DNA of 38,718 bases from a virus. The position numbers and the translations under genes are program-made. Shown here piece by piece: positions 1 to 38,718 of this stretch. The DNA is taken from positions 1-38,718 of IMG/VR virus record IMGVR_UViG_3300029989_000080, one strand, 5' to 3'. The notes beneath the pieces were generated by a model. It saw nothing but the letters and a program-made list of their open reading frames with translations. It ran no database searches and had not been told where the DNA came from. The stretch's first letter is position 1, and each line of letters opens with the position of its first letter.

Positions 1-144
1 ACGACGGCCGCCAATGATACGACCGGGGCGCCGGTTTTTATGATCGAGGTCGAATCGAGCAATCTCGCCCGGGTGGGCTTTCATCATGGCGACGTGCTCC
101 GGGTCCAATTCAAAAGCAAGACGGACCCGCCGGAAGTCTTCACC
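1..144. repeat. terminal overlap, left copy
   Basis: This stretch is repeated at 38575-38718. The only difference is position 18 (T here, G at 38592), which changes Asp to Glu in the reading frame that crosses the join. The simplest reading is assembly overlap from a circular or circularly permuted phage genome, with the mismatch reflecting population variation. A true short terminal repeat cannot be excluded from sequence alone. Confidence 0.93.
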
Positions 145-282
145 GGGGACATGTGGGATTACAAGGGGATCTCGAAAGGCGAGTTTACCGATCTCGTCAA
201 CGACGATTCTCCCGGGCGGACTTATATCGCCCTTACCAAAAACCGCGGAATCAAGGGGACGAAAGTCGAGGGGGCTCAATAA
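1..282 (+). CDS. KTSC-like domain protein, C-terminal part
   Basis: This is the 3' part of a gene that starts at 38236, with no internal stop across the circular join; joined, it encodes about 206 residues. The region after 'FMIEVESSNLARVG' has the pattern of the small KTSC domain: V-x-S-S-x-(I/L)-A, then L-x-V-x-F, a Tyr/Gly turn and a closing Ser-x-Gly-x-(Y/T) segment. The KTSC name is from memory of the family; the domain is often found next to nucleic-acid enzymes and has no settled function. If the molecule were linear, an ATG at 40 could give an 80-residue product, but the join makes that unlikely. The stop overlaps the next start as TAATG. Confidence 0.75.
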   Translation, partial: TTAANDTTGAPVFMIEVESSNLARVGFHHGDVLRVQFKSKTDPPEVFTGDMWDYKGISKGEFTDLVNDDSPGRTYIALTKNRGIKGTKVEGAQ

Positions 283-872
283 TGGAAAAGCGAACAGCGA
301 TTAGCTTCGATGTCGAACAACGAAACTACGGGCTCAAGACAATGGACCTTCTCGACGAGTTATCGAAGGCCGTCGGATATGCCGAGGGGATCTTGCTCGG
401 CCAGGTCAACGAGGTCCTCACCCTGGCGATACGGACGATCAAAGACCGCGATGCTCTCGTCAAGGATCTCGTGGAGATTTCAAAGCGCGCCGGCGGCGGC
501 GACAACTTGACGCCTCTCGGGATGATCCAGACGATCCGAGAACGCTTCGCCGCTCCGGAGGTCCGGCCGGCCCTTGAACACGGCCGGACCTCGATCCCCG
601 CGCGGCCTTTCCTTTCGCTCTACACTCCCGGCGATCATGAGGTTCAAAAGATTAGGGCGATAACCGTCGAGATTGCGAACACACTCGGCGTCCCTGGCGA
701 CAAGAACGGATACGGCGGGACCGCGGCCGTCCTCTCGCTCGCTCTCGATCAGATCCGCAGGGCGAAGCGGCCGGCCGGGTCCGACCAGACGATCGACAGG
801 CTCCGGAAGATCCTCGAAAAGACCGACGCGATCCGCGACGACATCGCCGCGACGATCCGGATCTCGGCATGA
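282..872 (+). CDS. hypothetical phage protein (196 aa)
   Basis: I do not recognise this protein. It starts at the ATG in the TAATG overlap with the preceding gene, with 'GAGGGGGCTC' as ribosome binding site. It is charged, mostly helical in appearance and lacks Cys clusters, membrane segments or a signal peptide. The middle carries Pro/Arg-rich linkers (around 'PEVRPALEHGRTSIPARP') between an N-terminal helical part and a C-terminal helical part ending in 'RKILEKTDAIRDDIAATI'. Its stop overlaps the VRR-NUC gene, so the two are probably translated together. Confidence 0.75.
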   Translation: MEKRTAISFDVEQRNYGLKTMDLLDELSKAVGYAEGILLGQVNEVLTLAIRTIKDRDALVKDLVEISKRAGGGDNLTPLGMIQTIRERFAAPEVRPALEHGRTSIPARPFLSLYTPGDHEVQKIRAITVEIANTLGVPGDKNGYGGTAAVLSLALDQIRRAKRPAGSDQTIDRLRKILEKTDAIRDDIAATIRISA

Positions 873-1294
873 AGCGCGCCGTCAAGCTTTGCCTCGATCC
901 TCACACCGGCAGAATGCGGCCCAGGATCGACGAGGACGCCGAGCAAGAGGTCGTCGTCGAATGGCTCGAACGTCGGGGCGTCGAGTTTCATCATTCCCCT
1001 AATGGGGGCGCCAGGCCGTCGAAGGTCGATAAAAACGGCCGGCGTTATTGCAACGAGGGCGCGAAATTGAAGCGGCTCGGGACCCGCCCGGGATTCTCGG
1101 ACTTGATCATTCTCGACCCGCCCCCGAAGCTCCCCGGGGCGCCCGGCGCGTTTATCGAAATGAAGGCGCTCGACGGCGACGCGACCGAGGACCAGGTCAA
1201 ATTTTTGGAGCGGCGCGCGGCGCAGGGATGGGCGACTTGCCTCGCCCGGGGCGCAAATGTGGCGATTGCTTTTTTAACCAATCTCGGCTATTAA
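869..1294 (+). CDS. VRR-NUC domain nuclease
   Basis: This 141-residue protein looks like a stand-alone VRR-NUC domain, a PD-(D/E)XK-type nuclease fold common in phage replication and recombination regions. Visible signs are an early acidic helix ('EDAEQEVVVEWLE'), the conserved 'SPNGGAR' segment, 'GTRPGFSDLIIL' carrying the catalytic Asp, and 'FIEMKALDG' carrying the E-x-K motif, followed by 'TEDQVKFLER', the usual helix after the active site. Length fits a stand-alone domain. It overlaps the upstream gene by four bases (ATGA). Likely a structure-selective endonuclease; the exact substrate is unknown. Confidence 0.9.
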   Translation: MKRAVKLCLDPHTGRMRPRIDEDAEQEVVVEWLERRGVEFHHSPNGGARPSKVDKNGRRYCNEGAKLKRLGTRPGFSDLIILDPPPKLPGAPGAFIEMKALDGDATEDQVKFLERRAAQGWATCLARGANVAIAFLTNLGY

Positions 1295-1321
1295 CTTTAA
1301 TGAATTTTGGAGGGCTTAACC

Positions 1322-1504
1322 ATGAGACAAAAACCCGGAATCTCGCCAGGCTTGCAAAGGATCTTGATCGCCGCCGTCGTCCTCTTCATTTTCTTAATCC
1401 CCGCCTTCGTCGGCCCGAAGTTTCCCTCGAAGATACCGAAACAGCAGATCCGCGACTCGATCGGCGCCGCAAAATTCGCTTATTACCAGGGGGCGCCGCG
1501 ATGA
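1322..1504 (+). CDS. small single-span membrane protein (60 aa)
   Basis: I choose the ATG at 1322, which follows a clear TTGGAGGG site. The product has a positively charged N-terminus, one hydrophobic helix at about residues 14-31 ('ILIAAVVLFIFLIPAF') and a short hydrophilic tail. Function is unknown. The stop overlaps the next start (ATGATC), so it belongs to the tightly coupled chain that runs to the terminase genes. Confidence 0.7.
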   Translation: MRQKPGISPGLQRILIAAVVLFIFLIPAFVGPKFPSKIPKQQIRDSIGAAKFAYYQGAPR

Positions 1505-1665
1505 TCCAGGCCGGGCAGATTTGCGGGGTCGTCGGGTGTACCGATCACGATTGTCGCGGGTGCGTCCGGCTTCACTATGCCGGGCAACTCATGCCGGCCG
1601 AGTGCGCCGTTTGTTGTTTTACCGAGAAATGCCAATTTGAGCCAATGGAGGAACCGACAGAATGA
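1501..1665 (+). CDS. small Cys-rich protein (54 aa)
   Basis: A very short protein with eight cysteines arranged as C-x4-C-x4-C-x2-C, then C-x2-C-C-x4-C after a spacer, plus His residues. This suggests one or two bound zinc ions or an Fe-S site. No family recognised. It is coupled by four-base overlaps on both sides (ATGA at 1501 and 1662). Codon use matches its neighbours, which supports it as a real gene. Confidence 0.65.
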   Translation: MIQAGQICGVVGCTDHDCRGCVRLHYAGQLMPAECAVCCFTEKCQFEPMEEPTE

Positions 1666-1952
1666 ACGTGCAAACCGCAGCAACCGGCGCCAGGACGGGC
1701 GCCCTTTACCTCGGCGTGATCGTCGGGGCGATTTATCTCTTGATCCTGGCGGCCGCTCCGTTTATGGCGCTCCGCCTTTACCAGCTCAACGCCAGGCTCA
1801 CCGACCGGATCGTCGCGCTCGAAGCGAAGGCGGCCGCCTCTCCTTCGCCGGCGGCCGCGTCGACGAGCTCCCCCGTCGTCCTCAATTTCTACCAGGCGCC
1901 CGGCTCCGAATTCGTCCAGGGCGGCAACCTGGCGGCGAACCCGGGGCAATGA
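1662..1952 (+). CDS. small membrane protein with coiled-coil stub (96 aa)
   Basis: The N-terminal third holds one strongly hydrophobic segment ('LYLGVIVGAIYLLILAAAPF', about residues 16-35). A short heptad-like helix follows ('LYQLNARLTDRIVALEAKAAA') and then a Pro/Ala/Ser-rich tail. Topology is probably a single span with the tail on one side. No function can be assigned. Four-base overlaps with both neighbours indicate translational coupling. Confidence 0.7.
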   Translation: MNVQTAATGARTGALYLGVIVGAIYLLILAAAPFMALRLYQLNARLTDRIVALEAKAAASPSPAAASTSSPVVLNFYQAPGSEFVQGGNLAANPGQ

Positions 1953-2155
1953 CCGCCGACGAGACAAAAGACCCCGGGGCGGTCAAATGCGGCCGCCTCG
2001 GGTGCGACAACCTGGCGCCCCCCTCGATGTCTACCAGGCCGCGGAAGTATTGCGACGACCAGGGATGCAAGAAGGCCCGACATAATGCGACGTGCAAGCT
2101 CAACCGGGCGAACTTCCGCGAGCTCCTCGCCAGGCGTCGCCAGGTGAAAACATGA
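1949..2155 (+). CDS. small zinc-finger-like protein (68 aa)
   Basis: Contains 'CGRLGC' and 'YCDDQGCKKARHNATC', giving a C-x4-C ... C-x4-C-x5-H-x3-C set that could bind one zinc. A basic tail follows ('RANFRELLARRRQV'). This resembles small phage zinc-finger proteins that bind nucleic acid, but I do not recognise a named family. It overlaps the genes before and after it by four bases. Confidence 0.65.
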   Translation: MTADETKDPGAVKCGRLGCDNLAPPSMSTRPRKYCDDQGCKKARHNATCKLNRANFRELLARRRQVKT

Positions 2156-2556
2156 AAGGATTTTTCACCGAAGACGCCGAGATCCGCGAGATCGCCCGGC
2201 TCGTGATCGAGGTCCGCCCCGAGGTCGCACACGTCGAGATCGAGCGGGTCCTCTTCTTGCGGCACGTCGGCGGCAAATGCAAAGATCACGCTCGCTGTTA
2301 CAGCTTCGCCGATCATCCGATTCGATACTTCACTGATAACCGCTTTTGTCTCGTGATCTATGAGGACAACACTTTTTATTTTACCGCGGCACAAATGGCG
2401 CTCTTGATCCTTCACGAGCTCATGCACATACCGGAGCGCGGCGACAAGCTCGTCGACCACGATCGGAAGGACTTCGCCCGGGTCCTCGGGATCGGCGGGA
2501 TCTTTTGGGCTTCACCTGGCGAGGACGTACCGGACATTTTAGGGGGGATCTTATGA
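2152..2556 (+). CDS. putative phage metallopeptidase
   Basis: A 134-residue protein carrying a zincin motif, H88-E-L-M-H92, preceded by the hydrophobic helix 'AAQMALLILHELMH' and followed by 'VDHDRKDF', which could give the third metal ligand. This layout matches the small 'putative phage metallopeptidase' family that often sits close to terminase genes. Two Cys (in 'GGKCKDHARCY') near the middle are typical. The substrate is unknown. It overlaps the small terminase gene by four bases. Confidence 0.82.
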   Translation: MKGFFTEDAEIREIARLVIEVRPEVAHVEIERVLFLRHVGGKCKDHARCYSFADHPIRYFTDNRFCLVIYEDNTFYFTAAQMALLILHELMHIPERGDKLVDHDRKDFARVLGIGGIFWASPGEDVPDILGGIL

Positions 2557-3014
2557 ACACCGAAGACGACCAGGGGAAGCCAGGCAAGCCGGCAAAGGCC
2601 TACAAGCCAACGGCGAATCAAGCGAAGATTCTCGAAGTCATGCTCAACCCGGATTGCCGATTTCTCGGCGTCGGCAAACAATGCGAGCTCGCCGGCGTCG
2701 AGCGGTCCGTCCATTACCGGGCGTTTCGAGATCCGGAATTCGTCGAGCATTACCGGAAGGAATCCCGGGCGCTCGTCGTCCGTGCTCTCGGCCCGGTCAT
2801 TAACGCGCAGATCCGGGAAGCTCTCGGCGGGAGCACTCCCGCGGCGAAGGTGATCCTCGGCATGGCCGGCGAGTATAGCGAGAAGCAAGACGTCCGGATT
2901 CTCGACAAGAACGGCGAGGCGCAAAGCTTCGGCGGCATGGCGCAAATGAGCGACGAAGAGATCGAGGCGGAGTTAGCAAGATATGAGCGCATCGGAAAGG
3001 CAACTAAAGCTTGA
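2553..3014 (+). CDS. terS: terminase small subunit
   Basis: 153 residues, immediately upstream of and overlapping the large terminase. After a basic Pro/Lys-rich start there is a helix-turn-helix region ('LGVGKQCELAGVERSVHYRAF') followed by a long helical oligomerisation region ('VVRALGPVINAQIREAL...PAAKVILGM'). This is the pattern of HTH-type small terminases that recognise the packaging site and hand DNA to the motor. The start at 2553 is fixed by the ATGA overlap with the metallopeptidase gene. Its last 32 bases overlap terL. Confidence 0.85.
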   Translation: MNTEDDQGKPGKPAKAYKPTANQAKILEVMLNPDCRFLGVGKQCELAGVERSVHYRAFRDPEFVEHYRKESRALVVRALGPVINAQIREALGGSTPAAKVILGMAGEYSEKQDVRILDKNGEAQSFGGMAQMSDEEIEAELARYERIGKATKA

Positions 3015-4611
3015 GCTATTGGATCGCCGGCGGAAGGCGATCCTCAAGGCTTCGCGTGATAGTTTTTGGGCGTTTTGTGTAAACGACTCCCCGACGTTCT
3101 ATTGTGCTAAAAACTGGCATTTGCATTTGATATGCGAAGTCCTTCAAGCACTATACGAGCGCCGTTTGACTAAGGCGTGGTTTCGCCAGGTATGCGAAGA
3201 GCTCGCGCCCGAATGGTTTATCATTACCGTCGATTGGGATCGCCTCGTCGACGGCCGGGTCTATACTCAACTAATCCAGAATCTCCCGCCCCGCGTCGGC
3301 AAGTCGCGGACCCTCACGAACTTTTGCAAGTGGATATTAGGGAAGGACCAATCGAACAAGATAATCACTTGCTCTTACAACGACGATTTGGCTCAATCCT
3401 TTTCCAGATACACGCGCGACGGGATCACCGAAAAAAAGAATATCCCCTCTCAAATAGTCTATTCGGACATTTTCCCCGAGGCGAAGATCAAGGCCGGCAA
3501 CGCTTCATTTAAAGAGTGGGCTCTTGAGGGGCAGTTTTTTAACTACAAGGGCGCCGGCGTCGGCGGGTCGATCACCGGCAAGGGGGCGAACGTGACGATC
3601 GTCGACGACCCCGTCAAGGACGCCGAGGTCGCTTTCAACGCTAACGCTCTTGATAAAATTTGGGCGTGGTATACCGGGACCTTTCTCTCGCGGCTCGAAG
3701 ACGGGACCGAATCCGACAACGAGGAGAACGCCGAGGACGGGACCGACGGCGGGATCGAGATCGTCAATATGACCAGGTGGGCGAAAGGGGACCCTTGCGG
3801 CCGACTCCTCGAAGGCCCGGACGCGAGCCAATGGTTTATCTTGAAAATGGAAGCCTATTATAAAGAGCCCGACGTCATGCTTTGCCCCTCGATCCTCAGG
3901 CGCCGCAAGTATGACAGTCTTTCCCGAATGATGGACGAGGCGATATTCCAAGCCAACTATCACCAAGTCCCGCTTGACTTGAAGGGCGTCCTTTATGGAT
4001 CTTTCAAGCTTTACGACGACCTTCCCCGGGACGCGAACGGCGCGCCGGTATACGAAAAGATCATCGCCTATGGTGACACGGCCGACGAGGGGAGCGATTT
4101 CCTTTGTGTACCGATTGCGGCACTGTATCAAAAAGAGCTTTACTTGATCGACGTCCTTTACACTAAGAACGGAATGGAAACGACCGAGCACGAGACAGCA
4201 AAGATATTATTCGACAACAAGGTCGACGAGGCGACGATCGAGTCGAACAACGGCGGGAAAGGATTCGCCCGAAACGTCGAGAGGATCTTATGGGAACAAT
4301 TCAAGACCAGGACACCATATATCAAGTGGTTTCACCAGAGCCAAAACAAAGTAAGCCGGATAATGATCGGCTCGACCTATATCACGCAACACATGTATTT
4401 TCCAAGAAACTGGAAAGACCGCTTCCCCGAGTATTACAACGCTATGACCCGCTATGTCCGCGAGGGCAAGAACAAGCACGACGACGCGCCGGACGCGACG
4501 ACCGGGCTCGCCGAGCTCGTCATGGATCGCGGCGACATGGGGCTCTTTGATTATTACGAGGAGCAATATAACAAGATCATGGCGGCGAAGGCCGCGGCCG
4601 GTCAAGCTTGA
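2983..4611 (+). CDS. terL: terminase large subunit
   Basis: 542-residue packaging motor: N-terminal ATPase plus C-terminal RNase H-like nuclease. The Walker A variant is 'PPRVGKS' (Lys107), as in T4/P22-type terminases with PPRHGKS. Walker B is 'VTIVDD' (about 204-209). The nuclease half has 'YGDTADEGSDF' (Asp365), 'ESNNGGKGFA' and 'HDDAPDATTG' (Asp500-504), matching the acidic active-site residues of the family. Length is normal. It is the last gene of the rightward early run; its 3' end overlaps the convergent RHH gene by ten bases, so no dedicated terminator fits between them. Confidence 0.96.
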   Translation: MSASERQLKLELLDRRRKAILKASRDSFWAFCVNDSPTFYCAKNWHLHLICEVLQALYERRLTKAWFRQVCEELAPEWFIITVDWDRLVDGRVYTQLIQNLPPRVGKSRTLTNFCKWILGKDQSNKIITCSYNDDLAQSFSRYTRDGITEKKNIPSQIVYSDIFPEAKIKAGNASFKEWALEGQFFNYKGAGVGGSITGKGANVTIVDDPVKDAEVAFNANALDKIWAWYTGTFLSRLEDGTESDNEENAEDGTDGGIEIVNMTRWAKGDPCGRLLEGPDASQWFILKMEAYYKEPDVMLCPSILRRRKYDSLSRMMDEAIFQANYHQVPLDLKGVLYGSFKLYDDLPRDANGAPVYEKIIAYGDTADEGSDFLCVPIAALYQKELYLIDVLYTKNGMETTEHETAKILFDNKVDEATIESNNGGKGFARNVERILWEQFKTRTPYIKWFHQSQNKVSRIMIGSTYITQHMYFPRNWKDRFPEYYNAMTRYVREGKNKHDDAPDATTGLAELVMDRGDMGLFDYYEEQYNKIMAAKAAAGQA

Positions 4612-4784
4612 TTATCGAACCCCTTCTCGATCGAGGCTCGAATCATGTACTCGGAAAGGGACAGCCCGAGAGCGGCCGCCGTTTCCTTGATCGCCTTCTT
4701 TGTCTTCGGGAAGGTGCGGATCGTGATCACCGCCCCCTCGGGTCCCTTCTTTGCGCCGGACCCCTCGCGCTTCCCGCCCCTCAT
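4602..4784 (-). CDS. small ribbon-helix-helix protein
   Basis: 60 residues on the minus strand. The start 'MRGGKREGSGAKKGP' is the basic Gly-rich leader often seen on small phage DNA-binding proteins. After it comes a beta strand ('AVITIRTF') and two helices ('KTKKAIKETAAALG', 'LSEYMIRASIEKG'), the shape of a ribbon-helix-helix repressor. It is coupled to the upstream methyltransferase by an ATGA overlap, so it may autoregulate that pair. Its 3' end runs into terL from the opposite side. Confidence 0.72.
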   Translation of the reverse strand: MRGGKREGSGAKKGPEGAVITIRTFPKTKKAIKETAAALGLSLSEYMIRASIEKGFDNQA

Positions 4785-6247
4785 TGTTCATATCTCCCGA
4801 AATAGTCGATTACCATTTGAATCCGCGCCCCTATCCAGTGCATGACGGGGACCGCCATAGAATTACCGAGGGCTTTATATCTCGGACCGTCGGGGCAGTC
4901 CTCACGCGGCTTCCGCCCCCATGCGATCAAGGTGTAATCGTCGGGGAACCCTTGAAGCCTCTCGCACTCGCGCGGAATTAGGCGTCGGACGGCCGCGCGC
5001 ATTGCAACCGCTACTTGACCGCCCCCATTTGCATGAGATCCAGTAAAGCCCATAGCCCGAAGCGTCGGCGATGTAGCGCCGGCGTCGGCGCCGTAGTCTT
5101 TACAGCTAAAGGCGACAGGGACGAGCGGCGTCCCCCGTCCCGTCCCGTCTTCGGATGCATCGAAGCCTTCTCCCCGTAGGGTGTGCGTCACAATGGGAGC
5201 CTCATGATTGCAGTTAAGGGTTGTCCCTATCCCTATCCCTATCCCTATCTCGGCCGAGGCTTGCCCGGTAGCCATGCAGATTACGTTTTCATGGCTATCC
5301 TGCTCCCTGGCGCGGAGCGTCCCAAGTCCTTCTTGCCAGAACCCGGCCCCGGTTGTATGGTGCGGGATGCAGTAGCCGTCCTCCCAATCCTGCTGCCCCC
5401 ACCCTTGACCGTGCTTCTTGGCAGTTCCGCCGCAACTGGACATTGCGCCAACTACAGCGGGTATCAGGTGTCCTGCTTGTCCTTGGTTGTCATCAGCACC
5501 ACATGTTCCAACGCCGCAAGAAGTGAGGGCGGCAACTGGCGACCCCGTTTTGCGGCCCGCCTCAATATCCCCTCGCAAGCCTTGGAGCTCAAAAAGAACC
5601 GCTCCGGGATCGAAGTATCTTCTAGCACTTGCGATAACGAACACGCGGCGGCGTCGTTGTGGAACTCCAAAGTGTTGAGCGTCGAGGACTCGCCACGCGA
5701 GCGAGCGGCGGGGTCCAACAACCAGACCCGAGTTTCTCCACTTTCCCCCGGCTGGCGGAACGAGGGGGGCGTCAGATCCCGCAAGCGCGCCAAGGAAACA
5801 ACCAAAGGCATTATCTTTAGTTGAAAGGACTCCGGGCACATTTTCCCAGGTGACGACGAGGGGGGGGGCGTTACGGCGCTTACGTTCATTGTCGATTGCA
5901 TTTGCTAACCTCACGAATGATAGGGATAAGTTTCCGCGCGCGTCGTCGAGCGAGCGGCGCAGTCCGGCAATGCTAAAAGCTTGGCAAGGGGTCCCGCCGA
6001 CGAGGACGTCGGGGAGATCGATCCCGAGGCGGTCGAAGTGGCGGGGGCGGATTGCCGTAAAGTCACCCCACAAGGGGACGCCGCGCTTTGATGCTCCCGT
6101 CTCGCTTGCGTCAACCGCCCTTTGCCGAGCCTTGAGGACGGCGCGCGGGAACTTCTCGATCTCGGAATAAAGGACGGGCTTCCACCCGAGCGGCTCCCAT
6201 GCTACAGACGCCGCCTCTATGCCAGAGCACACAGAAAGGAATTTCAT
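4781..6247 (-). CDS. DNA (cytosine-5) methyltransferase
   Basis: 488-residue C5 methyltransferase with the motifs in standard order: motif I 'SVCSGIEAASVAW' (AdoMet site, 5-17), motif IV 'GGTPCQAFS' with catalytic Cys88, motif VI 'ENV' (135-137), motif VIII 'QRRRR' (197-201), motif IX 'RRLIPRECERLQGFP' (421-435) and motif X 'GNSMAVPV' (461-468). Residues about 240-410 form a large target-recognition region with repeated 'TL..' modules and an Ile-Gly repeat. It probably protects phage DNA from host restriction. It lies against the late-gene direction between terL and portal, which suggests a separately acquired module. Target sequence unknown. Confidence 0.95.
   Translation of the reverse strand: MKFLSVCSGIEAASVAWEPLGWKPVLYSEIEKFPRAVLKARQRAVDASETGASKRGVPLWGDFTAIRPRHFDRLGIDLPDVLVGGTPCQAFSIAGLRRSLDDARGNLSLSFVRLANAIDNERKRRNAPPLVVTWENVPGVLSTKDNAFGCFLGALAGSDAPLVPPAGGKWRNSGLVVGPRRSLAWRVLDAQHFGVPQRRRRVFVIASARRYFDPGAVLFELQGLRGDIEAGRKTGSPVAALTSCGVGTCGADDNQGQAGHLIPAVVGAMSSCGGTAKKHGQGWGQQDWEDGYCIPHHTTGAGFWQEGLGTLRAREQDSHENVICMATGQASAEIGIGIGIGTTLNCNHEAPIVTHTLRGEGFDASEDGTGRGTPLVPVAFSCKDYGADAGATSPTLRAMGFTGSHANGGGQVAVAMRAAVRRLIPRECERLQGFPDDYTLIAWGRKPREDCPDGPRYKALGNSMAVPVMHWIGARIQMVIDYFGRYEQ
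5225..5248 (-). repeat. hexanucleotide tandem repeat in methyltransferase
   Basis: Four perfect copies of CCCTAT (ATAGGG on the coding strand) encode Ile-Gly four times (residues 334-341) within the target-recognition region. Six is a multiple of three, so copy-number change would lengthen or shorten the protein without breaking the frame. Confidence 0.95.
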
Positions 6248-6357
6248 TTGACCCTCAAATTAATTTAAAAATGAAATATGTATATACGTTTTTCAAACAA
6301 GAGTAAAGCCTTAAACGATTAGCTCGCGATAATTGCCCCGCCAGATTAGCAAAAACC

Positions 6358-6386
6358 TTGCAATTCCCCTGTTTTCATTATATGAA
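6358..6386 (+). promoter_or_regulatory. candidate late promoter
   Basis: TTGCAA, 17 bases, TATGAA. The match to the sigma-70 pattern is moderate. It lies about 150 bases upstream of the first gene of the structural run, where a promoter is expected, but the two hairpins lie between it and the portal gene. Confidence 0.3.
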
Positions 6387-6433
6387 GGTCGCGCGGGGGT
6401 ATACCTTACCCTTGCCAGGTGAATAAAGACCCA

Positions 6434-6484
6434 CTACAAAGCAACCTCGCGCGTCGCTTGTAGAGCCGCACTAGGCGCGGCTTT
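6434..6484 (+). terminator. two tandem hairpins, terminator-like
   Basis: First hairpin: CTACAA (6434-6439) pairs with TTGTAG (6458-6463), helped by GC/GC inside. Second: AGCCGC (6464-6469) pairs with GCGGCT (6477-6482), loop of seven, followed by only a short T run. It could be a weak terminator or a structured leader for the portal transcript. Confidence 0.4.
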
Positions 6485-6497
6485 GCGGGGCAAAAGT

Positions 6498-6517
6498 TGT
6501 GGATAACCTGTTGATAA
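6498..6517 (+). promoter_or_regulatory. DnaA box pair upstream of portal
   Basis: TGTGGATAA at 6498-6506 is the exact complement of the DnaA consensus TTATCCACA. TGTTGATAA at 6509-6517 is a one-mismatch copy in the same orientation. The same two-box arrangement recurs at 12812-12831. It lies just before the portal start, so it might regulate the late transcript or bind host DnaA. Confidence 0.6.
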
Positions 6518-6533
6518 GTTTTTAGGGGGAAAT

Positions 6534-8087
6534 ATGTCGGAACGAGCGGCGAACGGCGGCGGGAAAGTGACCGAGATTCTCCCGTCCTTCATACAACGCG
6601 CGATCCAGGGGGTCCGCTATGCAGTCGAGGGCGTGACCCCTTCGACGTTCTTCGGTCCCCTTCAACCTCTCGCACCCCAGGCCCAGGAAACCGCCGGCCG
6701 TCAATTCGATTATCCCGTCGGCGTCAATATCCACATTCAACCGAGATCGACCGAGGGCGTCAGCTTCGCGCAGCTCCGGGCGCTCGCGGACAATTACGAC
6801 TTGCTCCGGATCATCATCGAAACCCGGAAAGACCTCCTTTGCTCGATTAAGTGGAAATTCCAGGCGACCGACCCGAAGGCGGCGAAGACGGACGACCCCA
6901 GGATCAAGAAGCTCGAAGCCTTCTTTAAGAGCCCGGACCGCGAGCACGACTTTCAGACGTGGTATCGAATGATTCTTGAGGATCTCTTCGTCGTCGACGC
7001 TCCGGCTCTCTACGCTCGAAAAACCCTCGGCGGGATCACTTCGGCACCGGCGCCCTATTCCCTCGAAGTCGTCGACGGGACCACGATCACCCGCAAGATC
7101 GGCGCCGACGGCCGGACCCCCTTCCCGCCCGACGTCGCATATCAGCAGATCTTGAAGGGAATCCCCGCGGCCGACTTCACCCGGGACGAGCTCCTTTATT
7201 GCCCCCGGAATGTCCGCTCTCACAAGCTTTACGGTTATTCGCCCGTTGAGCAAATAATCATGACGGTCAATATTGCGCTTCGCCGGCAAATGCACCAGCT
7301 CGAATTTTACACCGAGGGCAACGTCCCCGACTTGCTCATGAAGACGCCGGACACTTGGAACCCGGACCAGATCAGCAAGTTTCAATTGTTCTTCGACGCA
7401 CTCACCGACACTGGGACCAGGCGCAAGGCGCGATTTATCCCGGGCGGGATTGATCCCTATGACACGAAGCAAAAGGAATTAAAGGACGCTTTCGACGAGT
7501 GGCTCGCGCGGATCACTTGCTTTTGCTTCTCGATCTCGGCGCAACCTTTCATCAAAGAGAACAATCGCTCGACCGCGGAAACGGCCGCGGAAGCGGCGAA
7601 AAAGGAAGGGCTCGAACCTATCCTTAACTGGACGAGGTCGCTCTTCAATCGGATCATTTGGACGTTTTTCGGGTGGGATGATATAGAAGCGGCGTGGGAT
7701 GTCGGGAAAGAGCTCGACCCGGACATTCAAAGCCAGATCGAGGACCGCGACATAAAGAACGGGAGCCGGACGGTCAACGAGGTCCGCAAGGATCGCGGAC
7801 AAGAGCCGGTTAAATTCGGAGACGTCCCGATCATCTACGGCGCGACGCCGATCCGCCTCGAAGACGCCGCGGCCGAGCCGATCGAACCCGAAGAGCCGAC
7901 CCCGCCCGTCGTCGTCCCTGGCGCCCATGCAGTACCAGGCGAGGCGAAGCCGGCGATCCCCGCGGCGAAGGTTGAGCCCGGGAAAGAGAAGGACCTCGAA
8001 GCGCGCCTCGCGGATCTCGCGGACCAGGTCGAGCGGCTCAAAAAAAAAAGCTTAAACCGATCAACCGAAACCGCCCGGCTGTATTAA
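6534..8087 (+). CDS. portal protein
   Basis: 517-residue portal, the dodecameric ring through which DNA enters and leaves the capsid. Family signs include the N-terminal 'FAQLRALADNYDLLRIIIETRKD', 'VDGTTITRKIGADGRTP', 'LLYCPRNVRSHKLYGYSPVEQII' and the stem/clip part 'FSISAQPFIKENNRSTAE'. The start ATG follows TAGGGGGA. The last part (about 450-505) is a Pro-rich linker and a short coiled coil ending in 'VERLKKK'. The gene then crosses a run of ten A residues and ends 12 codons later. That run permits a -1 shift into the MuF frame, giving a portal-MuF fusion of about 808 residues. Confidence 0.92.
   Translation: MSERAANGGGKVTEILPSFIQRAIQGVRYAVEGVTPSTFFGPLQPLAPQAQETAGRQFDYPVGVNIHIQPRSTEGVSFAQLRALADNYDLLRIIIETRKDLLCSIKWKFQATDPKAAKTDDPRIKKLEAFFKSPDREHDFQTWYRMILEDLFVVDAPALYARKTLGGITSAPAPYSLEVVDGTTITRKIGADGRTPFPPDVAYQQILKGIPAADFTRDELLYCPRNVRSHKLYGYSPVEQIIMTVNIALRRQMHQLEFYTEGNVPDLLMKTPDTWNPDQISKFQLFFDALTDTGTRRKARFIPGGIDPYDTKQKELKDAFDEWLARITCFCFSISAQPFIKENNRSTAETAAEAAKKEGLEPILNWTRSLFNRIIWTFFGWDDIEAAWDVGKELDPDIQSQIEDRDIKNGSRTVNEVRKDRGQEPVKFGDVPIIYGATPIRLEDAAAEPIEPEEPTPPVVVPGAHAVPGEAKPAIPAAKVEPGKEKDLEARLADLADQVERLKKKSLNRSTETARLY
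8040..8050 (+). other. A10 slippage site, portal/MuF
   Basis: Ten A residues (8040-8049) followed by G; the zero frame reads CTC AAA AAA AAA AGC. A -1 slip here enters the MuF frame (AAG CTT AAA CCG), which is open from before the A run to 8959. Either ribosomal slippage on AAA AAA or transcriptional slippage on the A tract would work. An eleventh A in the real DNA would give a plain in-frame fusion. Confidence 0.65.
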
Positions 8088-8959
8088 AGGCCCGGGGCAA
8101 GGCCGGCAAGATTTTAAAGTCGTTCTTTCAGAAGGCCGCGAAGGACATCGCCGAGCAGATCGGCAAGCTTTGCCATTTGCCGGACACCGACGAAGTCGCC
8201 AGGCTCACCGACGAAGAGAAGGCCGAGAAGCTCGCCGAGCTCCGGGCGAAAATCGCCGACATCGAAAGCGGGGAGCTCGATCGGATCGTCGCCGAGGTCG
8301 ACCTCTCCGGGTGGTCCGTTTTGATCGAGCCAATGGAAGGCCTACTCGACAAGGTCGCCAAAAACGGGAGCGCCGCGGCCCTCTTGCAAATCGGGGTCGA
8401 GGATCAAGAACATTTGACGGATCTCCTCAACGAGCGCGCCCTCTCCTTCGCGCAGGACCGCGCGGCCGAGCTCGTCGGAATGAGGAACGCCGGCACGAAG
8501 GAAAACCCGGAATGGATCGAAAACCCCTCGGCAAATTGGGCGATCACCGACTCGACGCGGGACATGATCCGCTCGGACGTCTCGACCGCGATCAACGAAG
8601 GATGGAGCGCGCAACACCTGGCGAACGAGCTCGGCGAGAACAACCCGGCCTTTTCAGACTACCGGGCGGAAATGATCGCGAGGACCGAGATCCGGAAGGC
8701 CGACGTCGAGGGCAACATGACGGCCTACAAAGCGAGCGGGATCGTCCGGGGGAAAGAGTGGATTTGTGGAAGTGAACACGACGACGACGACGAATGCACC
8801 GGCAACCAGGACCAAGGACAAATTGGCCTCGATGAAAGCTTCGAGAGCGGCGACGACGCGGCTCCGGCTCACCCTAACTGCATTTGCGATGTTTTGCCGG
8901 TTTTACTTGACGAGCTGCAGGGCGACGAATCTTCGGGGGGAGATCCGGAAGCCGATTAA
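8048..8959 (+). CDS. MuF/SPP1 gp7-like head morphogenesis domain
   Basis: Minor head protein of the Mu F / SPP1 gp7 type, which binds the portal and is packaged in the capsid. The C-terminal half shows the signature 'RAEMIARTEIRKADVEG', then 'DDECTGNQDQGQIGLDE' and the closing 'PAHPNCIC' Cys/His motif. The frame is open back through the portal A10 run. Between the run and residue 'MEGLL' (8333) I find no ATG or GTG in this frame; the only alternative is a TTG at 8177 with no ribosome binding site. It is therefore most likely made as a frameshifted portal extension. A TTG-started 260-residue product remains possible. Confidence 0.85.
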   Translation, partial: KLKPINRNRPAVLKARGKAGKILKSFFQKAAKDIAEQIGKLCHLPDTDEVARLTDEEKAEKLAELRAKIADIESGELDRIVAEVDLSGWSVLIEPMEGLLDKVAKNGSAAALLQIGVEDQEHLTDLLNERALSFAQDRAAELVGMRNAGTKENPEWIENPSANWAITDSTRDMIRSDVSTAINEGWSAQHLANELGENNPAFSDYRAEMIARTEIRKADVEGNMTAYKASGIVRGKEWICGSEHDDDDECTGNQDQGQIGLDESFESGDDAAPAHPNCICDVLPVLLDELQGDESSGGDPEAD

Positions 8960-8977
8960 ATAACCATTGGGGGAACT

Positions 8978-9349
8978 ATGAAAGGGAAAGTCGGAAGGAA
9001 CAAACGCCGGACTGCGGCAATGCTGCAGAGCCGGGGCGAAGTCGCAAAAAAGAAGATCGCAACCGAGAAGGCTTTCGGCGAAGCGGTCAAGGATAACATG
9101 GCCGATCGGGTGATCGAGAATTTCGTCGGCGAGCTTTCAAACCTCGACTTCGATTCGAGGTTCGTTTTTTGCCTGGCGCTCTTGAGAGGGAACGACGAGG
9201 ACCCGGCCCAGGTGGTCGAGAACCTGGCGGAGAAGAGTCCGGCCGCCTGCCTCATGCGAAGCGCCCGGGCCGCGTCCTGCAGGTCCTTCCGTTCCTTGCT
9301 GGTATCGGTCGCCTCGTGGATCTTCTACCTGGCGCAGACCACGAAGTAA
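8978..9349 (+). CDS. hypothetical head-region protein (123 aa)
   Basis: I do not recognise this protein. It starts with a basic stretch ('MKGKVGRNKRRTAAM') after a strong TTGGGGGAA site. A helical region follows ('SRGEVAKKKIATEKAFGEAV', 'MADRVIENFVGELSNL'), and it ends in a Ser/Ala/Cys-rich, mildly hydrophobic tail. Its position between the MuF protein and the protease suggests a head role, but nothing in the sequence proves it. Confidence 0.65.
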   Translation: MKGKVGRNKRRTAAMLQSRGEVAKKKIATEKAFGEAVKDNMADRVIENFVGELSNLDFDSRFVFCLALLRGNDEDPAQVVENLAEKSPAACLMRSARAASCRSFRSLLVSVASWIFYLAQTTK

Positions 9350-9364
9350 AGGGAGGGCGGGAAC

Positions 9365-10711
9365 ATGGCACAAAGGGCGGACAAGATCCGGGGCGACGCG
9401 AAGCTCTTCGTCGACTTCACCAGGACCGACGACGAGGCGCGCATGGTCTATGGATACGCGACGACCGAATCGCTCGACTCTTACGAGACGGTGATCGACC
9501 TCGGGAGCGTCGAGAAATGCCTTCCCGATTATCTCAAGTGGCGCAACGTCCGCGAAATGCACCAACCGAGCGCCGTCGGGACCGCGGACGAGATCACCCT
9601 CGACGAAAAAGGGCTTTATGTCGGGGTCCACGTCGAAGACGACCAGGCATGGAGAAAGGTCAAGTCGGGCGTTTACAAGGGCTTTTCGATTGGCGGAAAG
9701 CGCGATTATCAAGTCGGGAATCGGATCTTTATCAAGAGGATCAACGAGATCACCCTCGGCGATCGCCCGAGCAACGAGGATTGCACGTTCGACACGTTTC
9801 GCATTTTCCAGACAGAGGAGGCAGAAGACATGAGGATCTTAACAGCAGAGGCGAAGGCGGCGATCGAAGCAACGATCACGCGGCTCGCCGTGGAACGTCC
9901 CCAGGACGACGACATTCGCAGGTATGCCGGCGAAGAGGTCTATGATGCGAGCCGGGCAATGTACGCTCTCAGCTCCGTTACCGACCTTTTCATGTCGGAA
10001 GCCGGCGAGGTCGAGCCGAACGCCGACCAGGTCGCGGCGCTCTTAACCGTGATCCAGAATCTCAAGGTCTTTATCGCGTCCGAGATCATGGAGAACAACC
10101 TCGTCACCTACCAGGCGACCCCCGTCGAGGTCCCGGGCGAAGTCATGACCGACATCGAGCTCACGGCCGCCCCTGGCGACGTCGAGCGGATCGGCGCGGC
10201 TCTCTCGAAAAAGAACGTCGAGCGGGTCCAGGCGATGCACGATCACGCGGCGGACATGGGGGCTTGCTGTAAGGGTGCCGGCAAAACGGCCGGCAAGACG
10301 ACCAGGATCGCCGCAGGGGGCGACAAGGTCCTCATTGTAGGCAATGACCAGGACGAGAACGTCGTCCGGATCTCGGGGCTCCTTGGCGCCGCCGGGATGG
10401 TTTTCGAGATCACGACCGACGACGTCGAGCGGATCGCAGGACTCGGCGCCGATTCGATCTTTCGGGTCGACGGCCTCGACATGGAGATCCCCGGGATCGA
10501 AGGCGCAAAAACCGTGATCAAGACCCTCGTCGAGCGGCTCGTCCCCCTCGAAGCGGCTCCGGCTCCCGCGAAGGGCGTCGTCAAGGTCGTCGGGAAAGAG
10601 CAGGACGTCGACAGGATCGACGCCGGCAAAGAGGAGAAGGTCGAAGCGGCGACGGACCCGAAAGACGCGATCCTCAGGATTCACCAGGGCGGCGGCATCG
10701 TCAGGATATAA
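9365..10711 (+). CDS. XkdF-like prohead protease with scaffold region
   Basis: 448 residues. The first about 165 match the XkdF-type serine protease of phage prohead maturation: 'MVYGYATTESLDSYETVID', His66 in 'REMHQPSAVG' and Ser108 in 'YKGFSIGGK', followed by 'INEITLGDRPSNEDC'. The rest is an extended acidic helical region with 'NVERVQAMHDHAADMGACC', a motif I associate with XkdF proteins, and an 'IVGNDQDENVVRI...DDVERIAGLG' segment that may act as scaffold. This is longer than a bare protease, which fits a protease-scaffold fusion. Start after GGGAGGGCGGG. Confidence 0.82.
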   Translation: MAQRADKIRGDAKLFVDFTRTDDEARMVYGYATTESLDSYETVIDLGSVEKCLPDYLKWRNVREMHQPSAVGTADEITLDEKGLYVGVHVEDDQAWRKVKSGVYKGFSIGGKRDYQVGNRIFIKRINEITLGDRPSNEDCTFDTFRIFQTEEAEDMRILTAEAKAAIEATITRLAVERPQDDDIRRYAGEEVYDASRAMYALSSVTDLFMSEAGEVEPNADQVAALLTVIQNLKVFIASEIMENNLVTYQATPVEVPGEVMTDIELTAAPGDVERIGAALSKKNVERVQAMHDHAADMGACCKGAGKTAGKTTRIAAGGDKVLIVGNDQDENVVRISGLLGAAGMVFEITTDDVERIAGLGADSIFRVDGLDMEIPGIEGAKTVIKTLVERLVPLEAAPAPAKGVVKVVGKEQDVDRIDAGKEEKVEAATDPKDAILRIHQGGGIVRI

Positions 10712-10756
10712 GGCAACTTCATTTTAAGCAGTTCAACCACAACGGGAGGAAAAACC

Positions 10757-12277
10757 ATGTCTCAGAATCTCCGCCAGGTCACCGAGGACACGATCGCTCG
10801 GATCGTCTCCGCTCAGAGAGCCCCGATGTCCGACGACGTCCTTCGCGCCGCCGGTATCCTTAACCCGAGCTCGGCAACCGCCGGCCTCGTCAATTACGAC
10901 CTTGAGCCGGCCGCAAAGCTCATGTATCCGGTATTGACCCCGCTCCGGAACAAGATCCCCCGCGTCTCCGGCAAGGGCGGAATCCAGGCAAACTGGAAAG
11001 CGATCACCGGGATCAACGTCGCCAATATGCGCGGCGTAGTTTCCGCCGGCAACCGCGGCGGGGCGATCTCTCACTCGATGCAGGAATTCCTTGCAGCTTA
11101 CCGCGGGATCGGCCTTGAGAACTTCGTCGTCTTCGAGGCGGAGCTCGCCGCGGAAGGCTTCGACAACGCGAAGGCGCTCGCGGTCCAGATGCTTTTGCAG
11201 TCGACCATGATCGAGGAGGAGCGCCTCATTCTCGGCGGGAACACTTCCGTCGCGCTCGGGACGACCCCGACCCCGACCCTCGCGGACGTCGCGACCGGCG
11301 GCACCCTGGCGGCCTCGACAACTTACCGCGTCGGGTGCGTCGCTCTCACCTTCGAGGGCTTCAAATACAACACGGTCGCCGCCGGCCTCGTTCCGATCGT
11401 CAGCAAGACCAATACCGACGGATCGGTTGATACCTTCGGCGGCGGCGTCGCTCAAAAATCGGTAGTAGCGACCCAGGCGACCGCAGCCGACGGTAACGCG
11501 ACCCATTGCATTAGCGCAAGCGTCACACCCGTCAATGGCGCCGTAGCTTACGCGTGGTATCTCGGGATCACCGGCGACTCGACCACGTTCCTGCACTCGA
11601 TCACCACGATCAACTCGATCAAATTCACCGCAGTAGCGGCCGGCACTCAGGCTTACAACTTCGCCGACCTCGCGACCGACAACAGCAAGAACAGCCTGGC
11701 TTTTGACGGGCTTTACTCGCAGATCATGACGACCGGCTCGAATGCCTACGTCAAGGACCTGGCGACCGGCGTCGCGGGGACCGGCTCCCCCCTTACGGCC
11801 GACGGCGGCGGCGGAGTCACCGAAGTCAACACCGCTTTCCAGGCGTTCTGGGACAACTATCGCCTTTCCCCCGATATCATGTATGTAGCGGCCGGCGTAG
11901 CTCTCGCAATGAACGCCTTGATCATAGCAAACGGCGGCGCGCCTCTCGTCCGCTACAACATGGACGCGACCGGCGGCGGGACCCTCGAAGCGGGGATCGT
12001 GATCGGCTCGATCCTGAATAAGATCACGAACAAGAAAGTCGCGCTCGTGATCCACCCGGACGCGGTCCCGGGGACGATCCTCTTTTACTCCGACGGCGTC
12101 CCTTACCCGCTCTCCGGCGTGGGTAACATTCTGCAGATGAAAATGCGCCGCGAGTATTACCAAATTGAATGGCCGCTCAAAACTCGGAAATACGAGTATG
12201 GCGTTTACGCCGACGGCGTTCTTCAAAACTACTTCCCGCCGGCTTTCGGCTTGATCAAAAACATCAACTACAAGTAA
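10757..12277 (+). CDS. major capsid protein
   Basis: 506 residues, the expected major capsid gene directly after the protease/scaffold. Helical N-terminus ('SQNLRQVTEDTIARIVSAQ'), HK97-fold core segments ('EEERLILGGN', 'NLAFDGLYSQI'-like region, 'DIMYVAAGVALAMNALI') and a typical capsid C-terminus ('LKTRKYEYGVYADGVLQNYFP'). Residues about 165-300 look like an inserted beta-sandwich domain rich in Thr/Ala/Gly ('LAASTTYRVGCVALTFEGF', 'AYAWYLGITGDSTTF'), probably displayed on the capsid surface. Strong GGGAGGAA site upstream; a rho-independent terminator follows. Confidence 0.9.
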   Translation: MSQNLRQVTEDTIARIVSAQRAPMSDDVLRAAGILNPSSATAGLVNYDLEPAAKLMYPVLTPLRNKIPRVSGKGGIQANWKAITGINVANMRGVVSAGNRGGAISHSMQEFLAAYRGIGLENFVVFEAELAAEGFDNAKALAVQMLLQSTMIEEERLILGGNTSVALGTTPTPTLADVATGGTLAASTTYRVGCVALTFEGFKYNTVAAGLVPIVSKTNTDGSVDTFGGGVAQKSVVATQATAADGNATHCISASVTPVNGAVAYAWYLGITGDSTTFLHSITTINSIKFTAVAAGTQAYNFADLATDNSKNSLAFDGLYSQIMTTGSNAYVKDLATGVAGTGSPLTADGGGGVTEVNTAFQAFWDNYRLSPDIMYVAAGVALAMNALIIANGGAPLVRYNMDATGGGTLEAGIVIGSILNKITNKKVALVIHPDAVPGTILFYSDGVPYPLSGVGNILQMKMRREYYQIEWPLKTRKYEYGVYADGVLQNYFPPAFGLIKNINYK

Positions 12278-12300
12278 CCCTTGCCGGTTACCAGGACGCG

Positions 12301-12329
12301 GCCGGACCCTCTCAAGGGGTCCGGCTTTT
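12301..12329 (+). terminator. rho-independent terminator after capsid gene
   Basis: GCCGGACCC (12301-12309) pairs perfectly with GGGTCCGGC (12317-12325), loop of seven, followed by TTTT. It lies 24 bases after the capsid stop and would reduce transcription into the connector and tail genes relative to the capsid gene. Confidence 0.85.
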
Positions 12330-12370
12330 CCAGTGAAAGCAGCAAATCATGAAGGGACGAGGGGGAGATC

Positions 12371-12700
12371 ATGAGCGTTAGAATGAGAAAATCGGACGGG
12401 GGCGGGGCGTCATTCGGCGGCAAGGAATATCCGGCCGACGCGAAGGGGATCGTCACGGTCCCGGGCGAAGCGGTCGCAGCTTTGGAAGATCACGGTTTCG
12501 AGGTCGCGAAGGACGAGATCGAAAAGCCGGGCAAGACCGACACCGAGATCGCGCGCGAAGCAAAGATCGCCGAGCTCCTCGAAGCGGTCAAAGCGGCGAA
12601 GATCGAGCTCAAAGGCGACAAGGGAAACGCAGATAAAAAGGCCGCGCTTGACGCTGCAGTCGGCGCGCTTAACGCCTTCAAGGCGGAGCCGGTCGAGTAG
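12371..12700 (+). CDS. hypothetical head-tail region protein (109 aa)
   Basis: Small acidic protein starting after GAGGGGGAGATC. The N-terminal part ('GGKEYPADAKGIVTVPGEAVAALEDHGF') resembles the short beta-strand proteins found between capsid and connector genes in many phages. The C-terminal half is a Lys/Glu/Ala helix. No named family recognised. It lies between the capsid terminator and the DnaA-box region. Confidence 0.7.
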   Translation: MSVRMRKSDGGGASFGGKEYPADAKGIVTVPGEAVAALEDHGFEVAKDEIEKPGKTDTEIAREAKIAELLEAVKAAKIELKGDKGNADKKAALDAAVGALNAFKAEPVE

Positions 12701-12890
12701 CATCCGGAAGGGGTCAAGGCTAGTACCTTGACAAAGTTTATCCACAGGCTTACGGGGCAAATTTGGAGCTCGTTTTTTACGCGCTAAATCAATAGTTTAA
12801 ACCCCGGGGCTTGTGGATAAACTGTTGATTAGTGTGGATAACTTTTTGCGAATCCACAAAACGCTAGTTTCTACCCCGGGGAGCCCTACA
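12701..12890. other. 190-bp intergenic region with DnaA boxes
   Basis: A non-coding gap between two head genes, holding three perfect DnaA boxes, weaker copies and two CCCCGGGG palindromes (around 12803 and 12877). The frame upstream of 12891 is open (including a GTG at 12813), but that stretch is the DnaA-box sequence and the start at 12891 fits the connector family better. Confidence 0.65.
12738..12858. promoter_or_regulatory. DnaA box cluster
   Basis: Perfect DnaA boxes at 12738-12746 (TTATCCACA), 12812-12820 and 12833-12841 (both TGTGGATAA, the opposite strand). Weaker copies lie at 12823-12831 (TGTTGATTA) and 12850-12858 (GAATCCACA). The two perfect same-strand boxes are exactly 21 bp apart, about two helical turns. 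The motif is well established as the host replication initiator's site; the role here is open. Confidence 0.65.
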
Positions 12891-13451
12891 ATGGCAAGCG
12901 AAGATTTGACAGACCTCGAAACGGTAAAGAAATACTTACGCATAAACGCCGCCGATACGACAAGCGACGCGCTCCTCGCGATCCTTATTTCGGCCGCTTC
13001 GGACTTCATTCAAAACATTCTGAACCGGACTTTCGCGGCGAAGGTTTACACGCAAAGAAGCAACGGGAACGGCGTCAATGTAATGCTCGCCGGCGACTAT
13101 CCGATCCTTTCGGTCACGAGCGTTAGCGTCGACGGCCGGGCGATCCTGGCGGCGCCGAGCGATACTTCGGCCGGCTATATTTTCGACGACGACGCCGTCC
13201 ACCTTCGCGGGGACCGCTTCACAAAGGGCGTGAAAAATGTCGTCATGACATACCGGGCGGGATACGAAACGACCCCGCCAAATGTCGACGATTGCGCCGC
13301 GACCCTCGTCGCCAAAAAGTTCAAATACCTTGACCGGATCGGACACGTCTCGAAGATCCTCGCCGGTGAGACCGTCACCTTTGAGAAGTCGGATCTCACC
13401 GACGAGCTAAAAAGCGTCCTCAGAAATTACACGAAGGTCGTCCCGATATGA
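12891..13451 (+). CDS. head-tail connector protein (gp6-like)
   Basis: 186-residue connector of the phage gp6-like family that extends the portal ring. The start 'ASEDLTDLETVKKYLRI' is the classic opening of this family, followed by 'LLAILISAASDFIQNILNRTF' and the beta-rich 'DYPILSVTSVSVDG', then 'VVMTYRAGYE' and 'CAATLVAKKFKYLDRIG'. I choose ATG 12891 over an upstream GTG because the family begins here and the upstream bases are DnaA boxes. It overlaps the next gene by four bases. Confidence 0.87.
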   Translation: MASEDLTDLETVKKYLRINAADTTSDALLAILISAASDFIQNILNRTFAAKVYTQRSNGNGVNVMLAGDYPILSVTSVSVDGRAILAAPSDTSAGYIFDDDAVHLRGDRFTKGVKNVVMTYRAGYETTPPNVDDCAATLVAKKFKYLDRIGHVSKILAGETVTFEKSDLTDELKSVLRNYTKVVPI

Positions 13452-13936
13452 TTCACGGCGTCCTCATAGGGCGCGAGAACCTCACCCCCTTTTTGCGTGA
13501 CATTCCGCGAAGGGTCGAGGACGAGCTCCGGAAAGAGATCGAGGCGCTCACGATCAAATTACTCCGGAAGGTCAAGGCGGAAAAGTTAAGCGGTCAGGTC
13601 CTCAAGAACCGGACCGGAACTCTCCGCGCTTCGATCAATTACAAGATGGAAATATCGGCCCGGAGCATTTACGGGAAAGTCGGGACAAACAAGGAATACG
13701 CGGCCGCTCACGAGTATGGATTCGACGGCGTCGTCAATGTTCAAGAGCACCTCAGAATGATGACAACCGCCTTCGGGAAAAAGCTCCTCGCGCCGAAACA
13801 AGTCAGCGTCCGGGCTCACACCGTCCACATGCAATTACCCGAGAGATCCTTCCTTAGATCCTCACTTCGGGAAATGCGGCCGGAGATACAAGAGCGCTTA
13901 CAGTCGGCACTAAAAAGGATCGCCAATGCTCGCTAA
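13448..13936 (+). CDS. HK97 gp10-like tail-completion protein
   Basis: 162 residues with the HK97 gp10 pattern: helical N-terminus ('DIPRRVEDELRKEIEALTIKLL'), 'NRTGTLRASINYKM', 'GKVGTNKEYAAAHEYG' and 'PERSFLRSSLREM'. The family acts at the head-tail joint as neck or tail completion protein. Expected position between connector and tail terminator. It overlaps the following gene by 11 bases. Confidence 0.85.
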   Translation: MIHGVLIGRENLTPFLRDIPRRVEDELRKEIEALTIKLLRKVKAEKLSGQVLKNRTGTLRASINYKMEISARSIYGKVGTNKEYAAAHEYGFDGVVNVQEHLRMMTTAFGKKLLAPKQVSVRAHTVHMQLPERSFLRSSLREMRPEIQERLQSALKRIANAR

Positions 13937-14402
13937 CAGGGAAACGCTTTATGCTGCAGTCTTCGCGCTCTTCTCGGACGCCGCGGACTTCAAGACGACA
14001 GGCCGCCGGGTCAAGACTTGGGCGGACGTCGATGTCGACCGGCAACCGGCTTTATTCATGGCCCAGGCCGGCGAGCTCGCGGTCCGCGACCGGAAGGGGC
14101 TCCCGACGAAATGGGAAATTGCTGTAAAGCTTTACCTCTACTGCAGGGCGGAGAACGATCAAGACGCGATCGGCCCGGTAATTAATCCGCTCCTCGACAC
14201 GATCACGCAGCTCGTCGAAACGAAGGCCGCCCCGACGGTCGACGACCCGGGAGCTCGCCGCCCCCTTCTACCTGGCGAGACGAACGACCTCGGGATCGCC
14301 GGCGTCTCTCATTGTTGGATAAACGGGAATATCGAAACCGACGAGGGGGCTCTCGGGAGCCAGGGCGTCGCGATCATTCCGATCTCAATTCTCGCAGCAT
14401 AA
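13926..14402 (+). CDS. tail terminator / tail completion protein
   Basis: 158 residues. Position (after the gp10-like gene, before the tail tube) and pattern ('RETLYAAVFALFSDA', 'RQPALFMAQAG', 'WEIAVKLYLYCRAEN', 'VINPLLDTITQLV') fit the tail terminator family that caps the tail tube and joins it to the head. No catalytic motif is expected. Translation is probably coupled to the preceding gene through the 11-base overlap. Confidence 0.75.
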   Translation: MLANRETLYAAVFALFSDAADFKTTGRRVKTWADVDVDRQPALFMAQAGELAVRDRKGLPTKWEIAVKLYLYCRAENDQDAIGPVINPLLDTITQLVETKAAPTVDDPGARRPLLPGETNDLGIAGVSHCWINGNIETDEGALGSQGVAIIPISILAA

Positions 14403-14421
14403 CAAAAAAGGAGCGTGACCA

Positions 14422-14604
14422 ATGAACCAGGACCAGGCCGACAAAGTAATCGCAGGGATTGAGGAATGGTGGCAAGAGCGCCGGATCAATTTCGCAATGG
14501 ACACCGAAACCCACAACCGCGAAGCCGACCAGGTCGAGAAGCTCAAGGCGAAAATCGCCGTGATGGTCGTCCCCGCCGAAACCGCCGACAAGGGCAAGAA
14601 GTAA
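14422..14604 (+). CDS. hypothetical small helical protein (60 aa)
   Basis: Short charged helical protein ('ADKVIAGIEEWWQERRINFAM', 'EADQVEKLKAKIAVMVV') with a good AAAGGAGC ribosome binding site. Not recognised. It sits between tail terminator and tail tube genes, where small unknown tail proteins are common. Confidence 0.65.
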   Translation: MNQDQADKVIAGIEEWWQERRINFAMDTETHNREADQVEKLKAKIAVMVVPAETADKGKK

Positions 14605-14629
14605 AACCAAAAAAGGGAGGTAACAGATT

Positions 14630-15358
14630 ATGCAATTCGGATTTGGCTCGGGGTCCCTCTACGGGATTAACACGACGGCAAATAGCACCCCCCAGGAATT
14701 CGGCGCGCTGCAGGACGTGTCGCTCGATTTCTCTTTCTCGATCAAAGAACTCCGCGGCCGCTATCAGATGCCGCTTACGGTCGCCAGGGGCGGCGGAAAG
14801 CTGCAGGGCAAGGCTAAGACCGCCGACCTCTCGGCGAAGCTCTTCAACGAGCTGTTTTTCGGTCAGGCAATGGCAACCGGCAAGACCACGACCACGATCA
14901 ACGAAACCGCGCCCGTACCGACGACGCCTTTCGCGATCACCGTCGCAAACGCCGCGACGTTCGTCGCCAACCTCGGCGTAAAGGACGCGATCACCGGGAC
15001 CCCGCTCGTCAAGGTCGCGACCGCTCCCGTCGGCGGTCAATACTCCGTATCCGCCGTCGGGGTTTACACCTTCGCCGCGGCCGACGTCGGGAAGTCGATG
15101 CTCTTGTCCTACACTTGGACGACGACCGGCGGGTCGACCATCACCATCAGCAATCAGCTCATGGGCGTGACACCGACCTTTCGGTGTATCCTCACTGAAA
15201 CCTATGAGGGGCAGACTGTAACCGTCGATCTCTACAAATGCACGTCGAGCAAGCTCACCCTGGCGACGAAGCTCGAAGACTTTATCGTCCCCGAGCTCGA
15301 CTTCGAGGCAATGGCGAACGCCGCCGGAATCATCGGCGTGATCTCGCTCGACGCCTAA
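14630..15358 (+). CDS. major tail (tube) protein
   Basis: 242 residues. N-terminal part ('MQFGFGSGSLYGINTTANSTPQEFG', 'ALQDVSLDFSFSIKELRGRYQMP') and C-terminal part ('CTSSKLTLATKLEDFIVPELDFEAMAN') form the expected tail-tube beta barrel. Residues about 90-180 look like an inserted domain rich in Thr/Ala/Val ('YSVSAVGVYTFAAADVGKSMLLSYTW'), an Ig-like decoration analogous to the insert in the capsid gene. Strong AAGGGAGGT site upstream. A structured terminator follows directly. Confidence 0.85.
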   Translation: MQFGFGSGSLYGINTTANSTPQEFGALQDVSLDFSFSIKELRGRYQMPLTVARGGGKLQGKAKTADLSAKLFNELFFGQAMATGKTTTTINETAPVPTTPFAITVANAATFVANLGVKDAITGTPLVKVATAPVGGQYSVSAVGVYTFAAADVGKSMLLSYTWTTTGGSTITISNQLMGVTPTFRCILTETYEGQTVTVDLYKCTSSKLTLATKLEDFIVPELDFEAMANAAGIIGVISLDA

Positions 15359-15364
15359 ACGATC

Positions 15365-15436
15365 GCCCCCGGGGATAGGATCGGCAACGCGAGCCGGTCC
15401 GAATATCTCCCCCCAGGATCTCCCCGGGGGCTTTTT
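15365..15436 (+). terminator. nested-hairpin terminator after tail tube gene
   Basis: An 11-bp outer stem, GCCCCCGGGGA (15365-15375) with TCCCCGGGGGC (15421-15431), is followed by TTTTT. Inside it, GGATCGGC (15378-15385) pairs with GCCGGTCC (15393-15400), with one G-T pair. The long loop is unusual, but the tract and position fit a terminator that limits expression of the tail chaperone and later genes. Confidence 0.7.
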
Positions 15437-15475
15437 ATGGGGACCACATCACACGGAAAAGGGGAACCGCTCACC

Positions 15476-15787
15476 ATGATCAAATTAAAAGAAAATCCTA
15501 TCGCCGGGCAAGTCGTCAATATGGGGGGGTCCGACATGATCGTCCCCGCTCTCAACTTTCATCAAATCCAGATCCTTGCCGTCGACATCAAAAAAATGGA
15601 CACCGAGAAGGACGACTCGAAGCGGATCGAGGCACAGGCGAAAGTCATTCACCAGGCGTTTAAGCGCAACTATCCCGAGGCGACGATCGAAGAGGTCAAG
15701 GAGCTCCTCGACATGACGAACATTCTCCCGGCAATGGCGGCGACAATGGGGCAGAAATACCAGGTGGCCGACGACTCGGGAAAGTAG
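15476..15787 (+). CDS. tail assembly chaperone (G-like)
   Basis: 103 residues, directly after the tail tube gene and before the tape measure. It has the helical make-up of lambda gpG-type chaperones ('FHQIQILAVDIKKMD', 'EAQAKVIHQAFKRNYP', 'IEEVKELLDMTNILPAMAAT'). I choose ATG 15476, after AAGGGGAACC. Its last codons read TCG GGA AAG TAG, so the zero-frame stop immediately follows the slippery heptamer GGGAAAG; a -1 slip yields a G-T fusion of about 202 residues. Confidence 0.86.
   Translation: MIKLKENPIAGQVVNMGGSDMIVPALNFHQIQILAVDIKKMDTEKDDSKRIEAQAKVIHQAFKRNYPEATIEEVKELLDMTNILPAMAATMGQKYQVADDSGK
15778..15784 (+). other. -1 frameshift heptamer GGGAAAG
   Basis: G GGA AAG in the zero frame fits the X XXY YYZ rule exactly and is the same heptamer used by the lambda G-T genes. 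It is followed immediately by TAG, which could help the ribosome pause. The -1 frame runs open to 16083. Confidence 0.92.
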
Positions 15788-16083
15788 AAGCCGGCGAGAC
15801 GATCCGCCTTTCTGATGTCGATTGGCCGACCGTTTACGCCGGCTTGATCACCGCGACCGGGTGGACGTGGGAATATATCGACGAACACATGACGCTCGAC
15901 CGGCTCGCCGCGCTTAACAAACATTGGGAAACCTTCCCGCCAGTACACAAGCAGCTCGCCCGGATCGCCTCGGCCTTCTTGAAAGAGGAACCGAAAAAAC
16001 AGAAAGTCAGCGACAAGAAAAAGGGAACTCTCTCGGACCTATTGGCAGCATTCGGACACAGCGGGGGGACTATTAAAAAATGA
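15784..16083 (+). CDS. tail assembly chaperone (T-like extension)
   Basis: The 99-codon extension made after the -1 slip ('VEAGETIRLSDVDWPTVYAGLITATGW...'). 'WTWEYIDEHMTLDRLAALNKHWETFPP' matches T-type chaperone sequences, which recruit the tube protein to the tape measure. The only possible independent start is a TTG at 15844 with no convincing ribosome binding site, so expression is probably only as a fusion. The stop overlaps the tape measure start. Confidence 0.85.
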   Translation, partial: VEAGETIRLSDVDWPTVYAGLITATGWTWEYIDEHMTLDRLAALNKHWETFPPVHKQLARIASAFLKEEPKKQKVSDKKKGTLSDLLAAFGHSGGTIKK

Positions 16084-18674
16084 GCGCCGAAGAGATGAAC
16101 GTCAAAGTCGGAGCCGATACGGGGGAGCTCGCCGCCGGGATGGAAGGGGCGGCGAGCAATACCGAACGGCAAAGCGCGCGCATGGCCGCGGCGATGGAGA
16201 AAATGAGCGTCGAGTCGAGGGCGGCCGTCCAGGGGATGCAATCGACCCTTTCGACCTCGATGTCGCAGATCTCCGCCTCGATCAGCAAGGCGACGGCGAT
16301 CTTCGGGATCATGTCGGCCGCCCTTATGGGGGGCGCCGCCTTCAAGAATGTTATCGGCGAAACTGTCAAATGGACGGGCGAAGCGGTCAAGCTCTCGAAG
16401 GCTCTCGGGATCACGACGCAAGAGGCGAGCGTCTTAAACGTCGCGCTCGGGCATACCGGCAACGGCATGGAAACGGCCGTAACTGGCGCGAACATGCTCA
16501 CGAAAACGCTCAAGGGGAACGAGTCGGCATTCGAGGCGCTCGGCGTCAAGACGCGGGACCAATCCGGCAACTATCGGAACGGCCTCGAAGTCATGACCGA
16601 CGTAAACGAGAAACTCGGACACCTTAAAGAAGGCTTCGACCGGAACACCGCCGGCATGTCGGTTTACGGGCGATCCTGGCGCGAAGTCCAGGGGCTTTTG
16701 AAGATCAATAAAGAAGTCATGGAGGAGAGCCGGAAGCGCGCCGAAGAGCTTCATTTGATCGTCGGACCCGAGGGCGTGAAACAGGCGAAAGCGTACAAGG
16801 TCGCAATGAACGACGTCAACGAAGTCGGGCGGAGCGCGAAGATCTTGATCGGCAACGCAGTATTGCCGGCGTTTATTCAGCTCGGCTCATGGCTCGGCGC
16901 CGTCGGTCCCCAGGCTCTCGGGATCTTCGAGGGCGCTTTAAAGGGCGTGATTTCCTTCGTCCAGTTTCTCGGGCTCGGCGCCGTGACCGTTTTCGAGCTC
17001 GTCAAGGCCGGGATAAAGCAGCTCGTCGATTATACAATGGCCGCGGCGTCCGCTCTCTCGAAGGTCCTCAAGGGGGACTTTGCCGGCGCGGTCGAAGATC
17101 TCAAGCAAGGATGGAAGGACGGGGGCGAAGCCGGATCTCAAGCATTCGACAATATCGGGAAAGCGGTCGAGGCGACAAATTCGTCGCTTGCGAAAATGTG
17201 GGGGCTCAAAAAGGCCGCGACCTCGAAGGACGTCCCCGATCAAAAGCCGGGTGGAAACTTCGACGCGGCGAAGGCGGGGAAAGAGGCTAAAAGTCAAATG
17301 CCGGTTTTCAAGGCGGAGCTCGACGACAAGAAGCTCGCCGAGGGCGCTTTCCTGGCTTCGAGTCTTAAGGACGATCTCGCATTTTGGGAGCAGAAAAAGA
17401 AAAACGCACACCTCAACGCGGACGACTCAAAAGCCGTAAATCATGAGATCCTCACCATCAAAAAAGAGATTCAGAAAGAGGAGCTCGGGAACGATCTCGA
17501 AGCGATCAAGCTCCGGCTCGAACGGGAAAAAGTCGGCAGTCAAGAACGCTCGGACATTTGGGACGAGGGCGTCAAGAAGATCGCGGCCGCCTATGGGAAG
17601 GACTCGAAGGAATTCAAGGCCGCCCTTCTCGAAAAGGAAAAGCTCGCCCGGGAACACGCCGCGCTACTCGTCCACATGGCCGACAGTGTCACCGAGAAAG
17701 AGCGCGAGATCTCGAAAATCGGGCTTGAGATCGAAGCCGGCAACGCGGCGCACATGGTCGCAATGGGGGCAATGACCGCCGAGCAAGAGATCGAGATCTC
17801 GCGAAACCTTGAGAACCGGAAGGCCGCGATCGAGACGGCCGCGCTCCGCGAGAAGCTCGACCGCGAGAAGCTCGGAACGCTCGAATATCAAAAGCTCTTA
17901 AATCAAGTCGAGATCGCAGAAGCACAGCATCAACGCAAGATCAGCGAGATCAACCACAAGGCCGCGGCCGAGCAATCGAAGACTTTCTCGTCGGCTCTTG
18001 CCGGCGTCGAGAATTCCTTCTCGAAGTCGATCGAAGGCATGATCAAGGGGACAATGAAGCTTTCCCAGGCGATCAAGAACATCGCCGGACAGATCCTTTC
18101 TAACATGATCTCGATGGGCGTCAAGATGGTAGCAGATTGGCTCAAAAAGCAAATCATGATGACGACCATCACAGCGACCCAGGAGGCGGCGAAGACAGGC
18201 ATCACAGCGACAGGCGAGACGGCTCGATCGGGTCTAGCAGTCGCCGGCGCGACGACTCAGGTTACCGCGAGCGCGGCGTCGGCCGCAGCAGGGGCGGCGA
18301 GCTCTCAAGCCGCGATCCCTATCGTCGGCCCGGCCCTCGGCGCGGCCGCCGCAATTGCAATGCTCGCGCTCGTCCTCGGGCTCGGTGCCTCGATCGGCTC
18401 GGCCGCCGGCGGGTGGGACCAGGTCCCGAGTGATCAGGTCGCGCAGATCCACAAGGACGAAATGGTCCTTCCGGCGGAGCTCGCCGAGGGGGTCAGGAGT
18501 AACCTCGGCGGCGGGGCGAGCAATAAAAACCAGGCCGGCGGGGGGCAAGTCCTCATTAATGCAGTTGACGCGAGGGGGGTCAAGCGGTTATTGTCCGACA
18601 ACGGCGGAGCCCTCACGAGCGTATTGACGAAACAGGCGCGCAACTTCGCCGGCGGAAAACTAAGGAAAGGGTAA
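16080..18674 (+). CDS. tape measure protein
   Basis: 864 residues, the longest tail gene, in the expected place after the chaperones. N-terminal 'MNVKVGADTGELAAGMEGAASNTERQSARM' is typical. A hydrophobic stretch lies at about 70-95, long charged coiled-coil regions at about 430-640, and an Ala/Gly-rich hydrophobic segment at about 745-778. The C-terminal 'DQVAQIHKDEMVLPAELA' is a common tape measure ending. At about 1.5 angstrom per residue it predicts a tail of roughly 130 nm. Coupled to the T frame by an ATGA overlap. Confidence 0.93.
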   Translation: MSAEEMNVKVGADTGELAAGMEGAASNTERQSARMAAAMEKMSVESRAAVQGMQSTLSTSMSQISASISKATAIFGIMSAALMGGAAFKNVIGETVKWTGEAVKLSKALGITTQEASVLNVALGHTGNGMETAVTGANMLTKTLKGNESAFEALGVKTRDQSGNYRNGLEVMTDVNEKLGHLKEGFDRNTAGMSVYGRSWREVQGLLKINKEVMEESRKRAEELHLIVGPEGVKQAKAYKVAMNDVNEVGRSAKILIGNAVLPAFIQLGSWLGAVGPQALGIFEGALKGVISFVQFLGLGAVTVFELVKAGIKQLVDYTMAAASALSKVLKGDFAGAVEDLKQGWKDGGEAGSQAFDNIGKAVEATNSSLAKMWGLKKAATSKDVPDQKPGGNFDAAKAGKEAKSQMPVFKAELDDKKLAEGAFLASSLKDDLAFWEQKKKNAHLNADDSKAVNHEILTIKKEIQKEELGNDLEAIKLRLEREKVGSQERSDIWDEGVKKIAAAYGKDSKEFKAALLEKEKLAREHAALLVHMADSVTEKEREISKIGLEIEAGNAAHMVAMGAMTAEQEIEISRNLENRKAAIETAALREKLDREKLGTLEYQKLLNQVEIAEAQHQRKISEINHKAAAEQSKTFSSALAGVENSFSKSIEGMIKGTMKLSQAIKNIAGQILSNMISMGVKMVADWLKKQIMMTTITATQEAAKTGITATGETARSGLAVAGATTQVTASAASAAAGAASSQAAIPIVGPALGAAAAIAMLALVLGLGASIGSAAGGWDQVPSDQVAQIHKDEMVLPAELAEGVRSNLGGGASNKNQAGGGQVLINAVDARGVKRLLSDNGGALTSVLTKQARNFAGGKLRKG

Positions 18675-18677
18675 ACA

Positions 18678-19328
18678 ATGAGCGACGAGATCTTTCCCGA
18701 GCTCCTCGGGCTTAAATGGGAATCAACCAAAAAGCCGCAATGGTCGACGAAGTTACACGAGACGACGAGCGGGAAGGAAACGGCCGCGGCTTATTGGTCC
18801 TATCCGAAATGGTTTTTTACCCTGGCTTATGAATTCCTCGACGAGTCGGAACTCGTCCGCGACCTGCAGACCCTCGGGGGGTTTTTCCTGGCTCGGAGAG
18901 GAAAATTCGACTCGTTTCTCTTTCGCGACCCTTCCGATTATAAAGTCGAGGGGCAGGTCCTCGGGATCGGCGACGGCGCGCGCTCGGCCTTTCAGCTTAT
19001 CCGCTCTTTCGGGGAATTCGACGAGCCGATCAAAAACGTCGAGGGCGTCGTCGCTAATCCGCCGATCCTCGTCACCGGCGGGACCCCGACCTTCCCCCTC
19101 TCGGAATATGGTCCGACCCTCTACGTCGACGGGGTCGAGTCCTCGACCTACTCGATCAGCTCGACGGGGCTCGTGACGATTCTCCCGATCCCCCCCGTCG
19201 GCGCCGTCGTCTCGGCCGACTTCACCTTTTATTTTCGCTGCAGATTCAACCAGGACGAGGCGGAATTCACGGAATTTATGGCGGAGCTTTGGGAGTGTAA
19301 AAAACTCGAAATGGTAACCCGGAAATGA
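18678..19328 (+). CDS. DUF2460 distal tail protein (GTA gp12-like)
   Basis: 216 residues, matching the DUF2460 / TIGR02217 family, which in gene transfer agents forms the distal tail ring. Visible: 'FPELLGLKWESTKKPQWST', 'WSYPKWFFTLAYEFL', 'LGGFFLARRGKFDSFLFRDPSDYKV', 'GIGDGARSAFQLIRSFG' and 'FYFRCRFNQDEAEF'. First of a four-gene tail-tip module in the same order as GTA gp12-gp15. Its stop overlaps the next start (ATGA). Confidence 0.92.
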   Translation: MSDEIFPELLGLKWESTKKPQWSTKLHETTSGKETAAAYWSYPKWFFTLAYEFLDESELVRDLQTLGGFFLARRGKFDSFLFRDPSDYKVEGQVLGIGDGARSAFQLIRSFGEFDEPIKNVEGVVANPPILVTGGTPTFPLSEYGPTLYVDGVESSTYSISSTGLVTILPIPPVGAVVSADFTFYFRCRFNQDEAEFTEFMAELWECKKLEMVTRK

Positions 19329-20179
19329 TAGCACTCGACCCGGCGAAAAAGGCGATCCTCGAAGCGGCCGATCAGCTTTGCATGTGCGACCTTGTCACGA
19401 TCACGACCCTCTCGGGCGTCGTCCTTCACCAGACCCTCGGGGACGCGGACCTCTCAATCGACGGCGTTTATTACGACTCCAATCTCAAAATGTCCCGGGA
19501 ACAAACGCGGCTCGTCGCCGGCGTCGAGGTCGACACTTTGAGCGTCACGATCTACCCGGAGCCCGGGAACATGATCGGGGGGATCGCGCTCTCTCAGGCG
19601 GTCCGCGCTGGGATTCTCGACGGGGCGGAATTTGTCCTCGAACGTGCTTTTTTTATTCCGGATTGGCGGACCTTTCTCTTCAAGGTGATCCGCTTCTCGG
19701 GGAAGGTCGCCGACATCGAGGACTTTACCCGGAGCGAGATCCCTATGACGATCAACTCGGACCTGCAGATTCTAAATGTGCAAATGCCGCGGGACGTCTA
19801 TCAACCAGGATGCCGGCGCGTCCTTTACGGTCCCGGGTGCGATCTCGTCAAGGCGGATCACGCGACGACCGCCACTATCACCGCCGGGACGACGTCAAGC
19901 GTCCTTCAAACGATGCTCGGGGGACCGACTCGGACCTTCACCCTCGGGACGGTCACAATGACCTCAGGCGAGAACGTCGGGATCTCTCGGACCGTGAAAT
20001 ATTACACGACCGGCGTCTTCACCCTCATTATCCCGCTACCGAAGACGCCGGAGATCGGCGACACCTTCACGGCCTATGCCGGGTGCGATCGGTCGCAAGC
20101 GACGTGTGAGGACGTCTTCGGCAACCTGGCGAAGTTCAGCGGCGAGCCCTATGTCCCGGCCGCCGAAACCGCTTACTAA
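19325..20179 (+). CDS. DUF2163 / BR0599-like tail hub protein (GTA gp13-like)
   Basis: 284 residues. N-terminal DUF2163-like part ('CDLVTITTLSGVVLHQTLGD', 'REQTRLVAGVEVDTLSVTIYP') and C-terminal BR0599-like part ('YQPGCRRVLYGPGCDLVKADH', 'GENVGISRTVKYY', 'GDTFTAYAGCDRSQATCEDVFGN', 'FSGEPYVP'). The conserved Cys residues in the second part are known in the family as metal-binding. The C-terminal part lines up with the following NlpC/P60 gene, as in GTA tail tips. Confidence 0.92.
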   Translation: MIALDPAKKAILEAADQLCMCDLVTITTLSGVVLHQTLGDADLSIDGVYYDSNLKMSREQTRLVAGVEVDTLSVTIYPEPGNMIGGIALSQAVRAGILDGAEFVLERAFFIPDWRTFLFKVIRFSGKVADIEDFTRSEIPMTINSDLQILNVQMPRDVYQPGCRRVLYGPGCDLVKADHATTATITAGTTSSVLQTMLGGPTRTFTLGTVTMTSGENVGISRTVKYYTTGVFTLIIPLPKTPEIGDTFTAYAGCDRSQATCEDVFGNLAKFSGEPYVPAAETAY

Positions 20180-20189
20180 GGGGGACACC

Positions 20190-20624
20190 ATGACAGAGCA
20201 AGAAGAGCGCGCGACCGTTATCGCCGAGGCGAAGACATGGCTCGGGACGCCGTACCATTTGAACGCGAAAGTCAAGGGCGCCGGCGTAGATTGCGGGACC
20301 CTCTTGATCGCGGTCTTCTCGGGCGCCGGCTTGATTCCCGAGGTCGATCTCGGGACGAACTTCTCGGACTTTCACCTTCACCGCTCGGACGAGATTTATC
20401 TCGGGTGGATCTTGAAATTTTGCCGGCCGGTCCCGGTCGCGCAACCTGGCGACATTATCCTCTACAAATTCGGCCGGATCATTTCACACGGCGCGCTTGT
20501 CGTCGATTACCCGACGATCATCCACGCGCCGGCACAGGGCGTTATGTGGGGCGACGCGACCGACGAGCCAATGATCAAACGCCAGGCCGGTATATTTTCG
20601 TTATGGGGAGGATCTCGCGCATGA
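20190..20624 (+). CDS. NlpC/P60 tail-tip peptidase (GTA gp14-like)
   Basis: 144-residue cysteine peptidase. Motifs: 'WLGTPYHLNAKVKGAGVDCG' with catalytic Cys35, and 'IISHGALVVDY' with His100, followed by a polar third residue region. These enzymes cut peptide cross-links in peptidoglycan during entry. ATG 20190 follows TAAGGGGGACACC. It overlaps the small following gene by four bases. Confidence 0.92.
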   Translation: MTEQEERATVIAEAKTWLGTPYHLNAKVKGAGVDCGTLLIAVFSGAGLIPEVDLGTNFSDFHLHRSDEIYLGWILKFCRPVPVAQPGDIILYKFGRIISHGALVVDYPTIIHAPAQGVMWGDATDEPMIKRQAGIFSLWGGSRA

Positions 20625-20803
20625 TGGGCGGATCGGCTTCACAGGCAGAGCAACCCGTCGCTATCAAGTCGGTCCGGGTGCAAACGTCGGCCTATGGCGT
20701 ATGTAAGCCGATGGTTTACGGGACCGCTCGCGTCACTCTCAACTTGATATGGTACGGGGATTTTTACGCGGCGCCGATCCCGGCACAAAGCGGGGGTAAG
20801 TAA
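20621..20803 (+). CDS. tail-tip hub protein, N-terminal piece (split gene)
   Basis: 60 residues: 'QTSAYGVCKPMVYGTARVTLNLIWYGDF' followed by 'SGGK' and a stop. In homologous tail-tip proteins this segment is normally the N-terminus of one long chain that continues through a Gly-rich linker into 'GISGYNYTAA'. Here it ends at TAA, and the next frame begins in the TAATG overlap exactly at the Gly-rich linker. Both pieces are intact, so they may work as two subunits, or a -1 shift may join them. Confidence 0.75.
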   Translation: MMGGSASQAEQPVAIKSVRVQTSAYGVCKPMVYGTARVTLNLIWYGDFYAAPIPAQSGGK

Positions 20804-22878
20804 TGGGCGGCGGCGGCGGCGGGATCTCGGGCTATAACTACACCGCGGCGATCATGGCCGGGATCGCGAACGGACCGATCGCGGGGATCGGGGGCGTATG
20901 GTCAAATAAAGACCGCGTCAGCCTCGAAAGCTTGAACATGAAGGTCGCGCTCGGGCTTATCCCTCAATCAGTATGGGGATACTTGACGACGAAGCACCCC
21001 GCAGAGGCGATTGCATATCCGGGGCTTGCCTACGTCGCGACCCCCGAGATCTTCCTCGGCAGGTCATCGGCGGAGCTCCCTAACCTCTCTTTCGAGGTTT
21101 TTGGGCGGGGAATGACGAAGACGGTCCTCGACGCCGGCGGCGCCCCCGTATGGGTCGACAATACCGGTAACTTCTCGATCGTCCAGGCTTATGACGAATA
21201 CGGGACCCCGCTCGACGTTTGGACTCTGTTTAATTGGACCGGCGGCGATATAGTCGGGCTTTACGCGACGATCACCTTCTCGGGAGTCTCGACGGCGACG
21301 GCGGAGATCAACGCCTCGGGCTCGCCATTCACGATCACGAACGGCGTCGCTTTTGACATTAGCGCACATGTATCTATTACACAGATTTACGTTACCGGCG
21401 GCGCCGGGCTCTCCGTCTCGGGGATCTCGATCGCAACAGAAATCTCTCCCGAGCTCTCCTTCTTTCAGTCCTCAGTACCGGGCAATCTCGATGCAGATCC
21501 GGCCTATGTGATCGAGGACTTCCTCACGAACACGCGGGACGGCGCCGGCTTCCCGGTCGCGCTCCTCGGGGACCTTTCAAATTATTCCGACTATTGCGTC
21601 GCCGCCGGCCTTCTCCTCTCCCCCGCCTTCGTCGAGCAAAAGGCAGCGAGCGAACACTTGAAGGACCTTTTGAGCGCCACGAACTCGGAAGCGGTCCCGA
21701 GCCAGGGGCTCTTAAAGATCGTCCCTTATGGCGATTTGAGCCTCGCCGGGAATGGCCGGACTTACACGCCGGACATGACTCCGCTCTATTACCTTGACGA
21801 CGACGATTTTCTCTCGACAGGCGAGGACCCCGTCGTCGGAAGCCGCGTTACAAGCGCCGACGCTTTCAATCATGTGCAAGTTGAATTCGTCAACCGGGGC
21901 AAGGATTACAATGTCGAGGTCGTCGAGGCAAAGGACCAAGCCGACATCGAGGATAAGGGGCTCCGGACGATGGACGTCGTCCAGATGCACCACATTTGCG
22001 ACCCGGAGATCGCACAGATCGCCGCTCAAATCCTTTTGCAGCGGGTCCTTTATGTCCGGAACACCTACAAGTTTAAATTATCTTGGAAGTATGTCCTCTT
22101 AGAACCTATGGATATTGTCGCGATCACCGACGCAGGGCTCGGGCTCGATCGGACCCCCGTCCGGATCAAGCTAATCGAAGAGGACGACAACGATCGCCTA
22201 GAGTTTACGGTCGAAGAGATCCCGCCGGGTATTTCTACGGCTCAAAGCGTCGCGCCCCCGCCGGCTTCCGGGTGGACTTCCGATACACAGGCGTTACCCG
22301 GGGACTCGGCGCCCCCGCTTATCTTCGAGCCTCCCGACGCTCTTTGTGCAACGCCGGGTCGCCCCGAGATATGGGTCGCGACGAACGGCGGGGCAAATTG
22401 GGGCGGGTGCGAAGTGTGGCTATCGACGAATGGCGAGACATACGGCTCGATCGGCTTCATTTATGGGAAGTCGAAGCTCGGGGTCCTCGCCTCAGACCTG
22501 GCAAGCGGAGCGGCGCTCGACACCGCCAATCACATAAACGTCACCCTCCCCGCGGGGACTCCGGCGCTCCTTCCCGGGAGTACCGTCGACGCCACGACCT
22601 TCCAAACGCTTTGCTATGTAGATCATGAGCTCGTCGCCTTTCGAGACGTCACCCTCACGGCCGTGGACACCTACCGGCTTGACTATCTCGCCCGGGGTGC
22701 CTACGGCTCGACAATCTCCGCCCACTCCGCCGGGACCCGTTTCGCCAGGCTCGACAGTCAGATCTTGCGCTTCGCCTATCCGCCGGCCCTCGTTGGGCAT
22801 ACCATACACATTAAGCTCGCGAGCTTTAACCTTTACGGCAAAGCGAAGCAAAGCCTCGCGGACGTCGCGACCTATTAA
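20803..22878 (+). CDS. tail-tip hub / host-specificity protein, main part
   Basis: 691 residues, opening with six Gly then 'ISGYNYTAAIMAGIANGPIAGIGGVW', typical of phage tail-tip hub proteins (Phage-tail_3 / GTA gp15-related). Middle segments 'DYCVAAGLLLSPAFVEQKAASEHL' and 'RDGAGFP' fit the family; the C-terminal half includes 'ILLQRVLYVRNTYKFKLSWKYVLLEPMDIV', 'YRLDYLARGAYGS' and 'HIKLASFNLYGKA', the beta-rich hub end. It starts with ATG in TAATG, one base overlapping the preceding stop. It plugs the tube and probably contacts the receptor. Confidence 0.88.
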   Translation: MGGGGGGISGYNYTAAIMAGIANGPIAGIGGVWSNKDRVSLESLNMKVALGLIPQSVWGYLTTKHPAEAIAYPGLAYVATPEIFLGRSSAELPNLSFEVFGRGMTKTVLDAGGAPVWVDNTGNFSIVQAYDEYGTPLDVWTLFNWTGGDIVGLYATITFSGVSTATAEINASGSPFTITNGVAFDISAHVSITQIYVTGGAGLSVSGISIATEISPELSFFQSSVPGNLDADPAYVIEDFLTNTRDGAGFPVALLGDLSNYSDYCVAAGLLLSPAFVEQKAASEHLKDLLSATNSEAVPSQGLLKIVPYGDLSLAGNGRTYTPDMTPLYYLDDDDFLSTGEDPVVGSRVTSADAFNHVQVEFVNRGKDYNVEVVEAKDQADIEDKGLRTMDVVQMHHICDPEIAQIAAQILLQRVLYVRNTYKFKLSWKYVLLEPMDIVAITDAGLGLDRTPVRIKLIEEDDNDRLEFTVEEIPPGISTAQSVAPPPASGWTSDTQALPGDSAPPLIFEPPDALCATPGRPEIWVATNGGANWGGCEVWLSTNGETYGSIGFIYGKSKLGVLASDLASGAALDTANHINVTLPAGTPALLPGSTVDATTFQTLCYVDHELVAFRDVTLTAVDTYRLDYLARGAYGSTISAHSAGTRFARLDSQILRFAYPPALVGHTIHIKLASFNLYGKAKQSLADVATY

Positions 22879-22890
22879 CCAGGGGGAAAT

Positions 22891-23934
22891 ATGGATCTCA
22901 CAGGAAACACCCCGGACCCCGTCCAAAGTGCGGAAAAGATCGCCACGCCGAGGCATATCAACGGCGTCCTTTTCGACGGGACGAGCGACGTCACGATCCC
23001 CGCGACCGACTCGACGGCAAGGATCGCCACGTCGGAAAAGGGCGCCGCGAACGGGGTCGCGCCTCTCGGGTCCGACTCGAAGATCGCCGCGGTCTATCTC
23101 CCGAGCTACGTCGACGACGTCCTCGAATTCGCGAACCTGGCGGCACTCCCGGGGACGGGCGAAATGGGCAAGATTTATACCGCGCTCGATACCGGGAAAA
23201 TATACAGGTGGAGCGGCTCGGCTTACATCAATATCGCGGCTTCGCCAGGCTCGACCGACGTCATTACAGAGGGCTCGACGAATCTCTATTTTACAGCGGC
23301 GAGGGCGCTCTCCGCAGCTCCCGCCGAGACGACCACAACGTCGGGCGCGCTAATCAACGGCGCAACCGCAAAGACGACTCCGGTCGACGCGGACCAGCTC
23401 GGGCTTATGGATTCGGCCGCCTCGAATGTCCTCAAAAAACTATCGTGGGCGAATATCAGAGCGACGCTTAAAACCTATTTCGACACCCTTTACGTCGGGG
23501 CGGTCACCGGTGCGAGCGATTATTCCGACACGACATGGACACCGACGCTCACGTTTGCAACGCCAGGCGACCTTTCTGTCGCATACCTGACAAGGGTCGG
23601 GACTCAAATAAAAATAGGTAAAATGGTGGTTTTGAACTTTGACATATCGACGTCCGCTTTTACATGGACGACGGCAAGCGGGGCAATGTCAATAACCGGC
23701 CTCCCGTCGTCGGCCAGGACTCTAACAGGTTATATCGCCGAGGGGGCTCTCAGGTGGCAAGGGATAACCAAGGCCGGATTTACTAATATTGTAGCGGAGA
23801 TCGGGAGCGGGAGCGGCTTTATAAGGGCTCTCGCCTCGGGGAGTGGTCAGGCAATCACGGCAATCACGGCCGCCGATATGCCGAGCGGCGGGACGCCTCA
23901 GTTTGTCGGGACAATAATATATTTCTTGCCGTAA
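22891..23934 (+). CDS. tail fibre protein
   Basis: 347 residues. N-terminal 'ATPRHINGVLFDGTSDVTIP' is a common tail fibre repeat; 'GEMGKIYTALDTGKIYRWSGSAYINI' and 'EGSTNLYFTAARALSAAP' are typical shaft motifs. The C-terminal about 150 residues are beta-rich and likely form the receptor-binding tip. Start after CAGGGGGAAAT. It is followed by the tailspike, so the two may form one complex. Host receptor unknown. Confidence 0.8.
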   Translation: MDLTGNTPDPVQSAEKIATPRHINGVLFDGTSDVTIPATDSTARIATSEKGAANGVAPLGSDSKIAAVYLPSYVDDVLEFANLAALPGTGEMGKIYTALDTGKIYRWSGSAYINIAASPGSTDVITEGSTNLYFTAARALSAAPAETTTTSGALINGATAKTTPVDADQLGLMDSAASNVLKKLSWANIRATLKTYFDTLYVGAVTGASDYSDTTWTPTLTFATPGDLSVAYLTRVGTQIKIGKMVVLNFDISTSAFTWTTASGAMSITGLPSSARTLTGYIAEGALRWQGITKAGFTNIVAEIGSGSGFIRALASGSGQAITAITAADMPSGGTPQFVGTIIYFLP

Positions 23935-23961
23935 AAACTGGAATTTAAGAGGAGAAAAAAC

Positions 23962-26547
23962 ATGGTACTTAGAACCCTTACGAACGCCGGTCAACCCTTG
24001 AGATACCCTGACGGGACGCCGGCGGCTCGGGTCAAGGTCACGTTTACCCTTGTCGACAACCACGGCAACTTGACGGACGCGTGGGACACTGTCGACATGA
24101 TCCGGATCTCTCCGCTTACCCTGATGGCGACAACCGACGCAACCGGAGTTTTCAGTATCAACCTTTGGCCGACAGCCCGGGCAGATCGGCCGGTCTATTA
24201 TTTGTGCAAGGTCCCCATTCTCGGGACGATTGATATTGTCGCCCCGCTTCCGGACAATTCCGGCGCCTACATGTGGAGCCAGTTTAAAACCGGATACTCG
24301 GGCGATCCCGCGAATTACGCCGCGGCGCCGATTCAAATCCTTGACGCGTCCTCGCCTTACCCGAACCTAGCGGCGGCGCTCGGAGACCTCTCAACTTACG
24401 GAAAAACTGTGTGGATTTCTACGGCCGTTTCATGCAATGACCTCACCGTGACACATAGAGAGGTCCGGGTCCTTATGGGGGGTATGATTACCGTGAACAC
24501 CGGTCATATCCTCACCCTTGGAGCTTTCGACGCCGGCCGGTATCAATGCTTTGCCGGCGCCGGGACCGTTACCTTTACCTCAGGGCTCACGGACTCAGTT
24601 TTTCCGGAGTGGTGGGGCGCGCTCGCGGATGATACTACTGACTCGGCGGACGCTATAAACGCGGCGATCGTCGCGCACCGGGTCGTTAGATTTGCGTGGG
24701 GCTCTTACCGTATATCAAAAATGCTCAGGGTCGATGCCGTTGACGGGAGCAATTACCCGACCCAGCAGGGGCAATGCCTATTGGGTGCCGGTAGCACCGA
24801 GGGGAGCGGCCTCGCAACTAGCGGAAGGATCGCCGGCACAATGATAAAACCGATCGTGAACCCAGGCGTCACAAGGCTAAAATATATGCTCAAGATCGGG
24901 GACGACACCATGCAATCGTTTACCTATGTCGCCGGTTTACGGGTGTGTGGAATCCATTTTTTTGGATCATACGCAGGGCAAAACGAGCAAACCAGGCTGA
25001 AAGATACCCGTTATGGGATCATGATGCGCCGGGTGGCCGATTACTCTATCACGAATTGCAAATTTACAGATATGGAGTGGGGCATTTACAGTTACGGCCG
25101 GTATGACTCCAATGTTAATAATTGGGTTACTAATTTTAACGGGGTGATTGCAGATAATGTTTTTGAATACATTTTGATAGCCGGAATTAAACTCATGTTT
25201 GGATCGGCTGAAATACATATTTCTCGAAACTTCATGCAATTTTTCGGGTCAGGGTTTTACCCCGTTCAGACTGTTTACGGGGTTTTGTCAGTCGGCCAGA
25301 CGCTCGGCAACATGTTACACGACAATTACATTCAATATATGGGCTATACCGGGTTTCCCTCTAGTGCTGATGGCTCGGACGGTTTTAAACATCAGCGCGG
25401 TTACGGGATCGGCCTTTATAGCGGCGCCGCGACGTGGGGGATCTCGGGCGGCTATTATGAAAAGAACGATTATGATATTTATTTCGGGTCTAACGTCGAG
25501 CTGAACCCGGCGAATGAGGCTTACGATTATTGGGACACAGTCGATCTTGGCGTAAACGTAGGGGTTTTCCCGACGGATAGCCTCGGGAACTATATCGGGC
25601 GCGGCGGCTCTTTCAGCTTTGGCGCCGCGTCGATCAAGTTTAACGCCAGGGCTAAAAATAACACTGTTGATTCTGTCCATTTCGAGAACAAGATCCGGAC
25701 CTATTACCCGCTGTACTCCTCGCGCGTTTCTTATGGCGGCGCCGTCTACTACTGCAAAAACGATGTACTGTCAGCGACTAACCCCTTGGCCGACTCAACA
25801 AATTGGGGGACGTGCGCCGTTAACGAGCCTTGGTTTTTGGCGGCCCAGGTGCCGGCATGGGTCAGCGGCGCTCAGTACCGATCAGGCAAGTCGAGGACCT
25901 ACACCTATGCCGGGACCTTTGTGAAGCCCGATTGGACGGGTATCGTCGGTGAGGGCAGTATCACGACGACGGGAGACGTTTCAAACACGCTCAAGGGAAA
26001 TTATTATTTTAACCTCGGCGGGATTTATGATTCGATCCCGAATCCCACATATTACCCCCTCGGCGATTATTTAACCGCAGATGTCCAGACCCTCGGCTCG
26101 CTTCAGGCGGCCGGAACAGTCCGAGGCGACAAGGGGCTCAACGTCAACCAGATAACCTACATGGAAGGGCTCGGGGGCGGATTCGAGCAGTCCGTTTCAT
26201 TCGGCGCCTACTTCAACCGGGGCGACGCTCAATATCATTTTGCGAGTGCTAACGCCTACGTCGCAGGGGTCCGGCATGAGCCGTCGAATAAGCGGATCTA
26301 CCTATTCGCGGGTGGAACCGGCAGCAATGCAAAAGATGCGACGGCCGCAATTAGCAATTTTTTTGGTATGGATTATTCGGATTTGTCCAACCCCTATTTG
26401 GTCTTTAACGGGATAAAGGTCTTTTCCGGGACTGGCGTCCCTGCGATCACCGCCCCGAAGGGCTCGCTCTTTCTCAGGCGCGACGGCGCCGCCGGGTCTA
26501 CGTTCTACGTCAACGAATCCGGTTCGACCACATGGGCGGCTAAATAA
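23962..26547 (+). CDS. tailspike with parallel beta-helix
   Basis: 861 residues. An N-terminal attachment part ('TLTNAGQPLRYPDGTPAARVKVTF') is followed by a pectate-lyase-like beta helix opening at 'FPEWWGALADDTTDSADAINAAI', then short repeats of about 20-25 residues ('DYSITNCKFTDMEWGIYSYG', 'NGVIADNVFEYILIAGIKLM'). Two Trp/Tyr-rich carbohydrate-binding-like stretches follow (about 600-665), and the end is 'APKGSLFLRRDGAAGSTFYV', a known fibre C-terminal motif. It likely cuts or binds a surface polysaccharide. The beta-helix part is visibly more AT-rich than neighbouring genes, suggesting acquisition by exchange. Confidence 0.85.
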   Translation: MVLRTLTNAGQPLRYPDGTPAARVKVTFTLVDNHGNLTDAWDTVDMIRISPLTLMATTDATGVFSINLWPTARADRPVYYLCKVPILGTIDIVAPLPDNSGAYMWSQFKTGYSGDPANYAAAPIQILDASSPYPNLAAALGDLSTYGKTVWISTAVSCNDLTVTHREVRVLMGGMITVNTGHILTLGAFDAGRYQCFAGAGTVTFTSGLTDSVFPEWWGALADDTTDSADAINAAIVAHRVVRFAWGSYRISKMLRVDAVDGSNYPTQQGQCLLGAGSTEGSGLATSGRIAGTMIKPIVNPGVTRLKYMLKIGDDTMQSFTYVAGLRVCGIHFFGSYAGQNEQTRLKDTRYGIMMRRVADYSITNCKFTDMEWGIYSYGRYDSNVNNWVTNFNGVIADNVFEYILIAGIKLMFGSAEIHISRNFMQFFGSGFYPVQTVYGVLSVGQTLGNMLHDNYIQYMGYTGFPSSADGSDGFKHQRGYGIGLYSGAATWGISGGYYEKNDYDIYFGSNVELNPANEAYDYWDTVDLGVNVGVFPTDSLGNYIGRGGSFSFGAASIKFNARAKNNTVDSVHFENKIRTYYPLYSSRVSYGGAVYYCKNDVLSATNPLADSTNWGTCAVNEPWFLAAQVPAWVSGAQYRSGKSRTYTYAGTFVKPDWTGIVGEGSITTTGDVSNTLKGNYYFNLGGIYDSIPNPTYYPLGDYLTADVQTLGSLQAAGTVRGDKGLNVNQITYMEGLGGGFEQSVSFGAYFNRGDAQYHFASANAYVAGVRHEPSNKRIYLFAGGTGSNAKDATAAISNFFGMDYSDLSNPYLVFNGIKVFSGTGVPAITAPKGSLFLRRDGAAGSTFYVNESGSTTWAAK

Positions 26548-26560
26548 TAAGGGGACTGTT

Positions 26561-26989
26561 ATGCAAATTAGGGCGATCTTATTTATTTTGGCGGGAACTT
26601 TGGCGAGCGTGACGGGCGTCGCCTATGCAGCGGCAACGGGGGGCGCACCTGGCGGGGAAACCTCGGCGACCGTGATAATTATCGCTGTATGTGCCGGGCT
26701 CTCGCAGCTCGGCGCGGTCGGGCTCATGATTCGTGTTTACACGGCGCGGGTCGACGCGATCGGCGAGGCTGTGAAAGAGATCCCCGTCCTCGTCGAGATC
26801 CTCGAAGCTCACAAAGAGGCGATGAAAGAGCATTCGGCAAACGAGGCGAAGATTCTCGACGAACACGCGAAGCATGTCGCGGAGCTCTTCAACTCGCGCA
26901 ATGAATTGAAGTCCGCGGTCGATAAAATAAATTACCTTCACGACCTCAAGAAGTGCGAGGAATCCATTTTAAGGGGGGCTTGCTCATGA
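26561..26989 (+). CDS. holin-like membrane protein (142 aa)
   Basis: The N-terminus is a hydrophobic segment ('AILFILAGTLASVTGVAYAAA') that could be a signal or first span. A second span follows ('SATVIIIAVCAGLSQLGAVGLMI'), then a long charged coiled coil ('VKEIPVLVEILEAHKEAMKEH...'). It lies just before the endolysin, so a holin or lysis accessory role is likely by position. The Cys residues near the C-terminus ('CEESILRGAC') are unusual for a holin. An Rz-like role cannot be ruled out. Confidence 0.6.
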   Translation: MQIRAILFILAGTLASVTGVAYAAATGGAPGGETSATVIIIAVCAGLSQLGAVGLMIRVYTARVDAIGEAVKEIPVLVEILEAHKEAMKEHSANEAKILDEHAKHVAELFNSRNELKSAVDKINYLHDLKKCEESILRGACS

Positions 26990-27576
26990 CTCGGCGCTCT
27001 TACGTCCTGGCGGCGATCCTCGTCTTCCTGGCGGCCTATTTCTTGTGGCTGCAGGTCCGCAAGCCGGCCCGGATCTCGTCCGCGGGATACATGGCGGCGC
27101 ATGTCCCCGGGGAGCTCGCCGGCGAACCGAAAAAAACGGTCACCGCGAAGGCCCAGGTCTACCAGGACAAACGCCGGGCAATGAAAAAGCTCGGCATGGA
27201 CGAGGCGGACAGCGACGACGACGCCGAAGAGCTGGCGACCGCGGCCGAGGTCCCGCCGACTCCGGCCGGCGCGAAGGTGGGCGTTTTCCTCAACACGACG
27301 ACGGGGAAATTCCGGACGGTCGTCAAGGCGAACCCGGTCCCGTTTTGGTCTTTCGAGCGGGGGACCGAGATCGGCGCCCGGTACGGCGTCACGACCAGGG
27401 GCGGGACCGCGGCCGCCCTTTTCCTTCGGCGCGACCTGGCGCGGATCGGGAAGGCTTACCTCTCGGGATATGTCGAGGGCGCGGGGCGGATCGAGGGCGG
27501 AGTCGTTCGAGATCCGGAAGCGAAGGCAATGATCGAAGTCTCGGGGCGCTTTCACAATCTCCCCGGGCTCGAATAA
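26986..27576 (+). CDS. membrane-anchored lysis-region protein (196 aa)
   Basis: Start at 26986 (ATGA overlap, AAGGGGGGC site). One N-terminal span ('YVLAAILVFLAAYFLWLQV', about 6-24), then a soluble region with an acidic patch ('MDEADSDDDAEELATAAEVPP') and a C-terminal domain ('GVFLNTTTGKFRTVVKANP', 'GTEIGARYGVTTRGGTAAALFLRRDLARIGKAYLSGY'). I do not recognise the family. The single anchor plus periplasmic-looking domain between holin candidate and endolysin fits a spanin-like or accessory lysis role, by position only. Confidence 0.65.
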   Translation: MTRRSYVLAAILVFLAAYFLWLQVRKPARISSAGYMAAHVPGELAGEPKKTVTAKAQVYQDKRRAMKKLGMDEADSDDDAEELATAAEVPPTPAGAKVGVFLNTTTGKFRTVVKANPVPFWSFERGTEIGARYGVTTRGGTAAALFLRRDLARIGKAYLSGYVEGAGRIEGGVVRDPEAKAMIEVSGRFHNLPGLE

Positions 27577-27600
27577 AATCCAATGGGAAAAGGGGGCGGC

Positions 27601-28278
27601 ATGTCACAAAGGAAATGGTTTTTCGGGATTCTCCTCGGGGTGATCCTGGCAGTATCGGCCGCGCAGCTCGGGGCGGCGCCGGGCTTCGATTGCCAGGTCG
27701 CTTTAAAAAAGATCTTCCGGAACGAGGGCGGATTCTCGAAGGACAAAAACGACTCGGGGAATTGGACGGGCGGGAAAGTCGGGAAGGGGAAGCTCGTCGG
27801 CACCGCCCCGGGCGGGATCGCCGGCTCGATCTATTTCAAATACTACCGGGACCGCCTTCACAAGACGATGAAAGAGGGGACCCTCGCCGACGCCGCGGTC
27901 ATTTATGACGGGAGCTATTCGCGGCCGCTTCACCTGCAGAACATTAAAAGCCAGTGGCTCGGGACAATGTTCCTCGACACCGCGATCAATTGCGGGACCG
28001 GCGTCACCGGCATTTTGGCGGCGCGGACGATTAACGTCCTCAACGGCAAGGGCGAAGACTTCCCCGTCGATCCCGGGCTCTCTCAATCTGAAATTGATTG
28101 GATAAACGCCTACACGAAAAATCAATTTTGGGAACCCGGCCAGGTGGACAAGACAAAGAGGATGCTCTTCGGGAAGGTATACCAGGAAATGCGCGCCCGG
28201 TATTATGTGAAGATCGTCCGGCATGATCCGAAAAAGCTCCGCTACCTTCCGACCTGGCTCGAAAGGACCTATGATTAA
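27601..28278 (+). CDS. endolysin, GH108 family, with signal anchor
   Basis: 225 residues. The N-terminal hydrophobic stretch (about 7-25, 'FFGILLGVILAVSAAQLG') looks like a secretory signal or releasable anchor. Next is the glycoside hydrolase 108 core: 'IFRNEGGFSKDKNDSGNWTGG' with catalytic Glu42, 'APGGIAGSIYFKYYRD', and the C-terminal 'MFLDTAINCGTG' and 'WINAYTKNQF'. This family cuts the glycan strands of peptidoglycan. I take ATG 27601, which follows AAAAGGGGGCGGC, rather than the ATG at 27583. A terminator follows, closing the late run. Confidence 0.9.
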   Translation: MSQRKWFFGILLGVILAVSAAQLGAAPGFDCQVALKKIFRNEGGFSKDKNDSGNWTGGKVGKGKLVGTAPGGIAGSIYFKYYRDRLHKTMKEGTLADAAVIYDGSYSRPLHLQNIKSQWLGTMFLDTAINCGTGVTGILAARTINVLNGKGEDFPVDPGLSQSEIDWINAYTKNQFWEPGQVDKTKRMLFGKVYQEMRARYYVKIVRHDPKKLRYLPTWLERTYD

Positions 28279-28284
28279 ACGCAA

Positions 28285-28323
28285 GAAGAGCCCCAGGACC
28301 TCGCCCCGGGGCTCTTCTTTTAT
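28285..28323 (+). terminator. rho-independent terminator of the late run
   Basis: GAAGAGCCCC (28285-28294) pairs perfectly with GGGGCTCTTC (28308-28317) around a 13-base loop, followed by TTTT. It sits six bases after the endolysin stop and before the convergent leftward genes. Confidence 0.92.
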
Positions 28324-28345
28324 CAAGCGACCGTCGACCTCAAGA

Positions 28346-28600
28346 TTATGACAACACCCCCGCATGATAATATTTTCGGATCGCCCGGAAGCGTTTCACG
28401 CTCCGCCGATTGAGCCCCGATATTATCGCTAACATGACGACCCCGCCGACAATGCAGACCAGGGGCGCCAGGTGGAACAAGAGCCAACCGACCAGGGCGA
28501 AGAGCACCCCGAGCCCGGCCGGGTGGATCGTGGTCATGACGTAACATGTCCGCTCGAATTGCTCGTTTGTTTCATTCACTCCGCAGTAAACTTTTTTCAT
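28346..28600 (-). CDS. small two-span membrane protein (84 aa)
   Basis: Start at 28600, after an AAGGGGAAATG site on the minus strand; it overlaps the preceding gene's stop (ATGA). Hydrophobic segments 'AGLGVLFALVGWLLFHLAPLV' and 'CIVGGVVMLAIISG' suggest a hairpin in the membrane; the C-terminus is basic ('NRRSVKRFRAIRKYYH'). Unknown function. Last gene of the leftward operon. Confidence 0.65.
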   Translation of the reverse strand: MKKVYCGVNETNEQFERTCYVMTTIHPAGLGVLFALVGWLLFHLAPLVCIVGGVVMLAIISGLNRRSVKRFRAIRKYYHAGVLS

Positions 28601-29052
28601 AGCATTTCCCCTTTTAACCAAAGTTTGAGTTGTCCTCTTTGCGTCCCGATCCCGCCCGTCGTATGCGCGCGCCGATAAAACGGGAAGCCCCTTTTATTTT
28701 CCATTGCGTCGAGCGCGACGTCGATCACCTGGCGATAAATCCAACCGGCCGCGACGAGGATCTCGTCGTAATGGTAGCACCCCAGGCGAAGCGCGTCGGC
28801 GAATTGGACGGGCGCCCCGGGGAGCAGCTCGGCCGCGCGGACCTTCGTCAAGCGGCGATCATAGTCGGGGATCATGGCGTCGGACCGAATGAAGCCGAGC
28901 TCGGCCGAGAGGATCACGATCTCGGGGAGCTCGTCGGCGGGGACCTGGCGGATCATTTGATAATACGCGCCGCGATACCGATCGAGGGCGGGGAGGAGCC
29001 CGGCGGCCGGGTCCTTTGTGGCGGAGCATCCGACGATTAAAAGCCGCTTCAT
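28597..29052 (-). CDS. DUF6884-like / YaaA-related protein
   Basis: 151 residues. 'LLIVGCSATKDPAAG', 'ALDRYRGAYYQMIRQ', 'EIVILSAELGFIRSDAMIPDYDRRL' match the pattern of DUF6884 proteins ('CS..K...', 'LSA.yGl...d....YD'), distant relatives of the peroxide-stress protein YaaA by my memory of the family. Such genes are common in phages and some defence islands; the role is unknown. Four-base overlaps on both sides tie it to its neighbours. Confidence 0.72.
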   Translation of the reverse strand: MKRLLIVGCSATKDPAAGLLPALDRYRGAYYQMIRQVPADELPEIVILSAELGFIRSDAMIPDYDRRLTKVRAAELLPGAPVQFADALRLGCYHYDEILVAAGWIYRQVIDVALDAMENKRGFPFYRRAHTTGGIGTQRGQLKLWLKGEML

Positions 29053-29279
29053 GACTTCACCCCCGGGACGTCGAACCCGCGCCGGCGGAGCTCGTCCGCG
29101 GCGCGTGCCTCGGGCGTCTCACGATTCAGCAACGCGAGAAGGGCGAGCTCTCCGATCACGACCGAAACCGAGAACCCCGAGATCTCCGCCAGGCGATCGA
29201 GCGCCGCCCTTTCCTCTTCGGTCACCGTCGCATTAATCCGGCAATGGCGCCCCTTGTCTTGCTTCGCTTTCCCTTCCAT
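29049..29279 (-). CDS. small putative DNA-binding protein (76 aa)
   Basis: 'GRHCRINATVTEEERAALDRLAEISGFSVSVVIGELALLAL' gives a strand followed by two helices, resembling a ribbon-helix-helix protein with a basic N-terminus. The C-terminus is charged. It has a clear AAGGGGAATTT ribosome binding site and overlaps the next gene by four bases. It may regulate this leftward operon, but I see no obvious matching operator. Confidence 0.6.
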   Translation of the reverse strand: MEGKAKQDKGRHCRINATVTEEERAALDRLAEISGFSVSVVIGELALLALLNRETPEARAADELRRRGFDVPGVKS

Positions 29280-29289
29280 AAATTCCCCT

Positions 29290-29364
29290 TTACCTATTGA
29301 TCATGTAAATGAAGGCGGCGCCGATCGCGGTCGCCGCCAGATTGACGAAGAGGATCTCGATCAC
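29290..29364 (-). CDS. 24-residue hydrophobic peptide
   Basis: A GTG-started frame encoding a mostly hydrophobic peptide ('EILFVNLAATAIGAAFIYMI' at its core), one membrane span. The GTG overlaps the preceding stop as GTGA, and the frame fills the gap exactly between its neighbours. A weak GGGGT ribosome site is present. It could be a real membrane micropeptide; codon use agrees with the operon. Confidence 0.45.
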   Translation of the reverse strand: MIEILFVNLAATAIGAAFIYMINR

Positions 29365-29564
29365 GCTTGCACCCCGAAAATGATATTTTCGTTTTTCTTT
29401 TGCCAGGCGACGGCCGCCTTCCGGCACTCCTCAAGGCTTCCCTTCACGCAAGAGAATAGAACGCCGGACGGGTCCCGGTAATCGTATTGCACGAAGACTT
29501 TCCCCTTCCTTTTGAATGTTTCCCATTGCTCGGCACCTGGCGCACAGTCTTTAGCGAATAGCAT
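29361..29564 (-). CDS. DUF3873-like small protein (67 aa)
   Basis: Pattern 'KVFVQYDYRDPSGVLFSCVKGSLEECRKAAVAW' recalls DUF3873 ('YVQYDYR..G.LFSCV..TLEEC'), a small protein family of unknown function known mostly from mobile elements. The match is by memory of the motif only. The start ATG follows an AAAGGGGGGA site at the foot of a hairpin that is duplicated upstream of the 29609-29908 gene. Confidence 0.6.
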   Translation of the reverse strand: MLFAKDCAPGAEQWETFKRKGKVFVQYDYRDPSGVLFSCVKGSLEECRKAAVAWQKKNENIIFGVQA

Positions 29565-29567
29565 AAA

Positions 29568-29600
29568 TCCCCCCTTTGCCCGGGAACCGCCCGGGCTCGG
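29568..29600 (-). promoter_or_regulatory. leader hairpin plus ribosome site, copy 1
   Basis: On the minus strand: CCGAG, then GCCCGGG, a five-base loop, CCCGGGC and AAAGGGGGGA, immediately before the ATG at 29564. The stem ends at the ribosome binding site. A near copy lies at 29911-29945. Confidence 0.6.
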
Positions 29601-29608
29601 ATTGTCGA

Positions 29609-29908
29609 TTAATAGCGGTCCGATCTCGTATCGTTTTCTTTCGGGCTCGGATAGTTGCCGATGAACTCGACGCCGGCGGGGAGCTCGAAGATCCGCGACC
29701 AGAGACGGCCCGGAGCGTCAAAATTATTATTCGGGTGATCCGTCGTCTCGATCTCTATCGTCCTCAGGATCTCGCCGCCCGGGAGAACCGCGAAGACGAT
29801 CTCGAAGGACGCGACCGCGATCCGGCTCGATATGGTCCCCACTACCTCGGCGCCCTCGGCGTCAACGAATTTCGTTTTAATGTACCCCTTGCAAAGTGAC
29901 TTTTTCAC
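29609..29908 (-). CDS. hypothetical protein (99 aa), GTG start
   Basis: I take the GTG at 29908, seven bases after a GGGGGGA site, over the longer frame. The product starts 'MKKSLCKGYIKTKFVDAEG' and is beta-rich with 'IEIETTDHPNNNFDAPGRLW'. It shares the short motif E-T-T-D-H-x4-F with the gene upstream (29953-30249), which could hint at related domains. No family recognised. Confidence 0.62.
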   Translation of the reverse strand: MKKSLCKGYIKTKFVDAEGAEVVGTISSRIAVASFEIVFAVLPGGEILRTIEIETTDHPNNNFDAPGRLWSRIFELPAGVEFIGNYPSPKENDTRSDRY

Positions 29909-29910
29909 AA

Positions 29911-29945
29911 TTCCCCCCTTTGCCCGGATTCGCCGCCGGGCTCGG
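29911..29945 (-). promoter_or_regulatory. leader hairpin plus ribosome site, copy 2
   Basis: Near copy of 29568-29600: on the minus strand CCGAGCCCGG, an eight-base spacer, CCGGGC and AAAGGGGGGAA, then the GTG start at 29908. The shared stem sequence plus identical position relative to the start suggest a duplicated translational control element. Confidence 0.6.
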
Positions 29946-29952
29946 CATGGTT

Positions 29953-30249
29953 TTAAGCCTTCTTGATTGCCAGGACGAAGGACCCGCAGCAATTATAAAC
30001 CTCGATCCCGACCAGGCCGTCGGCCTCGAAGTGAAGGAAGCGGTCGCCGCCGTGACCGACGAGCCAGGCGCCGGAGATCCCGAAGGTATGCTCGGCGTGA
30101 TCGGTCGTCTCGACTACCGGGTGAAAACCTTTGACGTCGCTCTCGACACAACCGTCGACCATACCGTCGAAAGATCTTTTTTTCTGGATCAGAATCGAGC
30201 CGGCGTTTTTCTTGAGAAAGGTTTTAAAGGTCGTTTTCGTGATTTTCAT
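29953..30249 (-). CDS. hypothetical protein (98 aa), first leftward gene
   Basis: Basic N-terminus ('MKITKTTFKTFLKKNAGSILIQKK'), then 'FDGMVDGC' and 'ISGAWLVGHGGDRFLHFEADGLVGIEVYNCCGSFVLA'. I recall similar small proteins from other phage and enterobacterial genomes without an assigned function. It has a strong CCAGGGGGAC ribosome site and is the first gene behind the leftward promoter at 30294-30323. Confidence 0.68.
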   Translation of the reverse strand: MKITKTTFKTFLKKNAGSILIQKKRSFDGMVDGCVESDVKGFHPVVETTDHAEHTFGISGAWLVGHGGDRFLHFEADGLVGIEVYNCCGSFVLAIKKA

Positions 30250-30293
30250 TTTGTCCCCCTGGCGTTTTGTTGTCGTCCTCGTCCCGTAAAAGA

Positions 30294-30323
30294 ACTATAC
30301 ACCGATTTCTATAAAAATGTCAC
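30294..30323 (-). promoter_or_regulatory. leftward early promoter
   Basis: Minus strand: GTGACA (30323-30318), 18 bases, TATAGT (30299-30294), in an AT-rich stretch 45 bases upstream of the first leftward gene. Close to the sigma-70 pattern. Confidence 0.6.
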
Positions 30324-30366
30324 GCTTTATTTTTAAATATTTTTACGAAATTTATTAAAAAAGTTA

Positions 30367-30396
30367 TTGACGCGAGAAGGCCGCTAATGATACAAG
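30367..30396 (+). promoter_or_regulatory. rightward early promoter
   Basis: TTGACG (30367-30372), 18 bases, TACAAG (30391-30396). The -10 overlaps the left arm of the inverted repeat at 30385-30412, so a protein bound there would block it. It would drive the HTH regulator and the whole early run. Confidence 0.5.
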
Positions 30397-30412
30397 TTTT
30401 CCCGTATCATTA
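30385..30412. promoter_or_regulatory. operator-like perfect inverted repeat
   Basis: TAATGATAC (30385-30393) and GTATCATTA (30404-30412) are perfect complements around a ten-base spacer. It lies between the divergent early promoters and 26 bp before the XRE-type regulator gene, which is its likely binding protein. Confidence 0.75.
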
Positions 30413-30437
30413 TTAAACCGACGAACAGGGAGAATTC

Positions 30438-30644
30438 ATGATCTTGAACAGGCTCGACCAGGTAATGAGAGAGAAGGAAACGAGGAACGAGGATGTCGCG
30501 GCGAAGTCCGGCCTCTCGACAATGACGATCCAGAACGCCAGGAAAGGCAAGTCGGTCACGCATTCGACGTGGAACCTTATCGCCTCGGCGCTCAAGGTTA
30601 GCAAGGCGGCGCTTCTCTCCGACGGGGTGAAACATGGCGAATGA
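30438..30644 (+). CDS. XRE-family HTH regulator (Cro/CI type)
   Basis: 68 residues, a single helix-turn-helix domain: 'RLDQVMREKETRNEDVAAKSGLSTMTIQNARKGKSV' and 'WNLIASALKVSKAALL'. The recognition helix is around 'STMTIQNARKGK'. There is no cleavage or dimerisation domain, so it is Cro-sized. It probably binds the inverted repeat just upstream and sets the balance of the two early promoters. ATG follows CAGGGAGAATTC. It overlaps the next gene by 11 bases. Confidence 0.88.
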   Translation: MILNRLDQVMREKETRNEDVAAKSGLSTMTIQNARKGKSVTHSTWNLIASALKVSKAALLSDGVKHGE

Positions 30645-31530
30645 TCTCGAAGTAATCCGGCCGGCCGGCGCGGTCGCGGAGTACGACCCCCAGGCCGCAA
30701 TTATGAGGCTCGCGCAGTCGAAGGCGATCGTCCAACACATCATGAAAGCAATCATGAAGGGACCGACCCAGGCGAACCCGCTCGGCGTCCATTATGGGAT
30801 TATCCCCGGAACCCCGAAGCTGACACTCCTCAAGGCGGGGAGCGAGATTATCCTTTCGACCTTCCGGATCTCCGTCGAGCCGATCGTCGAGGATCTTTCA
30901 ACAAAAGATTGCATCCGTTACAGAGTGAAAGCCGTCGGCCGGACTCCGAACGGCGAGATCGTCGGTTATGGTATCGGAGAATGCTCGACCGACGAGGAAA
31001 AATATCGATGGAAAAAACCCTCTTGCGATGGGGAATTCGCAGCAACCGACCCGAACCGTCGCCGCTCGAAGTGGGGCAAGGGGACGGGGGGCAAAGAGTA
31101 CACGACCCCGCAGATCCGGACGACCCCCGCGGACCTGGCGAACACCGTCCTAAAAATGGCAAAGAAGCGCGCACAAATCGACCTCACCCTCACCGCGACC
31201 GGCGCCTCGGACGTCTTCGATCAGGACCTCGAAGATTTACAGGGCGCGATGGATCTCCCCGGGGACCGCAAGGCGGCCGCGACCGGCGGGAAGCCGGAAG
31301 TCAACGAGCCGACCGGGACCGGCAACCAGGGGACGAGCTCGGCGACGAAGGACCCCGCGGCGAAGATCACCGGCGGCGGCGCGAACTATCTCAAGAATCA
31401 GCTCGACGAGAAAAAGATCCCGGTCGCGGACTTTTGCGCCTTCTTGAAAGTGGCGACGCTCGGCGACATCACGAACGGGAAATTTAACGACGCTTGCGCC
31501 GCGGTCAAGAAGTGGGAGGTCCAACCGTGA
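30634..31530 (+). CDS. putative recombination / annealing protein
   Basis: 298 residues. 'NPLGVHYGIIPGTPKLTLLKAGSEIILSTFRI' and 'TTPADLANTVLKMAKKRAQIDLTLTATGASDVF' define a phage family I know from other genomes without a firm function. It usually lies beside a PD-(D/E)XK nuclease, as here, which suggests a single-strand annealing protein acting with an exonuclease (RecT/Redbeta-like by role). The C-terminal third after a Pro/Gly/Thr linker is a small helical domain ('YLKNQLDEKKIPVADFCAFLKVATLGDI'). Gene coupled by GTGA to the nuclease. Confidence 0.55.
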   Translation: MANDLEVIRPAGAVAEYDPQAAIMRLAQSKAIVQHIMKAIMKGPTQANPLGVHYGIIPGTPKLTLLKAGSEIILSTFRISVEPIVEDLSTKDCIRYRVKAVGRTPNGEIVGYGIGECSTDEEKYRWKKPSCDGEFAATDPNRRRSKWGKGTGGKEYTTPQIRTTPADLANTVLKMAKKRAQIDLTLTATGASDVFDQDLEDLQGAMDLPGDRKAAATGGKPEVNEPTGTGNQGTSSATKDPAAKITGGGANYLKNQLDEKKIPVADFCAFLKVATLGDITNGKFNDACAAVKKWEVQP

Positions 31531-32159
31531 CGCTTACCTTTCGGGAATCAGATCATAAGTATTTTTTGAACGGCGAGGAGCTCCCGAGCGTCTCGAAGAT
31601 CAAAGAGCCCTTGACAGATTTCTCGATGGTCGCGCCCGACGTTATGCGGCGCGCTCAGAACTTCGGCAAGGCGGTACACAAAATGGCCGAGCTTTACCTT
31701 CTCGAACAACTCGACTTTTCGACGCTCGACGAGGGGCTCTTCGGACCCCTGGCGGCCTTCGAGCTTTGGCTTAAAGAGTGCCGGCCTTTCCAATCCGGCC
31801 CGGCCGTGATCGACATCAAGAGCCGGCTCTTCGACCGGGTCACCGACCCCCTGCAGCTCGCGGCCTACTATGCAATGTGGAAAGAGAACCGCGACGAGCT
31901 CGGGGCCGACCCGATCATCGAGAAACCGCTCGCCTCGATCCGTTACCGCTTCGCCGGGACCCCGGACATTATAATCCCGCCCCGGGACGGCGCCGAGGAC
32001 TTCACGAATCACCGCGTTTTATACCTCGGCAGGGACGGCCGTTATCAATACACCCCTTGCTATGACCGCAACGCATGGCCGGTATTCGGTCACCTTCTCG
32101 GCGACTATCAACGCGCGATCACGACCGCGCAGATCCTTAAATCATGGAGGAACCGCTAA
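31527..32159 (+). CDS. PD-(D/E)XK nuclease-like protein with reordered motifs
   Basis: GTG start in a GTGA overlap, after GGGAGGT; 210 residues. Opening 'YFLNGEELPSVSKIKEPL' and 'GKAVHKMAELYL' (47-57) are standard for phage RecB/Cas4-like nucleases. Next come 'VIDIKS' (Asp96, Lys98) and 'LQLAAYY' (109-115), and only then 'EKPLASIRYRFAGTPD' (Asp147). In the usual order the A-G-T-x-D strand precedes D-I-K-S. The remaining end ('RVLYLGRDGRYQY') is again standard. It may be an active permuted form or a damaged copy. Likely partner of the annealing-protein candidate upstream. Confidence 0.72.
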   Translation: MTLTFRESDHKYFLNGEELPSVSKIKEPLTDFSMVAPDVMRRAQNFGKAVHKMAELYLLEQLDFSTLDEGLFGPLAAFELWLKECRPFQSGPAVIDIKSRLFDRVTDPLQLAAYYAMWKENRDELGADPIIEKPLASIRYRFAGTPDIIIPPRDGAEDFTNHRVLYLGRDGRYQYTPCYDRNAWPVFGHLLGDYQRAITTAQILKSWRNR

Positions 32160-32160
32160 A

Positions 32161-32925
32161 ATGGAAAACCCCGCAAACGTCGAAGTTATTCGCCCCGACA
32201 GTCCCCCGACAGGTCCCGCCCTCGAAATTTATCGCGAGATCCTCGTCAACGAAGTCACCGACCAGGCGACGAGCGCCGAAGCCGTCGGACACATTGCAAA
32301 GATCCGGAAGGCGATCAAGGGAATTGAGGAATGGTTTTCGCCTATGCTCACCGACGCGAAGGCGTCCGTCGCGGCCGCGAAAAAGGTCGAGGACGGGATC
32401 AAAAAGAAATGCTCGGACACGATCGCGATCTTTGTCACGGCCGCGAGCGACAAGCAAATCGAGATCAACCAATTCCTCACCGCCGAGCGGCTCCGGGTGC
32501 AACGCGAAACGCTCGAAGCTCAAGAGAAGGCCGCCCGGGAGAAACGCGAGCGCGAGGACGATCTCCGGGATAGCGCGAAGGTCCTCGAAGAGCTCGGGAG
32601 CACCGCGGCCGCCGAGTCGCTTCGCCAGGAAGCCGAGCGGGTGATCGAGGCGCCGGCCTTCGTCGAAACCGTCGACAAGACGATCCGCGCGGGGGGCGGG
32701 GCGGGAGCTGCAGGGGGCGCGACGATGTCGCAAACGGTCAAGACGACTTACCAGGTCGTCGACGTCCCGCTCTTCCTGGCTTACCTCGTCGAGAAGGGGA
32801 GCAAGGGGACTTTCATCGAGTTTCCGGTCGCGAAGCTTAACGCATGGGGCAAGGCTCAAGGGATCGTCGAGGGGGAAGTCCCGGGGCTCGCCGTAAAGGT
32901 CGAAGTCAAGAGCGCAATCCGCTAA
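32161..32925 (+). CDS. coiled-coil phage protein (254 aa)
   Basis: A long central coiled coil ('IAKIRKAIKGIEEWFSPMLTDAKASVAAAKKVED', 'ERLRVQRETLEAQEKAAREKRERE') links an N-terminal helical part to a C-terminal domain ('VVDVPLFLAYLVEKGSKGTFIEFPVAKLNAWGKAQG', 'VPGLAVKVEV'). Proteins of this make-up commonly sit beside recombination genes in phages, but the role is not known to me. ATG follows GGAGGAACC. Not an SSB: no OB-fold signs. Confidence 0.7.
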   Translation: MENPANVEVIRPDSPPTGPALEIYREILVNEVTDQATSAEAVGHIAKIRKAIKGIEEWFSPMLTDAKASVAAAKKVEDGIKKKCSDTIAIFVTAASDKQIEINQFLTAERLRVQRETLEAQEKAAREKREREDDLRDSAKVLEELGSTAAAESLRQEAERVIEAPAFVETVDKTIRAGGGAGAAGGATMSQTVKTTYQVVDVPLFLAYLVEKGSKGTFIEFPVAKLNAWGKAQGIVEGEVPGLAVKVEVKSAIR

Positions 32926-32949
32926 AAATCTAACATCATGGGGGAACAA

Positions 32950-35442
32950 ATGAACGCTGCAGACAAGAAAGAAATGGAAATTTACGGGGCGGCCGAGGGC
33001 GCTTGTTTTCATCACGCGATCGACGACATGATCCGCCAGGCTCAAATTAAAGCTTACACCCTCGGGCTCGCCCGGGGGGAAGCCGTCGGGATCATCAAGG
33101 GGCAAGAGAGCGCCGCCTCTTTGATCAAGGGGCTCCGCGATCTCTTCAAGCTCACCGAGGGCGCCGCGGCCGGCGGGATCGTCACCCCCGAGCCGGCGCT
33201 CGTCGGGTCCGAGTCTTCGCCGACGATAATCGACATGGAAAAGGCCGGGCTCAAATTCGAGCCGGAGATCCGCGGCGGGAAAATCACGGCCGTCTCGATT
33301 GTGAAGGACCAGGGCGGCAACGGGATCGCCTCGGCCCGGGAAAACCTGGCTCTCGCGAGGGAGCTCTCGCGCCAGGCGATGGAATCACAAAAAGACCATG
33401 CCCCCAAGGTCCCGCAGGTCCTCGACGCGGTCGAGCTCACCGTCCCCCCCGAGCAAAAGGCCGACGAGAAGCTTCTCGGCGAGAACCCGGGCGTCAACTT
33501 CCCCGGATACTTCCCGCTTGACGTCCCCGTCGGGGATTGCTCGATTTGCGACGGTTTCGGCGTGATCGAGGGCGAGTTCTACGGCGCCCCCTGTATGATC
33601 CCTTGCATGTGCGGCGCCGGCGAAATGGTCAAGGCGACGGGCGAGCTCGACCTCACCAGGCCGGACGCCTTCGCGGAATTCGCCGAGGCGATCGAGACGG
33701 CCGAAGCCGGCGCCGCGGTCGACGAGATCCCCGAGGTCAAGATCCCCGAGGAGCTCGCCGGCGTCATTTGCTTCAACCAGGGATGCAACACCTACAGCCA
33801 GGACGCGCAGGATTGCGACCGCCCGGGAATGGTCAAGCTTTGTACCGAGGCGATCACCGTCAAGCCGGAACCCGGGCGCGAGCGGGTCGCCGGGATCGAC
33901 GCCGTTAAACAGAAAATGACGACCGCCAATGACACCGCGAGCCCCTGCAAAAATGCCGGGTGCAACTTCCACGACTCGACGATCCCGGGCGAGTGCCGGG
34001 TCCCCGCCGAAGAGCGCGCCGGTCACCCCTTGAGCGATTGCCCGGATTACACCGAGCTCGCCGTCGCGACCGGGGACGACTCGGGCGAGGCAGTCGTTTA
34101 CGAGTGCTGCAAATCCTGTAAGCTCGCCGATCCCGCTTGTGACGAGTGCGGATTGATCGACGCCGAGATCGAACTCAAGAGCCAGGCGAGGGCGATTGCC
34201 AACGGGACCCCCGAGGAGCTCCCCAGGTGCGCGAATGGATCTTGCACCGGGAACGACCCGAAGGCCGCGAAGCCGTCCGTTTGCCTCAGGCTCGACAAGG
34301 AAAGCCGCCCGGCGATCGTTTGCACCGCCTTTGTCCCCGTCGCCGATTGCCGTCACCACATGTTAAGGCGGTCCGTCCGCCCCGACGGGTCGCTCACTTG
34401 CGATCTTTGCGATCATATCTTTCGCCCCGCCGGGACGCATAGCGAGACAACGATCACACCGAAGGCCGAGGTCGCTCCCCAGGCGCCGACACCGACCGCA
34501 GCCGCCCCGTCCCCTGTAAGCGAGAAAAAACTCCGCCTACAGGCGAAATGCACACACCCCGCGGACTTCATGCAAGTGATCGCCGGCCGCGGCGAAGTCT
34601 GCACCATTTGTGACCTTACCCTCACCCCCGAGACGCTCCCGCTTTTCAATGAGCCGGCCGCCGATCTCGACCAGGGCGAAGCCGGGAAGGTGGTCGAGAT
34701 CTACAAGGGGACCGGGGACCAGGTCGAAGAGCCCGGCGACGAGTGCGATCACCTTCCCCTCGATGTCCGCGCGGAAGTCGACGGCGTGATCATTTGCGGA
34801 CTTTGCGGCGAGGAGGTCGTCGAGGCTCCGCCCGAATGCCTTCACCCCGCCGAGCTCCGCCGTCCCGAGCCCGAAATGAAAAACGGCGAGCGGATCGGGT
34901 CCCTCGTCAAGTGCTCCGGGTGCGACCGGGTGATCGCTCGCTTCGACCTTGAGCGGAAGCCGGTCCCGCCGGAACTTTGGCCGGAAAACGGCGCAGCTCT
35001 CGGGGCGGCCGACATAAGGCGCCACGGATACAAGCCGAGCGAGCTTAAAATGATCAAGGCCGGCTTTTCCTTGATCCGCTACGACCGGGAGGACCGGAAC
35101 CTTTACCGGACCTGCAAAGACCCCGCGCTCGGCCGTTTCCTCGTCCTACACGGCAAGACTTACGCGGAATGCGAGCGCAAGCTCGACGAGCTCCTCAAAG
35201 ACGACGCGAAGCTCGTCCAGGTGACCGCCGACGGATCGGCCGCCGACCGTCACGCCGAGGCGAAGCTTCGCGCCGCCGGCTTCGAGTTTTACCGTTTCGA
35301 GAAGGGGAGCCCGGGCGTTACCCCGAAGATCAAAGTCGGCTCTAAGAATTGGGGGATGCTCGCGAAGTACAAGGACGACGCCGAGCTCGCCGTCGAATGG
35401 AAAAAGCTTATGAACGAGGACCCGCTCGCGCTTCAAGGATAG
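32950..35442 (+). CDS. large multi-zinc-cluster protein (830 aa)
   Basis: Start at ATG 32950 after GGGGGAAC. N-terminal about 190 residues are helical. Residues about 197-660 hold at least nine Cys/His clusters: first 'CSICDGFG...CMIPCMCG', then four mixed Cys sets, then four repeats of C-x-H...C-x-x-C ('CRHH..CDLC', 'CTHP..CTIC', 'CDHL..CGLC', 'CLHP..CSGC'), each fit for one zinc. The last 150 residues contain two copies of an 'AGF...R....' module. I recognise no family. It may bind nucleic acid or be a scaffold between replication proteins; nothing shows a catalytic site. Largest early gene. Confidence 0.8.
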   Translation: MNAADKKEMEIYGAAEGACFHHAIDDMIRQAQIKAYTLGLARGEAVGIIKGQESAASLIKGLRDLFKLTEGAAAGGIVTPEPALVGSESSPTIIDMEKAGLKFEPEIRGGKITAVSIVKDQGGNGIASARENLALARELSRQAMESQKDHAPKVPQVLDAVELTVPPEQKADEKLLGENPGVNFPGYFPLDVPVGDCSICDGFGVIEGEFYGAPCMIPCMCGAGEMVKATGELDLTRPDAFAEFAEAIETAEAGAAVDEIPEVKIPEELAGVICFNQGCNTYSQDAQDCDRPGMVKLCTEAITVKPEPGRERVAGIDAVKQKMTTANDTASPCKNAGCNFHDSTIPGECRVPAEERAGHPLSDCPDYTELAVATGDDSGEAVVYECCKSCKLADPACDECGLIDAEIELKSQARAIANGTPEELPRCANGSCTGNDPKAAKPSVCLRLDKESRPAIVCTAFVPVADCRHHMLRRSVRPDGSLTCDLCDHIFRPAGTHSETTITPKAEVAPQAPTPTAAAPSPVSEKKLRLQAKCTHPADFMQVIAGRGEVCTICDLTLTPETLPLFNEPAADLDQGEAGKVVEIYKGTGDQVEEPGDECDHLPLDVRAEVDGVIICGLCGEEVVEAPPECLHPAELRRPEPEMKNGERIGSLVKCSGCDRVIARFDLERKPVPPELWPENGAALGAADIRRHGYKPSELKMIKAGFSLIRYDREDRNLYRTCKDPALGRFLVLHGKTYAECERKLDELLKDDAKLVQVTADGSAADRHAEAKLRAAGFEFYRFEKGSPGVTPKIKVGSKNWGMLAKYKDDAELAVEWKKLMNEDPLALQG

Positions 35443-35549
35443 GATTGACTTTTAATGTGGGGGCAAAACATTGCCCCCCATTATTAAGCTTGACTTGTAA
35501 TCTAATTAAAATTACATTGACGCAAAATTTCAAGAGGGGGCGTTATCAA
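35443..35549. promoter_or_regulatory. promoter and operator region of the RHH gene
   Basis: Contains TTGACT (35490-35495), 17 bases, TACATT (35513-35518), a good sigma-70 promoter. Within the spacer lies the inverted repeat TGTAAT (35496-35501) / ATTACA (35511-35516). The sequence TTGACTT-x-TAAT occurs twice (35445-35456, 35490-35501). A G5CAA / TTGC5 hairpin at 35459-35478 lies between; it lacks a T run, so it is not a convincing terminator. Confidence 0.65.
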
Positions 35550-35750
35550 ATGGCATTAATCGAAACGAAGGACCTCGGGAACCCCGTCACAATCCGGCTT
35601 GAAAAAGCCGACCAGGACGAACTAAAGAAGATCGCCGAAATGATCGGCGGGAAAGGCACCGTCTCAAAGCTCGCCCGTTACGCAATCAAAAAACACATCC
35701 TTCTCGCTCGCGAGGAATTCGCCAAAAATCCCGACTTCTGGAAAGAATAG
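35550..35750 (+). CDS. ribbon-helix-helix protein (66 aa)
   Basis: 'NPVTIRLEKADQDELKKIAEMIGGKGTVSKLARYAIKKHI' gives the strand-helix-helix order of an RHH repressor, with basic residues on the strand. It stands behind its own promoter whose spacer holds an inverted repeat, so autorepression and control of the replication genes are likely. ATG after AGAGGGGGCG. It is followed closely by the DUF1376 gene. Confidence 0.8.
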   Translation: MALIETKDLGNPVTIRLEKADQDELKKIAEMIGGKGTVSKLARYAIKKHILLAREEFAKNPDFWKE

Positions 35751-35759
35751 GGGGCGGTC

Positions 35760-36566
35760 ATGGCTAATCAATGGTATCCATTTTTCCCGGGGGATTATGC
35801 TCGGGATACCGGACACCTCTCGGACTTCGAGGATCTTTGTTATCGGCGCTTGCTCGATTATTACTATTCGACAGGCGAGCCGCTCCCCTTCGACGAAGAG
35901 AGGCTCAAGAGAGTTTGCAAGGCGTTTTCGCAAGAGCAGCAAGGCGCCGTCGTCTATGTCCTCGGGGCGTTTTTCAAGGAGAGCTCGGAAGGTTTCCGGA
36001 ATGACAAGGCCGATCGCGTGATCGCGAAGGCGGCCGAAGTTTCCGAGAAGAGAGCCGAAGCCGCTCGGAAAAGTCACGAGCGCAGGGGCAAACCGCCGGA
36101 ACCGCCTAAACCTGCAATTGCACCGATTAAACCTGCAATTGCACCGAAAAACGATGCAAACGGGGGTGCAAAAACAGTGCATCCACAACCACAACCACAA
36201 GAACCATTACAAGACACTACTAAGGGGAACCCGGTCCACAAAATCGACGCGCTTATTCGAGAAGAGATCGAGCGCCGGCGTCCTTTCATTCGAGCCCGGT
36301 TTTCCTTCACCGACGCCGACATCGAGATCGAGCTCGAAGAGATCTTGATTAAATGCCGGACGCGGTCCCCAGGTCCGGACATTTGGCTCTACCTTTCCAA
36401 GTGGTTCAAAAATAGGAGAGACGAAATTGACTCACGAGAAAAAACACGACAGGAAAAACAGGGGACCAGAGCCGGCCGGGAACCTCGCGGCGCAGATCAT
36501 GAGCGGACACTTCCCCCTCGGGACAGCAACCTCGACAACTTCGTCGACAAGTCCGATAACTGGTAA
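35760..36566 (+). CDS. DUF1376 replication protein (lambda O-like role)
   Basis: 268 residues. The N-terminal about 90 match DUF1376/YdaU ('WYPFFPGDYARDTGHLSDFEDLCYRRLLDYYYSTGEPLP'). A flexible linker ('KPPEPPKPAIAPIKPAIAPK...PQPQPQEP') is encoded by iteron-like DNA (36107-36147), and the C-terminal part ('RARFSFTDADIEIELEEILI', 'GPDIWLYLSKWFKNRR') resembles phage replication initiators. It is followed and overlapped by a DnaC-type loader, the order of lambda O and P. It probably binds the origin in its own gene and recruits the loader. The 140-base overlap with the loader gene is long. Confidence 0.82.
   Translation: MANQWYPFFPGDYARDTGHLSDFEDLCYRRLLDYYYSTGEPLPFDEERLKRVCKAFSQEQQGAVVYVLGAFFKESSEGFRNDKADRVIAKAAEVSEKRAEAARKSHERRGKPPEPPKPAIAPIKPAIAPKNDANGGAKTVHPQPQPQEPLQDTTKGNPVHKIDALIREEIERRRPFIRARFSFTDADIEIELEEILIKCRTRSPGPDIWLYLSKWFKNRRDEIDSREKTRQEKQGTRAGREPRGADHERTLPPRDSNLDNFVDKSDNW
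36107..36222. other. candidate replication origin
   Basis: Two perfect 20-bp direct repeats, TAAACCTGCAATTGCACCGA, at 36107-36126 and 36128-36147, exactly 21 bp apart; each contains the palindrome TGCAATTGCA. Further TGCA-containing half-motifs follow (GATGCAAA, GGTGCAAA, AGTGCATC), then three copies of CCACAA (36183-36200) in a stretch very poor in G on this strand. Location within the linker of the replication gene resembles the lambda origin inside O. Confidence 0.65.
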
Positions 36567-37257
36567 AACCTGCGGCATACACCGCGACGAGCTCGACGAT
36601 CGGGGCGAGTGCGAAGAGTGCAACCGCCAGGCGGCCGAACGCGCCGCAAATGCAAAGAAGGCCCAGGCGATCAAGATCGAGAAGATCCTCGGCGGGATTC
36701 GCCTCGGGAAGCGTTACCGCGGGAAAGGCTTCGATCAATACCTTCCGACCTGCAGCGACGCGAAAGCGGTCAAGGCAAAATGCCAGGGATTCGCGAGGAC
36801 CTTCGAGGACCGGCTCGCCGCCGGCGACAATCTCCTCATGCTCGGGAACTTCGGAACCGGGAAAAACGCACTCGCCGCGGCAATCTGTCAAGAGATCGCC
36901 CTCGGCGGATTCTCTTCGGTCCATACGACGGTTTTAAAAATGCTCCGCCGGATCAAATCGACCTGGCACAAGAAAAGCGACGAGCTCGAACAAGACGTGA
37001 TCGACGCCTTTATTCTCCCCGACCTTCTCGTCGTCGACGAGATCGGCGTCCAATTCGACACCGTATCGGAAAAGCTCTTGATCTTCGAGGCGCTCAACGG
37101 ACGGTATGAAGAGCAAAAGCCGACGATCTTGATCTCGAACCTCGTCGAGCTCGCCGACCTCTCGACGTTTCTCGGCGCCCGGGTCATGGATCGCATGAGA
37201 GAAGGACAAACCGGGATATTGCGCTTCACTTGGGAAAGCTACAGGGGCAAGGCATGA
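36427..37257 (+). CDS. DnaC-like helicase loader
   Basis: 276-residue AAA+ ATPase. Walker A 'GNFGTGKN' (Lys146, Asn147) has Asn in place of the usual Thr/Ser, exactly as in E. coli DnaC; Walker B 'LLVVDEIGVQ' (Asp204-Glu205); 'GARVMDRMR' and the C-terminal 'FTWESYRGKA' also match DnaC. The N-terminus adds a possible zinc site (C49-x2-H52, C62-x2-C65). Start is TTG at 36427, set by AGGAG about nine bases upstream; an ATG at 36499 lacks that support. It loads the host replicative helicase at the phage origin. Confidence 0.88.
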   Translation: MTHEKKHDRKNRGPEPAGNLAAQIMSGHFPLGTATSTTSSTSPITGKTCGIHRDELDDRGECEECNRQAAERAANAKKAQAIKIEKILGGIRLGKRYRGKGFDQYLPTCSDAKAVKAKCQGFARTFEDRLAAGDNLLMLGNFGTGKNALAAAICQEIALGGFSSVHTTVLKMLRRIKSTWHKKSDELEQDVIDAFILPDLLVVDEIGVQFDTVSEKLLIFEALNGRYEEQKPTILISNLVELADLSTFLGARVMDRMREGQTGILRFTWESYRGKA

Positions 37258-38024
37258 GCCGCGCGAATATCGTCAAGGTTTTTAACCAGGTCGACCCGAC
37301 GGATCTCGAAGCCGGCGCTCGCGCTTATCCGGCATATCAAAAGACGGTCAAGGACCTCGCCAGGCTTCACGGCTTCGGCTTCGTCCAGACGACCGCGGCC
37401 TTCGTCGCTCTCTCACCTAACAACAGCTACGAGGGTAACCTTCGCGCACTGGCGAGTCTTATGATCGGGATAAACCAAGGACTCACCCGGGAGCAGATAA
37501 ACACCGGAACCTATAATCATTGCCGCGATCGCGCCTTCGATTACATCACCGGCGAGAAGGACTTTCTCGCAGAAACGAAAGGACCGAAAACCCGGAGCTT
37601 CTTTTTTAACATACTGAAACCCGAGGACCGGGAACACATCACGATCGACGGCCACATGTTCAACGTGTGGACAGGCGAAAAGCGAACCATGAAAGAGGTC
37701 GCGATCTCTTCGGCCGTCGCCTCGGAAAGATCATACAACCGGATCGCGAAGGACTTTAAAGCCGTCGCCGCGAGCCGCGGCTTGATCCCTTGCCAGCTTC
37801 AAGCGACGCTTTGGTTCACTTGGAAGCGGATAAACAACGTCGTTTATAATTCTCAGCTCGATTTACTCTCGGGCGATCATTGGGGCTTAAATGTGCGAGT
37901 CGACAAAATACGACCATTTGAAAATAATATCTTACGCGCGATTTCGGACCGGGCTCAGTTATCGAGAAGTCGCGGCGATGATTTGGGATTATTCCGAGCC
38001 GTCGGACAATCGTCTTTGGCTTAA
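37254..38024 (+). CDS. possible HhH-GPD-like DNA glycosylase
   Basis: 256 residues; start fixed by the ATGA overlap with the loader gene. I recall it as an uncharacterised phage family ('AAFVALSPNNSYEGNLRAL', 'CRDRAFDYITGEKDFLAETKGPKTRSFFFNIL', 'ITIDGHMFNVW'). The segment G110-P-K112-T-R...F-N-I-L then I-D132-G-H-M-F-N-V lines up with the endonuclease III segment 'GVGRKTANVVLN' plus 'VDTHIFRV', placing Lys112 and Asp132 at the catalytic Lys and Asp. This is my inference, not a proven relation. The 3' end overlaps the next gene by 134 bases. Confidence 0.6.
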   Translation: MSRANIVKVFNQVDPTDLEAGARAYPAYQKTVKDLARLHGFGFVQTTAAFVALSPNNSYEGNLRALASLMIGINQGLTREQINTGTYNHCRDRAFDYITGEKDFLAETKGPKTRSFFFNILKPEDREHITIDGHMFNVWTGEKRTMKEVAISSAVASERSYNRIAKDFKAVAASRGLIPCQLQATLWFTWKRINNVVYNSQLDLLSGDHWGLNVRVDKIRPFENNILRAISDRAQLSRSRGDDLGLFRAVGQSSLA

Positions 38025-38223
38025 CGGATCGGTTAAAACCAAAACCGTAAAAGGCGAAGACGGCAAAGACAAAAAGAAATGGGGGCGCCGCCGGCTTATC
38101 CTCGGGAAATGGCACGAGATCAAGCTCGAAATGTACGCTCATTATTTGCACCATGCCGCAACCGACGAACCAGAAAAAGCCGGAACAACTCACGACCAGG
38201 ATCTCGACCCGGTCCCGTTTTAA
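37891..38223 (+). CDS. hypothetical protein (110 aa)
   Basis: Begins at ATG 37891 just after GGGGC and an in-frame TAA, inside the 3' end of the preceding gene (134-base overlap in another frame). 'ARFRTGLSYREVAAMIWDYS' looks like a helix-turn-helix; then basic 'KTKTVKGEDGKDKKKWGRRRLILGKWHE' and an acidic tail. Not recognised. Codon use after 38024 is like its neighbours, so the non-overlapping part is coding. Confidence 0.68.
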   Translation: MCESTKYDHLKIISYARFRTGLSYREVAAMIWDYSEPSDNRLWLNGSVKTKTVKGEDGKDKKKWGRRRLILGKWHEIKLEMYAHYLHHAATDEPEKAGTTHDQDLDPVPF

Positions 38224-38235
38224 CCAGGGGGAACC

Positions 38236-38718
38236 ATGCCGCAGAATGCAACCAGGCCGGATTTTATAAAGCAGATCCGGAAGCTCCACTATTATCTCGG
38301 CTTGATCGCCGCAAGGCCGCTTGAATTCAACACGACATGCCGGGCGCTTGCACAAGAGGCGCTCGCCGAGCTGCAGCTCGTCACCCCGGAAGGGTCAACG
38401 CTTTTGTGGCGCGACCCAATGGACGAAAAAGAACGCGACAAAATACTTCGTCGACCCGTCGAGCTCGTCGGCGGCAAGGCTATTTTATCACCGAGAGAGG
38501 GCAAGGGCATGAACCAGGACACAAAGACCCCGCAGAGCGCAAGGACGGAAGCAGAACCGGCAAAGACGAACGTCACGACGGCCGCCAATGAGACGACCGG
38601 GGCGCCGGTTTTTATGATCGAGGTCGAATCGAGCAATCTCGCCCGGGTGGGCTTTCATCATGGCGACGTGCTCCGGGTCCAATTCAAAAGCAAGACGGAC
38701 CCGCCGGAAGTCTTCACC
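38236..38718 (+). CDS. KTSC-like domain protein, N-terminal part (continues at 1)
   Basis: Starts at ATG 38236 after CCAGGGGGAACC and runs open to the window end, then on from base 145 to 282. N-terminal helical part ('PDFIKQIRKLHYYLGLIAARPLEFNTTCRALAQEALAELQLV'), a polar linker rich in Thr/Ala/Glu, then the KTSC-like domain. An in-frame ATG at 38509 with its own AGAGAGGG site could start a shorter product of 115 residues. The long form is preferred because it fills the space after the previous gene. Confidence 0.75.
   Translation, partial: MPQNATRPDFIKQIRKLHYYLGLIAARPLEFNTTCRALAQEALAELQLVTPEGSTLLWRDPMDEKERDKILRRPVELVGGKAILSPREGKGMNQDTKTPQSARTEAEPAKTNVTTAANETTGAPVFMIEVESSNLARVGFHHGDVLRVQFKSKTDPPEVFT
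38575..38718. repeat. terminal overlap, right copy
   Basis: Second copy of the 144-bp end sequence at 1-144, offset by 38574, with one mismatch (38592 G versus 18 T). It implies a unit genome of about 38,574 bp. The open frame beginning at 38236 continues without a stop through this copy and resumes in the same frame at base 145. Confidence 0.93.

Follow-up and report, generated by a model that had tools for sequence, protein, structure and literature searches.

A probable programmed slippage site, an adenine run recurring among relatives, at the junction of phage portal and MuF coding sequences

Two bacterial genes provide the closest described precedents for expression through a run of adenines. 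In Thermus thermophilus dnaX, transcriptional slippage on a run of nine A's (A9) gives tau and gamma, which share an N-terminus, and the other frames carry early stops. In Citrobacter rodentium tssM1 an A11 run lies 28 nt before the stop, adding one A brings back a long C-terminal domain, the product ratio matters, and a slip rate of 20-25% was reported (PMC4256274). The usual outcome of slippage on A runs is a gain of A's (PMC4256274, PMC5009743); in many bacteria A9 is prone to slippage, and A8 has been called non-slippery for bacterial RNA polymerase (PMC1088944). Among phages, the lambda G/GT tail chaperone, the T7 10A/10B capsid and SPP1 17.1/17.1* each supply a virion or assembly protein in a short form and a C-terminally extended one, in fixed ratio, from ribosomal sites with other sequences, and none of these concerns portal or MuF. 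As for the proteins themselves, virion portal rings have twelve subunits. The SPP1 portal, gp6, is a dodecamer (PMC6316719), and each capsid has 1-2 copies of its MuF protein, gp7, bound to the portal (PMC5576092), made from a separate gene and attached non-covalently. Elsewhere portal and MuF are fused in one continuous ORF, as in the family phrog_2662 and in Microbacterium phage subcluster EA3 and cluster EB (PMC7302621). A remark accompanying PRFect (PMC10885494) noted frameshift predictions on MuF-like genes that are fused in other genomes, but it concerned MuF with a VIP2 toxin, not portal with MuF, and gave no site or conservation. No report of slippage or frameshifting between portal and MuF was found in the literature searched; subscription papers lay outside that search, and the absence is not proof.

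The locus considered here lies in IMG/VR virus record IMGVR_UViG_3300029989_000080, of which positions 1 to 38,718 (38,718 bases) were analysed and are called the window. Portal and MuF come after the large terminase gene (2983-4611) and before head genes. A protein encoded at 9365-10711 gives weak matches to head-maturation proteases, and connector proteins come next. Between terminase and portal, on the opposite strand (4781-6247), is a DNA cytosine methyltransferase-like gene in which length might vary at two places, a G9 run (5860-5868) and a short GI-dipeptide repeat. The portal gene (6534..8087, plus strand as for all features that follow) encodes 517 aa in the 0 frame and matches PF04860 (E 6.8e-15). 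Near its 3' end are ten A's (8040..8049), the sole run of at least eight A's or T's in the window, read in the portal frame as AAA AAA AAA AGC, three lysine codons, and containing the tandem slippery heptamer A AAA AAA in frame. The 0-frame tail after the run (8050..8087), SLNRSTETARLY, ends at TAA (8085-8087), 12 codons past the last AAA, and is overlapped by the MuF frame. The latter, in the -1 frame relative to portal, is open from 7976 to 8959 following an upstream TGA, has codon periodicity, and is expected to be translated from 8048 on, extending portal. Its N-terminal part (8051..8176), LKPINRNRPAVLKARGKAGKILKSFFQKAAKDIAEQIGKLCH, contains an I-x-R-x-R motif and no start codon, and the remainder (8177..8959) carries the Phage_Mu_F domain (PF04233, E 1.6e-7). 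The run and frames are direct observations. The preliminary description of the window had placed the ten A's, the -1 MuF frame and the portal end 12 codons on, and had stated that the MuF frame lacks ATG or GTG until 8333; all of this held, with the addition that TTG codons at 8177 and 8321 precede that ATG.

Both frames match the single profile phrog_2662, the portal frame over columns 15-479 (E 8.6e-76) and the -1 frame over columns 485-709 (E 1.8e-20). The family's defining order, portal domain then MuF domain in one profile, is met, and because the two frames match successive parts of it, the window resembles a portal-MuF fusion gene broken at the A run; whereas the described fusions are continuous, this one would need a slip. 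A coding-sense A9-A10 run and two putative products with a common N-terminus are shared with T. thermophilus dnaX, as are early stops in the other frames in the case of fused relatives; however, the window has a phage structural gene, in which the longer product would need the slip, as in mxiE or tssM1. As in tssM1, the run is placed just before a stop (35 nt in the window) and an extra A would restore a long C-terminal domain, but tssM1 is one interrupted gene in one species, whereas this site recurs in many phages and joins two modules that are often separate. A run of about nine or more A's or T's in a coding region, expected of transcriptional slippage sites, is satisfied by A10. Recoding of the lambda G/GT type is defined by tail-chaperone genes and does not apply, the genes being portal and MuF. 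The mechanism would be of a known kind, while in the papers searched there appears to be no description of it at this place, of its conservation in a phage group or of its not depending on DNA phase.

Programmed slippage at A10, with either polymerase or ribosome as the slipping machine, is very probably the explanation of this arrangement, although no RNA or protein measurement is available. Most transcripts or ribosomes would keep the portal frame through A10 and stop 12 codons on, giving the 517-aa portal, and a fraction would shift to -1 to give a predicted portal-MuF fusion of 505 + 303 = 808 residues. The slip would be the only ready route to full MuF, and through the fusion the portal ring would carry a limited number of MuF modules. 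Production of both proteins, and their ratio, are inferences. The likeliest event would be addition of one A by RNA polymerase, an A11 mRNA being read in the -1 frame. Slippage would also account for why automatic annotation of such loci gives a portal gene and, after it, a MuF frame that has no start codon.

Comparison with relatives provides most of the support. Related portal loci numbering 360, from viral-contig scans, a bacterial-genome scan and four annotated records, were merged at 95% identity into 172 clusters, 5 of them too short to use. With the junction defined as the 300 nt following the portal domain, and expectation taken from the remaining DNA of the same loci, runs of A>=9 were found at the junction in 31/172 clusters against 0.04 expected (an excess of about 730-fold), and runs of A>=8 in 33/172 against 0.47, with A9 or A10 in 31 of the 33. 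Outside junctions, 1.18 Mb contained one A9 and nothing longer, compared with 31 A9-A10 runs in the 50 kb inside, so that the criterion of a site conserved yet rare elsewhere, as for programmed transcriptional slippage, is met. For reference, the broken-run version of the A10 site was defined as AAGAAGAAG. An alignment of this junction in related genomes had been called for in the preliminary description, and the run does recur at the same place in 33 clusters. That description requires two corrections, the first being that the run is a family-wide feature, which lies in frame within a fused portal-MuF gene in 19 clusters, against 14 that are split.

In the 14 split clusters (A>=8) the portal frame stops 2-20 codons past the run, and the long downstream frame is -1 in 14/14 and +1 in none, a bias that is plainly established. 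The -1 frame encodes MuF in 13/14, including L269 (PF04233, E 2.5e-10, checked separately after being missed by an offset filter), and an ADP-ribosyltransferase in 1/14 (L080/L128). The opposing view is that a homopolymer error in assembly or sequencing, or a pseudogene, conceals what is really an A11 within an ordinary fusion gene, and the fused gene is in fact the commonest arrangement among relatives. Against this, a second IMG/VR contig is identical to the window over 5.7 kb, A10 included, though its independence as a sample has not been established; run length is constant across contigs within each cluster; random indels would shift all 14 split cases one way with P 1e-4; and a clade of five lineages (L033/L060/L089/L090/L092, 72-92% identical) retains both A10 and the split, with low dN/dS downstream. 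A missing A in the assembly, which the preliminary description had kept open, is on these grounds very unlikely.

The two arrangements have interchanged during evolution. About 9 changes are needed to account for the split state on the portal tree, no fewer than 6 of them forced by supported branches, and L239 (split, A10) has L216 (fused, A9) as its sister; since split and fused interchange while the run persists, the run is better conserved than its phase. In the 19 in-frame clusters a slip either way would truncate, a stop being reached in most cases only a few codons on. Early stops in the alternative frames, evaluated in 15 of these 19 clusters against elsewhere in the same genes, gave KS P values of 0.0004 for +1 and a marginal 0.05 for -1. 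DNA phase variation, by which replication slippage would toggle fused and split alleles within a population, could be invoked, as both phases occur across the family and runs of 9-10 are mutable. It is very improbable, however: no run-length variation was seen in any multi-contig cluster, the L222/L237/L238/L357 group of isolate genomes among them, the L033 clade remains stably split, and the +1 phase, which such variation should reach, was never seen.

Clusters without a run include 53 with fused portal-MuF and 19 with separate MuF genes, and so a dual product is not universally required. Named phages gave no match to the window at the DNA level, and at the protein level named relatives are distant only: portal and MuF form a single gene in THSA-485A (with A9), in Brevundimonas phage Polewnik (no run) and in a Herbaspirillum plasmid record (A7). 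That record (L274, NZ_CP034394.1 16055-23272) is a 43-kb 'plasmid' of Herbaspirillum seropedicae AU13965 with terminase as well as portal-MuF, and is likely a phage-plasmid.

It could also be argued that the run does no more than code for a lysine-rich linker joining portal to MuF. Relatives that lack a run still have K/R-rich junction peptides, and the basic linker found at the same place in many such homologues counts against slippage, in that part of the A-richness could stem from the linker peptide. As a full explanation the linker is nonetheless very unlikely, for KKK occurs in 0/20 of the no-run fused peptides examined and in 7/11 of those with a run, all-AAA codons serve even where the genome seldom uses AAA (5% in L222, 6% in L252, 9% in L128), and a lysine linker cannot account for an out-of-frame MuF.

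Evidence that the -1 frame is coding from the run onward bears on where MuF translation begins. GC content of the window's MuF frame at codon positions 1/2/3 is 0.52/0.38/0.74, with the periodicity already apparent in 8051-8176, before any start. An [IVL]-x-R-x-R motif stands a few codons past the run: fused homologues read it in the 0 frame, and most split cases in the -1 frame, ahead of any start codon. Substitution in the -1 frame was low at nonsynonymous sites between L089 and L090 (dN 0.028, dS 0.362) and between L033 and L092 (dN 0.089, dS 1.03), and in this L033 group also over the first 40 codons, ahead of any start in these genes. MuF codons ahead of any start codon are under purifying selection. 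The first ATG/GTG/TTG is 23-59 codons past the run in 10/14 split clusters, the first ATG as many as 124, and the simplest route to residues that precede any start is entry from the portal frame.

Alternatively, MuF could be made as a protein of its own, with translation initiating inside the frame at TTG 8177 or ATG 8333 through coupling or reinitiation once ribosomes have reached the portal stop; the A run would then be incidental. Most MuF phages do have portal and MuF as adjacent separate genes (PMC5576092), and some relatives have ordinary overlaps, for example L057, with an ATG at the portal stop. But the first start in the window is 42 codons into coding, conserved sequence and has no recognisable ribosome-binding site, and the roughly 730-fold excess of A>=9 would remain unexplained; we consider this reading very unlikely. 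Together, the run excess at the junction, the uniform -1 direction and the selection before starts make error, pseudogene and separate MuF initiation all improbable. The earlier proposal of slippage on the A run to a fusion of about 808 residues is supported by the same comparison: 33 clusters, 14/14 in -1, the motif and selection.

Which machine slips is less certain, as the -1 outcome fits both a ribosome moving back one base and the addition of one A. In a ribosomal -1 frameshift, lysyl-tRNAs in the P and A sites would slip on A AAA AAA or A AAA AAG in a faithful A10 mRNA, with the same outputs. The direction seen in 14/14 split cases is that of ribosomal slips, and the in-frame heptamers in these runs are good ribosomal sites; E. 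coli dnaX uses A AAA AAG. (That gene is discussed in PMC5009743.) Opposed to this, a heptamer would suffice for the ribosome, yet the split genes have A8-A10 and never A7. No RNA structure above background was found downstream or upstream (hairpin) of the run across 29 loci (downstream mean z +0.3 to +0.4; pseudoknots were not modelled), and upstream Shine-Dalgarno-like tetramers were present at only 5/29 loci, inconsistently and not in the window, so that the stimulator expected of ribosomal -1 sites, an upstream SD or downstream structure, is lacking. The absence of these signals is an observed result. With no conserved stimulator in evidence and A8-A10 in every split gene, polymerase slippage is inferred to be about twice as probable by our estimate, and the ribosomal shift, while a serious contender, falls on the weaker side. 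The weak point of the polymerase reading is L098, split with A8 only, as A8 is usually not slippery.

A7 runs occur in 11 fused clusters and in no split gene. With the -1 frame open for 52 codons in several of these, and no split A7 gene, they were not counted as slip sites. In six largely related fused loci (L011, L013, L021, L206, L210, L274) the junction A7 is in the context GC/TC-AAAAAAA-G, which might be a weaker ribosomal site.

The second correction concerns the sub-stoichiometric number of MuF copies on the portal ring that the preliminary description had suggested; this remains inference, no amount having been measured, as does any role of the slip in MuF copy number. By analogy only, since no rate is known for the window, a slip rate like that of tssM1 would give two to three fusions per ring. 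SPP1 resembles the proposed arrangement in having a portal with a minor attached MuF protein, but differs in its separate genes and non-covalent attachment. The portal part of L001, a natural fusion, matches the solved portal protein 8q7d by sequence. The predicted structure of L001 is of low confidence (pTM 0.40); in that tentative model residues 419-479 are disordered, the run-encoded residues (479-481) lie where this stretch ends, and the better-predicted helical MuF part begins just past them.

If correct, programmed slippage would be a recurrent feature of a tailed-phage head gene, fixing portal-tethered copies of internal MuF or enzyme cargo, and MuF stoichiometry and covalent attachment would become directly testable. 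The in-frame and out-of-frame runs provide a natural comparison for studies of RNA polymerase slippage. A bolder reading, which could as easily prove wrong as right, is that a broad tailed-phage lineage keeps an A9-A10 transcriptional slip site where portal meets MuF as a frame-independent device, polymerase stutter giving both products in either DNA phase, with mixed portal rings and MuF (once ADP-ribosyltransferase) loaded covalently at a set low copy; RNA polymerase infidelity would then set virion composition.

Variation in what follows the portal domain was also noted. An ORF of about 985 aa in L082 (3890-6844) is a portal with a different C-terminal extension, in which no MuF domain was detected. 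In L092 (4997-6388) the MuF encoded in -1 past A10 has a long extension at its C-terminus, which includes HNHPSG and resembles RadC/JAB-like domains; Pfam reported MuF only. In L080 (5332-6108; also L128 and L176; IMGVR 3300045286_000062) the -1 frame past the portal A9 is a 256-aa ADP-ribosyltransferase domain (PF03496, E 1.8e-16), and slippage there would tether an enzyme to the portal. In L080 and L128, MuF is a separate ORF further on, after the ADP-ribosyltransferase frame.
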